Assembly (NCBI RefSeq): GCF_007845675.1
Contig: NZ_VOBR01000007.1
Coordinates: 186,001 to 250,000, forward strand
DNA: 64,000 nucleotides
Source: Lentzea tibetensis
Lineage (GTDB): Bacteria > Actinomycetota > Actinomycetes > Mycobacteriales > Pseudonocardiaceae
Reading direction: 5' to 3'
Part shown: in pieces, positions 1 through 64,000 of the stretch
How positions within the stretch are numbered: position 1 is the first letter of the stretch
Layout: each line of letters begins with the position of its first letter
Position numbers and translations under genes: made by a program
Notes under the pieces: model-generated
The model's input: the letters and a program-made list of their open reading frames with translations, nothing else
What the model was told of the DNA's origin: nothing
The model's database searches: none

Positions 1-53
1 GCGGGGACGGACAGCACGCTCAGCGTCATTGCCAGCGTCAGCAGGATCCGCAT
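1..53 (-). CDS. Start of a secreted protein (partial)
   Basis: Read on the minus strand, the ATG at 53-51 opens a frame that stays open to the window edge. It gives a short start (Met-Arg), then a Leu/Ala/Val-rich stretch ending in Ser-Val-Pro, which looks like the beginning of a Sec signal peptide. It would be divergent from thrS. A GGAG sits only just before the ATG, so the start is uncertain. Only 17 codons are visible, so no function can be assigned. Confidence 0.4.
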
Positions 54-179
54 CTCCGCACGTTAAGTCCGGTTGCTCGAACGGCACAGCGCCGAAAGCA
101 GGATTGCGGCCTGAAAAAATTGCCGTGTTCCGCCCAGATAACATCAGATCCGAACACCTACCCCTATCGAGGAGTCATC

Positions 180-2195
180 GTGTCCGAGTCGCGCCCCGTG
201 TCCCCCGCGAACCCACCACGCGTGGTGGTGCCGGCAGGGACGACGGCGGGCACCGCGGTGCGCGAGGCCGGGCTCCCCGGTAAGGGCGCTGACGCGATCG
301 TGGTCGTCAAGGACGCCGAGGGTCACCTGCGCGACCTGTCGTGGACCCCGCAGGTCGACGTCGAGGTCGAGGCCGTCGCCGCCGACACCGACGAGGGCCG
401 CAGCGTCATCCGCCACTCCGCCGCGCACGTGCTCGCGCAGGCCGTCCAGCAGCAGTTCCCCGAGGCGAAGCTGGGCATCGGCCCGCCCGTGAAGGACGGC
501 TTCTACTACGACTTCCAGGTCGACAAGCCGTTCACCCCTGAGGACCTGCAGGCGCTCGAGAAGCGCATGAAGCAGATCATCAAGGGCGCGCAGCGGTTCT
601 CCCGCCGCGTCGTCGAGAGCGTGGACGCGGCCAAGAACGAGCTCGCGAGCGAGCCGTTCAAGCTGGAGCTCGTCGACATCAAGAGCGACGTCGACACCGC
701 GGAGGTCATGGAGGTCGGCGGCGGCGAGCTGACGATCTACGACAACCTCGACCCGCGCACCGGCGAGCAGGTGTGGGGCGACCTGTGCCGCGGCCCGCAC
801 GTGCCGACCACCAAGCACATCCCGGCGTTCAAGCTCACCCGCGTCGCCGCGGCCTACTGGCGCGGCAACGAGAACAACCCGCAGCTCCAGCGCATCTACG
901 GCACCGCGTGGGAGACCCAGGAGGCGCTCGACGCGCACCTGGAGCGCATCGCCGAGGCCGAGCGGCGCGACCACCGCAAGCTCGGCGTCGAGCTGGACCT
1001 CTTCAGCTTCCCGGACGAGCTGGGCTCCGGCCTGGCCGTGTTCCACCCCAAGGGCGGCATCATCCGGCGCGAGATGGAGACCTACGCGCGCGTCCGCCAC
1101 GAGGAGTCCGGCTACGAGTTCGTGAACACCCCGCACATCAGCAAGAGCGGGCTGTTCCACACCTCCGGCCACCTGCCGTACTACGCGGACACGATGTTCC
1201 CGCCCATCGAGTTCGAGGGCGAGGACTACTACCTCAAGGCCATGAACTGCCCGATGCACAACCTGATCTTCAGGTCGCGCGGGCGTTCGTACCGCGAGCT
1301 GCCGCTGCGCCTCTTCGAGTTCGGCACGGTCTACCGGTACGAGAAGTCCGGTGTCGTGCACGGCCTCACCCGCGTGCGCGGCCTGACGATGGACGACTCG
1401 CACATCTACTGCACCAAGGAGCAGATGCCGGGCGAGCTGCGTTCGCTGCTCAAGTTCGTGCTCGACCTGCTCGCGGACTACGGCCTGAGCGAGTTCTACC
1501 TCGAGCTCTCCACCCGCGACGACTCGCCGAAGTTCATCGGCGACCCGGCGGAGTGGGAGGAGGCGACCGAGACGCTGCGCCAGGCCGCGGTCGACTCCGG
1601 CCTCGAGCTGGTCCCGGACCCCGGTGGCGCCGCGTACTACGGCCCGAAGATCTCCGTGCAGGCGAAGGACGCCATCGGCCGCTCGTGGCAGATGTCGACC
1701 ATCCAGCTGGACTTCAACCAGCCCAAGCGGTTCGAGCTCGAGTACACCGCGCCGGACGGCTCGCGCCAGCAGCCGATCATGATCCACCGCGCGCTGTTCG
1801 GGTCGATCGAGCGCTTCTTCGGCGTGCTCACCGAGCACTACGCGGGCGCGTTCCCGGCGTGGCTGGCGCCCGTGCAGGTCGTGGGCATCCCGGTGACCTC
1901 CGAGAACGTCGACCACCTCCTCGAGGTGCAGAAGACGTTGCGCGCGAAGGGCATCCGGGTCGACGTCGACACCTCCGACGACCGCATGCAGAAGAAGATC
2001 CGCAACCACACCATGCAGAAGGTGCCGTTCATGCTCCTGGCCGGCGCCAAGGACGTGGAGGCCGGTGCGGTGTCGTTCCGCTTCCGCGACGGCACGCAGA
2101 TCAACGGTGTGCCGGTGGAGAAGGCCGTCGAGACCGTCGTCGACTGGGTGCGGCGCCGGGAGAACGCGTCGCCCACGGCGGAACTGGTCCAGTGA
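180..2195 (+). CDS. thrS: Threonyl-tRNA synthetase
   Basis: Cytoplasmic class II aminoacyl-tRNA synthetase that charges tRNA-Thr; 671 aa from the chosen start. Visible parts in order: an N-terminal TGS-like region (about residues 1-60), the editing domain with [10 protein letters not shown], the catalytic core with the zinc-binding Cys in MNCPMH, class II motif 3 in [13 protein letters not shown], and a C-terminal anticodon-binding domain. I chose the GTG at 180 because GAGGAG lies just upstream with normal spacing; the ATG at 120 in the same frame lacks a ribosome site and adds a poorly conserved extension. The stop overlaps the GTG of the HIT gene. The order thrS, HIT, pgsA, acyltransferase, pimA, NUDIX matches the mycobacterial locus. 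I saw no T-box-like leader in the roughly 120 bases upstream. Confidence 0.97.
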
Positions 2196-2740
2196 CGCCT
2201 GAGTACTCCGAGCAGGACGGCATCGGGGTCCAGGACGCCTTCCAGCGGCTCTGGACCCCGCACCGCATGTCCTACATCCGCGGCGAGGGCAAGGCGGACG
2301 GCGACGAGCCGTCCGGCTGCCCGTTCTGCCGCATCATCGAGCGCGACGACGAGTCCGGGCTGATCATCGCGCGCGGCACGACCGTGTTCGCGGTGCTCAA
2401 CCTGTACCCGTACAACCCCGGTCACCTCATGGTGCTGCCGTACCGGCACGTCCCGGACTACACGGACCTCACCGCCGAGGAGACCGTCGAGTTCGCCGAG
2501 TTCACCCAGAAGGCCATGCGGGTCATCCGGCACACGGCGGCCCCGCACGGGTTCAACATCGGCATGAACCAGGGCGTCGTCGGCGGCGCGGGCATCGCGG
2601 CCCACCTGCACCAGCACGTGGTGCCGCGCTGGGGCGGTGACGCGAACTTCATGCCGGTCATCGGGCACACGAAGGTGCTGCCGCAGCTGCTCGGCGAGAC
2701 GCGCCAGATGCTGGCGGACTCCTGGAAGACGGTCAGCTAG
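2192..2740 (+). CDS. HIT-family hydrolase, Ap4A phosphorylase type
   Basis: 182-aa histidine-triad protein. The HIT motif is visible as [10 protein letters not shown], preceded by NQG and the usual core [17 protein letters not shown] pair near residue 45 suggests a metal site, as in the mycobacterial protein Rv2613c, which is known to phosphorolyse diadenosine tetraphosphate; that activity is inferred here from family and position. The start is the GTG at 2192, which overlaps the thrS stop (GTGA), so the two are probably translationally coupled. In M. tuberculosis the same gene lies between thrS and pgsA; here two extra genes separate it from pgsA. Confidence 0.93.
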
Positions 2741-2823
2741 GACAAGTGTCGCGATCGCGCCGCGGTGGTGTGACCTGCGCCGCATCGTTCGAACCCGTAC
2801 GGGCGTCCTGTCGTGTGCTTGCC

Positions 2824-3534
2824 ATGCGAATCCGACCCGGTCAGGTTGCCGTCGTCACCGGTGCCGCCAACGGCATCGGCAGGGCTCTCGTCGCTCGTCT
2901 CGTCGCCGCGGGCGTCAAGGTCGTCATGGCCGACGTCGAGGAGGCGTGTCTGCGCGTCGCCGAGGTGGAGCTGCAGTTCTTCGGTGGGGACGTGCTGGCC
3001 GTGCCGACGGACGTCACCGATCTGAGTGAGGTCGAACGGCTGCTCGACCGGGCGATCGCGCACTACGGGCGGGTCGACCTCGTCATCAACAACGCGGGCG
3101 TCATCGGCCCCAAGAGGCCCGTGTGGGAGCTGGAGGCGTCCGACTGGCGCCGGACCATGGGCGTCAACCTCGACGGCGTGTTCAACGTGATCAAGGTGTT
3201 TGTGCCCGAACTGATCACGCGCGGTCGCGGCCACATCACGAACGTGTCGTCGGTGCTCGGGCAGTCGGCCGTCGCCCTGATGGGTGACTACTCGGCGAGC
3301 AAGCACGCCGTCGTCGGCCTCACCGAGTCGCTGCGCGCCGAACTGGCCACTCGCGCGCCGAAGGTCGGCGTGATGCTCGTGTGCCCAGGCCCCGTGCGCA
3401 CCCGGTTGCTGGAAGGCGAAAACAGCCTGATCAACGTGGCTCTGTCCGCTGAGGACGTCGCGAACCAGATCGTCGACGCGGTCGACGCGGGGGCGGAGAG
3501 GCTTGTGCCCAACCGGTTCGCGGTCGCGGTGTGA
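2824..3534 (+). CDS. SDR-family oxidoreductase
   Basis: 236-aa classical short-chain dehydrogenase. The nucleotide-binding TGAANGIG motif is near the N-terminus, NNAG follows at about residue 90, the catalytic Ser is in NVSSVLGQ, and the catalytic pair is YSASK. Substrate unknown. The ATG at 2824 places the Rossmann fold right at the N-terminus, as usual; an in-frame GTG at 2746 would add 26 residues with no clear role. No Shine-Dalgarno is evident upstream. The gene lies between the HIT gene and an XRE regulator, interrupting the thrS-pimA backbone. Confidence 0.88.
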   Translation: MRIRPGQVAVVTGAANGIGRALVARLVAAGVKVVMADVEEACLRVAEVELQFFGGDVLAVPTDVTDLSEVERLLDRAIAHYGRVDLVINNAGVIGPKRPVWELEASDWRRTMGVNLDGVFNVIKVFVPELITRGRGHITNVSSVLGQSAVALMGDYSASKHAVVGLTESLRAELATRAPKVGVMLVCPGPVRTRLLEGENSLINVALSAEDVANQIVDAVDAGAERLVPNRFAVAV

Positions 3535-3617
3535 GCCGTGCTGTAGATCACCCGGTCGCCGCGATCGGGGGACCAATACCCCGCCGATGGCCGATCGTCT
3601 GAGCGTGCACAGACGGT

Positions 3618-3623
3618 TACGGT
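3618..3623 (+). promoter_or_regulatory. -10 box for leaderless XRE gene
   Basis: TACGGT fits the actinobacterial -10 consensus TANNNT and lies seven bases before the ATG at 3631, the spacing expected if transcription starts at the start codon. No Shine-Dalgarno is present. The -35 region is weak. Confidence 0.5.
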
Positions 3624-3630
3624 GCGAAAC

Positions 3631-4470
3631 ATGACCGCACCCGAACGTTCGCGATTAGCGAGAGAACGGCTGTCGCGAGAGTTACGTCGGCTGCGCACCG
3701 AGGCGAAGATGACCGGCACGGCGACCGCTCGTGCCACCGGGATGAGCCAGTCCAAGCTGTCGAAGATCGAGAACGGCATGCTGCTCCCGTCGGTGACCGA
3801 CGTCGAGCGCCTGGTCGCGGAACTCGCCGCGACCAGGGAGACGAGGGTCGAACTGGTCGAACTCGCCAGATCACTGCACGCCGAGGCGGAAACCCGTCGC
3901 GTCGTGCTGCACCGAGGTGCGCACCGGCATCAGCAAACGATCAGCCGCGTAGAGGCGCGGGCAGCCACGAGCAGGTTCTTCCAGACCAACCTCGTACCGT
4001 CGCTCCTGCAGAGCGAGAGCTACTTGCGGGTCGTGCTCGCCACGATGCCGCCGCAGGAGCAGGAGGCAGCCGTCGCCGCACTGCGCATCCGCCGCGCCAG
4101 GCTCGACGACCTCGCCAAGCAGTTCGTGTTCCTCGTCACCGAAAGCGCGCTGCGCTGGAGGATGGGGTCCGCCGAGCTGATGTGCGAGCAGATCGATCAC
4201 CTAGCAGCAACACTCCGCCGCCCCAACGTCCGGCTCGGTGTCGTGCCGTGGACCGCGGACGCCAACATCGTGGCGCTGCACGGGTTCCACGTCTACGACG
4301 AAAGGGTCGTGACGGTGAGCGTGCTCACCGGCAACGCCACGATCACGGATCCGCTCGACGTCCGCGAGTACCTGAGCCTGTTCGGCAGGCTCGAACGGCT
4401 CGCGGTGCGCGGTGAGGAGCTGCAAGGGCTCCTCGGCCGGATCTCGGAGGATCACCGGCGTCTCGGCTGA
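3631..4470 (+). CDS. XRE-family regulator with DUF5753
   Basis: 279-aa helix-turn-helix protein. An N-terminal HTH (about residues 10-65, with MSQSKLSKIENG) is followed by a long DUF5753-type region with the typical core around residues 100-125 (RFFQTNLVPSLLQSESY) and VVPW further on. Such proteins are abundant in actinomycetes and often pair with a small DUF397 protein; no partner is visible here. I take the ATG at 3631; a GTG at 3622 is in frame but the -10 box favours the ATG as a leaderless start. A hairpin terminator follows. Confidence 0.87.
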   Translation: MTAPERSRLARERLSRELRRLRTEAKMTGTATARATGMSQSKLSKIENGMLLPSVTDVERLVAELAATRETRVELVELARSLHAEAETRRVVLHRGAHRHQQTISRVEARAATSRFFQTNLVPSLLQSESYLRVVLATMPPQEQEAAVAALRIRRARLDDLAKQFVFLVTESALRWRMGSAELMCEQIDHLAATLRRPNVRLGVVPWTADANIVALHGFHVYDERVVTVSVLTGNATITDPLDVREYLSLFGRLERLAVRGEELQGLLGRISEDHRRLG

Positions 4471-4498
4471 GCAGCGTTCCGCTCCTCCTTCCTGACGG

Positions 4499-4518
4499 CG
4501 CGAGGCCACAGCCTCGCG
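4499..4518 (+). terminator. Hairpin after the XRE gene
   Basis: Perfect 8-bp stem CGCGAGGC/GCCTCGCG with a CACA loop, 28 bases after the stop codon. No U-tract, as is common in high-GC actinobacteria. Confidence 0.6.
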
Positions 4519-4576
4519 GGAGGGGCCGAATGCTCGGTTCGCCGGAGTCGCGGGTCGGGGGAAACAGCAGCCCAGC

Positions 4577-4582
4577 TAGGCT
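4577..4582 (+). promoter_or_regulatory. -10 box for pgsA
   Basis: TAGGCT matches TANNNT and ends 10 bases before the pgsA ATG at 4593, where there is no Shine-Dalgarno. The same hexamer stands before pdxT. This suggests that pgsA and the PIM genes have their own promoter apart from thrS. Confidence 0.55.
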
Positions 4583-4592
4583 GCGGTTCGCC

Positions 4593-5201
4593 ATGCTGAA
4601 CATCTTCGCTCGTGAATCGGTCTCGCGCGTCACCGACCCGATCGGGGCGTGGCTGGTCGCACGCGGCCTCACGCCGAACGCGGTGACCGTCGCCGGCTCC
4701 GCCGCCGCCGTCGGCTGCGCCGTGTGGTTCCTGCCGCGCGGGCAGCTGTTCCTGGGTTCCGCGCTGGTGACCGCCTGCGTGCTGCTCGACCTCATCGACG
4801 GCGCCATGGCCAGAGCGCAGGGCGGTGGGACGAAGTTCGGTGCGGTGCTCGACGCGACCTGCGACCGGATCGTCGACGGTGCCGTCTACTGCTCCCTGAT
4901 GTGGTTCGCGTTCGCCTCCGGCGACAAGGCGACCGCGTTCGCCGGGTGCATCGTGGTCGTCGGTGCCGAGGTCATCTCGTACGTGAAGGCGCGCGCCGAG
5001 GCGTCCGGTCTCAACGCGGACGGTGGTCTCGCCGAACGCGCGGAGCGCTTCATCATCGCCCTGGTCGGAGCCGGGTTCCAGGACCTCGGCGTGCCGCACC
5101 TGCTGGCCATCTCGATGTGGATCCTCGCCGTGCTGGTCGTCGTCACGATCATCCAGCGCCTGGTCTCCGTCCGCAGGTCCGCGCGGGAGGTCGGTCCATG
5201 A
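4593..5201 (+). CDS. pgsA: Phosphatidylinositol phosphate synthase (CDP-alcohol phosphatidyltransferase)
   Basis: 202-aa integral membrane enzyme of phosphatidylinositol synthesis. It joins CDP-diacylglycerol and inositol 1-phosphate to make PI-phosphate, the precursor of PIMs (family knowledge). The complete CDP-alcohol signature is present at about residues 68-93: DLIDGAMAR, then eight residues, Gly, three residues, Asp, three residues, Asp. The rest is hydrophobic with several membrane helices. The ATG at 4593 aligns with mycobacterial PgsA1 and follows a -10 box; an in-frame ATG at 4530 is less likely. The stop overlaps the next ATG (ATGA). Confidence 0.95.
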   Translation: MLNIFARESVSRVTDPIGAWLVARGLTPNAVTVAGSAAAVGCAVWFLPRGQLFLGSALVTACVLLDLIDGAMARAQGGGTKFGAVLDATCDRIVDGAVYCSLMWFAFASGDKATAFAGCIVVVGAEVISYVKARAEASGLNADGGLAERAERFIIALVGAGFQDLGVPHLLAISMWILAVLVVVTIIQRLVSVRRSAREVGP

Positions 5202-6109
5202 GCCTCGCGACGCTCGGGTACGCGGCCGGCTGGCGCGTGGTCCGGATGCTGCCGGAGAGCTGGGCGCGCGGCCTGTTCCGCTTCGGTGCCGATCACGCGG
5301 CTCGGCGCGGCGGTCCGAGCGTGCAGCAGCTGCGCGCGAACCTGCGCCGCGTGGTGCCGCAGGCGGGCGAGGAGGAGCTGGACGACCTCGTCCGCGAGTC
5401 GCTGCGCTCGTACGCGCGCTACTGGTGCGAGGCGTTCCGCCTGCCGTCGATGGACCTCGACGCCGTCTACGAGTCGTGCGACGCGCTGGTCACCGGCCAG
5501 GAGAACCTCGACGCCGCGCTGGCCGACGGTGCGGGCGCGGTCGTCGCGCTGCCGCACAGCGGCAACTGGGACATGGCGGGCGTGTGGCTCGTCGGGCACT
5601 CCGGCACGTTCACGACGGTCGCCGAGCGGCTCAAGCCCGAGTCGCTGTACCGCCGTTTCGTCGAGTTCCGCGAGACGCTGGGCTTCGAGGTGCTGCCGTT
5701 GAACGGCGGCGACCGCCCGCCGGCCGCGGTGCTGGCCGAGCGCCTGCGCGCGAACCGCGTGGTGTGCCTGCTGGGCGACCGCGACCTGACGTCGAGCGGT
5801 GTGCCGGTGACGTTCTTCGGCGAGCAGACCCTGATGCCCGCCGGCCCCGCGCACCTGGCGGCGACGACCGGCGCCGCGCTGTTGCCCGTCGGGTGCTGGT
5901 TCACCAGGGACGGCTGGGGTTTCCGCATCCACCCGCCGATCCGCGTCACGAGCACCGCGGGCGTCGCGGGCGCCACGCAGGCACTCGCGGACGTGTTCGC
6001 CGCCGACATCGCCACGCACCCCGCGGACTGGCACATGCTGCAGAAGCTGTGGCTCGCCGACCTGCCCGAGTCACGACGCCGCGCACTGGCACGGAGGCGC
6101 GCCTCGTGA
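5198..6109 (+). CDS. PIM acyltransferase (lysophospholipid acyltransferase family)
   Basis: 303-aa membrane-associated acyltransferase resembling mycobacterial Rv2611c, which acylates the mannose of phosphatidylinositol mannosides. The H(x4)D catalytic motif is visible in PHSGNWDMAG at about residue 126, and a substrate-binding block follows (LLGDRDLTSSGVPVTFFG). The N-terminus is arginine-rich. It overlaps pgsA upstream and pimA downstream by 4 nt each. Gene order is the strongest support for the PIM-specific role. Confidence 0.92.
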   Translation: MSLATLGYAAGWRVVRMLPESWARGLFRFGADHAARRGGPSVQQLRANLRRVVPQAGEEELDDLVRESLRSYARYWCEAFRLPSMDLDAVYESCDALVTGQENLDAALADGAGAVVALPHSGNWDMAGVWLVGHSGTFTTVAERLKPESLYRRFVEFRETLGFEVLPLNGGDRPPAAVLAERLRANRVVCLLGDRDLTSSGVPVTFFGEQTLMPAGPAHLAATTGAALLPVGCWFTRDGWGFRIHPPIRVTSTAGVAGATQALADVFAADIATHPADWHMLQKLWLADLPESRRRALARRRAS

Positions 6110-7233
6110 AGGTCGGCATCGTCTGCCCGTACTCCCTCGATGTTCCCGGCGGGGTGCAGGCGCACGTGATCGACCTGGCACGGGCGCTGATCTCGCTGGG
6201 GCACACGGTCGACGTGCTGGCGCCCGCCGACGACGAGCAGCAGCTGCCGTCGTTCGTGACGCCCGCCGGTCGCGCGGTCGCGATCCGGTACAACGGTTCC
6301 GTGGCGCGGCTTTCGTTCGGCCCGGTGTCCTACGCGCGCGTGCGCCGCTGGATCGCCGAGCACGACTTCGACGTGCTGCACCTGCACGAGCCGACCGCGC
6401 CGTCACTGGCCTTCCTCGCGCTGGTGGTCGCGGACGGGCCGATCGTGGCCACCTTCCACACGTCCACCCAGCGCTCGAAGATGCTGTCCGCGTTCCAGGG
6501 CGTGCTGCAGCCGTTCCTGGAGAAGATCACCGCGCGGATCGCGGTGTCCGCACTGGCGCGCCGCGTGCAGGTCGAGCACCTCGGTGGCGACGCGGTCGAG
6601 ATCCCCAACGGCGTGGACGTCGGGTTCTTCACCGGCGCCGCTCCGCTGGAGGGCTATCCGCGCGCCGGTCGGACGGTCGGGTTCGTCGGCCGGTTCACCG
6701 AGCCCCGCAAGGGGATGCCGGTGCTGCTGGAGGCGTTCCGCACGCTGGCCGCGGAGATGCCGGAGCTGCGGCTGCTGGTCGTGGGCCGCGGGGACTCGGA
6801 CGAGCTGCTGTCGTCGGCGGGTACTGAGCTGGCGTCGCGGATCGACCTGCTGGGCCAGGTGTCCGACGAGGAGAAGGCGCGGGTGCTGCGCAGCGTCGAC
6901 GTCTACTGCGCGCCCAACACCGGTGGCGAGAGCTTCGGGATCATCCTGACCGAGGCGATGGCCGCGGGTGCCGCCGTCGCGGCGAGCGACATCGACGCGT
7001 TCCGGCGGGTGCTGGACGACGGCAAGGCGGGCGTGCTGTTCCCCGTCGGCGACTCGGCCGCGCTGGCCTCCGGGTTGCGGGAGTTGTTGCAGGACGAGCA
7101 ACGCCGGCTCGATCTCGTGGAGAACGCGCGGCAGCGGGTGCAGTCGTTCGACTGGTCCGTCGTGGCGGGCCAGGTGTTGCGCGTGTACGACTCGGCCATG
7201 GCGGCCAACCCGCGGCGGGTGGGCCAGGCGTGA
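6106..7233 (+). CDS. pimA: Phosphatidylinositol alpha-mannosyltransferase
   Basis: 375-aa GT4-family glycosyltransferase that transfers the first mannose from GDP-mannose to phosphatidylinositol at the inner face of the membrane. The N-terminal glycine-rich loop is in PYSLDVPGGVQAH. The C-terminal GT-B domain has GFVGRFTEPRKG and the nucleotide-sugar E(x7)E motif ESFGIILTE. The GTG at 6106 overlaps the acyltransferase stop. Length matches mycobacterial PimA. Confidence 0.96.
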   Translation: MKVGIVCPYSLDVPGGVQAHVIDLARALISLGHTVDVLAPADDEQQLPSFVTPAGRAVAIRYNGSVARLSFGPVSYARVRRWIAEHDFDVLHLHEPTAPSLAFLALVVADGPIVATFHTSTQRSKMLSAFQGVLQPFLEKITARIAVSALARRVQVEHLGGDAVEIPNGVDVGFFTGAAPLEGYPRAGRTVGFVGRFTEPRKGMPVLLEAFRTLAAEMPELRLLVVGRGDSDELLSSAGTELASRIDLLGQVSDEEKARVLRSVDVYCAPNTGGESFGIILTEAMAAGAAVAASDIDAFRRVLDDGKAGVLFPVGDSAALASGLRELLQDEQRRLDLVENARQRVQSFDWSVVAGQVLRVYDSAMAANPRRVGQA

Positions 7234-8183
7234 TCCCCACCCTGATCACCGTGCTGGGCCTGGCCGTGCTGATCGGCCCGTGGCTGCTGAGCATCGCGAA
7301 CCGGCTCGACCGCCTGCACGTGCGCACCGATGCCGCCTGGGCGGCCTTGGACGCCGCGCTCGCCCGGCGTGCCGTGGTCACGCGCGCCCTGCTGGACCAG
7401 GGGCTTTCGCTGGTCGCTGATCGGGCCGAGAGCTCCCCGCGGGTGGCGCGGGAGTCGGCCGAGAACGACCTCAGCCGGGCCTTGGGCGCCGTTGATCGTT
7501 CGTCCCTGCCACCCGCGCTGGCCGCGGAGCTGGCGGATGCGGAGCAGCGGGTGGTGCTGGCGCGGCGCGTGCACAACGACGCGGTGCGCGACACGCTGGT
7601 GCAGCGACGCCGGCGCGTGGTGCGGTGGCTGAAGCTGTCCGGCACCGCGCCCCAGCCGTCCTACTTCGAGATCGCCGAGCCGGTCGAGGAGGTCGCGGCC
7701 GCCGCGATCACGCCCCGGCCGTCCGCGCGGATCGTCCTGACGGACGCTTCCGGGCGCGTGTTGTTGTTCCAGGGGCATGATCCGGCGCGGCCGCAGGAGC
7801 TCTTCTGGTTCACCGTGGGTGGCGGGGTCGAGCAGGGGGAGTCGCTGCCCGACGCCGCGCTGCGCGAGGCGTTCGAGGAGACCGGGCTTTCGCTGTCACC
7901 GGACCAGCTCGTCGGTCCGGTGTGGCGGCGGCGCGCGGTGTTCAGCTTCGACGGCGAGACCTTCGACGCCGAGGAGTGGTTCTTCCACGCCGCCGTCGAC
8001 GCGCACGAGGTCGACACCTCGGGGTTCAACGCGGTCGAGCTGGCGACGGTCAAGCAGTACCGGTGGTGGAGCGCCGCCGACCTCTCGTCCACTGAGGACA
8101 CCATCTATCCCCGGCAGCTGGCGGAGTTCCTGCCGTCCCTCGTGGACGGGTCGTGGGATGGAAGGATCCGCACGGTTCGCTAG
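7230..8183 (+). CDS. NUDIX hydrolase with N-terminal membrane/LemA-like segment
   Basis: 317-aa protein. Residues about 3-22 form a hydrophobic anchor, followed by a helical region resembling LemA (RLHVRTDAAWAALDAAL). The C-terminal half is a NUDIX domain with a full box starting GGGVEQGES and running through REAFEETG. Substrate unknown. The GTG at 7230 overlaps pimA. A homologue (Rv2609c) follows pimA in M. tuberculosis, so it belongs to the backbone. The fusion of an anchor segment with NUDIX suggests action at the inner membrane face. Confidence 0.9.
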   Translation: MIPTLITVLGLAVLIGPWLLSIANRLDRLHVRTDAAWAALDAALARRAVVTRALLDQGLSLVADRAESSPRVARESAENDLSRALGAVDRSSLPPALAAELADAEQRVVLARRVHNDAVRDTLVQRRRRVVRWLKLSGTAPQPSYFEIAEPVEEVAAAAITPRPSARIVLTDASGRVLLFQGHDPARPQELFWFTVGGGVEQGESLPDAALREAFEETGLSLSPDQLVGPVWRRRAVFSFDGETFDAEEWFFHAAVDAHEVDTSGFNAVELATVKQYRWWSAADLSSTEDTIYPRQLAEFLPSLVDGSWDGRIRTVR

Positions 8184-8215
8184 ATCATCCGTGCCCCACG
8201 AGGCATGCTTGGTCC

Positions 8216-8521
8216 ATGACCGACATCCCCGACGCCGAGCTCGCCGAGATCGAGCGGCGCGCCTCGGCCGCGCTCGCCCACGCACCGCTGCCGTGGGTCG
8301 ACTTCCTCGAGGGCCGCGACGCCTTCAGCGGGAGCAGCTTCGTGCGCCTCGACGCTGAAGGCGACCTCGACCTCGACCTGTACGTCGACGTGACCGGCAC
8401 GCCGTCGGCGACTCCGGCCGCCCGCCTCGACGCGCTCGTCGAGTTCGTCGCGCACGCCCCCGCTGATGTGCAGCGGCTCGTCGCGGAGGTGCGGCGTTTG
8501 CGCGGCGCACCTCCGGCGTGA
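8216..8521 (+). CDS. Small acidic protein of unknown function
   Basis: 101-aa protein, acidic, with no membrane segment or motif I recognise. It opens MTDIPDAELAEIERRA and has a central DLDLDLYVDV strand. I chose the ATG at 8216 because the frame upstream is poorly coding and runs back into the NUDIX 3' end. It is the last plus-strand gene before the minus-strand cluster and ends 4 bases from the convergent DUF1906 gene. Confidence 0.65.
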   Translation: MTDIPDAELAEIERRASAALAHAPLPWVDFLEGRDAFSGSSFVRLDAEGDLDLDLYVDVTGTPSATPAARLDALVEFVAHAPADVQRLVAEVRRLRGAPPA

Positions 8522-8525
8522 CCGG

Positions 8526-9407
8526 TCAGGCGGCGAGTTCGGCGCTGAGGGCGTCGGCGATCTCCTCGGCTGTCAGACCGGTGGGGAGCAGTGGTGCCAG
8601 TGCTTTCGCGAGCACGGACACGTCTGCCGCGCCGGTGGCGAGATCGCGCAGCGCGTCGACGACCTTCGCCTCGCTGTGGGTGATCGCCCCGTCGAACGCC
8701 TCCTCGTCGGGCTCGTCCGACTCCTCTTCCTCTTCCTCCTCTTCGCCGTCACCCACGATCTGCTGGAGCAGCTCGATCGCCTCGCGGATGCGCTCGTGCT
8801 CCTCGTTGACCTCCTCGCGCTCGGCGTCGTGCTGGCCCCAGTCGTCGGTGAGGACCTCGTTGACGTCGCACTGCACGCCGCCGACGTGGGGCTGCGGCGA
8901 GGCCTGCTGGTAGAGGTGCCTGCCGTCGAAGTACCGCACCGGCGTGCCGGACCAGGCGCGGCACTGCCAGAACCAGGTGGCCACGCCCTCGTCGGCGGCG
9001 CGCGCGACCACGTCGTGCTCGCCGTACACACCGACGTTCTCGACGCCGAGCACGTCGCTCGCCCCGCGCAGGTACTCCATGGCGGCCACGAACTCGTGCT
9101 CGTGCACGACGTCCTGGTCCACCGCGAAGTAGATCGGACGGTCCTCGGGGAAGCCGATGGCGTCGGCGTGGTCGCGCGCGATGCGCGCGGCGGCCTGGCC
9201 GCCGTCGAACCCCGCGCGCCAGTCGCCCGCGGTGTGCTCGTAGACCAGTGCCATCCCGAGCTCGTGCTCGGTGAAGTCGGCGAGCTCCTCCGCCGTGGTG
9301 CACTTCCTGTTGTTCGGGAAGCCGATGTAGCGGACGGCGCCGCCGTAGCCGTCCGCGGCGATGGCGGCCGCTCCCGGAAATCCCGCTGAGTAGTCGAGAA
9401 CCTGCAT
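8526..9407 (-). CDS. DUF1906 glycoside-hydrolase-like protein with acidic C-terminal region
   Basis: 293-aa protein. Residues about 1-195 match the DUF1906 (Rv2525c-like) TIM-barrel fold: VLDYSAGFPG at the start, YIGFPNN, IYFAVDQDV with a conserved Asp, and QCDVNEVL. The family is linked to cell-wall or lysozyme-like functions, but activity is unproven. A helical segment and a run of Glu (EEEEEEE, about residue 220) come before a short C-terminal domain. There is no signal peptide, unlike Rv2525c, which is Tat-exported. GGAAGG lies upstream of the ATG. It is the last gene of the acid-tail cluster. Confidence 0.8.
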   Translation of the reverse strand: MQVLDYSAGFPGAAAIAADGYGGAVRYIGFPNNRKCTTAEELADFTEHELGMALVYEHTAGDWRAGFDGGQAAARIARDHADAIGFPEDRPIYFAVDQDVVHEHEFVAAMEYLRGASDVLGVENVGVYGEHDVVARAADEGVATWFWQCRAWSGTPVRYFDGRHLYQQASPQPHVGGVQCDVNEVLTDDWGQHDAEREEVNEEHERIREAIELLQQIVGDGEEEEEEEESDEPDEEAFDGAITHSEAKVVDALRDLATGAADVSVLAKALAPLLPTGLTAEEIADALSAELAA

Positions 9408-9434
9408 GGTCTTGTCCTTCCCCCTGTTGTGCGA

Positions 9435-10628
9435 TCAACTGGCCAGCTCGTGCAGCAGCGCCGTGGCGGTGTCGACACCACGGGCGAAAGCGCGCAGCGA
9501 GAGGCGTTCGTTCGGCGCGTGCATGCGGTCGTCGGGGAGCGCGAAACCCAGCAGCAGCACCGGGATGCCGCGTTCGGCGAAGCGGCCGACCACCGGGATG
9601 GTGCCCCCGGACCTGGTCAGCGCGGGGGAGCGCCCGAACCCCCGCCGGCAGGCCCGCACGGCCGCGCGCACCGCCCACCCGTCAGTGTCCAGCGTGACCG
9701 GCACCGCGGAAGCCTTGCGGCGCAAAGTGATCCGCACACCGGACCGGGTGCGTTCGCGGAAGAAGCGCCGCACCTCCCGTTCGACCGCCTCCGGCCGCTG
9801 ACCGGCACCGAGCCGGATGTCCAGCGCCGCGAACGCCCGCGCGGGCACCACCCCGGCACCGGTGCCCGCCCGCAACGCGGTGACGGTCAGAGCCGGCCCC
9901 CGCGTGTGGTCGCGGGCCGGCCGCAGCACCGGGTGCTCACCCAGAGCGGCGAGCAACCGGGACAGCTCGAGCGCGGGCTGGGCGACCGCGCCGCCGTACG
10001 AGCCCGCGTGCAGGTCGGTGTCCGCGCCGCGGGCCAGCACGGTCAGCTTCACCGTGCCGCGCAACGAGATCGTCAACGCGGGCACGTCCGGGGCGGCCAT
10101 CCTGGTGTCGCTGATGACGACCAGGTCCGGGCGCGTCCGGTCGAGGAAACCGGCCGTGTGCACGCTGCCGATCTCCTCCTCCCCGTCGAACACGTACCGC
10201 ACGCTCACCGGCAGTCGTCCCGCGGTGCGCAGCCAGCTCTCGGCCGCGGCGACGTGCGTCAGCAGCTGCCCCTTGTTGTCGGAGGTTCCCCTGCCCACCA
10301 GAAGGTCCCCGACCCGCGTCGGGTGGAACGGCGGGGAGTCCCACTCCCTCAACGGCCCCGGCGGCTGCACGTCGTAGTGCCCGTAGACGAGCACCCTGGC
10401 GTGCCGGTCACCGGCCACCACGAGCGGATGGCCGCCGGTGCAGACCATCCGCGCACCGGTCAGCCCGGCCCGCCGCAGCCTGCCGGTCAGCCACACCGCG
10501 GCACGACGCACGTCCGCGCGGTGCGCGGGATCCGCGCTGACGCTGGGGATGGCCGCGAGGTCGGCGACGTCCTGCACGAACCGTCGCCGGTGCCTCGCCG
10601 CGTATCCCAGCGCCCGCGCGAGACTCAT
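9435..10628 (-). CDS. M20-family metallopeptidase (dipeptidase type)
   Basis: 397-aa zinc peptidase. Metal-binding blocks are visible: LVYGHYDVQPP, GRGTSDNKGQLL, the catalytic pair in FDGEEEIGS, and the C-terminal His in APNERLS. Members remove N-terminal residues or cleave dipeptides in the cytoplasm. The ATG at 10628 overlaps the stop of the upstream gene, so it is co-translated within the acid-tail cluster. Substrate unknown; a link to processing the cluster's other products is speculation. Confidence 0.88.
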   Translation of the reverse strand: MSLARALGYAARHRRRFVQDVADLAAIPSVSADPAHRADVRRAAVWLTGRLRRAGLTGARMVCTGGHPLVVAGDRHARVLVYGHYDVQPPGPLREWDSPPFHPTRVGDLLVGRGTSDNKGQLLTHVAAAESWLRTAGRLPVSVRYVFDGEEEIGSVHTAGFLDRTRPDLVVISDTRMAAPDVPALTISLRGTVKLTVLARGADTDLHAGSYGGAVAQPALELSRLLAALGEHPVLRPARDHTRGPALTVTALRAGTGAGVVPARAFAALDIRLGAGQRPEAVEREVRRFFRERTRSGVRITLRRKASAVPVTLDTDGWAVRAAVRACRRGFGRSPALTRSGGTIPVVGRFAERGIPVLLLGFALPDDRMHAPNERLSLRAFARGVDTATALLHELAS

Positions 10629-11821
10629 CGCTTGTGCCCGTTGGCGGTCGCCAGCCCGCTGCCCTTGTAGACGCCGAGCCCACCGCGCTGCGAGTACGCG
10701 GGCCGCTCGGAGGCGGGCGTCGCCACACCGGCCGGACGGTGCTGGTCCCACGGCAGGACGCGTTCGGTCTCGGTGCGTTCCGCCACCCGCAGCGACTGCG
10801 CGGAGGTGATCCACTCCTCGGCCGGTTCCGCGGCTTCCAGCAGCAGCGTCTCGAACTCCGCACGGGTCGACTCCAGCAGGTGCGGACCGGCGAGCCAGCG
10901 CAGCACCTGCCGTCCGGTGACACCCATCCGCTGACGAGGCGACGTGACGAGCCGCTCGTCGAAGTAGCGGATCAGGACCTCGTCCACGACGTCCCACGCG
11001 TTGGCCGCGCCGAACAGGTCCTTGACGTCGTCGGCGTTGAGGATCTTGAAGGCCTCCTCCAGCAGCTGCATGACCTCGACGCGCAACACGTTGAGGTGAC
11101 CGTAGGAGGTGAACTTCAGGTTGTTGCGGAGGTCCAGCCCGGCCCTGCGGACGACGGCGATGCTGCCGAAGCTCGGGTCGTAGGACCGCGCCCGGATCAC
11201 GTCCGAGATCCGCTTGTCCCGCCAGAACAACGCGATCTGGTTGTTCAGGTGCACGAACAGCCGGTGGAAGTCGGTGTTCGGCCGCGAGTTCGCCGCGCCG
11301 GATCCCTTGCCGTAGCCCAGGATCCGCCGGTACGCGCCGATCCGGTCGCGCTTGGTGTACCGCAGCACGTCGCGCCGGTCGAACTTGTACAGCCCGAACG
11401 CGCCCACGCCGTCGGACAGCCGGATCGAACCGCCCTGGAACAGCTCCTGCAGCTTCTGCACCACGCGGAACACGCCGATCCGCTCGTGCTGGTACAGGTA
11501 GTACAGGTCGCCGACCGCGTAGATCCGTTCGGACGCGACGTTCTCGTCGTAGCTCTCCACCCCGCGCGGCAGGCTGGTCTGGCCGAGCGTCGCGGCGGCT
11601 TCCGGCCCGATGCCGACGAGCTGGCCGAGACCTCCGTCCGGTACGGCGGGCTTGGCCCGCTCGGCCGTCTCGACGCTCTCCAGCATGTCGTCGATCTGCC
11701 GGATGAGCGAGTCCGCGAGCTGCGGGTTGACCGTGAGCTCGCCGGCCAGCTTGTTGGCGACCTGCCCGCGCAGTGCCGCCACCCGGTCGAAGAGCTCCTT
11801 GTACTCCTTCTCGGTTGCCAT
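10625..11821 (-). CDS. Unknown protein of acid-tail cluster (398 aa)
   Basis: I do not recognise this protein. It has a helical N-terminus (residues 1-60), an aromatic- and Arg-rich middle (IYAVGDLYYLYQHERIGVFR, then LFQGGSIRLSDG), a helical second half, and a basic, Gly-rich disordered tail. No catalytic motif, membrane segment or signal peptide is seen. The start ATG at 11821 has GGGGGATCGAG before it. The stop overlaps the M20 gene by 4 nt, and it follows the 450-aa gene by 10 nt. Confidence 0.75.
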   Translation of the reverse strand: MATEKEYKELFDRVAALRGQVANKLAGELTVNPQLADSLIRQIDDMLESVETAERAKPAVPDGGLGQLVGIGPEAAATLGQTSLPRGVESYDENVASERIYAVGDLYYLYQHERIGVFRVVQKLQELFQGGSIRLSDGVGAFGLYKFDRRDVLRYTKRDRIGAYRRILGYGKGSGAANSRPNTDFHRLFVHLNNQIALFWRDKRISDVIRARSYDPSFGSIAVVRRAGLDLRNNLKFTSYGHLNVLRVEVMQLLEEAFKILNADDVKDLFGAANAWDVVDEVLIRYFDERLVTSPRQRMGVTGRQVLRWLAGPHLLESTRAEFETLLLEAAEPAEEWITSAQSLRVAERTETERVLPWDQHRPAGVATPASERPAYSQRGGLGVYKGSGLATANGHKR

Positions 11822-11831
11822 CTCGATCCCC

Positions 11832-13184
11832 CTACTTGCCGGACCGCTTGGCGCGCGACCGCGGTGTGTTCGGTGTGGACAGTTCCGCCTTGAGCCGCGC
11901 GACCAGCTCGTCGAGCTGGCCGTCGGACAGCTTCGCGGACCCGTTGGACTGCGGGACGACGTCGTCCTCGTGGTGCACGTTCTCGGCGATCCGGACGATC
12001 TCCTGCAGGTCGTCGTGCAGCTCGTCGATCGCCACCTGCACGCGCCTGCTGAAGAACCCGGCCGGGAGCGTGTTGCGGAAGCTCACCGTGTCGTCCTCTG
12101 CAGGGACCGGGGTGGTGCGCCTCGGCAACGCCCGCACCAGTCGCTCGAGCCTCCTCGCGACGAAGACGAACGCGTTGTCCACGCCGTCCTTGCCCAGCTC
12201 GGCCATCTTCTTGCCGTCGTTGAGCGCGAACTCGTGCACCCAGCGGGTCAGTCCGCCGAGGGTGATCGACCCGCCGAGCTGCGCGGGAACCGGCACCCTG
12301 AGCACCTCGCGCTCACCCGCGGTGATCATCACCGAGTCGAGCGCCACCCACAGCTCGTCCACCTGCGCGGCGGTCGCGGCGAGCAGCTGCGACAACGCGA
12401 TCAGCGCGGGCCCGAAGAAGCCGTTGTCGTTGTCCGGGTCGAACGGGTCGATCTTGCGCTTGACCCGCGTCCACCCGTCGTACAGCCCGACGTTCCAGTC
12501 CACCAGCGTGATGAACGAGGTCTGCACCCGCTCTTCCTCGATGGTGTTGACCAGCCGGGAGATCATGCCGAACTCGTCCCGCAGCCTGCCGAGGTGGCCG
12601 CCGACGTTCTCGTCGGTGATGACGTCCGGTTCACCTTCGCCACCGCGCGGCGGGTCCAGCAGCATGTCGAACAGCTGGTCCACCTTCGGCACCCTGATCA
12701 ACGGGCTCTCGAACTCGCGCAGCAGCGCCTGCATGTCCTCGCGGACGAGACTGCGGAAACCCTCGGCGTCCTGCGGGTCGAAGTCCACCCGCAGCGGCGT
12801 CAGCGAGTCCAGCAGCGTCAGCGAGTCCTTCACCGCCGTCCGCGCGCGGGCGGCGAGCGACGCCTGACCCCCGGTCACCGCACCGAGATCGGCCTGCACC
12901 GCGTAACCACGCGGCCTCCAGTTCGCTTGCGTGTGCCCCTCGACCTGGGTGAGCTCGAAGCTCCCCGCCAGCGCCGCCGCGAACCCCTTGGCATCGCCCG
13001 GACGGAACTTCCAGCCCAGCACACTGCTGATCGCGTCGCTGGCCAGCCTGCCGAGCTCGCCCTCGCCGCGTTCCGTCGACGACGACGAGATCGTGCCGAC
13101 GTCCCTGGTGAGGATCGGGAACGCCGCGTCGATGTCGTGCGGGTTCTCGAGTGCGGCGCCGCGATCGGGCTCTTTGCTTGTCAT
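11832..13184 (-). CDS. Unknown protein of acid-tail cluster (450 aa)
   Basis: 450-aa cytoplasmic-looking protein of unknown function. The N-terminal 50 residues are polar and low-complexity. The remainder is mostly predicted helical, with a conserved-looking acidic stretch (DPFDPDNDNGFFGPALIAL, about residues 250-270) and a basic C-terminal tail. No NTPase, membrane or catalytic motif is seen. The ATG at 13184 overlaps the stop of the 149-aa gene upstream and is preceded by GGGGGAGG. Confidence 0.75.
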   Translation of the reverse strand: MTSKEPDRGAALENPHDIDAAFPILTRDVGTISSSSTERGEGELGRLASDAISSVLGWKFRPGDAKGFAAALAGSFELTQVEGHTQANWRPRGYAVQADLGAVTGGQASLAARARTAVKDSLTLLDSLTPLRVDFDPQDAEGFRSLVREDMQALLREFESPLIRVPKVDQLFDMLLDPPRGGEGEPDVITDENVGGHLGRLRDEFGMISRLVNTIEEERVQTSFITLVDWNVGLYDGWTRVKRKIDPFDPDNDNGFFGPALIALSQLLAATAAQVDELWVALDSVMITAGEREVLRVPVPAQLGGSITLGGLTRWVHEFALNDGKKMAELGKDGVDNAFVFVARRLERLVRALPRRTTPVPAEDDTVSFRNTLPAGFFSRRVQVAIDELHDDLQEIVRIAENVHHEDDVVPQSNGSAKLSDGQLDELVARLKAELSTPNTPRSRAKRSGK

Positions 13185-13630
13185 CGTGTTCCTCCCCCTT
13201 CGTCTGTGATCTCGCGCCAGCACCTCATCAGCGCGTCGCACACGGCCTGCATCGGCTCGGCGCACCTGGCTCCGCTGGAGATGACCGAACCGGCCCAGCC
13301 GCGCCACTCCGGTCCGTGGCCCCTGATGCCGGTCAGCAGGTCGCTGACCGCGAGGTAGGACCGCATGCGCTCCTCGTACCGCCTGCGCAGCGCCTCCAGC
13401 TCGACCGCCGCGCGGTAGACGTTCTCCGGACAGGGCCCGGAGTCGAGCGTCCGCAACGCACTGTCCAACCAGGACAGACCGTCCGAGATCGTGTCGCTCA
13501 CGTCGTCGGCGACGGCCAGTCCGCAACCGGCGGGCCGGTCCTCGGTGACCGTGACGATCAGCTCCCGCCACGAGTCGTGCAACCGGGCGACGGCCTCGCG
13601 CAGCAACGGGACCTCGGTCCGCACGCTCAT
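13181..13630 (-). CDS. Small helical protein of acid-tail cluster (149 aa)
   Basis: 149-aa predicted all-helical protein with five cysteines and conserved-looking tryptophans (HDSWREL, GPEWRGWAGS, CWREIT). Function unknown. Its ATG at 13630 overlaps the stop of the HExxH gene, and its own stop overlaps the next ATG, so it is tightly coupled in the operon. It could be a partner or chaperone of the neighbouring proteins (inference). Confidence 0.7.
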   Translation of the reverse strand: MSVRTEVPLLREAVARLHDSWRELIVTVTEDRPAGCGLAVADDVSDTISDGLSWLDSALRTLDSGPCPENVYRAAVELEALRRRYEERMRSYLAVSDLLTGIRGHGPEWRGWAGSVISSGARCAEPMQAVCDALMRCWREITDEGGGTR

Positions 13631-14949
13631 CGCGACCTCCTCCCCAGCTCCGTGAAGAAGTTGCGCATCAACCGGTCCGGGCTCGCCAGCCCGCGTTCCA
13701 CCGCGGTGCGCACGGCGCTGATCAGGAACCGCTCGGGCAGCACACCGGGGTCGACGCCCTCGGCGAGCCTGCCCGCCGCCTCCTCGATCATCACCTGCTC
13801 CTTCGGTTCGAAGCGCAGCACCGTCATCAGCGTGCGGTGCCCCAGCGACGGGAACTCCGTGCGGCACAACGCGTCCACCACGAGCGGTACCGCGGTGCGC
13901 GCGGTCTGCAGCAGCGGCCGCGGGATGTCCGATCCCCGCGTGTCCGGGTAGAGCGCGCGCCACGTGCGCCGGTACTGCTCGGCCTCCTCGGGAAAACCCA
14001 TGCGCCGCAACAGCTCGACGGACAGGAACGCGCGCAGGTACGGCGTCGGGTGGACGCCGCCGGGCAGGTAGCCCAACGTCTGGCGCCGCGAGCGGCCCAC
14101 CACGTCGAACAGCGACCCGACCGTGCCCGGACCACCGAGCAGCAGCCCGGCGAGGTCCGCGAAGATCTCGCGATTCCACCGGGTCCACGTGCTCGCGACC
14201 GACCGCGGCAACCCCGCGCCGAGCAACCGCTCGGCGATCCGCACCGGCACCACCTTCTGCAGCCCGAGGTCGTTCTGCAGGTTGTGGCTCACCTCGTGCA
14301 GGATCGCGCCGAGCGTCCACGGGTTCAGCAACCGGTGGTACGGCAGCTGGATCAGCGCGAACGGGTTGAGCTGCCGCCCGATCTTGCTCAGCCGGATCCC
14401 GCGCCGATAGGTGGCGGGGGAGAAGCCGGTGCGCATGTAGGCGAACGGTGGCGGCGCCGGAACCGACTTCGCCACGCCCACACCGAGGTACGCGTACTGG
14501 TAGCAGTCCAGTGCGATGCGGTCGCACGCCACCAGCCACGGCGCGAACGACGACTGGCGTTGCCCGAACAGCTCCAGGTAGAAGTCCCAGACCTGCTCGG
14601 TGGCGCGCACCCAGTCGTGCGCCTTCGACTTCAGCTCCAGCAGTGCCGTGACCCGTTCCCTGCTGGGGTCGTCGGCGGCGGCCTCGGCGGTGTCCTTCAG
14701 CTCCGCGATGACCCTGCCGAGCGGTGTGCGGAGCGTGCCGAGCAGTGCGTTGACCGCCTGGACGTGGCCCCGGCTCGGCCCGGTGGCCGGGTCGCCGAAC
14801 TCGTCGACGCGAAACGGGCGCAGCCCGGCCCGGTGCCGGGTGACGTTCTGCGCCTGGCTGAGCACCCAGGTGCGCAGGTGTTCCGACGGGACGGCGCCGC
14901 GCGCCGGTCCGGTCCGGCGTGCCTGCGGCGCGAGGAGCTCAGCGACCAT
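13627..14949 (-). CDS. HExxH zincin-like protein of acid-tail cluster
   Basis: 440 aa from the chosen ATG at 14949. A metallopeptidase-type HEVSH motif is at about residue 218, with a possible third ligand in REIFADLAG about 40 residues later, typical of zincins. Family not identified. There is no signal peptide, so any activity would be cytoplasmic or after non-classical export. The start is uncertain: the frame is open upstream through an Ala/Pro-rich stretch back to the previous stop region, with another GTG at 14970. It follows the 217-aa acidic protein by about 115 bases. Confidence 0.7.
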   Translation of the reverse strand: MVAELLAPQARRTGPARGAVPSEHLRTWVLSQAQNVTRHRAGLRPFRVDEFGDPATGPSRGHVQAVNALLGTLRTPLGRVIAELKDTAEAAADDPSRERVTALLELKSKAHDWVRATEQVWDFYLELFGQRQSSFAPWLVACDRIALDCYQYAYLGVGVAKSVPAPPPFAYMRTGFSPATYRRGIRLSKIGRQLNPFALIQLPYHRLLNPWTLGAILHEVSHNLQNDLGLQKVVPVRIAERLLGAGLPRSVASTWTRWNREIFADLAGLLLGGPGTVGSLFDVVGRSRRQTLGYLPGGVHPTPYLRAFLSVELLRRMGFPEEAEQYRRTWRALYPDTRGSDIPRPLLQTARTAVPLVVDALCRTEFPSLGHRTLMTVLRFEPKEQVMIEEAAGRLAEGVDPGVLPERFLISAVRTAVERGLASPDRLMRNFFTELGRRSR

Positions 14950-15064
14950 GTCGACGCCTGCCGGCGACACTGGCGCGGCGCGCGGCCCCGCCGCAGCGGC
15001 GGCGTTGCGGCGTGCGGTAACCGCCGGACTGGGTGGTGGTGCGGCGGCCGCCGGTGGTGCGGCG

Positions 15065-15718
15065 CTAGTGCCTGCGGTTGAGCTGGTTCGTCGCGCGCAC
15101 CGCGTCCGACTTGCCCGCGCCCAGCGTGTCGGCCATGTTCTTGCCGAACGTGCCGATGGCCCGGCGCGCGCTGATGTCCTTGCCGTCGGCCCACTGCCCG
15201 GCCAGGTCACCCGCGGTCTTCAGCACCGCGGACGGCACGGCCTTCACCAGCTGGCGGGTCTCCGGCCGGTTCCACAGCTGGCGGCCGACCTTCGCGACCC
15301 CCTTGATCAGCTGCGGCCCGAACTTCCTGATCACCGGCATCGCCTTGGGCAGCACCTTCGCGGCCAGCGGGATCAGCGCGCCGAGGAACGCCTCGGCCTC
15401 CGCCTCGCTCTCCGCGTTCGCGGCCTGGGTGGCGAAGTGGGCCATCAGCTCGGCGTCGCGGGCGATCCCGAGCCTGCTCGCGCGCAGGTTCGGATCCGCG
15501 AAGTCCTCGAACTCGAACTCCAGCTCGTCTTCGAACTCGAGCTCGTCCTCGTCTTCGAACTCCAGCTCGCGGACCAGTCCCTCGAACTCGCCCTCCCACT
15601 CGTGCTCGCCCTCGCACTCGTCCTCGAGCTCCAGCTCGTCCTCGAACTCGCCTTCCCACTCGAACTCGAGCTCGTCCTCCAGCTCGCCGTCGATGGTCGG
15701 GTACCTGTTGCGGCTCAT
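15065..15718 (-). CDS. Acid-tailed protein 2 (217 aa)
   Basis: Residues 10-73 are almost only Glu, Asp, Phe, Leu, Trp and Gly, in short alternating repeats such as ELEFEDE and EWEGEFE. Residues about 90-200 form a second region, AELMAHFATQAANAESEAEA, then a cationic amphipathic stretch (about 118-150) and a helical C-terminus. The region from residue 90 on resembles part of the neighbouring 348-aa protein. There is no signal peptide or enzyme motif. It lies 12 bases after that gene, in the same operon. I recall uncharacterised proteins of this composition in other soil bacteria but cannot name a family. Confidence 0.75.
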   Translation of the reverse strand: MSRNRYPTIDGELEDELEFEWEGEFEDELELEDECEGEHEWEGEFEGLVRELEFEDEDELEFEDELEFEFEDFADPNLRASRLGIARDAELMAHFATQAANAESEAEAEAFLGALIPLAAKVLPKAMPVIRKFGPQLIKGVAKVGRQLWNRPETRQLVKAVPSAVLKTAGDLAGQWADGKDISARRAIGTFGKNMADTLGAGKSDAVRATNQLNRRH

Positions 15719-15730
15719 GCGTTCCCCCTC

Positions 15731-16777
15731 CTAGAACTCGTTCTGCGCCACCGTGCGGACGCTCGCGGTGCGTCCGGCGGGTACGGCTCCCTTGGGCACC
15801 TTGACGTGCGAGACGACGCGGACGAGCCGCGAGCCGTTCGGCCCCGGAACCCGGATCGGCGTCGTGACCTGGACGGTCGAGCGGCCCGGTTGCTTCGCGA
15901 CCGCGCCCGGCACGACCGGCGCGCGCAGCGGTCCCGGATAGGTCGCGACCATGCCGAGCTGACGGGCCTTGCGCACCCCGCGCACGTGCTTGGTGAGCGC
16001 CTGCTGCGTGGCGCGCGGGTCGGCGAACACCCGCGTGGCGTGCGCTCCCATGGCGTGGCCGACGACCTGGCGGGTCAGCGGCTGCCCGGTGCGGGCGTAC
16101 TTCGTCAGCGTCTTCGCCGTGCTGTCCACGATGGACGGGACGACACCGGTGTACGGGCGGGTGGCCTTGTTGCGGTGCAACAGCTCGGCGAGCACCGACG
16201 CGCCGCACACGAGGTCCGCGTGCACCTGCCGCAGCGCGCGGCGGTCCGGCCTGGCGAGCAACGTGCTCGTGGCCGCGCCGACCAGTGCCTCGGCCTCGCT
16301 CTCCGACTCGCTCCGCGCGGCGCTCGCGGCGAACGCCTCGGCCTGGGCGCGGCTCGCGCTGACCGGCCGGGTCATCTCCTCCTCGAACTCGGCCTCGTCT
16401 TCGAGCTCGCTCTCCAGCAACGACCCGATCGCCTTGCCCGCGATTCCACCCAGCGGACCGCCGAGCGCCGTGCCGATCATGGGGGCGGCGATCTTCGCGA
16501 ACGGACGCAGCACCTTCAGTCCGCGTCCGGCGAGCCTGCCGACCTTGCGCAGGCCGCGGCCGATCTTCTTGAAGAACTCCTCGCCTTCGTCCTCGAGCTC
16601 CAGCTCGTCCTCGAACTCGTACTCGGCCTCGTACTCGCCCTGTCCGATCAGGGCTTCGAGTTCGTCTTCGAACTCGCTCTCGTACTCGCCTTCGAGCTCC
16701 TCCTCGGCCTCCAGCTCGTCCTCGCCTTCACCCAGGACGGTGCCGAGGAACTCCTCGTATTCCATCTGTCGGTTCAT
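15731..16777 (-). CDS. Acid-tailed protein 1 with basic/Gly-rich hydrophobic segment (348 aa)
   Basis: First gene of the minus-strand cluster. Residues 16-67 are a Glu/Asp/Tyr/Phe-rich tract. Residues 69-95 switch abruptly to a cationic amphipathic segment (FFKKIGRGLRKVGRLAGRG). Residues 96-121 are hydrophobic and Gly-rich (IGTALGGPLGGIAGKAIG). A second acidic tract (122-134) follows, then a core domain (145-250) shared with acid-tailed protein 2, and a basic C-terminus. The ATG at 16777 has AGGAG seven bases upstream. Function unknown; the layout looks like a membrane-active segment flanked by neutralising acidic tracts (inference). Confidence 0.78.
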   Translation of the reverse strand: MNRQMEYEEFLGTVLGEGEDELEAEEELEGEYESEFEDELEALIGQGEYEAEYEFEDELELEDEGEEFFKKIGRGLRKVGRLAGRGLKVLRPFAKIAAPMIGTALGGPLGGIAGKAIGSLLESELEDEAEFEEEMTRPVSASRAQAEAFAASAARSESESEAEALVGAATSTLLARPDRRALRQVHADLVCGASVLAELLHRNKATRPYTGVVPSIVDSTAKTLTKYARTGQPLTRQVVGHAMGAHATRVFADPRATQQALTKHVRGVRKARQLGMVATYPGPLRAPVVPGAVAKQPGRSTVQVTTPIRVPGPNGSRLVRVVSHVKVPKGAVPAGRTASVRTVAQNEF

Positions 16778-16993
16778 TTCGCAGCTCCTGTTCCCTGGAC
16801 TGGGAACATTCACCCGCACGCCCTGACCTGGGAAAAGTCACACATTCCCCTGCGGTGCGATCGCGCTACTGCACACGTGTGTCACACGTATCGGGGACGC
16901 GGCGAATGGCGGATTGCGCAACTCTGGTTACTGGAACCTTGCGCGTTTCGTCCGGGGGGACGGGTTCCGCACACGCCAGGGGAGGGCGTTTTC
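16778..16993. promoter_or_regulatory. Divergent control region of the acid-tail cluster
   Basis: The 216-bp gap between the divergent 348-aa gene and the LuxR-type gene. It contains the palindrome CACACGTGTG at 16872-16881, followed closely by a partial copy (CACACGTA), which could be an operator. No sure -35/-10 pair was found on either strand. The layout suggests that the LuxR-type protein controls the cluster, but this is inference. Confidence 0.4.
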
Positions 16994-17359
16994 ATGGATC
17001 CACAAGGGGTGATGGAGGACGACCGGGTCAGAGCGCTGCTGCGCGCGCTGGTGCGGCGAGTGCACGAGCTGGGGCCGTCGGGAGGGGTGCCGCTGCTCGA
17101 CACCGAGGAGCTGGGCGTCCGCTGCTTGCTGCTGCCGATGAATCCGGAACCGGTCGACGTGCTCAGTCCACGTGAGCGGGAAATAGCGAGGATGGTGGGG
17201 TTGGGGCACACGAACAAGATGATCGCGGCCGTGCTGGAGATCAGCCTCTACACGGTCTCGACGCACCTGCGCCGGATCTTCGCGAAGCTGGACGTGTCGA
17301 CCAGGGCGGCCATGGTCGCCGTGCTGTCCGACAACCACGGCCTGCCCAAGTCGGGCTAG
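16994..17359 (+). CDS. LuxR-type HTH protein
   Basis: 121-aa protein. Residues about 55-115 are a LuxR/GerE helix-turn-helix, with LSPREREIARMVGLGHTN, then KMIAAVLEIS and TVSTHLRRIFAKL. The N-terminal 50 residues are too short for a receiver domain, so it is a stand-alone DNA-binding protein or an orphan effector. GGAGGG lies seven bases before the ATG. It is divergent from the acid-tail cluster and is its likely regulator. It overlaps the convergent LLM gene by 4 nt. Confidence 0.85.
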   Translation: MDPQGVMEDDRVRALLRALVRRVHELGPSGGVPLLDTEELGVRCLLLPMNPEPVDVLSPREREIARMVGLGHTNKMIAAVLEISLYTVSTHLRRIFAKLDVSTRAAMVAVLSDNHGLPKSG

Positions 17360-18348
17360 ACGTTGGGGATCACGCTGCTGCCGTAGGCGTCCCGCGTCTT
17401 GTCCTTCTCGTCGTGCATCAGGTACAGCGCGAAGTTGTCGACACCGATCTCCCGCAGCTCCTGCAAGCGGTCCACATGCGCTTGCTCGGGCCCGACGAGG
17501 CAGAACCGGTCGACGATCTCGTCCGGCACGAAGTCGGTCGACGGGTTGCCCGCCTTGCCGTGGTGCGCGTAGTCGTAGCCCTCGCGTCCCTTGATGTAGT
17601 CGGTCAGCGCCTTCGGCACGACACCGGAGTCGCCGTACCGCGACACGAGATCCGCGACGTGGTTGCCGACCATGCCGCCGAACCACCGCAGCTGGTCGCG
17701 CTGGTGCGCGAGATCCGTGCCGACGTACGCGGGCGCCGCCACGCACATCGTGATCGCCGAGGGATCCCGGCCGGCGTCGGCGGCGGCGGCACGGACCGAG
17801 CCGATGGTCCACCGGGCGATGTCCGGGTCCGCGGTCTGCAGGATGAAGCCGTCGGCCTGCTCACCGACCATCTTCAGCGCCTTGGGACCGTACGCGGCCA
17901 TCCAGATCTCGAGCTTTCCGTTGCGCACCCACGGGATGCGCACGGGAGCGCCGTGGTGCTCCACCTCGCGCCCCTCGGCCAGCTCCTTGATCACGTGCAT
18001 GGCCGATCCGAGCGTGGCCAGTGACGCGGGCTTCTGGCCGATCACCCGCCGCGCCGAGTCGCCGCGCCCGATGCCGCACACGGTGCGGTTGCCGAACATG
18101 TCGTTCAACGTGGCGAAGAGCGATGCCGTCACCGACCAGTCGCGGGTGGACGGGTTGGTGACCATCGGCCCGACGACCAGCGACGACGTGGCCGCCAGCA
18201 CCTGCGAGTAGATGACGAACGGCTCCTGCCACAGCACGCACGAGTCGAACGTCCAGCCGTAGCGGAAACCGCAGTCCTCGGCGGCTTTGAGGCCCGCCAC
18301 CACGTCCGACGCGGGCGGGTCGGTCTGCAGTACGACTCCGAAGTCCAC
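17356..18348 (-). CDS. LLM-class F420-dependent oxidoreductase
   Basis: 330-aa luciferase-like TIM-barrel flavin/F420 oxidoreductase, resembling the group that accompanies hydantoinase genes in actinobacteria. It begins DFGVVLQTDPP and has the typical CGIGRGDSARRVIG and PEQAHVDRL blocks. Substrate unknown; as the last gene of the operon it may act on a dihydropyrimidine or related compound (inference). The GTG at 18348 has AGGG nine bases upstream. It follows the hydantoinase by 13 bases. Confidence 0.85.
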   Translation of the reverse strand: MDFGVVLQTDPPASDVVAGLKAAEDCGFRYGWTFDSCVLWQEPFVIYSQVLAATSSLVVGPMVTNPSTRDWSVTASLFATLNDMFGNRTVCGIGRGDSARRVIGQKPASLATLGSAMHVIKELAEGREVEHHGAPVRIPWVRNGKLEIWMAAYGPKALKMVGEQADGFILQTADPDIARWTIGSVRAAAADAGRDPSAITMCVAAPAYVGTDLAHQRDQLRWFGGMVGNHVADLVSRYGDSGVVPKALTDYIKGREGYDYAHHGKAGNPSTDFVPDEIVDRFCLVGPEQAHVDRLQELREIGVDNFALYLMHDEKDKTRDAYGSSVIPNV

Positions 18349-18361
18349 GAGCGAAGCCCTT

Positions 18362-19747
18362 TCAGATCAGGTACTGGTTCAGTTCTCGCGAAAGGAACTT
18401 GCCGTGTCCGGCACCGCCGTGGAACGTCCCGTCGGCGATGACCACCCGTCCGCGTGACAGCACGGTGTCGACCTTGCCGGTGACCTCCATGCCCTCGTAC
18501 GCCGAGTAGTCGACGGCCATGTGGTGCGTCTCCGACGAGATCGTCTGCCGGGCGATGGGGTCGTAGACCACGATGTCCGCGTCCGCGCCCGGCGCGATCA
18601 CGCCCTTGCGCGGGTACAGGCCGAACATCCGCGCCGGGGTGGTCGACGTGATCTCCACCCAGCGGTTGACCGTCAGCTCGCCCTTCACCACACCCTGGTG
18701 CAGCAGGTCCATCCGGTGCTCGACGCCAGGCATGCCGTTCGGGATCTTCGAGAAGTCACCGACGCCGAGCTGCTTCTGGTCCTTGAAGCAGAACGGGCAG
18801 TGGTCCGTCGACACGATCGACAGGTCGTTGGTCCGCAGGCCGCGCCACAGCGTCGCCTGGTGCTCCTTGGGGCGCAGCGGGGGAGAGGCGACGAACTTCG
18901 CGCCCTCGAAGCCGGGCCGCGCCATGTCCTCCAGCGACAGGTACAGGTACTGCGGACACGTCTCGGCGAACACGTTCTGCCCGGTGTCGCGCGCGGCCGT
19001 CACCGCGTCCAGCGCCTGCGCGGCACTCAGGTGCACGATGTACAGCGGAGCGCCGGTGACCTTGGCGAGCTGGATCGCGCGGTTCGTCGCCTCGCCCTCC
19101 AGCTCCGGCGGCCGGGTCAGCCCGTGCTGCACGGGATCGCCCTTGCCCTCGGCCAGCGCCTGCGCGACGAGCTGGTCGATCGCGATGCCGTTCTCGGCGT
19201 GCATCATGATCGTCGAACCGGTCTCGCGCGCCTTCTGCATCGCGCGCAGGATCTCGCCGTCGGTGGCGTAGAAGACGCCGGGGTAGGCCATGAACATCTT
19301 GAAGCTGTTCACGCCGCCCTCGATGCAGGCCTCCATCTCCTTCAGCGACGCGTCGTTCACGTCGGAGATGATCATGTGGAACCCGTAGTCGATCGCGCAG
19401 TTGCCGTCGGCCTTCTCGTGCCACTTGTCCATCGTGGACAGCAGCGAGGTGCCCTTGGCCTGCACGGCGAAGTCGATGATCGTCGTCGTGCCGCCCCACG
19501 CGGCGGCCGTCGTGCCGGTCTCGAACGTGTCCGCGGACTGGGTGCCGCCGAACGGCATCTCCATGTGCGTGTGCGCGTCGATGCCGCCGGGGATGACGTA
19601 CTTGCCCGCCGCGTCGATCACCGTGTCGGCCTCGAGCGGGAAGCCCGGCGTGACCAGCGCCGCGATCTTCTCGTCCTGCACGAGCACGTCGGCGGCGTGC
19701 GTGCCCGTCGCGTTCACGACGAGCCCGTTGCGGATCAGGATGCTCAC
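18362..19747 (-). CDS. Dihydropyrimidinase / D-hydantoinase
   Basis: 461-aa cyclic amidohydrolase that opens dihydrouracil or 5-substituted hydantoins to the N-carbamoyl amino acid. Visible metal sites: HTHME in DAHTHMEMPFGG, the carboxylated Lys in SFKMFMAYPG, and later His/Asp ligands in MMHAENG, YIVHLSAA and DHCPF. The GTG at 19747 overlaps the stop of the nitrilase gene. The neighbouring ureidopropionase and permease support a role in pyrimidine/hydantoin use. Confidence 0.94.
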   Translation of the reverse strand: MSILIRNGLVVNATGTHAADVLVQDEKIAALVTPGFPLEADTVIDAAGKYVIPGGIDAHTHMEMPFGGTQSADTFETGTTAAAWGGTTTIIDFAVQAKGTSLLSTMDKWHEKADGNCAIDYGFHMIISDVNDASLKEMEACIEGGVNSFKMFMAYPGVFYATDGEILRAMQKARETGSTIMMHAENGIAIDQLVAQALAEGKGDPVQHGLTRPPELEGEATNRAIQLAKVTGAPLYIVHLSAAQALDAVTAARDTGQNVFAETCPQYLYLSLEDMARPGFEGAKFVASPPLRPKEHQATLWRGLRTNDLSIVSTDHCPFCFKDQKQLGVGDFSKIPNGMPGVEHRMDLLHQGVVKGELTVNRWVEITSTTPARMFGLYPRKGVIAPGADADIVVYDPIARQTISSETHHMAVDYSAYEGMEVTGKVDTVLSRGRVVIADGTFHGGAGHGKFLSRELNQYLI

Positions 19748-20586
19748 GGCTGCACCAGCCTGTCGTAGGTGTCGGGGCGGCGGTCGCGGTAGAACGCCCA
19801 CACGTCGCGCACCTCGGTCAGCAGGTCCATGTCCAGGTCGCGGACCACGACCTCTTCCTCGGTGTCCGACGCGGCGTCGCCGACGAGCTGGCCGCGCGGG
19901 TTGACGAAGTACGTCTGCCCGTAGAACTCGTTGTCGCCCAGCGGTTCCACGCCGACGCGGTTGATCGCGCCGACGAAGTACTCGTTCGCGACGGCCGCCG
20001 CTGGCTGCTCCAGCTTCCACAGGTACTCGGACAGGCTGCGCGACGTCGCCGACGGGTTGAACACGATCTTCGCGCCCGCCAGGCCCAGCGCGCGCCAGCC
20101 CTCGGGGAAGTGCCGCTCGTAGCAGATGTAGACGCCGATCCGGCCGACCGCGGTGTCGAACGTCGGGTAACCGAGGTTGCCCGGCTTGAAGTAGAACTTC
20201 TCCCAGAAGCCCTTCACCTGCGGGATGTGGTTCTTGCGGTACTTCCCGAGGTACGTGCCGTCCGCGTCGATCACCGCCGCGGTGTTGAAGTAGACACCCG
20301 GCTGCTCCTGCTCGTACATCGGCACGACGAGCACGACGCCGTTCTGCTCGGCCACCTGGCACATCAGCTCGGTGGTCGGGCCGTCCGGGATGCCCTCGGT
20401 GTAGGAGTAGAAGTCCGCGTCCTGCACCTGGCAGAAGTACGGGCCGTAGAACAGTTCCTGGAGGCACACCACCTGGGCGCCCTGCGACGCGGCGGCGCGG
20501 ATGTGCTCGACCGCGTTCGCGATCATCGACTCCTTGTCACCGGTCCACTTCTGCTGAACCAGGCCGGCCCTGACGATGTTGCTCAC
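19744..20586 (-). CDS. Nitrilase-superfamily N-carbamoyl amidohydrolase (beta-ureidopropionase type)
   Basis: 280-aa carbon-nitrogen hydrolase. The Glu-Lys-Cys triad is visible: Glu in LQELFYGPYF, Lys in KYRKNHIP, Cys in YICYERHFPEG. It would cleave the carbamoyl group released by the hydantoinase, giving beta-alanine or an amino acid plus CO2 and ammonia (family knowledge). Overlaps of 4 nt with both neighbours show a tight operon. Confidence 0.93.
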   Translation of the reverse strand: MSNIVRAGLVQQKWTGDKESMIANAVEHIRAAASQGAQVVCLQELFYGPYFCQVQDADFYSYTEGIPDGPTTELMCQVAEQNGVVLVVPMYEQEQPGVYFNTAAVIDADGTYLGKYRKNHIPQVKGFWEKFYFKPGNLGYPTFDTAVGRIGVYICYERHFPEGWRALGLAGAKIVFNPSATSRSLSEYLWKLEQPAAAVANEYFVGAINRVGVEPLGDNEFYGQTYFVNPRGQLVGDAASDTEEEVVVRDLDMDLLTEVRDVWAFYRDRRPDTYDRLVQP

Positions 20587-22085
20587 CTGTTCTCCTTCTC
20601 GCGTGCGGACAGGGCGTAGAACACGACGAACCCGACGACCAGGCCGATCACCCAGTTGTAGTCGTACGCCCACTTCAGGAACGGGATCAAGCCGTCCGCC
20701 GGGAACGGTCCGCCGTACGCACCGCCGACGGCGCACACGCCGCCGAGGACGGTGGCCACGACGGCTCGCCAGTTCCAGCCGCCGTTGAACCAGTACCTGC
20801 CCCTGCCGTCTTCGTAGAGGTCCTGCAGATGCAGTTGGGTCTTGCCGATCACCCAGTACCCGGCGATGAACACGCCTGCGACCGACGCCAGCAGACCGCC
20901 GTAGAAACCGAGCCAGGCGAAGATGTAGATGTTCGGGTCGCTGATCAGCCGCCACGGCTGGATGACGATGCCGAGCACGCCGGTGATCAGCCCGCCGAAC
21001 GCGAACGTGATCTTCTTCGGGAACGCGTTGGAGAAGTCGTAGCTGGGGCTCACCACGTTCGCCGCGAGGTTCGCGCTGATCGTCGCCAGCACCAGCGAGA
21101 TCAACGCGACGAGCACGACGAGCGTGCTGTCGAACCTGCTCGCCAGGTCCGCCGGGTCCCAGATCGCCTCGCCGTACAACGCCTGCGCGCCGGACGTCGT
21201 CAGGATCGCGACGATCGCGATGAAGCTCATCGTCGTCGGCAGACCCAGGATCTGACCGGTGATCTGCTTGCGCTGACTCCCACCGAACCGGGTGAAGTCC
21301 GGCATGTTCAGGCTGAGCGTCGACCAGAACGCGATCATGCCCATCAGCGCGGGGAAGAACAGCTTCCAGAAGTCCGGGCCCCAGCCGAGCTTCGACTGCT
21401 CCTGCAGGATCGGCCCGAACCCGCCCGCCTTGCCGACGACGTAGCCCAGCAGCACGAGGAACCCGATGCTGACGAGCGGCGCCGTCCAGTTCTCGAACCG
21501 GCGGATCGCGTCCATGCCGCGCCAGATGATCAGCATCTGCACGACCCAGAACCCGAAGAAGCACAGCCACAGCGTCCACGTCTGCCCGGCGATCTGCGGC
21601 GCCTTGGTCCACGGGTCACCGGCGAGCTTGCCGATGATCACGTGCAGCGCCTTGCCGCCCACCCACGTCTGGATGCCGAACCACGCGCACGCGATGAACG
21701 CCCTCAGCAGTGCGACGAGGTTCGCCCCGCGGATCCCGTAGAACGCCCGCGCGAACACCGGGAACGGGATGCCGTACTTGGTGCCCGCGTGGCTGTTCAG
21801 CAGCATCGGGATCAGCACGATCAGGTTGCCGAGCGTGATCGTGAGGAACGCCTGCACCCAGTCCATGCCGATCGCGATGAGCGACGCGGCCAGCGTGTAG
21901 CTGGGGATGTTGTGCGCCATGCCCATCCACAGCGCGAAGAAGTTGTACGTGGTCCACGTCCGCTTCTCGATCGGGACGGGAGCCAGCTCGGAGTTGAAGA
22001 AGCGGCTGTCCTGGATGGGACTCACGTCTTGGAGCTCGACGCGGCCATCGGGTGTGACCTGGGTTGGTGCTGGGTCAACGGCCAT
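20583..22085 (-). CDS. NCS1-family hydantoin/nucleobase permease
   Basis: 500-aa membrane transporter with about 12 helices, of the nucleobase-cation-symport-1 family (Mhp1-like). It opens with a polar N-terminus, then TYNFFALWMGMAHNIPSY, the family signature region. It probably imports hydantoins, allantoin or pyrimidines with Na+ or H+. It is the first gene of the operon; the ATG at 22085 has GGGAG six bases upstream. It is divergent from the Tat-signal hydrolase gene, so the operon promoter lies in 22086-22237. Confidence 0.93.
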   Translation of the reverse strand: MAVDPAPTQVTPDGRVELQDVSPIQDSRFFNSELAPVPIEKRTWTTYNFFALWMGMAHNIPSYTLAASLIAIGMDWVQAFLTITLGNLIVLIPMLLNSHAGTKYGIPFPVFARAFYGIRGANLVALLRAFIACAWFGIQTWVGGKALHVIIGKLAGDPWTKAPQIAGQTWTLWLCFFGFWVVQMLIIWRGMDAIRRFENWTAPLVSIGFLVLLGYVVGKAGGFGPILQEQSKLGWGPDFWKLFFPALMGMIAFWSTLSLNMPDFTRFGGSQRKQITGQILGLPTTMSFIAIVAILTTSGAQALYGEAIWDPADLASRFDSTLVVLVALISLVLATISANLAANVVSPSYDFSNAFPKKITFAFGGLITGVLGIVIQPWRLISDPNIYIFAWLGFYGGLLASVAGVFIAGYWVIGKTQLHLQDLYEDGRGRYWFNGGWNWRAVVATVLGGVCAVGGAYGGPFPADGLIPFLKWAYDYNWVIGLVVGFVVFYALSAREKENR

Positions 22086-22237
22086 CGGTCGCTCCCTTGT
22101 TACGCTGCTGAAACAACGCGAACGCGGTCGGTTCCACCCCGGAATCCTGGGTCCGGTGCAGTTGGCGTGGCAGTGTCAGAGTGTCCACGCTTCGCATGAT
22201 CGGCGCACATTGTGTCCGTTGCGTGTTCACTGGTGAC

Positions 22238-22945
22238 ATGACGATCAACCGTCGCGGCCTCCTGATCGGCGCCGGCGTGCTCGGACTGGGGGCGGCCGGA
22301 CTGGGCGCGAACTCCGTCCGCGGCCGTCGTCTGCTCGGGCGGACCGGTCCGGACGGCGAGGTGCCCTCCGTGTCGCCCGCGGCCGTCGTGCGGAAGCCGT
22401 GGGGTGCGGTGATCGGCTCCGGGCCTCCGGTGCTCGCACTGCACGGACGCGGCGGCGACGTCGACTGGTGGGTCGGGCTCGGGCTGCCGCAGTTCCTCAC
22501 CTCTGCCGGTGGCGGGTTCTCGATCCTCGCGGTCGACGGCGACGAGGACTACTGGGTGGATCTCGAGTTGCCCGAGCCGGTGGTGGCCGCGCTCGGCGTG
22601 TCGATGGGCGGGTTCGGGGTGCTGGACCTGGCCCGGCGGGTGCCCTTGCGGGCCGTCGCGGCGATCAGCCCGGCGTTGTTCCCGACGTGGGAGGACGCGG
22701 ACGTGATCAAGGGGTTCGCGTCGCGCGAGATCTGGGAGGCGCACGAACCGCTGCGGCACACCGGCGAGGTCACAGCGCCGGTGGGCGTGTGGTGCGGGCG
22801 GGAGGACCCGTTCCACGATCCCGCGCAGGACCTCGCGGCGCGCGTCGAAGCCCAGGTGCGGTCGTTCGACCACGGCGCGCACGACAACGGCTACTGGCGC
22901 CGGGTGATGCCCGAGGCGCTGAGGTTCATCAAGGACCGCCTGTAG
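22238..22945 (+). CDS. Tat-exported alpha/beta hydrolase (esterase-like)
   Basis: 235-aa protein. The N-terminus MTINRRGLLIGAGVLG is a twin-arginine signal with a hydrophobic helix. The nucleophile elbow GVSMGGFG, an HGRGGD oxyanion region and a late His in GAHDNGYW fit an alpha/beta hydrolase of the esterase D/feruloyl-esterase type. Substrate unknown. I chose the ATG at 22238 because it puts the RR motif right at the N-terminus. Its stop abuts the convergent gene downstream. Confidence 0.8.
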   Translation: MTINRRGLLIGAGVLGLGAAGLGANSVRGRRLLGRTGPDGEVPSVSPAAVVRKPWGAVIGSGPPVLALHGRGGDVDWWVGLGLPQFLTSAGGGFSILAVDGDEDYWVDLELPEPVVAALGVSMGGFGVLDLARRVPLRAVAAISPALFPTWEDADVIKGFASREIWEAHEPLRHTGEVTAPVGVWCGREDPFHDPAQDLAARVEAQVRSFDHGAHDNGYWRRVMPEALRFIKDRL

Positions 22946-23926
22946 TCAGGCCACCGGTCGCAGCCACGGGCGCAGCGCGAGCCCGCCGATCTTCGCGAGC
23001 TTCTCCTGCAGCGCGGGCGTGACCATCACCAGTTCGACCTCGACCGAGTCAACGCCACCCGAGGTGTAGATGCCGTTGGCCGGATCGCGCATCAGCTCGT
23101 GCAGCACCTCGTTCGCCTTGGCGTGCAAGGACTCCTGGTCGGCCAGGCTCGGACGGCCGGGCGCGCTGACGACGCAGAGGTTGCCGCTGTAGCGGCTCCG
23201 CAGTGCACGGCCCTCCTCGGCCGGATCACCGCTGACGACCTCGACGACGAGCACCCTGGCGGCGCTCGCCATGTCCATCGTGGTCGCCGGGACGCCGCCC
23301 GGATACGACACCCACGGCCTGCGGAACCGGTCCGGGTGCTGCTCCTGGACGTACCGGGTCAGCTCCTTGTCGTCGCCCTCACCGGGAGACTCCCAGCCGG
23401 CGGACGGGGGTGAGCACGGCGGCGGCCCGAACGGGTCGGAGGGCACGGTCGCCGCGGCGGGCGGTTTCTGCTCGGCGACGGTCAGCACACCACCCCGCCA
23501 CACGCCGCGCAGCTGGGCGGTCCCGTCGGGGGACAGCTGGTTCACGTCGACCCCGACGACCGGTACGCCGAACGGGCAGTCGTGCTGCGGCGAGGCGATC
23601 GCGAACGTCGGCGCGGGCGCGCAGAACCTGGCCGGCTTGCCGGACTGCGCGACGACCCGTCCCGTCGCCCGCACCTCGGTGCCCTCGCGCACCACGAGCG
23701 GAGCGGCCGGCTCGGATCCCGCCTGTGCCGTGGCGAAGCCGAACGGCCGGTCGGACTCGGTGCTGCCGCTCGACTGCGGACGGGTCACCAGGTACGCCCC
23801 GCCCGCCACCAGGACGGCGGCCGCCGCCGCCGCGAGCGGAACCCAGCGGCGCCGCCGCGGCGGTTCGGCAGGCGGTCGGTCCGGTGTTCCGGCCTCGTTC
23901 ACCAGGTTGTCGACGGGGTCGTTCAC
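22946..23926 (-). CDS. Membrane-anchored extracytoplasmic protein, unknown
   Basis: 326-aa protein. A Pro/Arg-rich cytoplasmic stretch (1-28) leads into one membrane helix (about 29-47, VPLAAAAAAVLVAGGAYL), and the rest is outside. The exterior has several Cys (FCAPAPTF, HDCPFG, PPCSPP, NLCVV), so disulphides are likely. No enzyme motif. The GTG at 23926 is preceded by GGGGGAGG. Function unknown. Confidence 0.7.
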   Translation of the reverse strand: MNDPVDNLVNEAGTPDRPPAEPPRRRRWVPLAAAAAAVLVAGGAYLVTRPQSSGSTESDRPFGFATAQAGSEPAAPLVVREGTEVRATGRVVAQSGKPARFCAPAPTFAIASPQHDCPFGVPVVGVDVNQLSPDGTAQLRGVWRGGVLTVAEQKPPAAATVPSDPFGPPPCSPPSAGWESPGEGDDKELTRYVQEQHPDRFRRPWVSYPGGVPATTMDMASAARVLVVEVVSGDPAEEGRALRSRYSGNLCVVSAPGRPSLADQESLHAKANEVLHELMRDPANGIYTSGGVDSVEVELVMVTPALQEKLAKIGGLALRPWLRPVA

Positions 23927-23997
23927 CCGGTCACCTCCCCCAAGACGTGAGCTTCATCCGTGAGACGGAAGTGCTGTCGATCCGCGTTGCTCACCCT

Positions 23998-25902
23998 TCA
24001 CCGGCCGACTCGGAACTGCTCCACCAGCTCCTCGGCCTCGGCGATGTTGTCCGGCGTCTCCACCGCGCGCATCCCGTCGAGCGACGCCGTCCACGCCTGC
24101 TCGGCGGCGGCGTGCCTGCCGAGCGCGAACAGCACGCGGCCGAGGTTGAGCCGCAGGCGGGCTTCGGCGGCGATGTCGCCGAACTCGCGGCACGTCGCCA
24201 GCCCCGTCTCCAGGTGCAGGAGCGCCTGCTGGAGCCTGCCCGTGCCCAGGCAGGCGATGCCGAGCTGGTTGCGGGTGCTGATGGCGTGGTACGACCCGTC
24301 CTCGTCGCGCCGCAACGACTCCTCGAGGCACTCGATCGCCTCGGTGAAGCGCTTCTGGTGGAGCAGGACCGCACCGAGGTTGCCGAGCAGCACGTACGAC
24401 GCTTGGTCGTCGTGCAGCTTCTCGGCCTCGGCCAGCGCCGAGTGCAGCACCATGATCGCGTCGTCGGTGTGGCCACCCAGCAGCAGCACCCGGCTGACCG
24501 TGCTCATCGCGCGGAGCACCGCCTCGTGCATACCCAGTTCCAGCGCGCGCTGCGCGGTGCGCAGCAACAGGTCGTGAGCTTCCCGCAGCTGTCCCGCCGT
24601 CGCGAGCGCGGCGCCCTGTTCGTTGAGCGCCTCGAGCTCGGCGTCCTCCGCGCCCAGCTCGCGCGCCGACGACTCGGCCAGCTCGCTGATCTCCAGCCAC
24701 GCCGAGGTGCTCGACCTGATGCGCAGCAGGAAGTACAGGCAGTGCGCCAGCCACAGCACGTCCTTGTGCCTGCCCGTCGCGTGCGCGAGCCCGGCCGCGC
24801 TGATCAGCGTCGCCCGGTTGTCGTCGAGCCACTCCAGCGCCGCCGGCGTGTTCTGCTCGCGGAACTCCTGGTCCGCCTTGGCGCTGCGGCCGGTGAAGTA
24901 CACCATCAGCCGGTCGAGCGCCGCCTCGCGCTCGGTGTCCGGCTCCTCGGCCAGCCGGTCCTTCGCGTACAGCCTGACCAGGTCGTGGAACCGGTAGCCG
25001 GGTTCGAGCAGGTGCGCGGTCCGCAACGCGCGCAGCGTCTTGCGGGTCTGTGGGAACGGCGTGTACGTCAGCATCGCCGCGCACTCGACGGTGAACCCGT
25101 CACCGGGGTGCAACGCCAGCAGCCGGAACAACCGTTGCTGCTCGACGGAAAGCGCGTTGTAGGAGAGGGCGAAGGTCGCTTGCAGGCCGTCGAGCAGGTC
25201 GAACTGGGCCTCGCGCAGCTCGTCGGCCCAGTCGGCGTCGGGCCGTTCCGGCTCGGTCTCGCGCAGCGCGGCCATGATCTGCAACGCCAGCGGCAGGTGC
25301 CCGCACAACGACGCGAGCTCGGTGGAGCCGACCAGCGCGACCGACGAGTCGACGTCGAGCACGTCCAGCTCGACGTGCCGGGCACCGGTGAGCCCGGTCA
25401 GCTTGTGCCTGCTCGTCACGATCACCTGATGCCCCGCGGGCAGCAGCGGTGTGACCTGTTCGACCGACGAGGCGTCGTCCAGCACCACGAGCATCGGCTC
25501 GCGCTCCGCGAGCAAGCTGCGGTACAGCGCGGCCTTCTCGGCTTCACCGGGTGGCGTCTCCCGCACGCCGAGCACCCACAGGAACGACTCCAGCGCCCGT
25601 TCCGACGTCCATCGGCGATCGGGGTCGTAGCCGTGCAGCTCGACGTGCAGCACCCCGCCGGGGAACGAGTGCTGTCGCGCGAAGTGCAGCACCAGCTCGG
25701 TCTTGCCGACACCGGGCAACCCCGACACCACGCTCAGCGGCGCGCCCGCCAGCGACGCGAGCTCAGCCGTGCGGCCGGTGAACGTCGGTGAGGCGCGGGG
25801 AAGCCCGTGGAGCGCCTGGTGGGACTTGGCACCGACCTGCACCGAACCGATCTTCCCGGCCTGGATGACGTGCCCGAACACGTCCCCGTGCAACTCGCTC
25901 AC
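23998..25902 (-). CDS. STAND NTPase with NB-ARC and TPR repeats
   Basis: 634-aa signalling ATPase. A short N-terminal motif (GHVIQAGKIGSVQVG, residues 10-24) is followed by an NB-ARC domain: P-loop GLPGVGKTEL at about 60, Walker B LVVLDDAS at about 138, GHLPLAL further on, and a winged-helix region. The C-terminal half is TPR-like helical repeats, for example EAIECLEESLRR. Such proteins act as regulators or defence sensors in actinomycetes; the ligand is unknown. The GTG at 25902 overlaps the MBL-fold gene's stop, so the two are coupled. A decayed relative lies just upstream. Confidence 0.87.
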   Translation of the reverse strand: MSELHGDVFGHVIQAGKIGSVQVGAKSHQALHGLPRASPTFTGRTAELASLAGAPLSVVSGLPGVGKTELVLHFARQHSFPGGVLHVELHGYDPDRRWTSERALESFLWVLGVRETPPGEAEKAALYRSLLAEREPMLVVLDDASSVEQVTPLLPAGHQVIVTSRHKLTGLTGARHVELDVLDVDSSVALVGSTELASLCGHLPLALQIMAALRETEPERPDADWADELREAQFDLLDGLQATFALSYNALSVEQQRLFRLLALHPGDGFTVECAAMLTYTPFPQTRKTLRALRTAHLLEPGYRFHDLVRLYAKDRLAEEPDTEREAALDRLMVYFTGRSAKADQEFREQNTPAALEWLDDNRATLISAAGLAHATGRHKDVLWLAHCLYFLLRIRSSTSAWLEISELAESSARELGAEDAELEALNEQGAALATAGQLREAHDLLLRTAQRALELGMHEAVLRAMSTVSRVLLLGGHTDDAIMVLHSALAEAEKLHDDQASYVLLGNLGAVLLHQKRFTEAIECLEESLRRDEDGSYHAISTRNQLGIACLGTGRLQQALLHLETGLATCREFGDIAAEARLRLNLGRVLFALGRHAAAEQAWTASLDGMRAVETPDNIAEAEELVEQFRVGR

Positions 25903-26756
25903 CGGTGTTCCGCCGTGTGGTCGTGGACCGCGTGCCGGTGGATGACGAAGTCGTCGAAGTAGTGGATGCCCATGTCGTCGCCCACGACGTCCAGCGCGTC
26001 GCGCAACGCGTGCAGGTGGTCGACGGTCATCTGCAGCGGCGGCTCGTCCGGCTGGTGCACCGCGCCGATCGGGTAGTCGTGACCGGGCTTCGTGGACATC
26101 TCGATGTGGCAGCCGAGCACGTGCGTCACCGGGTTGGCCGCGCAGAAGTCGACGAGGCGCGCGATGGTCGCCCGGTACGCGGACCAGTCGAACACGTACA
26201 GCCTGCCCCGGTACAGCGTGTCGCCGGTGAGCAGCAGCCCGGTGGTGCGGTCGTAGAACACGACCGCAGACTCCTGGTGTCCCGGACCGGGGATCACGTC
26301 CACCACCCGGTCACCGAGGTCCAGGGTCGCGTTCTTGACCGGCCAGTCGGTGAGGCCGTAGAACGACGTCACGTCGTCCAGCGACTTGCCGACCACGGTC
26401 GTCGACGGACGGTCCTCGAACTGCGCGTCCGCCGCCACGTGGTCACCGTGCGCGTGGGTGTGCACGACGAGCAGCTCGCGTTCGGAGCCGATCAGCTCGT
26501 CGATCGTGTCGCGCAGCGGGAAGTGGGCCGGGTCCGCGGTCGCACCGGTGTCGACGAGCATCGCCCGCTCGGTCCCGGCCAGCAGGAACAGGAACGGGCC
26601 CTCGTAGTTCACGGCCTTGTTCTGCCGCAGGATCCACGTCTGCTCGTCGTACCGGTGCACCTGCAGGGGCGGGTGCGTGTCGTGCTTCGGCGACGGGGAG
26701 CCCGCGTGCCAGGTGACGTCGAGGTTCACCGCACGAACTCTGCCAGCCGCGGTCAT
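25899..26756 (-). CDS. MBL-fold metallo-hydrolase
   Basis: 285-aa metallo-beta-lactamase-fold protein. The HTHAHGDH motif, PGPGHQESAVVFYDR, GDTLYRG and a final His in GCHIEMS form the dinuclear metal site of a glyoxalase II-like hydrolase. Substrate unknown. It overlaps both the STAND gene (4 nt) and the decayed STAND relative upstream (4 nt), suggesting it was part of an operon with both. Confidence 0.85.
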   Translation of the reverse strand: MTAAGRVRAVNLDVTWHAGSPSPKHDTHPPLQVHRYDEQTWILRQNKAVNYEGPFLFLLAGTERAMLVDTGATADPAHFPLRDTIDELIGSERELLVVHTHAHGDHVAADAQFEDRPSTTVVGKSLDDVTSFYGLTDWPVKNATLDLGDRVVDVIPGPGHQESAVVFYDRTTGLLLTGDTLYRGRLYVFDWSAYRATIARLVDFCAANPVTHVLGCHIEMSTKPGHDYPIGAVHQPDEPPLQMTVDHLHALRDALDVVGDDMGIHYFDDFVIHRHAVHDHTAEHR

Positions 26757-27270
26757 CCGAGCGCAGCTCTGATCTGCTCGAGCACGTCGCGCGCGGTCTT
26801 CGCCTCGTGGTCGTCACCGAGAGCCTCGAACGTCTCCACGGCTGCTCGCACGGCCTCTTCGGCTTCGTCGGGCCTGTCCATCTCGCTGCAGAGGTTCGCC
26901 TCGTCGTACCGCTTCAACGCCTGGAACGTCGCGCCGATCGAGTTGAGCACGATCATCTTCGTCGACCACTGCCCGAGGTCCTCGCAGAGCCGCAGCGCCT
27001 CAGCGAGGTGCGGCTCGGCCCGCCAGGAGGTGATGGTCGTGCTCGGTGGCCATCCCCACGGCTGCCACCAGTGTGGACCGGTGGCGATCCAGCCACCGCA
27101 GCCCTTCTTCGTGGTCGGCGAAAGGGGCGCTGTCCGCTGCCTCGGCCGTGGCGACGAAATGGCTCAGCACGCGTGTCGTCGCGGCCTCGCACGTGCGTGT
27201 CGATGCGGCCTGCCTGGACCACCGAACCCTGGTTGTGGTCGGTGAAGTCGTTGTCGGTGCCGTCCGTCAC
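26753..27270 (-). pseudogene. Decayed STAND/TPR gene, relative of the 23998-25902 gene
   Basis: Three frames must be joined to read this. From the GTG at 27270 the N-terminus carries SVVQAGRID, like the VxQAG motif of the STAND protein. A second frame then reads LRWLDRHRSTLVAAVG, matching LEWLDDNRATLISAAG of the STAND gene. The third frame ends with a TPR-like tail, SIGATFQALKRYDEA and AVRAAVETFEALGDD. The whole NTPase domain is missing. So this is the remnant of a similar gene after internal deletion and at least two frameshifts. Confidence 0.7.
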
Positions 27271-27306
27271 GGGGCAGTATCGTCACGTGCGGCCAGGTGG
27301 TCGTTT

Positions 27307-27927
27307 TCAGGGGCGGACGAACTCGGCCAGCCAGCGGCCCTCGATGCGCTGAATCCGTTCCGCGCGCAGGCCGTCGGCGAACTGCTCGACCTCTGTCGGC
27401 GTCAGCGGCCACGGCGGGCCGTCCGGGACGGGTGAGTCGTCGTCACGGGCTTCCGCGAGCACGACCAGCTGGTCGCCGGTCAGCCCGGCGACCTGCGCGA
27501 TCGCTTCGGCGTGCAGCGAGATCGGCAGCGACTGCACGGTCAGCGACTCCACGACCAGGTCGAACCCGTGGTGCCATTCGGCGGGCGGGTTGAGGAGGTC
27601 GGCGACCCGGTAGTCGACCGGGCTGTCCGGGAAGCGGCGCCGGATCGTCTCGACCGCGGTCGGTGACACGTCGAACGCCGTCACGGTGAATCCCTTGGCG
27701 GCGAGGAACTCCGAGTCGCGGCCGAGCCCGCACCCGACGACCAGCGCGGACCTGCCGGTGCCGTCGACGTCGCGCGCCCACTCGGCGAGCAGCGGGTGCG
27801 GCGACCCGCGGTCCCACGGCACCTCGGCATGGCCCTGCGCGGCCTGGACGTACAGCTCCTCGAACCAGCCGGTCGGGCTGGCGCCGGCTGCGAGGTGACG
27901 GGTGTGCTCGTCGGCGGAGTTGACCAT
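27307..27927 (-). CDS. Class I SAM-dependent methyltransferase
   Basis: 206-aa cytoplasmic methyltransferase with motif I VVGCGLGRDSEFLA, motif II VTAFDVSPTAV, and FDLVVESLTVQSLP. It resembles the thiopurine S-methyltransferase-like group. Substrate unknown. ATG at 27927. It is followed at 10-nt distance by a small membrane protein gene transcribed the same way. Confidence 0.85.
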   Translation of the reverse strand: MVNSADEHTRHLAAGASPTGWFEELYVQAAQGHAEVPWDRGSPHPLLAEWARDVDGTGRSALVVGCGLGRDSEFLAAKGFTVTAFDVSPTAVETIRRRFPDSPVDYRVADLLNPPAEWHHGFDLVVESLTVQSLPISLHAEAIAQVAGLTGDQLVVLAEARDDDSPVPDGPPWPLTPTEVEQFADGLRAERIQRIEGRWLAEFVRP

Positions 27928-27937
27928 GTTGCCAGTT

Positions 27938-28294
27938 CTACTCCTCGCTGGCGGTCAGGTAGGCGCCGATCACCACATCCAGTGTCTGCCACCCCAGCCG
28001 CCACAGCTGGATCGCGGACGCGCCGAGCGTGGTCGTGCCGATCACCAGCAGGGGAGTGGCGACCCGCGGTTCGCTGATCGTCAACGCCGCAGCCAGCAAC
28101 GTCAGCACACCGATCGTGAACCACAGCGGGAACGTGTCGGTGTGCCGGAACGCCCTGCGGATCTTCGGGCTGTGCGCGGCGAGCGCGGCGCAGATCGCGT
28201 CGCGCTCCTCGTTGGACACGCGGATCGCCTTGTCGGACAACCGGGTCGCGAGCAGTTCGACGGTGAGCGCGGTGCGCGTGACGGGATCACTCAC
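27938..28294 (-). CDS. Small membrane protein, two helices
   Basis: 118-aa protein with two membrane helices (about 58-77 and 84-104) and a charged N-terminal half. Function unknown. The GTG at 28294 overlaps the end of the upstream gene by 8 nt, which decides the start. Confidence 0.65.
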   Translation of the reverse strand: MSDPVTRTALTVELLATRLSDKAIRVSNEERDAICAALAAHSPKIRRAFRHTDTFPLWFTIGVLTLLAAALTISEPRVATPLLVIGTTTLGASAIQLWRLGWQTLDVVIGAYLTASEE

Positions 28295-28592
28295 TCTTCG
28301 GCAACCACAGTCCGGTCGGCTTCGGACGCGCGAGCCTCGGCGCACCCGGCTGGTCAGGACCCGGCAGGTGCAGCAACGCCAGCGCCGTGTCCACAGTCGT
28401 CCCCTCGTACGCCCACACGATGTCCTTGCCGTTCTCGCGCGCGGCGATCGCCTCGTGCTCGTCCCAGATGTGGATGTGGTCGTAGAATCCGAGGTAGCCC
28501 TTCGAACCGACGAGCACGAGGATTTCGCCCGCGTGGTCGTACACCGGTTGGAAGAAGTAGCCGCGCTCGACGAGCGCCTCGAGTTCCCTCAT
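28287..28592 (-). CDS. Small unknown protein (101 aa)
   Basis: 101-aa acidic protein with many aromatic residues (FFQPVYDHAG, LGFYDHIHIWDEHEA, IVWAYEG). No motif recognised and no signal peptide. It may be the first gene of a three-gene unit with the membrane protein and the methyltransferase. Confidence 0.65.
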   Translation of the reverse strand: MRELEALVERGYFFQPVYDHAGEILVLVGSKGYLGFYDHIHIWDEHEAIAARENGKDIVWAYEGTTVDTALALLHLPGPDQPGAPRLARPKPTGLWLPKSE

Positions 28593-28772
28593 GTCGCCAT
28601 TTCCCCGTATGCAGCGGGGACATACAAGCCGCTGACCTGCTACTTTCGGGCGGACTTTCGGTGCCGAACGTCCTCAATGGCCTGCTGCGGCGTGGCTTTC
28701 TGGTGTCCCGGCCGTCCGGATGCTTGGGATCATCGTCGTGCTCGCGAAGGCCGAGTCACGCGTGTCGATCGC

Positions 28773-28778
28773 TAAACT
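28773..28778 (+). promoter_or_regulatory. -10 box before a 16-codon leaderless ORF
   Basis: TAAACT lies six bases before an ATG at 28785, the spacing of a leaderless start. That ATG opens only 16 codons before TGA, out of frame with the downstream NTF2-like gene. Confidence 0.4.
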
Positions 28779-28795
28779 CGCCGCATGGCTGAGCC

Positions 28796-29047
28796 GTGCG
28801 TCCTCGATGCGCAGACAGTCCGGTGGACGAGCTGACCGCCGAGGTCCTCGCGGCAGCGGCCCGCGGCGACTGGGATGCGCTCAAACCGCTGCTGCACCCG
28901 TACCTGCACTGGAGCGATGGAGAGGCGAAGTTGCGCGGTCGCACCAAGGTTCTCGCGCACCTGGCCGCGCATCCGGTAGGCCCGCCGGCGGAAGTCGAGT
29001 TGCGCGATGGACAGGTCTACCGCTGGATCGGCCGTCCAGCGGAGTGA
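28796..29047 (+). CDS. NTF2/SnoaL-like small protein, start uncertain
   Basis: Up to 83 aa. The core from about residue 11 (DELTAEVLAAAARGDWDAL, then LHPYLHWSDG) matches the start of an NTF2-like fold; the ending DGQVYRWIGRPAE is a short final strand. It is shorter than usual NTF2 proteins. There is no ribosome site at the GTG at 28796 or at another GTG at 28823. The only good promoter points at the ATG at 28785, which is out of frame, so a frameshift is possible. Confidence 0.5.
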   Translation: MRPRCADSPVDELTAEVLAAAARGDWDALKPLLHPYLHWSDGEAKLRGRTKVLAHLAAHPVGPPAEVELRDGQVYRWIGRPAE

Positions 29048-29079
29048 AGTGAGAAATCCTCACGCTAGCGTCCGTGCCC

Positions 29080-29646
29080 ATGCTGAGTGCGCTGACGGTG
29101 GCCGCGTTCACCCTGTCCCTTCTCGTGCCGCCGCCGGGGTTCTCGGTTGAAGTGCTGAGCGTCAGCGGGGAGGGTTGTCCTCCTGGTACGGCGCAGGTGG
29201 CGCCGTCGCCGGACAACCAGGCGTTCACCGTGACGTACAGCGACTTCTTGGTGCAGGGCAAGGGTTCTGAGGCCAAGAAGACCTGCGAGCTCCAGCTGCG
29301 GGTGAACCATCCGGCGGACTACACGTACGCCGTCGAGGCGACCGACTACCGCGGTTTCGCGGCGTTGGACGCGGGCACGACCGGCATCAAGAAAGCCAGC
29401 TACCACTTCGTCGGGCACGGGCCGACTCGGCACATCACGAACACCTACGCCGGGCCGATGAGCGACAACTGGCAGGCCACCGACAAGCCCGACCCCGGCA
29501 AGCTGGTGCACGGTCCGTGCAAGCAGAAGAAACCGCTGCGGATCGTCGTCGAGCTGCGGGTGAAGGGGAAGTCCGGCTTCATGTCCATGGACTCCACGGA
29601 CAGCAGTGTGAGCGCGAAGTTCAAGCTGAACTGGAAGAAGTGCTAG
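29080..29646 (+). CDS. Secreted DUF4360-type protein
   Basis: 188-aa exported protein. Signal peptide MLSALTVAAFTLSLLV, then a beta-rich region with SGEGCPPGTAQVAPSPDNQA, typical of DUF4360, and two conserved Cys pairs (C near 30 and 67; C near 146 and at the end). Function unknown; the family is common in filamentous actinomycetes and fungi. The ATG at 29080 follows a TAGCGT -10 box at 29066-29071 with leaderless spacing. Confidence 0.85.
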   Translation: MLSALTVAAFTLSLLVPPPGFSVEVLSVSGEGCPPGTAQVAPSPDNQAFTVTYSDFLVQGKGSEAKKTCELQLRVNHPADYTYAVEATDYRGFAALDAGTTGIKKASYHFVGHGPTRHITNTYAGPMSDNWQATDKPDPGKLVHGPCKQKKPLRIVVELRVKGKSGFMSMDSTDSSVSAKFKLNWKKC

Positions 29647-29651
29647 CGGTC

Positions 29652-29680
29652 GCACACTCCGACCATCAGCCGGAGTGTGC
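29652..29680 (+). terminator. Hairpin after the DUF4360 gene
   Basis: Perfect 10-bp stem, GCACACTCCG and CGGAGTGTGC, with a 9-nt loop, six bases after the stop codon. No U-tract. Confidence 0.7.
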
Positions 29681-29889
29681 TGCCGCAGGCGCCACGCGGT
29701 TCGGGGGAACTGCGCGTCGATCCTCCCGGACTTGACGGGCTTCGCCCGACACGAGGCGTCCCTCCGGGCCGCGTCGTACCGAGGAATCTGCCGCGGCGAT
29801 GCGGTGGTCCGATCCGCCACTCGCCTTTCGCGGTTCTGGTTGCACCGGATCCGTGGCTGCTGGCCGGCGCTCACCTCTTCGTCCTTTTT

Positions 29890-31014
29890 TCAGAAGGGTG
29901 GAATGTCGGCAAAGCCCGCCAATACCGGCTCTGGTTCGGTGACATATGTCTTTCCCGCTGGGCTTCGGTGGACGAACCTGCCCGGTGACGGCTGTGTGAC
30001 CACCCAGTCCGATTCGTGCTTCAACCGGTGGCGGCGTTTGCAATACGCGCCACAATTGTCCGCCGACGTCGCACCCTCAGGGAATGGGGTCGTGTGGTCG
30101 ATTTCGCAGCGCTGCGCCTGCCGCATACACCCCGGGAATCGACACGTCTTGTCACGCGCCCAAATGGACTTCCGCAGCGCGGCCGGAGGCTTGTAGGTGA
30201 TCCGCCCGAAGTCCAGCAACTTCCCGTCCACCGGATCGGTCAACAACCGGCTCCACGTCGCATCCCCAGCCAACTCGCGGGCGAGTGACGCGCTGATCGG
30301 CCCGTACCCGGCGAGCTCGGCGGCCTCCTCGTCCAAACCCATCAACGTCGTCGCGGACACCGTCACATACAGGTTGACCTTGACGCTGCTGGAACCGTCC
30401 GGCGTCGCCAGCAACAGATCCGCGACCACATCCGCGCGTCGCTGATTGAGCGTGCGGGTGTCACCCGGTGTCTTCGCCCGCCTGGCCAACACATCCACCC
30501 GATGCGCGATCGCCGTCCCCTGCTCCGCGGGCAATACCGCCGACAACCGGGCCATCTCATCCTCGAGCGGCTCGAACCACGCCACCCGCTGCGCCCGCTT
30601 CTCCGCCCTGCGCTCCTCCCACCCCTGCGGGTCGACCTTCATCACGAGCCGCCGAGCACGCGCCCGCATCTGCTGCCCCGTCTGCTCCGGCGCTTTCGCC
30701 AGCACCCGCTCCTCCACGACACGGACCTGCTCGTCCGAGAGCGGCCTGGTCAGATCATTCAAAGTACGAGCCTTGTACAGGTCGATCTCCCCGCGCTGCA
30801 GAGCATCGACCGTATCCGGCAACCTGGTCACCAAATCCTCAGCGAGCGCCAACTGACTCACCGCCCAGCCCGACGTCCATCTCATCCACGCCGCCACCTC
30901 ATCAGCAGCGAACTCATCCCGCCGCCGCGACTGAGCAAACTCAGCCAACGCCCGCACCATACGAGCCTGCCAATAATCAATCCCCCGCTGACACTCCCGA
31001 ATGGAGTCCAGCAC
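29890..31014 (-). CDS. DUF222/HNH endonuclease-like protein (13E12 type)
   Basis: 374-aa protein. An N-terminal DUF222 region (about 1-250) is followed by a C-terminal HNH domain: RDKTCRFPGCMRQAQRCEID, then HTTPFPEGATSADN and a final His. The paired Cys residues bind structural zinc. The family is multi-copy in actinobacteria and often mobile. The GTG at 31014 has GAGGTGGG upstream. The flanking 29681-29889 stretch holds nothing I recognise beyond a short T-run at about 29884-29889. Confidence 0.85.
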   Translation of the reverse strand: MLDSIRECQRGIDYWQARMVRALAEFAQSRRRDEFAADEVAAWMRWTSGWAVSQLALAEDLVTRLPDTVDALQRGEIDLYKARTLNDLTRPLSDEQVRVVEERVLAKAPEQTGQQMRARARRLVMKVDPQGWEERRAEKRAQRVAWFEPLEDEMARLSAVLPAEQGTAIAHRVDVLARRAKTPGDTRTLNQRRADVVADLLLATPDGSSSVKVNLYVTVSATTLMGLDEEAAELAGYGPISASLARELAGDATWSRLLTDPVDGKLLDFGRITYKPPAALRKSIWARDKTCRFPGCMRQAQRCEIDHTTPFPEGATSADNCGAYCKRRHRLKHESDWVVTQPSPGRFVHRSPAGKTYVTEPEPVLAGFADIPPF

Positions 31015-31138
31015 CCCACCTCACCCATGCCGCCAATATTACCGCAGAACAAGCCTGCCAAATTAACTCGACTCAGTGAAAATAGAAAATGATCAAGCTG
31101 TCCGAAAATCGCTGGCACCAGATGAAACCATCGACTCC

Positions 31139-31900
31139 ATGAGCACCGAGATCACCGCGCACTACGCAGACGGAGTCGAACGCACGAGGCTGACCCGCTC
31201 CCCGCACGGACGCCTGGAGTTCCTGCGCACACAGGAGATCCTGCGCCGCACGCTGCCGAAGAACGCGAAGGTGCTGGACGTGGGCGGCGCGATGGGCGTC
31301 CACGCGGAATGGTTGGCCCAGGACGGCCACCGGGTCCACCTGATCGACCCCGTCCCCGACCACGTCGAAGCCGCCGCTCAGCTGCCGGGCGTCACGGCGG
31401 CCATCGGTGACGCCCGGCAGCTCGACACAGAAGACAACAGCGTCGACGTGGTTCTGCTCTTCGGCCCGCTCTACCACCTCACGGACCCCCGGGACCGGCA
31501 AACGGCCATCGGCGAGGCGAAGCGAGTGCTCCGAACAGGGGGCCAGGTGTTCGCGGCAGGCATCAGCCGCTACCTGACGCTCATGGAACTCGGCACGAAC
31601 GGCGGAATAACCCAGATCAATGAGTCCGATGTGGACGAAGTGGTGAGAACCGGCCGCTACAACGAGCACGCGGGCTTCGTCGAGACGCACTTCCACACGG
31701 CGGACGAGCTGGCCCAAGAACTAGGGGGCTTCAGCGACATCACCGTGTTCGGCGTCGAAGGACCGGCGTGGCCGACCCTTGACGCCACGAACAACGACGA
31801 ACACATCGACGGTGCGATCAGGGCGGCGCGGCTGGTCGAGACCGATCCGCACCTGATCCACGCCAGCGCTCACCTGCTGGCCCGCGCCCGGTTGACGTAG
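31139..31900 (+). CDS. SAM-dependent methyltransferase
   Basis: 253-aa class I methyltransferase: motif I VLDVGGAMGVHAEWL, then VHLIDPVPDHV, and VVLLFGPLYHLTDP. Substrate unknown. I prefer the ATG at 31139, which gives the usual N-terminus (MSTEITAHYADG); an in-frame GTG at 31076 would add 21 poorly conserved residues. The 3' end overlaps the convergent MerR gene by 31 bp. Confidence 0.84.
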   Translation: MSTEITAHYADGVERTRLTRSPHGRLEFLRTQEILRRTLPKNAKVLDVGGAMGVHAEWLAQDGHRVHLIDPVPDHVEAAAQLPGVTAAIGDARQLDTEDNSVDVVLLFGPLYHLTDPRDRQTAIGEAKRVLRTGGQVFAAGISRYLTLMELGTNGGITQINESDVDEVVRTGRYNEHAGFVETHFHTADELAQELGGFSDITVFGVEGPAWPTLDATNNDEHIDGAIRAARLVETDPHLIHASAHLLARARLT

Positions 31901-32577
31901 TCGACGAGGCCATCGTCAGCCGGCCAGCCGACCTGGGTGCTGATGGTGGCCTTGTTCTCCTTCCACGACGCCGCGGCGGCGGCCTTGATCGCGGGGTCGT
32001 CGCCGGTGAACTTGGCTCCGAGCTGGTCCCACTTGAGCGACAGCGACTGCACGGCCGGATCGTCGACGGGGGTTCCGGCGTTCATGTGTTCCCGCAAGGA
32101 AGAAGCCAGCCCGAACCACTCGGTCTTCAGCGCCTCGACCGCCTCGGGGCCCATGGAGGCGGCGCGCGAGCGCAACGCGGTCAGCTGCTCGGCGGTGAAG
32201 TAGCTCTCGTACACGGACATCATCTCCAAAGTGGTCAAAAGGGACTCGGTGTCGTCGTGACGCAACAGGTCCGCGACCCGTGAGCGCAGCTGGTCGAGCT
32301 TCGCCGCCTGGGCGTTCAGCGCGGCGAGCTGCGCGGTGAACAGCGAGTGCAATGAGTCCGAAAAGGACAGCATCGAGCGGATGTCGTCCAGGCCGAAACC
32401 CAGCTGCCGCAACGTTCTCACCCGATACAGCAGGCGCACGTCCGCCTCGGTGTAGCGGCGGTGCCCGGACGGCGTCCGCTCCGAAGCGGACACCAGCCCG
32501 ATCTCGTCGTAGTGGTACAGCGTGCGGATCGTCAGGCCCGATGCGCGGGCCAGGTCTCCGATGCTCCATCGCGTCAC
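31870..32577 (-). CDS. MerR-family regulator with TipAS-like domain
   Basis: 235-aa regulator. MerR HTH at 1-70 (WSIGDLARASGLTIRTLYHY, then SGHRRYTEADVRLLYRV), a linker helix, and a C-terminal TipAS antibiotic-recognition-like domain (about 125-235, with YFTAEQLTALRSR). TipAL-type proteins sense thiopeptides or other small molecules. The GTG at 32577 sits seven bases after the -10 box, so the mRNA is probably leaderless and the gene autoregulated. Confidence 0.9.
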   Translation of the reverse strand: MTRWSIGDLARASGLTIRTLYHYDEIGLVSASERTPSGHRRYTEADVRLLYRVRTLRQLGFGLDDIRSMLSFSDSLHSLFTAQLAALNAQAAKLDQLRSRVADLLRHDDTESLLTTLEMMSVYESYFTAEQLTALRSRAASMGPEAVEALKTEWFGLASSLREHMNAGTPVDDPAVQSLSLKWDQLGAKFTGDDPAIKAAAAASWKENKATISTQVGWPADDGLVDYVNRARASR

Positions 32578-32584
32578 GTCGCCG

Positions 32585-32615
32585 ACGGTAGAACCTCCCG
32601 TTACGGGAGGTGCAA
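32585..32615 (-). promoter_or_regulatory. MerR-type promoter and operator
   Basis: On the minus strand: -35 TTGCAC (32615-32610), 19-bp spacer, -10 TACCGT (32590-32585), and seven bases to the GTG of the MerR gene. The spacer contains a perfect palindrome, arms ACCTCCCGT and ACGGGAGGT around one base (32593-32611). A 19-bp spacer with a dyad between -35 and -10 is the hallmark of MerR-activated promoters. Confidence 0.85.
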
Positions 32616-32707
32616 GTCCCTAATCACCTGATCGAGTGGGTATAGATGCGAACCGGGCGTGCCGATGAAAACGAAGATCGGTCCCCGAAAACCACGTGAG
32701 GAAAACT

Positions 32708-33178
32708 GTGTCTCGTTCCGGACTGTTCCGTGCCGCCGCTCTGCTCGCCGCGGGTGTGTCTCCGCTCCTCGTTGGCGCAGCCAGCGCGGCCGAGACCCCT
32801 GACCTGAAGGGCATCGCCCCTGAGGCCGCGGCCGCCGAGAAGGTCGCCCCGCTGATCCAGGACGCCAGCAAGACGACGAACCCGCTCGACGCCGCCAAGG
32901 GCGTCAAGCTGCCTTCGGTGAAGGCTCCGGTTGCGAACCCGGCGCAGGTCAAGGCCCCCGAGGCCCCGGCTGCCGAGCGCTCGCTGCCCGCCGGTCTCCC
33001 CGGTCTCCCGGTCCCCGCCGACCTCCCGGCCCCCGGTGACCTGCCGATCGGCACGCTGCCGACGCTGCCCGACACCAACGCCGTCCCGGACGCCAAGGTC
33101 GGCGACGTGAAGGTTCCGGCCGTCTCCAAGCTGCCGGGTGTCGAGAGCGTTCAGGGCCAGCTGCCGCCGCTCGGCTGA
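32708..33178 (+). CDS. Secreted Pro/Ala-rich protein
   Basis: 156 aa. Signal peptide of about 27 residues ending in GAASA, then a Pro-, Ala- and Lys-rich region without cysteine and with repeated xPxP units such as GLPGLPVPADLPAPGDLP. Probably unfolded, in or near the cell wall. The GTG at 32708 has GAGGAA seven bases upstream; an in-frame GTG at 32696 overlaps that ribosome site and is less likely. Function unknown. Confidence 0.75.
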   Translation: MSRSGLFRAAALLAAGVSPLLVGAASAAETPDLKGIAPEAAAAEKVAPLIQDASKTTNPLDAAKGVKLPSVKAPVANPAQVKAPEAPAAERSLPAGLPGLPVPADLPAPGDLPIGTLPTLPDTNAVPDAKVGDVKVPAVSKLPGVESVQGQLPPLG

Positions 33179-33192
33179 GAATCGTGAGAATC

Positions 33193-33228
33193 GGGCCCAT
33201 GACGCGGTGGCACCCGCGTCATGGGCCC
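33193..33228. terminator. Bidirectional hairpin
   Basis: Perfect 15-bp stem, GGGCCCATGACGCGG and its complement, with a 6-nt loop. It lies between the secreted protein gene and the convergent pucR-type gene, whose last codons overlap it. Confidence 0.75.
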
Positions 33229-34820
33229 ATCTCGTGCACCAGCAACGCCACGTAGAGCGACAACACCGACTCCGGGTCCTCCAGCGACACCCCGAGCACC
33301 TGCTCGATCCGGGACAGCTGCTGGTAGAACGCCGTGCGCGAGAGGTGCGCCGCCGAGGCGGCCGCCGACTTGTTGCCGCCGTGCTCGCACAGGCACCGCA
33401 ACAGCTCGACCAGCCTGCTGCCCTGCGCCGTGTCGCGCGACAGCAACGGCCCCAGCTCGCGGTCCGCGAATGCGCGCACCCGCTCGTCGTCCCGCAGCAG
33501 GTGCAGCAGTCCGCGCAGCCGGACGTCGTCGAGCCGGTGGTACAGCTGGGATCCCGGTGAGCGCAGCGCCGCACCCGCGACGTGCGCCGCCTCGCCGAGC
33601 GAACGCCGGACGTCGACCGACGACGACACGGTCGTGCCGACGGCGATGACGACCGAACCCGCAGCCGTGCGGTGGATCTCGCGCGCGACCTTGCGCAGAA
33701 CCCCTTCCACGCCAACGGTCAGCGGCACCGACAACAACGCGCGCACGGACGTCTCGTCCACGACGCCGACCAGCGCGGCCACCGTCACCCGGCGCGCCGC
33801 CAGCGCGGTCGCCTCGGCCAGGTCGCGCAGCACCTCCTGCGTCGCAAGGGTTTGCGCGGACGGGATCGCGCTCGACGGCCGGATCGCGACACCGACGAGC
33901 TGACGTCGTTCGAGCGGAACGCCCAGCGCCGCCGCCCGCGCGCCGAGATCGGGTGAGAGCGGTGCCTGGCCGAGCAGCTGGGCGAGCAGCGTGCGGTGAG
34001 TCTGGCGCTCCAGCGACTCCCGGTCCCGCGCGACGAGCCGGTGCACGGCCAGCGCGGACGCGGCGCGTTCGGCGACGACGACGTGCCGGTGCGGCGGAGC
34101 CTCGGGGGAGAGCAGCACGAGCCGTCCCCAGTCCGCGCCCCGTGCGCCGACCACGGTGACCAGCCAGCCGGACGTCGCGTGGTACGCCGTGCGCTCCGAG
34201 ACGGTGACCGCGCGCGAGCGCGAGCCCCAGTCGTCGAGCAGCTCGGACGGATCCTGACCAGCGGCGTCGTACGCGAGCACGTCGTGGCCGAGCGTCTCGA
34301 GCACGACCGGCAGCCCGGACGTGCGCGCCACCTCGCGCAGCACCTCGGACGGCTCGGCGCCGGCGACTGTGAGCGCGGTGAACGTCTCGTGCACCTGCTC
34401 GGCGGCCCGCAGCTCGGCGAGCTGGGCGTCCACGATCAGCGCGACGACGGCCTCGGTGACCGACACGTACCTGGTCTCCTGCGCGAGCGTGACCAGCGGC
34501 AACCCGTGCCGCTCGGCCGCGTCGACCAGCGCCTGCGGCACGTCGTCGCGCCAGCGGCGGCCGAGCTCCAGCACCAGGCCGGCCACCCCGACCTCGGCGA
34601 GGTCGTCGACGTAGCTGGTCAGTGCGTTGTCGTCGGACCCGAGCAGCACGCCGGTGGTGAGCACCAACTCGCCGCCGCGCAGCAGTGGCGCGATGTCTGC
34701 GACCTCGGCCACATGGACCCAGCGGACGCGCCGCTGCATCCCGGCCGAGCCCGCCACGACACGCGGTTTTCCCTGTCGCACGATCGGCAGTGCGACCACT
34801 TCGGCGACCGTCGGGTACAT
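33219..34820 (-). CDS. PucR-family transcriptional regulator
   Basis: 533-aa regulator. N-terminal PucR domain (MYPTVAEVVALP, then GGELVLTTG), a GGDEF-like middle, and a C-terminal PucR helix-turn-helix (EHGGNKSAAASAAHLSRTAF). PucR proteins regulate purine, allantoin and pyrimidine or beta-alanine catabolism. It is divergent from the aminotransferase gene, its likely target. I use the ATG at 34820 because a TACGTT box (34832-34827) ends seven bases before it; a GTG at 34826 is in frame. Confidence 0.9.
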   Translation of the reverse strand: MYPTVAEVVALPIVRQGKPRVVAGSAGMQRRVRWVHVAEVADIAPLLRGGELVLTTGVLLGSDDNALTSYVDDLAEVGVAGLVLELGRRWRDDVPQALVDAAERHGLPLVTLAQETRYVSVTEAVVALIVDAQLAELRAAEQVHETFTALTVAGAEPSEVLREVARTSGLPVVLETLGHDVLAYDAAGQDPSELLDDWGSRSRAVTVSERTAYHATSGWLVTVVGARGADWGRLVLLSPEAPPHRHVVVAERAASALAVHRLVARDRESLERQTHRTLLAQLLGQAPLSPDLGARAAALGVPLERRQLVGVAIRPSSAIPSAQTLATQEVLRDLAEATALAARRVTVAALVGVVDETSVRALLSVPLTVGVEGVLRKVAREIHRTAAGSVVIAVGTTVSSSVDVRRSLGEAAHVAGAALRSPGSQLYHRLDDVRLRGLLHLLRDDERVRAFADRELGPLLSRDTAQGSRLVELLRCLCEHGGNKSAAASAAHLSRTAFYQQLSRIEQVLGVSLEDPESVLSLYVALLVHEMGP

Positions 34821-34927
34821 GAACACAACGTAATGCGAATCCCCCGATCCCGGTACAGGTTGTCCATGGCGGGGAACCGCTCGCGCGGACAGACTCCGAC
34901 GTAGGCGGAACGACCCTGGAGGACGTG

Positions 34928-36211
34928 ATGGACGACCTGCTCGCCCGGCACCGCGCGGTCATGCCCAACTGGCTGGCGCTCTACTACGACGAGCCGATCG
35001 AGATCGCGTCGGCGTCCGGCCGCCGGGTCACCGACCGCGACGGCACCACGTACCTGGACTTCTTCGCCGGCATCCTGACCAACGCGATCGGCTACGACGT
35101 GGCCGAGATCAGCGACGCGGTCCGGTCGCAGCTCGACACCGGCGTGCTGCACACGTCCACGCTGTACCTGATCCGCAAGCAGGTCGAGCTCGCGGAGAAG
35201 ATCGCCGAGCTGTCCGGAATTCCGGACGCCAAGGTGTTCCTCACCAACTCGGGCACCGAGGCCAACGAGACCGCGCTGATGCTGGCCACGACCGCGCGGC
35301 GCAGCGAGCAGGTGCTGGCGCTGCGCAACTCCTACCACGGCAGGGCGTTCGCGACGGTCGGCATCACCGGTAACCGCGGCTGGTCGGCGTCGTCGCTCAG
35401 CCCGGTCAAGGTGTCGTGGGTGCACGGCGGCTACCAGTTCCGCAGCCCGTTCAAGTCGTACTCCGACGCGGACTACATCAAGGCGTGCGTCGCGGACCTG
35501 CGCGACATCATCGAGACGACGACCTCCGGTGACGTGGCGTGCATGATCGCCGAGCCGATCCAGGGCGTCGGCGGGTTCACCGCCCCGCCGGACGGCCTGT
35601 TCCGCGCCTTCAAGGAAGTGCTGGACGAGTACGGGATCCTGTTCATCTCCGACGAGGTGCAGACCGGCTGGGGCCGCACCGGCGAGCACTTCTGGGGCAT
35701 CCAGGCGCACGACGTGGTGCCGGACGCGATGACGTTCGCCAAGGGCCTCGGCAACGGTCTCGCGGTCGGCGGCGTCGTCGCGCGGGGGTCGCTGATGGAC
35801 ACGCTGAACGCGAACTCGATCTCCACGTTCGGTGGCAACCCGGTGTCCTCGGCCGGTGCGCTGGCGACGTTGAACTACCTGCTGGACCACGACCTCCAGG
35901 CCAACGCGGCGAAGCTCGGGTCGCGGCTGATCGCGGGGCTGCGGTCGGTCGCCGAGCGGCACCCGGTCGTCGGGGACGTGCGCGGCAAGGGCCTCATGGT
36001 CGGCATCGAGTTCGTCGGGCCCGAGGGCGAGCCGAACGCGGCCGCCGCGGCGGGCGTGCTGGAGGAGACGCGGCGCCGCGGCCTGCTCGTCGGCAAGGGC
36101 GGGTTGTACGGCAACGTGATCCGCCTGGCGCCGCCGATGACGCTGACCGAGGACGAGCTGGAGGAGGCGCTGGGCATCCTGACCGCGTCCGTCGAGGCGG
36201 TGTCCGCGTGA
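34928..36211 (+). CDS. Class III PLP aminotransferase (beta-alanine/omega-amino acid type)
   Basis: 427-aa fold-type I aminotransferase. Visible: NSGTEANETAL, YHGRAFATVG, the Asp of ISDEVQTGWGRTG, and the PLP lysine in TFAKGLGNGL. With the downstream semialdehyde dehydrogenase it would turn beta-alanine (or 3-aminoisobutyrate) into malonate semialdehyde (inference). The ATG at 34928 follows GGAGGA. Confidence 0.9.
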   Translation: MDDLLARHRAVMPNWLALYYDEPIEIASASGRRVTDRDGTTYLDFFAGILTNAIGYDVAEISDAVRSQLDTGVLHTSTLYLIRKQVELAEKIAELSGIPDAKVFLTNSGTEANETALMLATTARRSEQVLALRNSYHGRAFATVGITGNRGWSASSLSPVKVSWVHGGYQFRSPFKSYSDADYIKACVADLRDIIETTTSGDVACMIAEPIQGVGGFTAPPDGLFRAFKEVLDEYGILFISDEVQTGWGRTGEHFWGIQAHDVVPDAMTFAKGLGNGLAVGGVVARGSLMDTLNANSISTFGGNPVSSAGALATLNYLLDHDLQANAAKLGSRLIAGLRSVAERHPVVGDVRGKGLMVGIEFVGPEGEPNAAAAAGVLEETRRRGLLVGKGGLYGNVIRLAPPMTLTEDELEEALGILTASVEAVSA

Positions 36212-37701
36212 ACCGGATCACCCACTGGATCGGCGGAAAGCCTTGGGACGGCGTGGTTTCCCGGTCCGGCGACGTCTACGACCCGGCGACCGGGCAGGTG
36301 GCGTCGCAGGTCGACTTCGCTTCCGCCGCTGACGTCGACGCCGCCGTCGACGCGGCATCGGGTGCGTTCGCTTCGTGGCGCAACGCTTCGCTGGCGCAGC
36401 GGTCGACGGTGATGTTCGCGTTCCGCGAGCTGCTGAACGCGCGCAAGGGCGAGCTGGCCGAGATCGTGACCGCCGAGCACGGCAAGGTGCTGTCCGACGC
36501 GGCGGGGGAGATCCAGCGCGCGCTGGAGTCCGTCGAGTACGCGTGCGGGATTCCCGCACTGCTGAAGGGCGGGTTCTCGGAGAACGCGTCGACCCGCGTC
36601 GACGTGTACTCGATCCAGCAGCCGCTGGGCGTGGTCGGCGTGATCTCGCCGTTCAACTTCCCGGCGATGGTGCCGCTGTGGTTCGTGCCGACGGCCATCG
36701 CGTGCGGCAACGCCGTGGTGCTGAAGCCGTCGGAGAAGGACCCGTCGGCGTCGAACTTCATCGCGTCGCTGTTCGCCGAGGCCGGGCTGCCGGACGGCGT
36801 GCTGAACGTCGTGCACGGCGACAAGGTCGCGGTCGACCGGCTGCTGGAGCACCCGCGCGTCAAGGGGATCTCGTTCGTCGGGTCCACGCCGATCGCGCGG
36901 TACGTCTACGAGACCGGGACGTCGCACGGCAAGCGCGTGCAGGCGCTCGGTGGCGCCAAGAACCACATGGTCGTGCTGCCCGACGCCGACCTCGACCTCG
37001 CCGCGGACGCCGCGGTGTCCGCCGGCTTCGGGTCGGCGGGGGAGCGGTGCATGGCGATCTCGGTCGTCGTGGCCGTGGATCCGGTGGGTGACCAGCTGGT
37101 CTCCAAGATCACCGAGCGGATCGCGAAGCTGCACGTCGGCGACGGCAGGCGGCCGGGCTGCGAGATGGGGCCCCTGGTCACCGGGGTGCATCGCGACAAG
37201 GTCGTGTCCTATGTGGACGCTGGCGTGTCGTCGGGCGCCTCGCTCGTCGTGGACGGGCGTTCGCACGCGATCGACGGTGCCGCCGAGGGGTTCTGGCTCG
37301 GGCCGACGTTGTTCGACCACGTCGGCACGGACATGTCGATCTACACCGACGAGATCTTCGGGCCGGTGCTGTCCGTGGTGCGCGTCCCGTCGTACGACGA
37401 CGCCGTCGAGATGGTGAACGACAACCGGTACGGCAACGGCACGGCGATCTTCACCAACGACGGTGGCGCCGCGCGGCAGTTCCAGAACGAGATCGAGGTC
37501 GGCATGGTCGGCGTGAACGTGCCGATCCCGGTGCCGGTCGCGTACTACTCGTTCGGCGGCTGGAAGGACTCCCTGTTCGGCGACTCGCACGCTTACGGGC
37601 CGCACGGCGTGCACTTCTTCACCCGCTCGAAGGTGATCACGTCGCGCTGGCTCGACCCCTCGCACGGCGGAGTCAACCTCGGGTTCCCCCAGAACACCTA
37701 G
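36208..37701 (+). CDS. mmsA: CoA-acylating methylmalonate-/malonate-semialdehyde dehydrogenase
   Basis: 497-aa aldehyde dehydrogenase of the MmsA group. The catalytic Cys is in GSAGERCMAIS; PFNFPAMVPLW and LGGAKNHMVVLPDAD are typical of MmsA, which lacks the usual general-base Glu and transfers the acyl group to CoA. Product: acetyl-CoA or propionyl-CoA plus CO2 and NADH (family knowledge). The GTG at 36208 overlaps the aminotransferase stop by 4 nt. Confidence 0.93.
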   Translation: MNRITHWIGGKPWDGVVSRSGDVYDPATGQVASQVDFASAADVDAAVDAASGAFASWRNASLAQRSTVMFAFRELLNARKGELAEIVTAEHGKVLSDAAGEIQRALESVEYACGIPALLKGGFSENASTRVDVYSIQQPLGVVGVISPFNFPAMVPLWFVPTAIACGNAVVLKPSEKDPSASNFIASLFAEAGLPDGVLNVVHGDKVAVDRLLEHPRVKGISFVGSTPIARYVYETGTSHGKRVQALGGAKNHMVVLPDADLDLAADAAVSAGFGSAGERCMAISVVVAVDPVGDQLVSKITERIAKLHVGDGRRPGCEMGPLVTGVHRDKVVSYVDAGVSSGASLVVDGRSHAIDGAAEGFWLGPTLFDHVGTDMSIYTDEIFGPVLSVVRVPSYDDAVEMVNDNRYGNGTAIFTNDGGAARQFQNEIEVGMVGVNVPIPVPVAYYSFGGWKDSLFGDSHAYGPHGVHFFTRSKVITSRWLDPSHGGVNLGFPQNT

Positions 37702-37705
37702 CAGA

Positions 37706-37870
37706 ACACGGGAGCTGGTCGAACGGTTCTCGCTGCTCGGCATCCTGGGCACCGGCGTGCTCTTCGAGTACGCCGGTGCCGCCTTCTTCACGGTGCGCGA
37801 CGGAAGTTTGCACACCGCCTGGGTGCTGGGCGATCTGGTGGCCCTGCGAGCCCAGCTCACCCGAGGTTGA
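37706..37870 (+). pseudogene. SnoaL-like (ester cyclase) C-terminal remnant
   Basis: An open frame starting right after mmsA, without a start codon, reads FEYAGAAFFTVRDGSLHTAW and VLGDLVALRAQL, which matches the last strands of SnoaL/ester-cyclase proteins. The N-terminal two thirds are gone. It overlaps the convergent P-domain gene by 14 bp. Confidence 0.6.
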
Positions 37871-38267
37871 GCGACCACCGGTCGAAGTGACCCACGTCGG
37901 CCTCGGCGCGGTCCTGCACCTTCAGCGCCCACTTCCCGTTGCCGGTCTCGCCGGACGCGTTGACGGTGAAGGTCTCGTTCACGTCGTCCTTGCCGTCCAG
38001 GCTGTTGGTGTTCTTCAGCCGGAACTCGCGCCCGGACGGCCCGACGAGGTCGATCCGCAGGTCACCGCGGAACTCGTGCCTGACCAGCACGGCGACCTTC
38101 AGGTCGGCGGGTGCGTTGCCGGGACAGCCGGACACGACGATCTCGGCGACCACGGGTGGTCCCGCGTCGGGGATCTTGGCATCCCGGTCGTTGACGTGCG
38201 TTCCGCAGCCCGCCGGAGCGGGCACGGGTAACGCGAGCGCGGTCAGCAGAGCGATGGTCGTGAGCAT
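37857..38267 (-). CDS. Secreted P-domain (proprotein convertase) protein
   Basis: 136-aa exported protein. Signal peptide MLTTIALLTALALPVPAPAG, then a P/Homo B beta-sandwich: PVVAEIVVSGCPG, HEFRGDLRIDLVGPSG, and GKWALKVQDRAEADVGHFD. P-domains usually follow subtilisin-like proteases; here the domain stands alone with no protease. The ATG at 38267 has GGGAGAA upstream. Confidence 0.82.
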   Translation of the reverse strand: MLTTIALLTALALPVPAPAGCGTHVNDRDAKIPDAGPPVVAEIVVSGCPGNAPADLKVAVLVRHEFRGDLRIDLVGPSGREFRLKNTNSLDGKDDVNETFTVNASGETGNGKWALKVQDRAEADVGHFDRWSLNLG

Positions 38268-38278
38268 CGGCTTCTCCC

Positions 38279-38659
38279 TCAAGGCTTGTGGTCGAGTGCG
38301 AACTGAAGTGAGCGGGAGTAGGCCTCGCTGGTGATGGTCGCGCCGGACACCGTGTCGATGTCCGCGCTCTGCGCCCGCAAGACCTCCTCCCGCAGGATCG
38401 GCAGGGCCATGCGGGTGGGCGCGCTGTCCGGCGCCTGCAACACCCGCACGTCGGCGATCCGATCCTCGGTGAAGACGACCGCGACCTGCACCGCGCCTCG
38501 CCAGGTGATCTCCACCGAACCGGGGACGGTGTCCGCCGCGGACGCGGCCGGCACCGGTGGCGTGATCGTCAACGGCGCCAGCGCCGCGCTGGGCTCGAAC
38601 TGCCACACGACGACGAAACCGGTGGCGGACAACAGCATCGCGGGGATCGCGCGGTGCAT
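38279..38659 (-). CDS. FMN-binding domain protein
   Basis: 126-aa exported or membrane-anchored protein: N-terminal hydrophobic segment (7-21) then an FMN-binding domain with the flavinylation-type motif SGATITSEAYSRSLQ. In related proteins FMN is linked to the Thr of SGAT by an ApbE transferase; none is in this window. It lies 9 bases downstream of the reductase gene, so it is probably an extracytoplasmic electron acceptor for it. Confidence 0.83.
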   Translation of the reverse strand: MHRAIPAMLLSATGFVVVWQFEPSAALAPLTITPPVPAASAADTVPGSVEITWRGAVQVAVVFTEDRIADVRVLQAPDSAPTRMALPILREEVLRAQSADIDTVSGATITSEAYSRSLQFALDHKP

Positions 38660-38668
38660 TTCAGCTCC

Positions 38669-40012
38669 TCAACTGGCCAGGCTGAACCGTTCGGTGTGGA
38701 TGAGCGCGGGCGGGACGCTCAGTTCGCGCAGGCTCGCCATCGTGGCGCGCACCATGGGCGGCGGGCCGCACAGGAACACGTCGCGCTGCCGCAGGTCCGG
38801 CACCAGCGCGAGCAGGTTGTCCGCGCCGAGCAGCAGGCCGTTGCGGTTGGCCGCGGTCGGCGGCCCGGTGAGCAGATGCACGTCCGCGCCCCGCCGGTAG
38901 CCGATGTCGACGAGCTCCCACAGCAGCACCGCGTCGTTGGCGGTGTTGACCCGGTAGAGCACGACGACGTGGCCGCGGATGTCCTCCAGCAGCGCCCTGA
39001 TCGGCGTCACCCCGACCCCGCCCGCGATCAGCACCGCGTTCGGCATGCGCTGGTGCAACGTCGTGAACGCGCCGTACGGGCCCTCCGCGAACACCCTCGT
39101 GCCCGGCTTGAGCGAGCGCAGCGCCGCGCTGCCCGCGCCGAGCGCTTTCGCGGTGAGGCGCAACGAGCTGCCGTCCGGTGCGGCCGAGAGCGAGAACGGG
39201 TTGGCCTGCCACCAGCGGTCCCTGGTGAGGAACCGCCACAGGAAGAACTGCCCCGCCCGCGCGGGCAGCTCGTCCAGGCGCCTGCCGGTGACGTAGACGG
39301 ACACGACGTCCGCCGACTCGGGCACCACCGCCGAGACCCGCAGCCGGTGCTTCACGTTGCGCCGCAGTGGAAGCAGCACGCGTCCCACGAGCACCGCGCC
39401 CAGCGCGGCACCCCAGAGCGTCCACCAGTAGGCGCGCGACACCGCGTTGCCGGTGAACGACGGGCCGACCACGAGCTGGTGGCTGAACGCCAGCACCACG
39501 GCGACGTAGGTGTAGAGGTGCAGGAAGTGCCACGTCTCGTAGGCGAGCCTGCGCCGCGCCCACCTCGCCGACGCGACCGCGACCCCCACGACCAGTGCGA
39601 ACGCGACGACCGCGCGCAGCACGCCCGCCGCGCCGAACATCAGCTGCAACGGCGTGACCCGCTCCAGGAACCCCAGCGTGGTGAACACCGTGTGCCCGAT
39701 GAGCAGCCACAGCACGGAGAAGCCGTTCCACCGGTGCAGCGAGGTGAGCCGGTCCATGCCGAGCCTGCGGTCGAGCCACGGCAGCCTTGCCACGAGCAGC
39801 AGCTGGAACGCCATCAGCAGCGCGCCGTAGAGCCCGAAGATGCGGCCCAGGCTGAGCAGTGCGGTGCGGGACGCGCCCGTGGTGACGTACAGGGACGTCA
39901 CCACGAGCACGTTCACCCCGAGCACCGCGCACAGCCAGATCCTGGCCGTGGCCATCGGCGGGAGCTTCGAACCGAAGACCCGCGCGACGACGGGAGAGCG
40001 CAGTGTCGTCAC
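38669..40012 (-). CDS. Ferric-reductase-like flavocytochrome
   Basis: 447-aa membrane oxidoreductase. About six N-terminal helices with paired His (SLHRWNG, IGHTVF, WHFLHLYTY, FSHQLV) are likely haem b ligands. The C-terminal FAD/NAD(P) domain has NPFSLSAAP and VLIAGGVGVTPIRALL. It would pass electrons from NAD(P)H across the membrane, probably to the neighbouring FMN-binding protein (inference). The GTG start follows the membrane-protein gene by 12 bases. Confidence 0.87.
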   Translation of the reverse strand: MTTLRSPVVARVFGSKLPPMATARIWLCAVLGVNVLVVTSLYVTTGASRTALLSLGRIFGLYGALLMAFQLLLVARLPWLDRRLGMDRLTSLHRWNGFSVLWLLIGHTVFTTLGFLERVTPLQLMFGAAGVLRAVVAFALVVGVAVASARWARRRLAYETWHFLHLYTYVAVVLAFSHQLVVGPSFTGNAVSRAYWWTLWGAALGAVLVGRVLLPLRRNVKHRLRVSAVVPESADVVSVYVTGRRLDELPARAGQFFLWRFLTRDRWWQANPFSLSAAPDGSSLRLTAKALGAGSAALRSLKPGTRVFAEGPYGAFTTLHQRMPNAVLIAGGVGVTPIRALLEDIRGHVVVLYRVNTANDAVLLWELVDIGYRRGADVHLLTGPPTAANRNGLLLGADNLLALVPDLRQRDVFLCGPPPMVRATMASLRELSVPPALIHTERFSLAS

Positions 40013-40024
40013 GTCGCCGCTCGC

Positions 40025-40708
40025 TCACTCGCCCGCGCGGCGCAACAGCTTGGCGTACGTGAACCCGAGCACCGACCCGTAAATCAGATGGCCGACGAGG
40101 CTCGCCACGAAATTCACCGGGGTGATGGGGAACAACACGGTGCTGCCGTAGGCGGAGAAGTAAATCGTGCCGAGCAGACCGGACCAGATGAAGATGCCGT
40201 AGCAGACTCCTGTTGCCACCAGATGACGCTTCCAGCTGAGCAGCGCGCATCCGAGCCCGAACACGAGACCCATTCCACCGCCGTCGCCGAGCCAGCGCCA
40301 GAAGTAGCCCAGTGCCATGTTCGTGCCTTCACCGCCGTAGATCCAGGCACCCATCTGCGGAATGAAATCGGGCCAGATCCCCAGGATGACGAACGGGATC
40401 CGTGCCGCGTCGTAGGCGAACACGCCGACCAGGCCGCCCAGTAGTCCCCGCACGACAGCCGGGGTTTCGGGCACCTTCTTGAGCGCGAGGACCGCCGCTA
40501 GGAGCACGACAGGAAGAACCAGGTAGGGGGCTGAGTCCTTCATGTGGATGAATCCGAAGGCGTGTAACGCGATGGACAGCACCGGCAGTGCGCCGGCTGC
40601 GACAAAAGTGACGAGTCGAAGGGCGAACCATGCTACTGTCCGTGGTTTTTCGAGAGATACGCCGAATTGTGGCGCGACGGACACCAAGCGAACACGTGCG
40701 TGCAGCAC
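40025..40708 (-). CDS. Multi-pass membrane protein, unknown
   Basis: 227-aa protein with about six membrane helices, and Gly-rich loops GDGGGMGLVFGLG and YGGEGTNMALGY. Family not recognised. The GTG at 40708 has AGGAGG eight bases upstream. It is first in a probable unit with the flavocytochrome, FMN-binding and P-domain genes. Confidence 0.72.
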   Translation of the reverse strand: MLHARVRLVSVAPQFGVSLEKPRTVAWFALRLVTFVAAGALPVLSIALHAFGFIHMKDSAPYLVLPVVLLAAVLALKKVPETPAVVRGLLGGLVGVFAYDAARIPFVILGIWPDFIPQMGAWIYGGEGTNMALGYFWRWLGDGGGMGLVFGLGCALLSWKRHLVATGVCYGIFIWSGLLGTIYFSAYGSTVLFPITPVNFVASLVGHLIYGSVLGFTYAKLLRRAGE

Positions 40709-40888
40709 CTCTCCAGCCTCCTACCGCATTTACAGTGGCGGCGGCGGTCGTCCCATGTGAGACGAATATGAGTGTGCTGTCGCGGTTGAATGGAATGGAA
40801 GAGATGATGTGCGTAGCGGGTGCGGAATGTTCAACCCGCATCTTGAATACGATCAAGCAACGCGCAGGTCAGGTGGAATTTCGGGCTG

Positions 40889-42229
40889 TTACGGAAGTGC
40901 GTTCAGTATCCCCGCGATGGAAGACACCTTGCTCCACGGATGCAGCTTGCGGAGTTCGCGGCTGATGAGGATGGAACCGCTCGACGACGCGAGCGCCAGT
41001 GCTTCGGAGCCTGCGATCGACGCCTGTTCCATGCCGCCGGTGCTGGCGTGCGCGAAGGCGAGCTTCGACAGGTGCACGCCGAGCAGCCACCGGCAGGTCG
41101 GTGTGCCCTCGTTGCGCAGGTGCTCGTACTGCGCGATCGCCTCGCGGTGGCGGCCGAGGTCGACGCAGCACGCGGCGCGCTGCAGCTCGACGTGCCGGAC
41201 CTGGAACCAGCTGCCGAGGCGGTACTCGGGCGTGCGCACGGGCGTGATGTCCTCGACGAGCTTGCGCGCTTGATCGAGCTTGTTGAGGCACGCGGCTTCC
41301 TCGCCGATCCGGGCCTGGCTCTGCGCTTCCTGCTGCAGCGTCATCGCGCGCAGCTGCGGGTCGAGCCCGTCGTGCCTGCGCGCGGCGCGCGCGAGCCCGA
41401 TGGCGCGGTCGTCGTCGTCCTCGAGCTCGGCCTGCATGCTCATCCGGCGGTACGCGTACGCGACGAGCTGCTGGTCGTCCGCGGCCTGCGCCTGCTGCAG
41501 CGAGCGCTCGGTCCACCACGCGGCGCCCGGCAGGTCGCCGGTCTGCAGGTGCAGCCAGCCGCAGAACTCCGCGTACAGCGCGGCGATGTCGAGGATCTGG
41601 GTGCGCCACTTGCCTTTCGCGAGCGGGCGCAACCGGTCGACGAACTCGTACAGCTGCCGCACCGCGGGCAGCATGCTCGAGCTCGAGATCCAGCTGTCCG
41701 CGTCGTTGACCACGCGACGCAGGAACAGCAGCTGCCGCACCACTTCCTCGTTGATGGGGGAGCTGTTGCGCGCGTCGTCGCGCCCGGCGTTGAACGCCGC
41801 GGGCGCGCACGCCATCAGGAGGCCGTGCCCGTCGAGCGCGCCGCCCATGATGTTCTGCACGAGCGTGGGCGGGCAGTCGTTGGTGCGCGGGCGCCGGACG
41901 TCGATCGGTGCGATGCCGACCTCGTCCTCGGTGAGCCCGAGCAGGTGCGCCGGAATGCTCAGCAGCCGCTGGAAGATCCTCAGCACGCGCACGTCGTACG
42001 CGAGGTTGCCGCCGGACTCGATGCGGGAGATCGCCGACTGCGAGAAGCCGGCCATGATGCCGAGCTGGTCCTGCCGCAGGCCGCGGGCGCGGCGCGCGAT
42101 CGCGATGACCATGCCGGGTGAGGAGTGGAGCACCGCCTGTCGCACTTCCCAAGACGCCCACAAAGAGGGTGGTACCGCGGTGGTTTCATCAGGCTCGACG
42201 GTCAACTCGGTGTCGGCGGACCCGCGCAT
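40889..42229 (-). CDS. XRE-family regulator with TPR-like C-terminal region
   Basis: 446-aa protein. HTH at about residues 40-95 (RGLRQDQLGIMAGFSQSAIS, then RIESGG), followed by about 330 residues of helical repeats, including VELQRAACCVDLGRHREAIA. This layout resembles the actinomycete regulators of development or peptide sensing. GAGG lies seven bases before the ATG at 42229. The ligand is unknown. The downstream gap to the membrane protein (40709-40888) holds only that gene's promoter region. Confidence 0.83.
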   Translation of the reverse strand: MRGSADTELTVEPDETTAVPPSLWASWEVRQAVLHSSPGMVIAIARRARGLRQDQLGIMAGFSQSAISRIESGGNLAYDVRVLRIFQRLLSIPAHLLGLTEDEVGIAPIDVRRPRTNDCPPTLVQNIMGGALDGHGLLMACAPAAFNAGRDDARNSSPINEEVVRQLLFLRRVVNDADSWISSSSMLPAVRQLYEFVDRLRPLAKGKWRTQILDIAALYAEFCGWLHLQTGDLPGAAWWTERSLQQAQAADDQQLVAYAYRRMSMQAELEDDDDRAIGLARAARRHDGLDPQLRAMTLQQEAQSQARIGEEAACLNKLDQARKLVEDITPVRTPEYRLGSWFQVRHVELQRAACCVDLGRHREAIAQYEHLRNEGTPTCRWLLGVHLSKLAFAHASTGGMEQASIAGSEALALASSSGSILISRELRKLHPWSKVSSIAGILNALP

Positions 42230-42264
42230 CGCACAACCTCGCCAGGTAGTTCGGCGCGGCGGCG

Positions 42265-42330
42265 GAAGTACTTAGTTAGACAACTTTCCTTACTATTAAA
42301 TTACCAGTCCTTGAGTTGTAGTGTCAACAA
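42265..42330. promoter_or_regulatory. AT-rich regulatory stretch upstream of the XRE gene
   Basis: This stretch is markedly AT-rich compared with its surroundings (for example CTTACTATTAAATTACC). It lies between the XRE start and the terminator of the small secreted gene. It probably holds the XRE promoter; a short dyad AGTT-N4-AACT lies within. No firm -35/-10 pair was assigned. Confidence 0.4.
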
Positions 42331-42360
42331 GGTCACCGGGGTGTGATCACCCCGGTGACC
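42331..42360 (-). terminator. Hairpin after small secreted protein A
   Basis: Perfect 13-bp stem, GGTCACCGGGGTG and its complement, with a TGAT loop, 12 bases beyond the stop of the 42373-42744 gene. Confidence 0.75.
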
Positions 42361-42372
42361 TCAGTTACTTGC

Positions 42373-42744
42373 TTATTCGCACTCAACTGCTTCGAGCGTC
42401 GGGTCCTCGGCGACGCCCGCCGCCACGAAGCAGACCTCGTCGCCTGCCGCGACCGTCTCCGCGTAGGCCGAACCGCCCTTGTCCACGACGACGCGCGACC
42501 AGACCAGGTCCTCGTGCGAACGCGGGTAGACCGTGAACGTCGTCGACTCGCCGCTCTTGACGCCGGAGTGGCAGTAGCCGCCGAGCCAGTCGAGCCCGCA
42601 CAGGTGCGCGGTGTAGTCGCCCTTGTTGAAGACCACGACCTCTACTTCGATCTTGGCTGTCGACGCGCTCGCCGCCGGCGTGAGCGCCACCGCGGCGCCG
42701 AGAGCGAACGTCAGTGCCAGTGTCCTGCGAATCCCACTCCACAT
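42373..42744 (-). CDS. Small secreted protein A (tandem paralogue)
   Basis: 123 aa. Signal peptide MWSGIRRTLALTFALGAAVA ending in ASA, then an approximately 90-aa beta-rich domain with four Cys: AHLCGLDWLGGYC, EVCFVA, and a final VEC. It resembles small extracellular domains but I cannot name the family. The ATG at 42744 follows GAGGGG. It shares strong similarity, and its 5' leader, with the next gene upstream. Confidence 0.78.
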   Translation of the reverse strand: MWSGIRRTLALTFALGAAVALTPAASASTAKIEVEVVVFNKGDYTAHLCGLDWLGGYCHSGVKSGESTTFTVYPRSHEDLVWSRVVVDKGGSAYAETVAAGDEVCFVAAGVAEDPTLEAVECE

Positions 42745-42900
42745 GGGGTTTCCCCTCGGGTTGGTGCTCGCACCGACCGGCGGCCAACCGGTGAGGCCGC
42801 GGTACGTCCGCGCACCCTGGCTCAACACGAGCACAGCGTCTCGGTTGGTTCGGAACTGGTCGCGTTCACCGTTGACATCGCGGAAGTTGGCTCTGTGCAA
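42745..42900 (-). repeat. Duplicated 5' leader, copy A
   Basis: The leader of secreted protein A (42745 to about 42900) closely resembles that of secreted protein B (43296 to about 43460). Shared blocks include GGTTGGCCGCCGGTCGGTGC with potential to form a hairpin, and GAACCAA near the promoter side. The duplicated unit therefore includes gene, leader and probably promoter. Confidence 0.65.
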
Positions 42901-42907
42901 TGGAAAA

Positions 42908-42925
42908 GGGGGCCGAACGGCCCCC
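42908..42925 (-). terminator. Rho-independent terminator after secreted protein B
   Basis: 7-bp stem GGGGGCC/GGCCCCC with a 4-nt loop; on the minus strand it is followed by TTTTCC. It is 8 bases past the stop of the 42933-43295 gene. Confidence 0.8.
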
Positions 42926-42932
42926 TCTTCAC

Positions 42933-43295
42933 TCACCCGCAGTCGACCGGCTGCACCGTCGGGTTCTTGTTCGTCCCCCGCGCCTCGAAGCAGATCCGGT
43001 CGCTGCTGGCGACCGTGGACTGCTCGTCGAAACCCTTGGTCACGACCCGCGCCCAGACCAGGTCCTCGCGCGACCGCGGGTGGACCGTGAACTTCTCCGT
43101 GGTGCCCCTGCGCACCGGGCCCCGGCAGTACCCGCCGAGCCAGTCGAACCCGCACAGGTGTGCCGAGTAACTGCCCTTGTTCGTGACCTCGACGGTCACG
43201 TTCAGCTTCTCCGCCGCGGACGCCGGCTGGGCCAGCGCGACAGTGGCGACGAAAGCGAACAACACTGCCAGGACCCGTTGAATCCCACTCTTCAT
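42933..43295 (-). CDS. Small secreted protein B (tandem paralogue)
   Basis: 120 aa. Signal peptide MKSGIQRVLAVLFAFVATVA ending in ASA, then the same domain as protein A: AHLCGFDWLGGYC, RSREDLVWARVV, RICFEARG and a final VDCG. The paired Cys pattern is conserved, so disulphides are likely. The ATG at 43295 follows GAGGGGAAC. Its own terminator and leader show it is a separate transcription unit from copy A. Confidence 0.78.
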   Translation of the reverse strand: MKSGIQRVLAVLFAFVATVALAQPASAAEKLNVTVEVTNKGSYSAHLCGFDWLGGYCRGPVRRGTTEKFTVHPRSREDLVWARVVTKGFDEQSTVASSDRICFEARGTNKNPTVQPVDCG

Positions 43296-43460
43296 GGGTT
43301 TGTTCCCCTCGGGTTGGTCCTCGCACCGACCGGCGGCCAACCGGTGAGGCCGCGGTGTCTCCGCGCACCTGGGACCAACACGAGAGAGGCGTCTCGCTTG
43401 GTTCGGATCTGGTTCGGAGATGTCAGCTTCCACGGTTGACACCGCGAAAAGTGGCTCCGC
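43296..43460 (-). repeat. Duplicated 5' leader, copy B
   Basis: Second copy of the leader described at 42745-42900. The shared region is closest nearest the start codons and includes the same GC-rich hairpin. It could be a cis-regulatory RNA element or simply the result of a recent tandem duplication. Confidence 0.65.
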
Positions 43461-43470
43461 ACAAGGAAAA

Positions 43471-43488
43471 GGGGGCCGTGCGGCCCCC
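43471..43488 (-). terminator. Rho-independent terminator after the EF-G-like gene
   Basis: Stem GGGGGCC/GGCCCCC with a 4-nt loop, followed on the minus strand by TTTTCC; 9 bases past the stop at 43498. Nearly identical to the terminator at 42908-42925, so the terminator may be part of the duplicated unit. Confidence 0.8.
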
Positions 43489-43497
43489 TCTTCGCAC

Positions 43498-45549
43498 CTA
43501 TTTGGCCTTGGTGGCCAAGGCTTCCGGTAGTGGGTCGTACCGGCAGAACTGCCGGGTGAACGTGCCGGTGCCCGACGTGAGCGACCGCAGTTCGATGGCG
43601 TAGCGCAACAACTCGGAGCTGGGCACCTCGGCCCGGATGACGGTGCGCCCGCCCTCGTCCGCCTCGGTGCCGAGCACGCGCCCGCGCCGCCCGGACAGGT
43701 CGCCGAGCACGGTGCCGAGGTGTTCGTCGGGCAGCCGGATCGCCACCTCGTCCATCGGCTCGAGCAACGTGGTCCGCCCGTTCGCGGCGGCCTCCTTCAG
43801 CGCCATCGAACCCGCGGTCTGGAAGGCGGCGTCGGACGAGTCGACCGAGTGGGCCTTGCCGTCGACCAGGGTCACCCGGACGTCGACCATCGGAATCCCG
43901 TCGTGCAGGCCCCTTTCCAGCTGGGCGCGCACACCCTTCTCCACGGACGGGATGAACTGGTTCGGGATCGCGCCGCCGACGATCTTGTCGACGAACTCGA
44001 AGCCCGAGCCGCGAGGCAGCCCTTCCACGACCACGTCGCACACGGCGTACTGGCCGTGCCCGCCGGACTGCTTCACGTGCCTGCCGTGGCCCTTCGACTG
44101 ACCGGCGAACGTCTCCCGCAGCGCGACGCGCACTGGTTCGGTGTCGACCTCGGCGCCACCGGCGCGCAGGCGGTCGAGCACCACGGCCGCGTGGGCCTCT
44201 CCCATGCACCACAACACCATCTGGTGCGTCTCGGGGTTGCGGTCCAGCCGCAGCGTCGGGTCGCTGGCGACCAGGCGGTTGAGGTTGCGCGCGAGGTTGT
44301 CCTCGTCGGAGCGCGAGCGCGGGACGACGGCGATGGGCAGCAGCGGCTCCGGCATGTCCCACGGTGCCATCAGCAGCGGCTGCTCGGGTGCCGAGACCGT
44401 GTCGCCCGTCTCGGCCGAGGTGAGCTTCGTCAGCGCGCACAGGTCGCCCGCGACGCAGTACGGCACCTCGCGCAGGTTGGCGCCCAGAGGTGAGTAGACG
44501 TGCGCGACGCGTTCGTCCACGTCGTGGTCCTCGTGGCCGCGGTCGGCCATGCCGTGGCCGGACACGTGCACCGGGCGTTCCGGACGGAGGGTGCCGGAGA
44601 AGACCCGGACGAGCGACACGCGGCCGACGTAGGAGTCCACCGCGGTGCGGACGACCTCGGCGACGAGTGGACCGTCGGGATCGGCGGCGAGCCGGGGGCG
44701 CGGGATGCCGTCGATGCCGGTGATGTCCGGCAACGGGTGTTCCAGAGGTGAGGGGAACGCGCGGGCGATGCCGTCGAGCAGCTCGGTCAGGCCCATGCCG
44801 GTCGAGGCGCACACCGGGACCACCGGGTGGAAGGAGCCGCGTGCGACGGCGGTCTCCAGGTCGGTGATCAGGGTCTGCTGGTCGATCTCCTCGCCGCCGA
44901 GGTACCGGTCCATGAGGGACTCGTCCTCGCTCTCGGCGATGATGCCCTCGATCAGCGCGTTGCGTTCGTCCGGGTAGTCCTCGCTGGTCAGCAGGCCGAT
45001 CAGGCCGTCGTCGCCGGGGAGGTAGAGCGGTACGACGCCCGCGCCGAACGCGGCCTGGCACGCGGCTATCTCGTTCAGCACGTCGGCGCGGTGGTGGTCG
45101 GTGCGGGTGATCACGACGGCGCGCGGCATGCCGACGGTCGCGCACTCCTCCCACAGCGCCACGGTCGCGGCGTCGACGCCTTCGAACGCGTTCACCACGA
45201 ACAGCGCCGCGTCCGCCGCGCGGAGCCCTGCGCGCAGCTCTCCCACGAAGTCGGCGTATCCGGGTGTGTCGATCAGGTTGATCTTGATGTCACCGTGCTG
45301 CAGCGGTGCGACCGCGAGGCCGACTGAGCGTTGCTGGCGGACGGCGGCCGGGTCGTGGTCGCAGACTGTGTTGCCCTCGGTCACCGAGCCGGCGCGGGTG
45401 AGCACGCCGGTGGTGGCGAGAAGGGCCTCGGTGAGCGTTGTCTTGCCTGCGCCGGACGGACCGACGAGCACGACGTTGCGGACCTTGGCCGGGTCGTCCA
45501 CAGCGACCGCGCCTGCCGGTTGTCCGTTGTCGGAGTGTTTGCTGCCCAT
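43498..45549 (-). CDS. EF-G-like GTPase (FusA2 type)
   Basis: 683-aa translation-GTPase paralogue resembling M. tuberculosis FusA2 (Rv0120c), not the main EF-G. G1 is GPSGAGKT, G3 is DTPGYADF. The G4 motif is TRTD in place of NKxD, so nucleotide specificity or rate may differ. Domains II-V follow, with KSKGHGRHVKQSGGHGQYAV-like domain IV. FusA2-type proteins bind the ribosome but are not proven translocases. The ATG at 45549 follows GGGAGG. Confidence 0.87.
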   Translation of the reverse strand: MGSKHSDNGQPAGAVAVDDPAKVRNVVLVGPSGAGKTTLTEALLATTGVLTRAGSVTEGNTVCDHDPAAVRQQRSVGLAVAPLQHGDIKINLIDTPGYADFVGELRAGLRAADAALFVVNAFEGVDAATVALWEECATVGMPRAVVITRTDHHRADVLNEIAACQAAFGAGVVPLYLPGDDGLIGLLTSEDYPDERNALIEGIIAESEDESLMDRYLGGEEIDQQTLITDLETAVARGSFHPVVPVCASTGMGLTELLDGIARAFPSPLEHPLPDITGIDGIPRPRLAADPDGPLVAEVVRTAVDSYVGRVSLVRVFSGTLRPERPVHVSGHGMADRGHEDHDVDERVAHVYSPLGANLREVPYCVAGDLCALTKLTSAETGDTVSAPEQPLLMAPWDMPEPLLPIAVVPRSRSDEDNLARNLNRLVASDPTLRLDRNPETHQMVLWCMGEAHAAVVLDRLRAGGAEVDTEPVRVALRETFAGQSKGHGRHVKQSGGHGQYAVCDVVVEGLPRGSGFEFVDKIVGGAIPNQFIPSVEKGVRAQLERGLHDGIPMVDVRVTLVDGKAHSVDSSDAAFQTAGSMALKEAAANGRTTLLEPMDEVAIRLPDEHLGTVLGDLSGRRGRVLGTEADEGGRTVIRAEVPSSELLRYAIELRSLTSGTGTFTRQFCRYDPLPEALATKAK

Positions 45550-45615
45550 GGGACGGACCTCCCGTCAAGTTCGTAGTGTTCGATCTCACACCCGTTGAGC
45601 GGGGAGGACAAGTCC

Positions 45616-46119
45616 GTGGACCCGGTAGCAGCAACACCTCGGTTGTACGGAGCGGCCGCACCACCCGGTCGGCTGCTTCCATGGGAGTGGGCGCGCACCC
45701 GTCTGGTGGAGGCCCGCACGTACTGGATCGCGTCCGTGTCGCCGTCCGGCAGGCCGCACACCCGGCCGGTGTGGGGCGCGTGGACGACGCTCGGGCTGTG
45801 GTTCTCGACCGGATCATCGGCCAGGCGGAACCTGCTGGTGAACCCCTTGATCTCGGTGCACCTGGAGGACGGCGACGAGGTCGTCGTCGTGGAGGGGACG
45901 GCCCGTTCGAGTGCGCCTGGACCCTGCCTCCAGGCGTACAACGCCAAATACTCGTGGTCGTTCCGCGCGGCCGGTGACGGCGTCCAGGACGACGACGGCA
46001 CCACCGGTGCGGCGTTCCTCGTCGTGCCGGACGTGGTGTTCGGGTGGGAGTCGGGGATGGGCGCGCCGACGAAGTGGCACCCGTCACCACCAGGCACGAG
46101 GCCGGAAGTGGACTGGTGA
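45616..46119 (+). CDS. PNPOx-fold (FMN/F420-binding) family protein
   Basis: 167-aa split-barrel flavin/F420-binding protein: WIASVSPSGRPHTRPVWGAW, then FSTGSSARRNLLVNP and LEDGDEVVVVEG. Related to pyridoxamine 5'-phosphate oxidase-like and deazaflavin-dependent proteins; not enough is visible to choose. The GTG at 45616 has GGGGAGGA eight bases upstream; an in-frame TTG at 45595 lacks one. A TAGTGT box at 45574-45579 may be its -10. It is next to pdxS, which also concerns PLP. Confidence 0.83.
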   Translation: MDPVAATPRLYGAAAPPGRLLPWEWARTRLVEARTYWIASVSPSGRPHTRPVWGAWTTLGLWFSTGSSARRNLLVNPLISVHLEDGDEVVVVEGTARSSAPGPCLQAYNAKYSWSFRAAGDGVQDDDGTTGAAFLVVPDVVFGWESGMGAPTKWHPSPPGTRPEVDW

Positions 46120-46161
46120 TTCCGGGCTGCAGTGGACCGCGTGGAGTGGCCACGTGCGACG

Positions 46162-46167
46162 TACGAT
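46162..46167 (+). promoter_or_regulatory. Candidate pdxS -10 box
   Basis: TACGAT fits TANNNT. It lies 36 bases before the TTG start of pdxS, and a GAAAGG ribosome site is in between. Confidence 0.4.
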
Positions 46168-46203
46168 CGGACCAGTTCCCTCCCAACTCAGAAAGGTTGC
46201 CCG

Positions 46204-47097
46204 TTGAGCACTGATCAGGTGACTGGTACCGCGCGGGTGAAGCGCGGCATGGCCGAGATGCTCAAGGGTGGCGTGATCATGGACGTGGTCGACGCCACTC
46301 AGGCGAAGATCGCCGAAGACGCCGGCGCAGTGGCCGTCATGGCCCTCGAGCGCGTCCCCGCCGACATCCGCTCCCAGGGCGGCGTCGCCCGGATGAGCGA
46401 CCCGGACCTGATCGACGGCATCATCAACGCCGTCTCGATCCCCGTCATGGCGAAGGCCCGCATCGGCCACTTCGTCGAGGCGCAGGTCCTCGCGTCGCTC
46501 GGTGTCGACTACATCGACGAGTCCGAGGTGCTGACCCCGGCGGACTACGCGAACCACATCGACAAGTGGCAGTTCACCGTGCCCTTCGTCTGCGGCGCCA
46601 CGAACCTGGGTGAGGCGCTCCGCCGCATCACCGAGGGTGCCGCCATGATCCGCTCGAAGGGCGAGGCGGGCACCGGTGACGTCTCGAACGCCACCACGCA
46701 CATGCGCAAGATCCGCGGCGAGCTCCGCCGCCTGCAGACCATGGCCCCGGACGAGCTGTACGTCGCGGCCAAGGAGCTCCAGGCGCCGTACGAGCTGGTC
46801 AAGGAGGTCGCTGAGGCCGGCAAGCTCCCCGTGGTGCTGTTCACCGCCGGTGGCATCGCCACCCCGGCCGACGCCGCGATGATGATGCAGCTCGGCGCCG
46901 AGGGCGTGTTCGTCGGCTCCGGCATCTTCAAGTCCGGCAACCCGGCGCAGCGCGCCGAGGCCATCGTGAAGGCCACCACCTTCTACGACGACCCGGACGT
47001 CATCGCCAAGGTCTCGCGCGGCCTGGGTGAGGCCATGGTCGGCATCAACGTCGACGAGATCCCCGAGCCGCACCGCCTCGCCGAGCGCGGCTGGTAA
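46204..47097 (+). CDS. pdxS: Pyridoxal 5'-phosphate synthase subunit PdxS
   Basis: 297-aa PLP synthase subunit. It makes PLP from ribose 5-phosphate, glyceraldehyde 3-phosphate and ammonia supplied by PdxT; twelve copies of each form the complex. Visible: the catalytic lysine region [28 protein letters not shown] and [14 protein letters not shown]. The TTG at 46204 has GAAAGG seven bases upstream. The partner pdxT is about 8.6 kb downstream, unusual because the two are normally close. Confidence 0.96.
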
Positions 47098-47111
47098 CCG
47101 CTCCGCACGTC

Positions 47112-47143
47112 GTGTCCCCCAGGGCTTCGGTCCTGGGGGACAC
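47112..47143 (+). terminator. pdxS terminator
   Basis: Perfect 12-bp stem, GTGTCCCCCAGG and its complement, with an 8-nt loop, 14 bases after the pdxS stop, followed by GTCTCGTTT. Confidence 0.85.
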
Positions 47144-47164
47144 GTCTCGTTTCGGGGCCGACAG

Positions 47165-47189
47165 CCTGTTCGGAACTGTTCCGAACAGG
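47165..47189. promoter_or_regulatory. 25-bp perfect palindrome
   Basis: Arms CCTGTTCGGAAC and GTTCCGAACAGG around one central T. The size and odd-length symmetry suit a repressor operator better than a terminator, but it lies downstream of pdxS and downstream of the minus-strand P450 unit, so its function is unclear. Confidence 0.5.
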
Positions 47190-47199
47190 CGTTCTCGTT

Positions 47200-47470
47200 G
47201 ACCTGGTGATCTTGCGGGCCGGAGGGTCGAGGTGCCAGATACCCGACCTCCTCGGTCAGGAACGTGTCCGGTACCAGGCCCCGCCACCAGTGCCAGGAGC
47301 AGCCTGCGTGGCTTCTTCTTCGCCACCGGGGAAAGTGACGGCGTGGCACCGGTCGCGAGCCGCTGGCGCGCGTCCACCCAGCTCCGCACCGCGTCGTCGT
47401 CCAGCCCGCACGCGCGGGCGAACTCGGCTGGTTCGGTGATCTCGGCCGGATCGGGCGGAGTTGTTGCCAC
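47200..47470 (-). pseudogene. Remnant of an XRE/transmembrane protein
   Basis: From a GTG at 47470 the frame reads ITEPAEFARACGLDDDAV and RSWVDARQRLATG, then a basic patch and LLLALVAG. In intact actinomycete relatives, as I recall them, about 60 residues of HTH lie between the first and second parts, and a membrane helix follows. Here the HTH is missing and the frame shifts after the helix. I treat it as a broken gene; the alternative is a short unknown protein. Confidence 0.4.
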
Positions 47471-47479
47471 ACCGTGAAA

Positions 47480-48775
47480 CTAGCGCTTGACGTACCTCAC
47501 CCGGCACGGGCTCTGCGGCCACCTGGTCTGCTGCCCGGTCATGGGCTGCGGGTCGGAGTCGATCAGTTCGAGGTCGAGGCGCTGCAGGAGCCTGGTGATG
47601 ATCACCTTGAGCTCCAGGTAGACGAAGTTCTCGCCGAGGCACCGGTGGAAGCCGCCGCCGAACCCGTACAGCGCCTGCTTCTTCTTCGGCTCGTCGGAGA
47701 ACCGGTCCGGGATGAACTCGTCGGGTTCGGGGAACACCTCGGGCAGCCGGTGTGAGACGCCCTGGTGCAGCATCACCATGGTGCCCTTGGGGAAGTGGTA
47801 GCCGTCGTAGTCGATCGGCTCGGTAGCTCGGCGCACCACGCCGTTCGTGCTCGGGTGCAGCCGCTCGGTCTCGTGCAGCGCGTTGTCGAGGTGCACGAGA
47901 CGGCGCATCGTCTTCACGTCGACCGCGGTCGTGTGCTCGACCTCGGCCATGACCTTCTTGAGCTCCAGCGGGTGTCGCAGCAGGTCGATCATCGCCCAGC
48001 TGAGGTGGGCGATCGTGGTGTCGTGGCCGACCCACAGCAGGATGAGCAGCAGCGAGACGAGCACGTCGTCCGGCACGGGCTCTTTGGTGTCGGCGTAGAC
48101 CGCGGTGGCCAGCGTCTGGAGGAAGTCGGACTCCGCGGGCGGGTTGAGCTTGCGGTCCTCGATCAGCTCGGTGCACTTCCTGCGGAGCACGTCGCGGGCG
48201 CGGTGGCTGCGCACGATGTGCGGCAGGGGCACCCAGCCCGGCGTGACCGGGTCCACCCCGCCGGAGAACCGCCGGAAGACGTCGAAGAACCCGTCGATCC
48301 TCGTGGCGACGTCGACGCCGAGGAACGACGCCGCCGCGATGTCCATGAGCAGCGGGCCGAACGCCTCGACGAGATCGAACTCGCCCTCGGCCGGCAGCGC
48401 GTCGATGAACTCGGTCGCCTTGCGGTCCATGAGGTCCAGCTGCCCGGCGATGTGCTTGCCGGTGAACTGGGGGACCAGGATCTCGCGCTGCCGCAGGTAC
48501 TCCTTGCGCTCCTCCAGCCAGTACACCTTGGTGAACATGTGCTTGAGGAACGGGTAGGCGTCCTTGATGGACAGTCGCGAGTCCGCCTCGCCGAACATGA
48601 ACCTGCCGCGCTCAGGTCCGAGCAGCACCACGCCGGGCCCGCCGGGCAGCCGGACCGAGAACATCGTGCCGTGCTCTTCGAACCCGCGGCGGATCAGGCG
48701 GTCGGGATTCCTGAGGAACTCGACGGCGTGGCCGACGAGCGGCTTCGCGCCGGACACGGTGGGAGGAAGTGTCAT
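47480..48775 (-). CDS. Cytochrome P450, CYP51-like (copy 1)
   Basis: 431-aa P450. I-helix WVGHDTTIAH, ExxR in HETERLHP, haem-binding loop FGGGFHRCLGENF with the Cys ligand. The N-terminus (LPPTVSGAKPLVGHAVEF), AYPF and the ending PCRVRYVK resemble bacterial CYP51. Substrate unknown, perhaps a sterol- or lipid-like molecule. I chose the ATG at 48775 to match copy 2; an in-frame TTG at 48799 is also possible. No ferredoxin gene is nearby. Confidence 0.9.
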   Translation of the reverse strand: MTLPPTVSGAKPLVGHAVEFLRNPDRLIRRGFEEHGTMFSVRLPGGPGVVLLGPERGRFMFGEADSRLSIKDAYPFLKHMFTKVYWLEERKEYLRQREILVPQFTGKHIAGQLDLMDRKATEFIDALPAEGEFDLVEAFGPLLMDIAAASFLGVDVATRIDGFFDVFRRFSGGVDPVTPGWVPLPHIVRSHRARDVLRRKCTELIEDRKLNPPAESDFLQTLATAVYADTKEPVPDDVLVSLLLILLWVGHDTTIAHLSWAMIDLLRHPLELKKVMAEVEHTTAVDVKTMRRLVHLDNALHETERLHPSTNGVVRRATEPIDYDGYHFPKGTMVMLHQGVSHRLPEVFPEPDEFIPDRFSDEPKKKQALYGFGGGFHRCLGENFVYLELKVIITRLLQRLDLELIDSDPQPMTGQQTRWPQSPCRVRYVKR

Positions 48776-48823
48776 GTCTGGCTTTCTATCCGCTGGCAAG
48801 TGCTCCCCTTGACGTGCGCCGTG

Positions 48824-50128
48824 TTACGAGACGGACTTCTTTTGGTACCTGACGCGACACGGGCTCTGCGGCCAGTTGTTCGCCTGCCCCGGTTCGGGCT
48901 TCGGATCGGTGTCGATCAGCTCCAGGTCGAGGCGCTGGAGCAGCCGCGTCATGATCACTTTCATCTCGGTGTACGCGAAGTTCTCGCCGAGGCACCGGTG
49001 GAAGCCGCCGCCGAAGCCGTACAGCGCGTGCTTCTTCTTCGGTTCGTCCTTGAACCGCTCCGGCAGGAACTCGTCCGGACGCGGGAACACGTCGCCCAGC
49101 CGGTGCGAGTGGCCGGGGTGCAGCACCACGACCGCGCCCTTCGGGATCGTGTACCCGGCGTGCTCGATCGGCTCGACCGCCTTGCGCACCACGCCGTTCG
49201 TGACCGGGTGCAGGCGTTCGGTCTCGTGCAGCGCCCGGTCGAGGTACTCGAACCGGCGCAGGTTCTTCATGTCGACGGTTTGCGCGTTCTCGACCTCGGC
49301 GGTGACCTTCTTGAGTTCCAGCTGGTGCTTCAGCAGGTCGATCACCGCCCAGCTGAGGTGCCCGACCGTGGTCTCGTGCCCGACCCACACGAGCATGATC
49401 GCCATCGCGACGAGCACGTCGTCCGGGACCGGCTCGTTGGTGTCGGCGTAGACCGCGGTGGCCAGCGTCTGGAGGAAGTCGGGTTCCGCCAGCGGGTTCT
49501 CCCTGCGTTCCTTCAGCAGGCCCTTGGCGAGCTTGCGCAGCCGGTCGCGGGCGCGGTGGCTGCGCACGAGGTGCGGCGCGGGCACCCAGCCGGGCAGCAC
49601 CGGGTCCATGCCCTCGGAGAACCGGCGGAACACGTCGAAGAACCCGTCCAGCTTCTCCGGCACGTTCTCGCCGAGGAACGAGCCCGCGGTGATGTCGATG
49701 ATCAGCGGCCCGAACGCCTCGACGAGGTCGAACTCGCCGTGGTCCGGCAGGTCGTCGATGAACTGGGTCGCCTTGCGCTCCATCAGGTCCAGGTGCCCGG
49801 CGATGTGCTTGCCGGAGAACTGCGGGAGCAGGATCTCCCGCTGCCTGCGGTACTCCTCCGGTTCGGCGAGGAAGTACGCCTTGCCGAACATGTGCAGGAA
49901 GAACGGGTAAGCGTCCTTGATGGACAGTCGCTTGTCCGTCTCCGCGAACATGAACCTGGCGTGGTCCGGGCCCAGCAGCACCACGCCCGGCCTGCCGGGG
50001 AGGCGGACCGAGAAGATCGTGCCGTGCTCTGCCAGCCCGCGGCGGATCAGGCCGTCCGGGTCGCGCAGGAACTCGGCGGTGTGGCCGAGGAGGCGCTTGG
50101 CGCCGGACACGGTGGGTGGAAGAGCCAT
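48824..50128 (-). CDS. Cytochrome P450, CYP51-like (copy 2)
   Basis: 434-aa P450 paralogous to copy 1 along its full length. I-helix WVGHETTVGH carries Glu in place of the usual Asp before the Thr pair; ExxR HETERLHP and haem loop FGGGFHRCLGENF are intact. Starts MALPPTVSGAK, ATG at 50128. It is transcribed toward copy 1, 48 bases from its start, so the pair probably arose by tandem duplication. Confidence 0.9.
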   Translation of the reverse strand: MALPPTVSGAKRLLGHTAEFLRDPDGLIRRGLAEHGTIFSVRLPGRPGVVLLGPDHARFMFAETDKRLSIKDAYPFFLHMFGKAYFLAEPEEYRRQREILLPQFSGKHIAGHLDLMERKATQFIDDLPDHGEFDLVEAFGPLIIDITAGSFLGENVPEKLDGFFDVFRRFSEGMDPVLPGWVPAPHLVRSHRARDRLRKLAKGLLKERRENPLAEPDFLQTLATAVYADTNEPVPDDVLVAMAIMLVWVGHETTVGHLSWAVIDLLKHQLELKKVTAEVENAQTVDMKNLRRFEYLDRALHETERLHPVTNGVVRKAVEPIEHAGYTIPKGAVVVLHPGHSHRLGDVFPRPDEFLPERFKDEPKKKHALYGFGGGFHRCLGENFAYTEMKVIMTRLLQRLDLELIDTDPKPEPGQANNWPQSPCRVRYQKKSVS

Positions 50129-50178
50129 GACCGGTTGTCTACCGCGTCATCGCGCTTCCACCCAGCGTTCGTGCCGCC

Positions 50179-50583
50179 TTACGAGACGGAATACGCCTCG
50201 ATCTTCGCGTGGTGGCCGTTCGAGCCGGCCAGCTTCGCGTCACAGGTCACGAGGGGAACGTCCAGCTCTTCGGCCAGCGCGACGTAGGCCGCGTCATACG
50301 CCGTGATGCTCTTGCGCAGTTCCCAGATTCGTAGGACGAGAGATCGGTGCGACACTCGGATGATGGGCATATCAGCGAGCTTGTCCACGGTCAGCTGCGC
50401 CGTGTCCGCTGGGATGCTGCCGACGCGCTCGTGCTTTCGCATGGCGTGCAGGATCTCCAGATCGATGACTTCCGGTGCGCATGCTGAGGCGCTGATGATG
50501 CGGCTGAGCAACTTCGGTCGTGCGGGTTGGTCGGTGAACAGGGCGACTATGGCCGAGGCGTCGACCACGATGCGGCCGCTCAC
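50179..50583 (-). CDS. PIN-domain toxin (VapC-like)
   Basis: 134-aa PIN-domain ribonuclease, the toxin of a type II toxin-antitoxin pair. The acidic metal site is visible: Asp8 in IVVDASAI, Glu in VIDLEILHAM, Asp in AYDAAYVALAE, and Asp in VTCDAKL. The GTG at 50583 overlaps the antitoxin stop by 4 nt, so the toxin is co-translated. VapC toxins usually cut tRNA or rRNA. Confidence 0.88.
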   Translation of the reverse strand: MSGRIVVDASAIVALFTDQPARPKLLSRIISASACAPEVIDLEILHAMRKHERVGSIPADTAQLTVDKLADMPIIRVSHRSLVLRIWELRKSITAYDAAYVALAEELDVPLVTCDAKLAGSNGHHAKIEAYSVS

Positions 50584-50798
50584 GGCTTGTCCCGATCGCG
50601 GTACCCCCGGATCTCGGCGATGAGGTCATCGGTGGTTACCGTGCCCCAGTCGAGCCCGCGGATCCCCTCGAGCCACTCGGCCATGGTGGGACCGTCTTCC
50701 GCCTGCTCTCGCTCGGCGCGCTCGACGAATGCGGTCAAGGTCATTGCCCGAGCGCCTGCCACTTCGCCGATGCGGTTCTGCCACCTGTTCTCGGACAT
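50580..50798 (-). CDS. Antitoxin partner of the PIN toxin (VapB-like)
   Basis: 72-aa protein from the ATG at 50798, with a helical middle (MTLTAFVERAEREQ) and an acidic/Trp-rich C-terminus (WLEGIRGLDWGTVT) that would bind the toxin. No clear DNA-binding fold was recognised. A TAGGCT -10-like box lies seven bases before this ATG; a better ribosome site (AAAGGAG) precedes an in-frame ATG at 50834, so that start is possible. Confidence 0.7.
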   Translation of the reverse strand: MSENRWQNRIGEVAGARAMTLTAFVERAEREQAEDGPTMAEWLEGIRGLDWGTVTTDDLIAEIRGYRDRDKP

Positions 50799-50905
50799 GG
50801 GATCAAGCCTATCCGGCGGTACTGACAACACCATGCTCCTTTCTGTTTCGATCACATGTTCGACATCGGCCATGTGGAGCTCCGCTTGATCACCCGACGG
50901 AGTTG

Positions 50906-51460
50906 TCAGATGTGTTCCATGACCATCACCGCGGTCGTCCCCGGCTCCAGCGCCTGACACGTGTGCGGCAGGTCGCCGGGATAGACGAGGTAGTCACCGA
51001 CACCGATCTCGACAGGGTCGTCGCGCAACCCGGCCAACGCCCGCCCGGACGTCACGATCATGTGCTCGACGGTGCCGGGCATGTGCGGCTCGGACTCGCG
51101 GGCAGCACCGGGCTCCAGCGTCAGCCAGTAGATGTCCCGCCGGGCCCCAGGCGGGCAGGAGGCCAGCAACGAAGCCGCGTAGTGCGCCCGCTCGGACTGC
51201 ACGACAGGGCTCTCGCCCGCCCGGATGACCTGGACGCGGGGCACGGGCGGGTCGACCAGCCGGGAGAACGGCACGCCCAGTGCGACGCCGATGGCCCAGA
51301 GCGTCTCGACCGACGGGTTGCCGTTGGCCGCCTCGAGCTGCGACAGCGTCGACTTGGCGACGCCCGCGCGCTTGGCCAGTTCGGAGAGGGACAGGCCGGC
51401 GCGGTCGCGTTCGCGGCGCAGGGAGGCCGCGATGACGGAGAGCGGGGCAGTGTTCGACAC
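50906..51460 (-). CDS. XRE-cupin transcriptional regulator
   Basis: 184-aa repressor. HTH at about 8-62 (LSLSELAKRAGVAKSTLSQL then EAANG) and a C-terminal cupin domain (about 80-184, EPHMPGTVEHMIVTSG, GDYLVYPGDLPHTCQAL). This type often binds small amino-acid-like effectors. It is divergent from azlCD, with two GTTCG-N6-CGAAC operators in the shared promoter region. The GTG at 51460 was chosen because the frame upstream is in the intergenic region. Confidence 0.87.
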   Translation of the reverse strand: MSNTAPLSVIAASLRRERDRAGLSLSELAKRAGVAKSTLSQLEAANGNPSVETLWAIGVALGVPFSRLVDPPVPRVQVIRAGESPVVQSERAHYAASLLASCPPGARRDIYWLTLEPGAARESEPHMPGTVEHMIVTSGRALAGLRDDPVEIGVGDYLVYPGDLPHTCQALEPGTTAVMVMEHI

Positions 51461-51472
51461 AACAGTCCAATC

Positions 51473-51535
51473 GTTCGCCTTGACGAACAGCGTTTGGGTG
51501 TTCAGTGTAGAAGACGTGCGTTCGACATGGCGAAC
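51473..51535. promoter_or_regulatory. azlC promoter with two operators
   Basis: Two identical-arm inverted repeats GTTCG-N6-CGAAC lie at 51473-51488 and 51520-51535. Between them, on the plus strand, are TTGACG (51480-51485), a 17-bp spacer, CAGTGT (51503-51508) and seven bases to the GTG at 51516. So operator 1 overlaps the -35 box and operator 2 lies just after the leaderless start. The XRE-cupin protein is the obvious candidate repressor (inference). Confidence 0.7.
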
Positions 51536-52226
51536 ACTGGACTCCGTGCTGCTGCGTGACGTGACCGCGGTGGCGCTGGGCGCTGCTGTCAACGGTGCCT
51601 CGTTCGGCGCCATCGCGGTGGGCTCCGGCCTGCCGTGGTGGATGCCGCTGGTGATGTCCGTGCTGATCTTCGCGGGCGGGGCGCAGTTCATGGCCGTCGG
51701 CATCGTCGCCAGTGGCGGCAGCCCGATGACGGCCGTACTGGGAGGGCTGATCCTCAACTCGCGGCACCTGCCGTTCGGGCTGGCGATCGGGGACGTGCTC
51801 GGCAGGAGCTGGCTGGCTCGGATCGTCGGCAGTCACCTGATGATCGACGAGTCGGTGGCGTTCGCGCTGAACCAGAAGGACCCGGCCAAGGCGCGCGCCG
51901 CGTACTGGGCGTGCGGCGTGAGCCTGTTCGTGATGTGGAACGCGGGTGTCACGGCCGGAGCCCTGGTGGGACAGGCGATCGGTGACCCGATGGCGTTCGG
52001 GCTCGACGCGGCGTTCCCGGCCGCGCTGCTGGCGCTCACGCTGCCCGCGCTCAAGGACGTCAAGACTCGGCAGGCCGCCGGGCTCGGCGCGTTGATCGCG
52101 CTGGCCACCACGCCGTTCCTGCCGCCGGGCCTGCCGATCCTGCTCGCGCTGGGCGGGCTGGTCGTCTACGCGAACAAGGCGAACAAGGCGCAGAAGGAAG
52201 AGAAGGTGGCGGAGCCGTGCCCCTGA
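51516..52226 (+). CDS. azlC: AzlC-family amino-acid exporter, large subunit
   Basis: 236-aa membrane protein with about six helices: NGASFGAIAVGSGLPWWMPL and LIFAGGAQFMAVGIVASGG are typical of AzlC/BrnF. It pairs with AzlD to export branched-chain amino acids or methionine. The leaderless GTG at 51516 gives VRSTWRTLDSVLLRD, the normal family N-terminus. It overlaps azlD by 10 nt. Confidence 0.9.
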   Translation: MRSTWRTLDSVLLRDVTAVALGAAVNGASFGAIAVGSGLPWWMPLVMSVLIFAGGAQFMAVGIVASGGSPMTAVLGGLILNSRHLPFGLAIGDVLGRSWLARIVGSHLMIDESVAFALNQKDPAKARAAYWACGVSLFVMWNAGVTAGALVGQAIGDPMAFGLDAAFPAALLALTLPALKDVKTRQAAGLGALIALATTPFLPPGLPILLALGGLVVYANKANKAQKEEKVAEPCP

Positions 52227-52525
52227 CCTACGTCATCGTGCTGGCGATCGGCACGTTCGCGTTCCGGATCGCCGGGCCGCTGCTGCGCGACCGGATCACG
52301 CTGCCGGACCGTGCCAAGGAGCTGATGTCGGCCGCGGCCACGGTGCTGCTGTTCGCGCTCGTGGCCACGGCGACGCTCACGAGCAACCGGCACTTCGCCG
52401 GATGGGCGTTGCCGATCGGCGTCGCGGTCGGTGGAATCGTGGCGTGGCGGAAAGCGCCGTTCGTCGTCGTTGTCGTTTTGGCCGCAATCACCACGGCCGG
52501 ATTGCGACTGCTCGGAGTGGAATAG
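52217..52525 (+). CDS. azlD: AzlD-family amino-acid exporter, small subunit
   Basis: 102-aa membrane protein with about four helices (GTFAFRIAGPLLRDRITLPD), the small partner of AzlC. Overlap of 10 nt with azlC indicates translational coupling. It ends directly against the convergent Lrp gene. Confidence 0.9.
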   Translation: MPLTYVIVLAIGTFAFRIAGPLLRDRITLPDRAKELMSAAATVLLFALVATATLTSNRHFAGWALPIGVAVGGIVAWRKAPFVVVVVLAAITTAGLRLLGVE

Positions 52526-52969
52526 CTATCCGTGTTTCCGGATGTGTGAGAACAGCAGATTCGTGTGCACCTCGGCGACCTCGCGGCGGTTGGTGAACCT
52601 GTCGAGCACGAGTCGCTGCAGGTGTGCTACGTCCGCTACCGCGACGTGCACCAGGAAATCCTCCGGACCGGTCACGTGCGATAGCGCGAGCGTTTCCGGC
52701 AGGCTCAGCACGTAGTTCATGAACGGCTCGACGATGTCCCTGGTGTGCGGGCGGATCCGCACCGCGACCATCGCCTGCACCGGGGTGCCGACGGCCGCCA
52801 GGTCGACCGCCGCGTGGTACCCGGTGATCACGCCGCGCTCGCGCAGCGCGCGGTGCCGGACCACGCAGGTCGACGGCGCGACGTTCACCAGTTCGGCCAG
52901 GTCCTTGTTCTGCAGCCGAGCGTCCTTCTGCAGTTCCCGCACGATCGCGGCGTCGATCGAATCGAGCAC
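52526..52969 (-). CDS. Lrp/AsnC-family regulator
   Basis: 147-aa regulator: winged HTH (LDSIDAAIVRELQKDARLQN, then STCVVRHRALRERGVI) and an RAM ligand-binding domain (VHVAVADVAHLQRLV). Lrp proteins respond to amino acids such as leucine or methionine and often control brnFE/azlCD exporters. I use the GTG at 52969 with AGGGG eight bases upstream; a GTG at 52978 is in frame. It is divergent from the PLP enzyme. Confidence 0.89.
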   Translation of the reverse strand: MLDSIDAAIVRELQKDARLQNKDLAELVNVAPSTCVVRHRALRERGVITGYHAAVDLAAVGTPVQAMVAVRIRPHTRDIVEPFMNYVLSLPETLALSHVTGPEDFLVHVAVADVAHLQRLVLDRFTNRREVAEVHTNLLFSHIRKHG

Positions 52970-53044
52970 GGCAAACACCCCTTCCAGCCGAAGCAGCTGC
53001 GGAAGGATGCCCACACAGCCGACGCGATGTCCACCATTCGGCGC

Positions 53045-54235
53045 ATGACGCGCATCGAGACCATGGCGGTACACGGCGGACGCGACGACCTGGCCGAGCT
53101 CGGCGTGCACGCGCCGCCGATCGACCTCTCCACCACCTACCCGGTGCCCGACCAGGCGCTCGGCGGCGAGGCGCTGCACGCGTGGGCGGACGGCGCCGCG
53201 AGCGCCTCGTCGCCGGTGTACGCGCGGCTGCACAACCCGACCGTCGGACGGTTCGAGCAGGCGCTCGCCCAGCTCGAGGGCACCGAGGCCGCCGTGTCGT
53301 TCGGCAGCGGCATGGCCGCCGTGACGGCCGTGCTCCAGGCCGCGTGCGTCATGACCGCGAAGCCGCACGTCGTCGCCGTCCGGCCGCTCTACGGCGGCAC
53401 CGACCACCTGCTCTCATCAGGACTTCTGGGCGTGCGCACCACGTACGCGACGGCTGACGGCGTCAAGGACGCGATCGGCCCCGACACCGGGCTCGTCGTC
53501 GTGGAGACGCCGGCGAACCCCAACCTCGACCTCGTCGACATCGCGCAGGTCGTCCGGCAGGCCGGGGGAGTCCCGGTCATGGTCGACAACACCTTCGCCA
53601 CGCCGATCCTGCAGAACCCGGCCGCGTTCGGCGCCACCTACGTGCTGCACTCCGGCACCAAGTACCTCGGCGGGCACGGTGACGTGATGGGCGGCGTCGT
53701 GGCCTGCGCGGAACGGCTCGCCGGCCCGCTCAGGCAGGTCCGCATCCTCACCGGCGCCGTGCTGCACCCGCTCGGCGGCTACCTGCTGCACCGCGGCCTG
53801 GCGACGCTCCCGCTGCGCGTCGAGGCCGCCCAGAAGAGCGCGGCGACGCTGGCGCAGCGGCTCGCCGAGCATCCGGCCGTCGAGTTCGTCCGCTACCCGC
53901 GCCCGGACGGCGTCCAGCTGCGCGGTTCCGGCGCCATGATCGCGTTCGCGTGCCACGCCGACCCGACGGACGTGGTGCGCGGGCTGCGGCTGATCACGCC
54001 CGCCGTGAGCCTGGGATCGGTCGACACGCTCATCGAGCACCCGGCCGCGTTGACGCACCGATTGGTGCCGAGTGTGGCACGGGAAGAGTGCGGAGTTCCC
54101 TCGAATCTTCTTCGCGTCTCAGTGGGATTGGAACATGTCGACGACATTTGGGATGATCTGCACCGGGCATTGTGTGACGCTGATTACGTTAAGGCTTCCC
54201 TAAAGAATTCCTTGGACCTCGTCGTGGCTCACTAG
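53045..54235 (+). CDS. Cys/Met-metabolism PLP enzyme (methionine gamma-lyase-like)
   Basis: 396-aa PLP enzyme of the cystathionine gamma-lyase/methionine gamma-lyase family: SSPVYARLHNPTVGRFEQAL, FGSGMAAVTA, MVDNTFATP and the PLP lysine in HSGTKYLGGHGDV. Exact reaction not certain. Its place beside an Lrp regulator and AzlCD suggests a role in methionine or branched-chain amino-acid balance. The ATG at 53045 gives the common start (MTRIETMAVHGGR); an ATG at 53027 is in frame. Confidence 0.87.
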   Translation: MTRIETMAVHGGRDDLAELGVHAPPIDLSTTYPVPDQALGGEALHAWADGAASASSPVYARLHNPTVGRFEQALAQLEGTEAAVSFGSGMAAVTAVLQAACVMTAKPHVVAVRPLYGGTDHLLSSGLLGVRTTYATADGVKDAIGPDTGLVVVETPANPNLDLVDIAQVVRQAGGVPVMVDNTFATPILQNPAAFGATYVLHSGTKYLGGHGDVMGGVVACAERLAGPLRQVRILTGAVLHPLGGYLLHRGLATLPLRVEAAQKSAATLAQRLAEHPAVEFVRYPRPDGVQLRGSGAMIAFACHADPTDVVRGLRLITPAVSLGSVDTLIEHPAALTHRLVPSVAREECGVPSNLLRVSVGLEHVDDIWDDLHRALCDADYVKASLKNSLDLVVAH

Positions 54236-54308
54236 GGTGCCCGCATCGGCGCGTCGGGGCGCGGGAGGTTCCGACGCGATGCAATTTTCCATCGGGAAGG
54301 AACTACTC

Positions 54309-55724
54309 GTGAGTTCTGCTGTGCCCGCGTTGAATCAAGACGATGACGTCGATGCAGACGGCTACACCAAAGCGCTGAGCAAACGTCAGGTCCAGATGAT
54401 CGCGATCGGCGGCGCCATCGGCGTCGGCCTGTTCCTCGGTGCGGGCGGGCGCCTCGCCGCCGCGGGGCCGTCGCTGATCCTGTCGTACGCGGTCTGCGGC
54501 CTCGCCGCGTTCTTCGTGATGCGCGCGCTGGGTGAGCTGGTGCTGCACCGTCCCGTCGCGGGCAGCTTCGTCGAGTACGCGCGTGAGTTCATCGGCCCGT
54601 GGGCCGGGTTCGCGTCGGGCTGGATGTACTGGGTGAACTGGGCGATGACCGGCATCGCCGAGATCACCGCCGTCGCGATCTACATGCACAAGTGGTTCCC
54701 GAACCTGCCCCAGTGGATCTCCGCGCTCGTCGCGCTGGTCGTGCTCGTGGCGATCAACCTGCTGTCCGTGAAGCTGTTCGGCGAGCTGGAGTTCTGGTTC
54801 TCCGTCATCAAGGTGACCGCGATCGTCGTCTTCCTGATCACCGGCATCGGCCTGGTCATCGGCAGCGCGGACATCGGCGGCACCGAGGCGGGCGTGCACA
54901 ACGTCCTCGGTCACGGCGGCCTCTTCCCGGCCGGCTTCGGCGTCGCGCTGATGACGCTCCAGGCCGTCGTGTTCGCGTACGCCGCGATCGAGCTCGTCGG
55001 CATCGCGGCGGGCGAGACCAAGAACCCGCACGAGATCATGCCGCGCGCGATCAACGGCGTCGTCTACCGCATCGGCGTCTTCTACGTCGGCTCGGTGCTG
55101 CTGCTCACGATGTTGTTGCCGTGGAACCACTTCACCGGCAACGAGAGTCCTTTCGTGACGGTCTTCTCGGCGCTGGGCATCCCGGCCGTCGGCGACATCA
55201 TGAACGCGGTCGTGCTCACCGCCGCGCTGTCCTCGTGCAACTCGGGCCTCTACTCGACCGGCCGCATCCTGCGCTCGCTCGCGCAGAAGGGCGAGGCGCC
55301 CGCGTTCACCGGCAAGATGAACTCCTCACACGTCCCGTACGGCGGCATCCTGTTCACCGCCGGCGCGTACCTCTTCGGCGTGGTGCTCAACTACACCGTG
55401 CCGAAGGAGGCGTTCGACATCGCCATCGCGGTCGCGTCACTGGGCGTGGTCGCCACCTGGGCCACGTTGATCATCTGCCAGATGAGGCTGCGGCAGAAGG
55501 CCATGGCGGGCCTGATCGAACGGCCCGCGTACCGGATGCCGGGCGCCCCGTACACGAACTGGCTGACGCTCGGCTTCCTCGCGCTGGTGATCGTGCAGAT
55601 GGCGTTCGCGGGCACCGCGGAGAAGATCGCGTTCTGGTCGATCCCCGTGCTCGCCGGTGTGCTGGCGATCGGGTGGCGCTACGTCCGTTCGCGTGACCGG
55701 GAGCTGGTTACTGTCGGCGACTGA
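54309..55724 (+). CDS. APC-family amino-acid permease
   Basis: 471-aa amino-acid/H+ symporter with about 12 helices, of the AAT (CycA/AroP-like) group: signature QMIAIGGAIGVGLFLG, then VMRALGELVL and ETKNPHEIMP. Substrate uncertain (D-serine, D-alanine, glycine or a related amino acid). The GTG at 54309 has a GGAAGG-type ribosome site; the ATG at 54279 and an earlier start in frame are less likely. The region between it and the PLP gene is short. Confidence 0.9.
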   Translation: MSSAVPALNQDDDVDADGYTKALSKRQVQMIAIGGAIGVGLFLGAGGRLAAAGPSLILSYAVCGLAAFFVMRALGELVLHRPVAGSFVEYAREFIGPWAGFASGWMYWVNWAMTGIAEITAVAIYMHKWFPNLPQWISALVALVVLVAINLLSVKLFGELEFWFSVIKVTAIVVFLITGIGLVIGSADIGGTEAGVHNVLGHGGLFPAGFGVALMTLQAVVFAYAAIELVGIAAGETKNPHEIMPRAINGVVYRIGVFYVGSVLLLTMLLPWNHFTGNESPFVTVFSALGIPAVGDIMNAVVLTAALSSCNSGLYSTGRILRSLAQKGEAPAFTGKMNSSHVPYGGILFTAGAYLFGVVLNYTVPKEAFDIAIAVASLGVVATWATLIICQMRLRQKAMAGLIERPAYRMPGAPYTNWLTLGFLALVIVQMAFAGTAEKIAFWSIPVLAGVLAIGWRYVRSRDRELVTVGD

Positions 55725-55732
55725 CCACGCTT

Positions 55733-55738
55733 TAGGCT
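55733..55738 (+). promoter_or_regulatory. -10 box for pdxT
   Basis: TAGGCT, the same hexamer as before pgsA, ends seven bases before the pdxT ATG; no Shine-Dalgarno is visible, so a leaderless transcript is likely. Confidence 0.55.
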
Positions 55739-55745
55739 GGGCGGC

Positions 55746-56381
55746 ATGGTTGATGCTGCCCAGCCGGTCGTCGGCGTGCTCGCCCTCCAGGGCGACGTCC
55801 GCGAACACCTCGCCGCGCTCGAGAAGTGCGGCGTGGAAGCGCGTGCCATCCGCCGCGCCGAGGAGCTGGACGAGCTCGACGGCATCGTGATCCCCGGCGG
55901 CGAGTCGACCACGATCAGCCGCCTGCTGGAGACGTTCGAGCTGCTGGAGCCGCTGCGCGCGAAGATCGCGGCCGGGCTCCCCGCCTACGGGTCGTGCGCG
56001 GGCATGATCCTGCTCGCGGACAAGGTCCTCGACGGGCGCGCCGACCAGCACCAGCTCGGCGGGCTTGACGTGGTCGTGCGGCGCAACGCGTTCGGCAGGC
56101 AGATCGACTCGTTCGAGACGTTCCTCGACGTGCGGGGCGTCGGCCCGGTGCACACCGTGTTCATCCGCGCGCCGTGGGTGGAGTCGGTTGGTGCGGCCGT
56201 CGAGGTACTCGCTACGGTGCCCGAATCCCCGGAGGCAGGCGACGCCGCCGGTAGGATCGTCGCCGTTCGGCAGGGGAACGTGCTGGCGACCGCGTTCCAC
56301 CCGGAACTCACGGGTGACGAGCGCGTGCACCGCCTGTTCGTGGACATGGTTCGTGGCGTGACTGGTTCGGAGGAGAAATGA
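55746..56381 (+). CDS. pdxT: Pyridoxal 5'-phosphate synthase glutaminase subunit PdxT
   Basis: 211-aa class I glutaminase that supplies ammonia to PdxS. Visible: [14 protein letters not shown], the nucleophile Cys in [11 protein letters not shown], and the His-Glu pair in ATAFHPEL. Leaderless start at 55746. The stop overlaps the yebC ATG (ATGA), as in related actinobacteria. Confidence 0.96.
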
Positions 56382-57127
56382 GCGGCCACTCCAAGTGGGC
56401 GACCACCAAGCACAAGAAGGCCGCAATCGACGCGAAGCGCGGCAAGCTCTTCGCGCGGCTCATCAAGAACATCGAGGTGGCGGCCCGCACCGGTGGTGGT
56501 GACCCGGACGGCAACCCGACGCTCTACGACGCGGTCCAGAAGGCCCGCAAGAACTCGGTGCCGCTGGACAACATCGAGCGCGCCCGCAAGCGCGGCGCCG
56601 GCGAGGAAGCCGGCGGTGCCGACTGGCAGACGATCATGTACGAGGGCTACGGCCCCAACGGCGTCGCCGTCCTGATCGAGTGCCTCACGGACAACCGCAA
56701 CCGCGCGGCGTCCGAGGTGCGCACCGCGATGACGCGCAACGGCGGCTCGATGGCCGACCCCGGTTCGGTGGCGTACATGTTCAGCCGCAAGGGTGTCGTG
56801 ATCCTGCCGAAGAACGAGCTCTCCGAGGACGACGTCCTCATGGCCGTGCTCGACGCGGGTGCCGAGGAGGTCAACGACCTCGGTGAGGCGTTCGAGGTCG
56901 TGTCCGAGGCCGGTGACCTGATCCCGGTGCGCAAGGCGTTGCAGGAGGCCGGATACGACTACGAGTCGGCCGAGTCGTCGTTCCTGCCGTCCGTCTCGGT
57001 CGAGCTCGAGGCCGAGGGCGCGCGCAAGATCTTCAAGCTGATCGACGCGCTGGAGGACTGCGACGACGTGCAGAACGTCTTCGCCAACTTCGACGTCTCC
57101 GACGAGGTCATGGCAGAGGTCGACTGA
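56378..57127 (+). CDS. yebC: YebC/PmpR-family protein
   Basis: 249-aa YebC-family protein: starts [20 protein letters not shown], then [12 protein letters not shown] and [10 protein letters not shown]. Members are DNA-binding regulators or, in newer work, ribosome-associated factors that relieve stalling on proline-rich stretches. It overlaps pdxT by 4 nt. In M. tuberculosis ruvCAB follows nearby; here it does not within the window. Confidence 0.95.
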
Positions 57128-57194
57128 CGCTCGGGGTGGGGGGAGGTGTGCTCGCGGAGTGCGCTCGCCGAAGCCCTCGGTCAGGTGTCTTTCT

Positions 57195-57245
57195 GGGGGC
57201 GCAACCCCCAGACCCCGCCCGGCGGGCTCCGCCCCCGGACCCCCG
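57195..57245. repeat. REP-like GC-rich intergenic element
   Basis: A block starting GGGGGCGCAACCCCCAGACC, followed by CGCCCGGCGGGCTCCGCCCC. It is the kind of GC-rich, C-tract and G-tract element found repeatedly between genes in many actinobacteria, able to form stems. Its copy number in this genome cannot be seen from one window. Confidence 0.5.
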
Positions 57246-57262
57246 ACACGCGTATGCATGGC

Positions 57263-57291
57263 GAAGCCCACCCTTGCGTAGGGTGGGCTTC
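57263..57291 (+). promoter_or_regulatory. Hairpin overlapping the DUF4262 promoter
   Basis: An 11-bp perfect stem, GAAGCCCACCC and its complement, with a 7-nt loop, ends one base before the GTG at 57292. The -10-like TAGGGT (57279-57284) is inside it, seven bases before the GTG. It may serve as the yebC terminator and as a control element for the next gene. Confidence 0.5.
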
Positions 57292-57792
57292 GTGTTGAGC
57301 GCCGAAGACCTGAAGCTCCGCGCGTGGTTGCTGGAGCAGTCCGAGACGTACGGGCACGCGACGATCACCGTCCCACCCGACGCCGACGGTGCGGGCTACG
57401 CGTTCTCCGTCGGCGCGTGGCGGCGGTTCGGCGCACCGGAGGCCGTCGTCATCGGCATGGAGCCCGAGATGGCCACCGTCCTCATCCGCGCGTACGTCCA
57501 GCGTGCGCGCGCCGGCGAGCGGTTCCGGCCCGGTCAGCTGTACTTCGACTTCTTCCAGGGCGTGCCCGTCACGTTCGAGCGCGTGTACCGCGGCTTCTAC
57601 CCGGAGTTCTTCGGCAGCGCGTTCCTGCTGTACGACCACGGCGACTTCGCCGCGACCCAGATCATCGTGCCGACGCCGCAGGGCCAGTGGCCGTGGCAGC
57701 CCAACGCGCCGGAGGGTTTCGGCGACTGGCAGATGGTGCTGACGGAGAGCGGCATCCCGGAAAGCTGGACTCCCGGCGTCAACGGCCCCTGA
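57292..57792 (+). CDS. DUF4262-like protein
   Basis: 166-aa protein of unknown function, resembling DUF4262: FSVGAWRRFGAPEAVVIGME, then GERFRPGQLYFDFFQGV and FGDWQM. No membrane or signal segment. The leaderless GTG at 57292 follows the TAGGGT box; upstream frame sequence overlaps the REP-like element and is not coding. Its stop abuts the convergent STAND gene. Confidence 0.75.
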   Translation: MLSAEDLKLRAWLLEQSETYGHATITVPPDADGAGYAFSVGAWRRFGAPEAVVIGMEPEMATVLIRAYVQRARAGERFRPGQLYFDFFQGVPVTFERVYRGFYPEFFGSAFLLYDHGDFAATQIIVPTPQGQWPWQPNAPEGFGDWQMVLTESGIPESWTPGVNGP

Positions 57793-60700
57793 TCACGGGC
57801 ATCGGTCGCCGAAGTTGCGGTGCAGCTGGTCGCAGGCCTTGCGCAGCGCCAGGTTCTCGTCGACCGTGCACAGCACGACCGCGTTGCCGTCGCTCGTCAC
57901 GAGCTTCGTGCCGTCCGGGCTCCACGCCATCCTGTGCGGCCCAACGGTCTGAGCGGGCAGCGCGGCCCACGGCTCGCCGGTCTCGACGTCCCACAGCGTG
58001 ATCCGGTCCTCCGAGGACGCCGCGAGCAGCCTGCCGTCCGGGCTCAGCACCGCGGCCGTGACCGGGACGTCGGTCCGCGCGGTGCGCACGGTGTCCAGGT
58101 CGTCGGCGTCCAGCGCGGTGATCTCGCCGCCGGTGCCGGTCACCACGATCCGGTCCCCACCGAACGCGACGGCCGCGGGCCTGTCGAACGCGCCCGGTTT
58201 CTCCGCGACGAGCTCGCCGTTCGCGGTGCGCCAGAGCCGCGCACCACCGTCGTCGAGTGTGACGGCGAGGCTCCCGTCGTGGTTGAGCGCGGTGACGCGG
58301 CCCGCGCCGGCGCCGGGCAGCTCACCGAGCGGCTTTCCGGTGCGGACCTCCCACAGCAGCGTGCGCACCTGCGTGGTGGCCGCGAGCACCTCGCCGTCGG
58401 AGCTGAGCGTCTCGTCGCCGGGCGACTCGGTGTCCTCCCGGTCGGGAATCGGCAGCTCGACGTGCTCGGCGAGGCGCGTGACGTCCTTCTCAGGCCCGAC
58501 GACGATCGTGTTGCGCGCGCCCGTCACGGCGCGCAGCACGGTGCGGTTCCCGGTGGTCGGCGCGGCCGGATCCCATTCGGTGACGACTGTCTCCCGGTGG
58601 TGGGGCTGCGCGGGATCGGTGCGCGTCAACCTGCTCGACGCCGACCGCACCTTCCTCCCGTCCGGCGTGAAGCCGACGCTCCACGCGGCGTCGTGGGGAC
58701 CGGTGAAGGGGAACTGGGCGAGGTCCCACAGCACGACGCCCTTGCCGCTGCGGGCGGTGATCGTCCCGATCGTCCCGGAGGACAGCTCCGAGACACCGAA
58801 CTGCACGCCGGGTCCGAAGCGCAGCAGCGGCACGCCGTCCCAGAGCTCGACCCCGGTGCTGGTGGAGAGCACCAGCCCGGTGCCCGCGAACGCGAGCCCG
58901 GTGACGTCGCTCCGCGAGAACCGGGTGACCTCCCGGAGGTCGTCGGCGTTCCACAGCACGACGTCGGTGTCCCTGTCGGTGGCGGTGATCGTGCGGCCGT
59001 CAGGGCTGAACCGCACGCGCGACGTCTGGCCGGGCAGTTCGCCGACCTGGCGACCGGTGCCCAGGTCGACGAGCGTCGTGGCCTTCGACTCGTGCTCGAC
59101 GGTCACCACGTCGTGTCCGGGGCGCGGCAGGATCGTGTGTGCACCGCGGCCCGCGGCGACGGGCACACCGATCTCCGAGCCGGAGCGGACGTCCCACGAC
59201 ACGACGGTGCCGTCGTCGGTCAGCACGGCGAGCGCGCGGCCGTCCAGGCGGAACGCCGCACCGCGTGCCCGCACCGGTTTCTCGAGAACCAGCCGGTGCG
59301 TCCGGACGTCCCACACGACGACGGCGGACGTGCTCACCGCGGCGACGAGCGACTCGTCGGTGTTGAAGGCGATGCGCAGCACGTCCGTCAGCTCCGGCGC
59401 CGACAGCGTGCCCGCGCGGGCACGCCCGTCCGTGCGCCACAGGCCGATGTCCGTCTCCTCCTCGACGGCCAGCAGCGCGCCGCTCGGGCTGAGCGCGATC
59501 TCGCCGGTGGCCGGGGCCGTCTCGATCAGGCCGTGGTGTTCGGGCCGGTTGGCGCTCACCAGCAAGGCGCCGCGGGCTTCTGCCGTCCGAGACGTGCCGA
59601 ACGCGGCGATGCTGTCCCGCAGCGCGCCCTTCACGTCGGTTCCCGTCTGCTGCGCCGCACGTCCGGCGAGCGCGCGTGACTCGGCCTCGCGCTGTTGCCC
59701 GATCGCGACGACGGCCACGGTGCACGCGACCACCAGCAGCACCGCCAGCGCGCCCGCCAGCACGCGGGTGCGCAGCACGACCCGCCTGCTCGTGCGCAGC
59801 TCGTCCTCCTCGGCCGCGACGGCCCGGTCGAGGAAGTCCTGCTCCCGCTTGGAGAACCGGCTCGGGTCGAGCTCGCGGGCTCCTGCCAGCCTGGCGCCCC
59901 GGTACAGGGCGCCGGGATCGCGCCCGTTCGCCTCCCACTCGGCCGCCGCCTCGGCGAGCAGCTGGTGCGTGCGCAGCGCCTGCCGGTCCTCGGCGAGCCA
60001 CGCCCGCAGCCGCGGCCACGACCGGATCAGCGACTCGTGCGTGATCTCGGCGGACGTGTCGTCCACCGTGACCAGGCGTGCCGCGATCAACGCGGGCGGC
60101 ACGTCGTCGTCCAGTTCTGCACGGTCGATGCGCCGTTTCGTGTCGTCGGTGCCGTCGCCGGGCGCGGTCAGCCGGAGGAACAGATGACGCACCCCTTGCT
60201 GCTCGGCGGGGGAGAGCGACTCGTAGATCGAGTCGGCTGTGCGCGCCAGCGCGCTGTCGATGCCGCCCGCGGCCCGGAACCCGGCGAGCGTCAGCGTGTT
60301 CCCGCGCCTGCGCCGCCACGTCTGCAGCAGCGCGTGCGACAGCAGCGGGAGCACACCGGCGCGGCCGTGCGCCTCGGTGACCAGCTGCGCCAGCAACGCG
60401 CCCTCGACGGCGAGCCCGGCGTCGGTTGCGGGCCGGGTGATCGCGCGGCGCAGCTCGTCGGTCTCCATCGGCCCGACCGGCACCACCGCGTCGCGCATGG
60501 CCGCCACCAGTGCCGGGTGGGAGGTGCAGTGCGCGTAGAAGTCCGCCCGGACCCCGATCACCACGGTGGCTTCGCTGTTCAGGAGCCGCCCGATGAACCG
60601 GTCGCGCTCGGCGGCGTCCGCGCAGAGCGTGAACACCTCCTCGAACTGGTCCACGATGATCACGTCGTACCCGTCGAGGTCGTGGTGCGCCGGACGCGGG

Positions 60701-61197
60701 CCGGGGGTGAGCAGGAGCGACTTCCGCTCGAGTCGCGGCAGCAACCCGGCTCGCAGCACGGACGACTTGCCCGCGCCGGACGCGCCGAACACCGCGAGGA
60801 ACCGGTGCGTCTCCAGCTTGGCGACCAGGTCGTCGACCAGTCGCTCACGCCCGAAGAACCGGGCCGCGTCCTCCTGCTGGAACGCGGTGAGCCCGATGTA
60901 GGGCGAGTCCTCGGCCGGTTCCGCGGCCGGTGGCCCCGCCTGGTCGGCGCTGATGTCCCGCCACCGGCGTTCCCACTCCGCGACGTCCCCGCCGCAGGCC
61001 AGCACGAACGCCGTCGTCACCGCGAGGGTCGGCAGCTTTCGCCCGCCCGTCGCGTCGGCCAGCGTGGCCGCCGAGAAACCCGCTCGCCCGGCCAGTGCGC
61101 GGTAGGTCAGCCCGGTGCCGTCCCTCAGCAGGCGCAACCCCCGCGCGAACTCCAGCAGCGGTGCGTCGTCGTCCAGCGGCCGCTCAGGTCGCGGCAT
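57793..61197 (-). CDS. XRE-STAND-WD40 repeat protein
   Basis: 1134-aa multi-domain sensor. HTH at about 10-75 (LTYRALAGRAGFSAATLADA). STAND-type NTPase: IGLTAFQQEDAARFFGRE, P-loop FGASGAGKSS at about 138, Walker B VIIVDQFEEVF at about 180. One membrane helix at about 475-495, then WD40-like repeats to the end (for example LSPDGRLLAASS, FSPDGRTITATD). Such proteins are typical of actinomycete conflict or signalling systems. The ATG at 61197 has GGAGGGGG just upstream. A paralogue follows at 61854. Confidence 0.88.
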   Translation of the reverse strand: MPRPERPLDDDAPLLEFARGLRLLRDGTGLTYRALAGRAGFSAATLADATGGRKLPTLAVTTAFVLACGGDVAEWERRWRDISADQAGPPAAEPAEDSPYIGLTAFQQEDAARFFGRERLVDDLVAKLETHRFLAVFGASGAGKSSVLRAGLLPRLERKSLLLTPGPRPAHHDLDGYDVIIVDQFEEVFTLCADAAERDRFIGRLLNSEATVVIGVRADFYAHCTSHPALVAAMRDAVVPVGPMETDELRRAITRPATDAGLAVEGALLAQLVTEAHGRAGVLPLLSHALLQTWRRRRGNTLTLAGFRAAGGIDSALARTADSIYESLSPAEQQGVRHLFLRLTAPGDGTDDTKRRIDRAELDDDVPPALIAARLVTVDDTSAEITHESLIRSWPRLRAWLAEDRQALRTHQLLAEAAAEWEANGRDPGALYRGARLAGARELDPSRFSKREQDFLDRAVAAEEDELRTSRRVVLRTRVLAGALAVLLVVACTVAVVAIGQQREAESRALAGRAAQQTGTDVKGALRDSIAAFGTSRTAEARGALLVSANRPEHHGLIETAPATGEIALSPSGALLAVEEETDIGLWRTDGRARAGTLSAPELTDVLRIAFNTDESLVAAVSTSAVVVWDVRTHRLVLEKPVRARGAAFRLDGRALAVLTDDGTVVSWDVRSGSEIGVPVAAGRGAHTILPRPGHDVVTVEHESKATTLVDLGTGRQVGELPGQTSRVRFSPDGRTITATDRDTDVVLWNADDLREVTRFSRSDVTGLAFAGTGLVLSTSTGVELWDGVPLLRFGPGVQFGVSELSSGTIGTITARSGKGVVLWDLAQFPFTGPHDAAWSVGFTPDGRKVRSASSRLTRTDPAQPHHRETVVTEWDPAAPTTGNRTVLRAVTGARNTIVVGPEKDVTRLAEHVELPIPDREDTESPGDETLSSDGEVLAATTQVRTLLWEVRTGKPLGELPGAGAGRVTALNHDGSLAVTLDDGGARLWRTANGELVAEKPGAFDRPAAVAFGGDRIVVTGTGGEITALDADDLDTVRTARTDVPVTAAVLSPDGRLLAASSEDRITLWDVETGEPWAALPAQTVGPHRMAWSPDGTKLVTSDGNAVVLCTVDENLALRKACDQLHRNFGDRCP

Positions 61198-61250
61198 TCC
61201 CCCTCCTCAAAACGTCCGTGCCGGTCATTCTGCATTGTTAGGTTCAGTGC

Positions 61251-61721
61251 ATGACCATCCACATCGGACCGGTGGACCCGTCGCACGCGGGCGAGCTGAT
61301 GACCGTCCAGCGCGCCGCGTACGTCGCCGAGGCACGGCAGAACGGCGTGCTGTCGATTCCTCCGCTCGAGGAAACCCTCGACGAGATCAGAGCGAGCCTC
61401 GGCCTCGCTCTCGGCGCGTGGATCGGCCCGCGCCTCGTCGGTTCCGTCCGCGGCCGCGTCGACGGCTCCCGGATGCTGATCTCCCGTCTGTCGGTCGCGC
61501 CGGACGTGCAGGGGCAGGGCATCGGACGCGCCCTGCTGGAGGCCATCACCGACGCCCGGCCCGACGAGGTCGAGCTGCTGTGGCTCGTGACCGGCGCGCG
61601 CAGCGACGACAACGTCCGCATGTACGTCAAGGCCGGGTTCGTGCAGACCAGGGCGGGTGTCGACGAGATGAACGTGCCCGTCGTCTTCCTGGAGAAGAAG
61701 GTCATCTCGAGTTCAGGCTGA
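61251..61721 (+). CDS. GNAT-family N-acetyltransferase
   Basis: 156-aa acetyltransferase: acetyl-CoA binding site RLSVAPDVQGQGIGRALLEA, with a late YVKAGFVQTRAG. Substrate unknown. Leaderless start at 61251 after TAGGTT (61239-61244). It sits divergently from the STAND-WD40 gene upstream and convergently with the partial paralogue, so it separates the two. Confidence 0.87.
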   Translation: MTIHIGPVDPSHAGELMTVQRAAYVAEARQNGVLSIPPLEETLDEIRASLGLALGAWIGPRLVGSVRGRVDGSRMLISRLSVAPDVQGQGIGRALLEAITDARPDEVELLWLVTGARSDDNVRMYVKAGFVQTRAGVDEMNVPVVFLEKKVISSSG

Positions 61722-61816
61722 GGTCACGGGCGGCTGGCACAGTCGTTCTCGGTCCACCCACGACCAACCACCGGTGCGGACGTCGATCACCCTCGGCTGA
61801 TCCGTCCGGCACCCGT

Positions 61817-61845
61817 TGCCCCTGGCACACCCGGTGCCAGGGGCA
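61817..61845. terminator. Bidirectional hairpin
   Basis: Perfect 11-bp stem, TGCCCCTGGCA and its complement, with a 7-nt loop, between the GNAT gene and the convergent WD40 gene, whose stop is at 61854. Confidence 0.75.
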
Positions 61846-61853
61846 GCGCTGTC

Positions 61854-64000
61854 TCAGCGACACCCGGCAGGCGGCGAGCCGAAGTTGGCGAAGTCCTGCT
61901 TCAGCCGCTGGCAGGCCTTGCGGGTGGCGAGGTCCGGCGAGATCGGCCACGCGGTGACGCCGTCGTCGTCGGCGACGGCGAGCTCGGTGCCGTCCCGCTT
62001 CCACGCGAGCTTCGCCTGCGCGCCGTTGGTGATCGGCAGGCTCGCCCACAGCTGTCTCGTGGTGGTGTCCCAGATGTTCAGCTCGCGGTCCGCGCCGACG
62101 GTGGCGAGCAACTTCCCGTCCGGGCTGAGCACCATGTCGGACATGCCACCGTTGTGCGCGTGCACCCGGCCGGTCTCGGTGCGTTCGAAGGGGTTGAGGA
62201 AGAACAGCTCCCCGTCCGGTCGCGCGACCATCAGCTGATCGTCCACTCCGTACGCGAAGAACTGCCCGTCGCGGACGCCCGACTGCCATTCGGGGCCCGG
62301 CCACTCGGCGCTCATGTCCTGAACCCGGATCACGCCTTCCGGGTCGTAGAGCGCGAACCGCTGGCTGTCCGGGCTGAACGCTAGCATCGACGACGCCGAG
62401 TAGATCTTCGTCGTCCTGCTTCGCGCCACGTCCCACACGAGCCCGTAGCCGGACATCTGAGTCGCGAGCAGCCTGCCGTCGCCGCTGAACGGGCCCACGC
62501 GTGGCCAGAGGTTCCCGAGGCTCGCCCGGTGCTTCTCCTCCGGCACCAGGGTGGTGCGGGTGTCGCCGGTGCGCACGTCCTTGATCTCGACCGCGTCGTT
62601 CTGCGTGATGACCATGCCGGTGCCGTCCGGTGTGAACAGGCTCAGCGGGGCGAGGTCCTTCGCGCCCGTGGGTCTCACGAGCGGCAGTGCCGAACCTGAC
62701 GGCCACGTCAGGAGCTGGGGTTGCTGATCGCGGTTCGGCCCGCTCGCGACCGCCCCCTCCGGGGTGAGCCCGACGGCCGCGAAGGACCGGTTGCCGTGGA
62801 GGCGCGGCAGGTCGGCCAGCCTCCGCAGGGTGATGTTCCTCGACCCGGTCACGATGATCGTGCCGTCCGTGCCCGTCAGCGGCGTGTTCGGCCCGGAGTA
62901 CGTCCCCACCTTCTGCTGATGCACCTTCGCGTGTGAGGCCACCTCCCAGAGCTGGACCTCGTCCTCCGTGCACACGACGAGCAGGCGACCCGCGTCGGCG
63001 AAGGCCATCCCGGTGACGAGAGCACCGATGACCAGCTCGCCGGACGAGGTGAGAGTCCGACCGTCCACCAGAGCGACAGTGCCTCGTCCGTCGGTGGTGG
63101 CGACGGTGATGCCGTCCGGGCTCACCGCCAGGTGGCCGCCTCCCTGGTTCGGGCTCGCCGTCCTGGTGGCGCCGGTGTCCGGGTCGAACGCGGTCAGCAC
63201 TCCGGCCCTCGAGTACAGGAACGCGGTGCCCCGCGGGTCGATCGCGACGTCGTCGCCTACGCCGATCTCCCGCGCGTTGCCGCCGGTATCGCGCGTGGCG
63301 ACGTCCCACTGGGCGACGTAGCTCGTCTGAGCCGGGTAGGTACCGGTGCTGACGACCGCGTACACGCGCCGGTCACCGGGCCCGAACACGGCTTCCATGA
63401 TCTCCCCCTGGCGCGGCGGGTTCAGCGTGCGGGTGACACCGCTGCCGAAGTCGTGGACGTGCAGCCCGGCGGAGTTCCCGATGGCCAGCAGCGAGTTGTC
63501 CGAGCTGTACGCCAGCGCCGTCGTGGTCGACCACCGGCCCGACGGCTCCCTCGGCTGCTCGACCCCGCCGACCTGGCGGCGCGACGCGACGTCCCACAGG
63601 CCGATTTCGTCGCCCTCCCCGGAGATCGCGAGCTTCGTCCCGTCGGGGGAGAGCGCGGTCACCCCGAAACCGCTCGACGGGAACACGCCGTGGTTCGCTG
63701 GCCGGCCGGCGTTGTAGATCAGCGCGCTGCGCGCCTCGGTCGTGGGGCTGGCGGTGTACGCGGCGAGGCTGTTCCGCAACGCACCGGGCACATCCGTGTC
63801 GTGCATCTGCAACGCCTGCGCGGCCAGCGCCCGCGACTCCGACACCGCCTGGGCACGTGTCGCGTAGACGGCGATCGACGACGCGACCAGCAGGAGGACG
63901 CCGAGCGCCGCCGCGAGCACGCGGGTGCGCCGGGTCTGCCGCCTGGCCACGCGCAACTGTTCGTCCTCGGCCGCGAGGCTCGCGTCGAGGAACGCCACCT
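61854..64000 (-). CDS. STAND-WD40 protein, 5' end outside window
   Basis: More than 700 residues of the C-terminal half are visible: the segment before the membrane helix (FLDASLAAEDEQLRVARRQT, resembling FLDRAVAAEEDELRTSRRVV of the other gene), one membrane helix (about 63870-63930), then WD40 repeats (ALSPDGTKLAISGEGD, VSPDGITVATTD). It is a paralogue of the 57793-61197 gene and probably has the same HTH and NTPase domains beyond the edge. The frame has no start codon that fits within the window. Confidence 0.85.
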   Translation of the reverse strand, partial: VAFLDASLAAEDEQLRVARRQTRRTRVLAAALGVLLLVASSIAVYATRAQAVSESRALAAQALQMHDTDVPGALRNSLAAYTASPTTEARSALIYNAGRPANHGVFPSSGFGVTALSPDGTKLAISGEGDEIGLWDVASRRQVGGVEQPREPSGRWSTTTALAYSSDNSLLAIGNSAGLHVHDFGSGVTRTLNPPRQGEIMEAVFGPGDRRVYAVVSTGTYPAQTSYVAQWDVATRDTGGNAREIGVGDDVAIDPRGTAFLYSRAGVLTAFDPDTGATRTASPNQGGGHLAVSPDGITVATTDGRGTVALVDGRTLTSSGELVIGALVTGMAFADAGRLLVVCTEDEVQLWEVASHAKVHQQKVGTYSGPNTPLTGTDGTIIVTGSRNITLRRLADLPRLHGNRSFAAVGLTPEGAVASGPNRDQQPQLLTWPSGSALPLVRPTGAKDLAPLSLFTPDGTGMVITQNDAVEIKDVRTGDTRTTLVPEEKHRASLGNLWPRVGPFSGDGRLLATQMSGYGLVWDVARSRTTKIYSASSMLAFSPDSQRFALYDPEGVIRVQDMSAEWPGPEWQSGVRDGQFFAYGVDDQLMVARPDGELFFLNPFERTETGRVHAHNGGMSDMVLSPDGKLLATVGADRELNIWDTTTRQLWASLPITNGAQAKLAWKRDGTELAVADDDGVTAWPISPDLATRKACQRLKQDFANFGSPPAGCR

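Follow-up and report, generated by a model that had tools for sequence, protein, structure and literature searches.

The window analysed here, a stretch of 64,000 nucleotides of Lentzea tibetensis (contig NZ_VOBR01000007.1, positions 186,001 to 250,000), contains an operon that at the level of sequence belongs to a conserved system, widespread but rare and patchily distributed in very different bacteria. The fixed core of this system consists of two acidic paralogues (G1 and G2), a zinc-peptidase-like protein (G3), G5, G6 and often G4; it is accompanied by a LuxR-type gene and a recurring promoter dyad, and in some relatives it is followed after G6 by variable genes in which adaptors are joined to different catalytic domains. 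The chances are judged about even that the cluster deploys interchangeable effectors (toxin-like hydrolases) by means of a new core, the operon of the window being one copy; its export, toxicity and scaffold role are what we infer.

The initial annotation described an operon of eight minus-strand genes, and the eight ORFs (G1-G8) were found where it placed them, at 8526..16993, with gaps from G1 to G8 of 12, 115, -4, -4, 10, -4 and 27 bp, in that order. The features of the locus are as follows:

16994..17359, plus strand: divergent LuxR/GerE-type HTH gene, 121 aa (PF00196, E 1.2e-15)
16876..16888, no strand: dyad CGTGTGTCACACG in the divergent promoter, a candidate operator
16793..16841, no strand: two 21-bp direct repeats, 81% alike and 28 bp apart, near the dyad
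15731..16777, minus strand: G1, 348 aa, with an N-terminal alternating-acid (E-hydrophobic-E-x) tract, a Gly-rich stretch, a conserved domain and a basic C-terminus
15065..15718, minus strand: G2, 217 aa, paralogous to G1 and arranged in the same way
13627..14949, minus strand: G3, 440 aa, a predicted zinc peptidase of an unlisted family with HEVSH and WNREIFAD motifs (alternative start GTG at 14970)
13181..13630, minus strand: G4, 149 aa, with no assigned family
11832..13184, minus strand: G5, 450 aa, modelled as mostly helical (pLDDT 81.4, pTM 0.68)
10625..11821, minus strand: G6, 398 aa, the most conserved member, modelled as all-helical with low confidence (pLDDT 66.7, pTM 0.57)
9435..10628, minus strand: G7, 397 aa, an M20-family peptidase (PF01546, E 2.2e-26)
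8526..9407, minus strand: G8, 293 aa, Rv2525c-like glycoside hydrolase-like (DUF1906; PF08924, E 1.3e-23)

When the 398-aa G6 was used as bait, 58 loci were collected from six phyla (Actinomycetota, Acidobacteriota, Cyanobacteriota, Chloroflexota, Verrucomicrobiota and Pseudomonadota), across which G6 identity is 53-93%. Loci that extend 6.5 kb or more upstream of G6 were taken as complete; there are 52 of these, and in all 52 the acidic gene or genes, the HExxH protein and G6 stand in the same order; G5 is recognised in 51 of them, a LuxR-type relative in 47, and G4 in 42, the ten cyanobacterial loci being those in which it is not recognised. A complete cluster is also borne by a Paraburkholderia megaplasmid. 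Because of this degree of identity in G6 and the preservation of gene order in every complete locus, the operon is not a product of chance. The initial annotation had proposed a search for conserved neighbourhoods across actinobacteria, with recurrence outside close relatives as support and scattered homologues as the refuting outcome; the homologues instead share their neighbours, and do so far beyond close relatives.

The statement that no named system has this set of genes also holds: Pfam and NCBIfam give no family above cut-off for G1-G6 of the window, none of the PHROG or PADLOC matches of these proteins falls below E 0.025, G3, G5 and G6 (the three proteins searched) have no significant PDB sequence match, and no matching named system was found. 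Scans of the alignment members of G3, G5 and G6 returned scattered unrelated families only (best E 0.0026, 0.0081 and 0.00033, respectively). Alpha-pore-forming toxins of the ClyA/AhlB/XaxB type were considered as fold relatives of G5 or G6, and neither model significantly matches any solved fold.

The Glu/Asp/Phe tracts of G1 and G2, which had been taken for acidic tails, are located at the N-terminus. They obey a tetrad rule, E-hydrophobic-E-x, and across 185 G1/G2 tracts the alternation is strong (lag-2 z = 51.5 relative to shuffles). Peptides that alternate charged and hydrophobic residues tend to form beta-assemblies, and such a strict repeat would suit a beta-rich assembly in a biosynthetic or extracellular-matrix operon, with the acidic proteins as matrix or precursor, M20, Amidohydro_2 and PLP enzymes modifying the product, and hydrolase neighbours being incidental. 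Relatives of G7 (M20) are present in 31 of the 58 loci, Amidohydro_2 relatives in 20 loci (including Paraburkholderia and Ensifer plasmids) and a PLP enzyme in three; however, M20 was not found in the other 27 loci, some of which are truncated, and a matrix operon leaves unexplained the shared adaptors on different peptidases and nucleases behind G6. It is considered very improbable.

G3 is likely a zinc peptidase representing a new putative family: its sequence contains both the HExxH motif and the downstream Glu ligand by which zincins are recognised, and residues H218, E219, H222, E261 and D265 are invariant in all 36 aligned relatives. When the 36 members were scanned with Pfam, only one matched a peptidase model (Zn_peptidase, E 0.16). 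Given the conserved motif of G3 and the strict acidic repeat of G1 and G2, the suggestion that the product is processed and assembled is a plausible inference, and the interpretation offered in the initial annotation is, overall, partly supported.

A promoter dyad, CGTGTGTCACACG in the window, recurs upstream of the cluster in four phyla. Within the whole genome the dyad of the window occurs at one place and the backward control at two, so that its single occurrence is not unusual by itself.

Of the 58 loci, about 20 were read as having variable genes behind G6. These encode adaptor regions held in common, each attached to one or another kind of peptidoglycan hydrolase, peptidase or nuclease. 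These lytic or nuclease genes in other genomes are the telling part of the system, and they are not visible from the sequence of the window. Of 25 cargo candidates, picked partly by eye, 12 have a Pfam domain over cut-off and 13 have none; the domains include Aspzincin_M35 (L033), PG_binding_1 with a trypsin-like fourth gene (L029), Peptidase_M15_3 (L058), OmpA/PG_binding (L046), GIY-YIG (L067), DUF2272 (L055), Peptidase_M15_4 (L048), trypsin (L060) and, barely over the cut-off, Endonuclea_NS_2 (L051) and OmpA (L038). A first adaptor of about 90 aa is common to a Geodermatophilus protein ending in M15_4, a cyanobacterial one ending in DUF2272 and an acidobacterial one with another C-terminus. 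This region gives E 1e-8 to 4e-15 when 21 proteins are compared by blastp, and E 8e-25 and 1e-39 when every ORF of the loci is searched with hmmsearch. The second adaptor, some 100 aa long, is common to the Chloroflexi L044 and L045 and the cyanobacteria L051, L057 and L062, the C-termini differing, and a third, of about 130 aa, to L067, L050 and L080. Several variable genes begin with an alternating-acid N-terminus as in G1 and G2; in 12 such cargo N-termini, which were selected for acidity and include related pairs, lag-2 z = 10.8 relative to shuffles that test alternation only. Among the loci listed, most of the actinobacterial ones showed no clear cargo when scanned.

In the window, G8 is the candidate cargo, with the M20 peptidase perhaps an accessory. 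Among the 58 database loci, G8 was found in one close relative only (L012). Of the eight proteins, G8 alone has an internal poly-Glu run, which does not follow the alternating rule (lag-2 z 1.2), and because G8 lacks the alternating tag, the window argues only weakly for the cargo reading. Its similarity to phage endolysin families (PHROG E 3.6e-34) and its start without signal-like hydropathy liken G8 to the endolysin of a phage-type lysis module (holin/endolysin), and the Gly-rich stretches of G1 and G2 are cationic. Accordingly, the operon might be a programmed-lysis cassette that lyses part of a population, in which G1 and G2, cleaved by G3, act as holins or pore formers and G8-type wall hydrolases as endolysins; several host genera are multicellular or filamentous. 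Against this, a holin would be strongly hydrophobic and neither G1 nor G2 has a strongly hydrophobic segment (maximum KD19 1.26 and 1.51, respectively), no phage or viral contig yielded a relative of G6 or G3, and the nucleases and peptidases of other loci, including one nuclease with a peptidoglycan-binding domain, are more than lysis requires. Such a cassette is thought distinctly unlikely.

If the cluster does deploy effectors, G1 and G2 may build a scaffold through their E-hydrophobic-E-x tracts, to which matching alternating-acid tags would recruit cargo, with G5 and G6 as the framework of the complex; G3 would cleave the assembly or its cargo and thereby activate it, after which the cationic Gly-rich segments of G1 and G2 might disturb a membrane. 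The released effectors would be aimed at competing cells, and the cargo in L. tibetensis would be the peptidoglycan-hydrolase-like G8. By crude hydropathy there is no clear export signal or membrane channel, and therefore release would probably depend either on the producing cell lysing or on the assembly itself.

The same want of export signals favours an intracellular, abortive-infection-like conflict system, in which the core, on sensing invasion or damage, would turn on effectors that kill the producer, and the acidic tag would be an effector-association domain. Distant plasmid-borne relatives of G3 or G6 adjoin genes for CHAT, S8, patatin, phospholipase D, adenylate cyclase or ATP-binding proteins, and one of the 36 G3-family members gives a weak match (E 0.12) to Effector-associated domain 2. 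According to Kaur et al. 2020 (PMC7159879), short shared domains tie the conserved core of NTP-dependent multi-effector conflict systems to variable effectors, including peptidoglycan-attacking ones. On the other hand, Pfam and NCBIfam recognise no NTPase or sensor domain in the operon, G1-G8 have no PADLOC family match, and several effectors have peptidoglycan-binding or D-Ala-D-Ala peptidase domains, the substrate of which is outside the membrane; this alternative is regarded as unlikely.

A more specific form of the effector-deployment reading, put forward tentatively and rated somewhat unlikely, is a new class of protein-delivery machine, unrelated to phage, present in six phyla, in which acidic alternating-strand proteins self-assemble into a particle or condensate, load any effector with a matching alternating-acid tag, are matured by the new zinc-peptidase family and rupture membranes with their cationic Gly-rich segments. 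If deployment is the correct reading, bacteria possess a further means of assembling antagonistic proteins and deploying them, the core of which current annotation has missed; genes that lie behind G6 or have an alternating-acid N-terminus become a handle on unknown effectors; a new putative metallopeptidase family awaits characterisation; and E-hydrophobic-E-x is a concrete, code-like protein sequence, the physical meaning of which is open to direct testing.

Among known systems, anti-phage defence does not accommodate the operon, as PADLOC, searched to a limit of E 1, gives no family for any of G1-G8; its weak matches to the LuxR-type gene apparently concern the HTH parts of models. The NTP-dependent conflict systems likewise have a core, short shared domains and variable peptidase, nuclease or wall-attacking effectors, but no NTPase, MoxR, vWA or STAND component was recognised in the operon (P0001-P0009; Pfam, NCBIfam). 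Photorhabdus virulence cassettes and other extracellular contractile injection systems (PVC/eCIS) have an HExxHxxQ metallopeptidase and OmpA and peptidase cargo; the agreement with PVC/eCIS membership is confined to the local string HEVSHNLQ of the window G3, the Q of which is not conserved in distant relatives. With the limit set at E 1, none of the 36 G3 members matches DUF4157; the operon has no recognised gene for a tail, tube, sheath or ATPase (P0001-P0009; Pfam, NCBIfam, PHROGs), and the eCIS tube family PF06841 was not found in the genome itself nor in 14/25 other carrier genomes searched. Among the trafficking systems that Zhang et al. 2012 (PMC3482391) name for polymorphic toxins are types II, V, VI, VII, PVC, Tc, PrsW and MuF, none of which is recognised in the core; no trafficking system was detected among P0001-P0009 (Pfam, NCBIfam, PHROGs), but one encoded elsewhere in the genome could serve, the eCIS tube being the one component sought, and found absent, genome-wide. 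No immunity gene was recognised where small genes beside the cluster were inspected by eye, in a subset of the loci. The cluster differs from polymorphic toxins in that the cargo adjoins a separate multi-gene core. Zhang et al. describe a constant region followed by exchangeable C-terminal domains (peptidases, nucleases and peptidoglycan-acting ones), together with releasing peptidases and OmpA/PG-binding cargo. In the window G8 is the sole candidate, whereas related loci similarly join a constant region to variable C-terminal domains.

The G1-G8 operon of Lentzea tibetensis (genome size 9.36 Mb) and its divergent regulator gene occupy the following positions in the window.

16777 down to 8526, minus strand: G1 to G8, with intergenic gaps of 12, 115, -4, -4, 10, -4 and 27 bp
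16994-17359, divergent to G1-G8: GerE/LuxR-type gene encoding 121 aa

Matches to known families are limited to the LuxR-type gene, G7 (M20 peptidase) and G8 (PF08924, Rv2525c-like; endolysin-like in PHROGs). For G1-G6, no Pfam or NCBIfam family exceeded the cut-off and no PHROG or PADLOC family matched better than E 0.025; PDB sequences gave only weak helical matches to the profiles of G3, G5 and G6, the best (E 0.002) being designed proteins.

With G6 (398 aa) as bait, 58 database loci were recovered at 53-93% identity from Actinomycetota, Acidobacteriota, Cyanobacteriota, Chloroflexota, Verrucomicrobiota and one Nitrosomonas bin, the nearest G6 being that of Lentzea sp. NBRC 105346. Fifty-two of the loci extend at least 6.5 kb upstream of G6. 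All of these have the acidic gene(s) and G3, 51 have a recognisable G5 and 42 a recognisable G4, and the order acidic-(acidic)-G3-(G4)-G5-G6 is unbroken in every one; G4 was undetected in all ten cyanobacterial loci. Two of the 52, both cyanobacterial, have a third G1/G2-like acidic gene behind G6 (L047:11249-12175, L052:11339-12364), where other loci have cargo. In a distant cyanobacterial copy (L082:9933-13032), two genes between G3 and G6 that the G5 profile does not recognise replace G5. A LuxR-type relative is present in 47 of the 52 loci, either ahead of the acidic genes or further downstream, past G6, although single cases may be unrelated to the cluster because such HTH genes are common. 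M20 is present in 31 of the 58 loci, some of which are truncated, and a 2.4-Mb Paraburkholderia plasmid carries a complete copy including the LuxR-type gene and M20.

The system is rare. It was found in 10 of 298 genomes of its own order (counting L. tibetensis itself and two short, weak matches), in 5 of 339 of a cyanobacterial phylum sample (two being loci already in the set and one match distant) and in 2 of 347 of an acidobacterial sample (both already in the set), with one copy in each of 25 carrier genomes searched. The G6 tree (56 rows) requires one change each for Acidobacteriota, Cyanobacteriota and Verrucomicrobiota and two each for Actinomycetota and Chloroflexota; with so few changes of phylum, the spread looks old, or horizontal between phyla only rarely.

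After G6, and before the M20 or amidohydrolase gene where present, lie variable genes whose content differs from genome to genome. By our reading they occur in 20 of the 58 loci (L026, L029, L033, L034, L038, L042, L044, L045, L046, L048, L050, L051, L053, L055, L057, L058, L060, L062, L064, L067), besides which L012, a close relative, carries G8. The Pfam scan covered 31 distinct proteins, comprising 25 cargo candidates, an amidohydrolase, an aminotransferase, two distant core proteins and two genes between G4 and G5. Twelve of the 25 candidates have a domain over the cut-off and 13 do not.

Pfam matches of cargo candidates, by locus
L033: Aspzincin_M35
L029: PG_binding_1 and trypsin-like
L058: Peptidase_M15_3 with PG_binding_1
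L046: PG_binding_1 with OmpA
L067: GIY-YIG
L055: DUF2272
L051: Endonuclea_NS_2 (barely over cut-off)
L074 (Ensifer, adjoining a distant core): GIY-YIG with PG_binding_1
L048: Peptidase_M15_4 (genes in L053 and L085 are 76-77% identical)
L060: trypsin
L038: OmpA (barely over cut-off)
Sub-threshold match only: L029 b and L034 (M35), L081 c (GIY-YIG)
No domain over cut-off: L029 c, L042, L064, L044, L050, L057, L080, L081 a, L081 b, L082

Other genes keep company with the cluster. An Amidohydro_2 family accompanies it in 20 loci of several phyla (e.g. L026:12327-13196), including Paraburkholderia and Ensifer plasmids; none was seen beside the cluster of the window. A PLP aminotransferase-like gene (PF00155) is near the cluster in two Acidobacteria (L036:12702-13790, L042:14232-15368) and Ensifer (L074:17072-18328). 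A conserved protein of about 300 aa that adjoins three cyanobacterial clusters (L055:12418-13326, L081:883-1902, L082:7751-8635) is a candidate immunity or accessory gene.

The architecture of the cargo is more important than its domain names. One region, about 90 residues long, recurs in a Geodermatophilus M15_4 protein, a DUF2272 protein from a cyanobacterium and an acidobacterial protein whose C-terminus is different again. Two Chloroflexi and three cyanobacterial proteins have a second, N-terminal region in common (about 100 residues); their C-termini differ, one of them being a nonspecific nuclease. The third, about 130 residues long, unites three cyanobacterial proteins, of which one carries GIY-YIG. 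The N-terminus ...QWLFE[AT]P[LF]T is found in three different proteins of a single cyanobacterium (L081). Shared adaptors joined to such a mixture of peptidoglycan hydrolases, peptidases and nucleases suggest that the cluster deploys effectors, a reading to which we give an even chance; a biosynthetic or matrix role is improbable.

The acidic proteins G1 and G2 are paralogues, consisting of an N-terminal acidic tract, a Gly-rich stretch and a conserved domain of about 130 residues (by eye) that ends in a basic tail. Compared with composition-preserving shuffles, 185 tracts of 103 such proteins have acidic residues in excess at lags 2, 4 and 6 (z = 51.5, 47.7 and 36.7) and depleted at lags 1, 3 and 5, with hydrophobic residues in excess at lag 4 (z = 26.6), all z values being inflated by kinship among the proteins. 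The repeat unit is therefore E-hydrophobic-E-x. Taken alone, the window's G1 and G2 show the alternation too (lag-2 z 3.9 and 4.7), as do twelve cargo N-termini (lag-2 z 10.8, lag-4 z 5.8), which include related pairs and were picked for acidity, so that the test bears on alternation and not on acidity.

By maximum hydropathy over 19 residues, a crude measure, nothing in the core resembles a membrane channel. A value of 1.6 is reached by 6% of G1, 2% of G4 and 2% of G5 proteins and by no G2 or G6 protein, but by 36% of G3 proteins. The same measure found no signal-like start in eleven cargo proteins examined. Together these results suggest assembly in the cytoplasm. If effectors are deployed, G1/G2 would form a scaffold onto which cargo would be loaded through its acidic tags, and G3 would process the assembly. 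Release could occur by lysis or by the assembly's own membrane-active segments, and the target might be a competitor, the attacked producer itself or sister cells; as functions of the cluster, an intracellular conflict system is doubtful and programmed lysis unlikely.

Residues H218, E219, H222, E261 and D265 of G3 are unchanged in all 36 aligned sequences, including three distant plasmid copies (22-28% identity), which suggests a gluzincin-like peptidase; a Pfam peptidase model matched just one of the 36 (E 0.16). The structure models of G5 (mostly helical, good confidence) and G6 (all-helical, low confidence) gave no significant structural neighbour. Plasmid loci L070, L071 and L072 contain relatives of G3 or G6 that are distant, at about 20-29% identity. 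Near them are CHAT, S8, patatin, phospholipase D, cyclase or ATP-binding genes, and Burkholderia and rhizobia may thus have a second effector system related to the first. On either side of the S8 and G6-like genes in L070:9515-21480 are genes for four proteins that resemble one another and have a motif such as VKFPTFVASLISGVFQSI in common.

The perfect dyad in the divergent promoter, CGTGTG-A-CACACG (16876..16888), has no second occurrence in the genome. Its backward control pattern is found at two places, so this means little alone, and recurrence is better evidence. Of 54 loci, 16 have GTGWCAC in the 500 bp preceding their first acidic gene (18 sites in 27,810 bp upstream versus 56 in the other 1,010,007 bp; rate ratio 11.7). 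The longer dyad [CT]G[AT]GTG[AT]CAC[AT]C[AG] fits 13 of the 54 upstream regions at 12 or all 13 of its positions versus 0.2% of 1,011 control windows, an enrichment overstated because the pattern was defined on some of the counted sites and several loci are close kin. Matches to the longer dyad span cyanobacteria, Verrucomicrobia, Chloroflexi and Actinobacteria, the acidobacterial loci all falling short of 12 positions; recurrence across such distant phyla is not easily accounted for by pattern choice and kinship. The LuxR-type protein may bind the dyad. Upstream of the first acidic gene in the Iningainema cluster (L067) is a 33-bp palindrome with 16-base arms.

G8 is the candidate cargo of the window's cluster. 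It starts 27 bp behind G7, is wall-hydrolase-like, a kind present after G6 elsewhere, and is conserved in L012, the closest relative, but was found in no other of the 58 loci; the lag test found no alternating-acid tag in it. In most actinobacterial loci, scans after G6 gave just M20 or nothing recognisable, reading-frame noise in high-GC DNA limiting the search.

No description of the cluster appears among the literature matches listed, as far as their titles and abstract openings go and with preprints outside their scope. The operon has no contractile-tail gene, NTPase core or known trafficking part that could be recognised; other parts of the genome may still encode a trafficking system. 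The core therefore appears new, with effector deployment as its putative function. The combination of a constant part with variable effectors is a principle already known: constant-plus-variable proteins are the hallmark of polymorphic effectors (compare PMC3482391), and the cargo described here has the same build.
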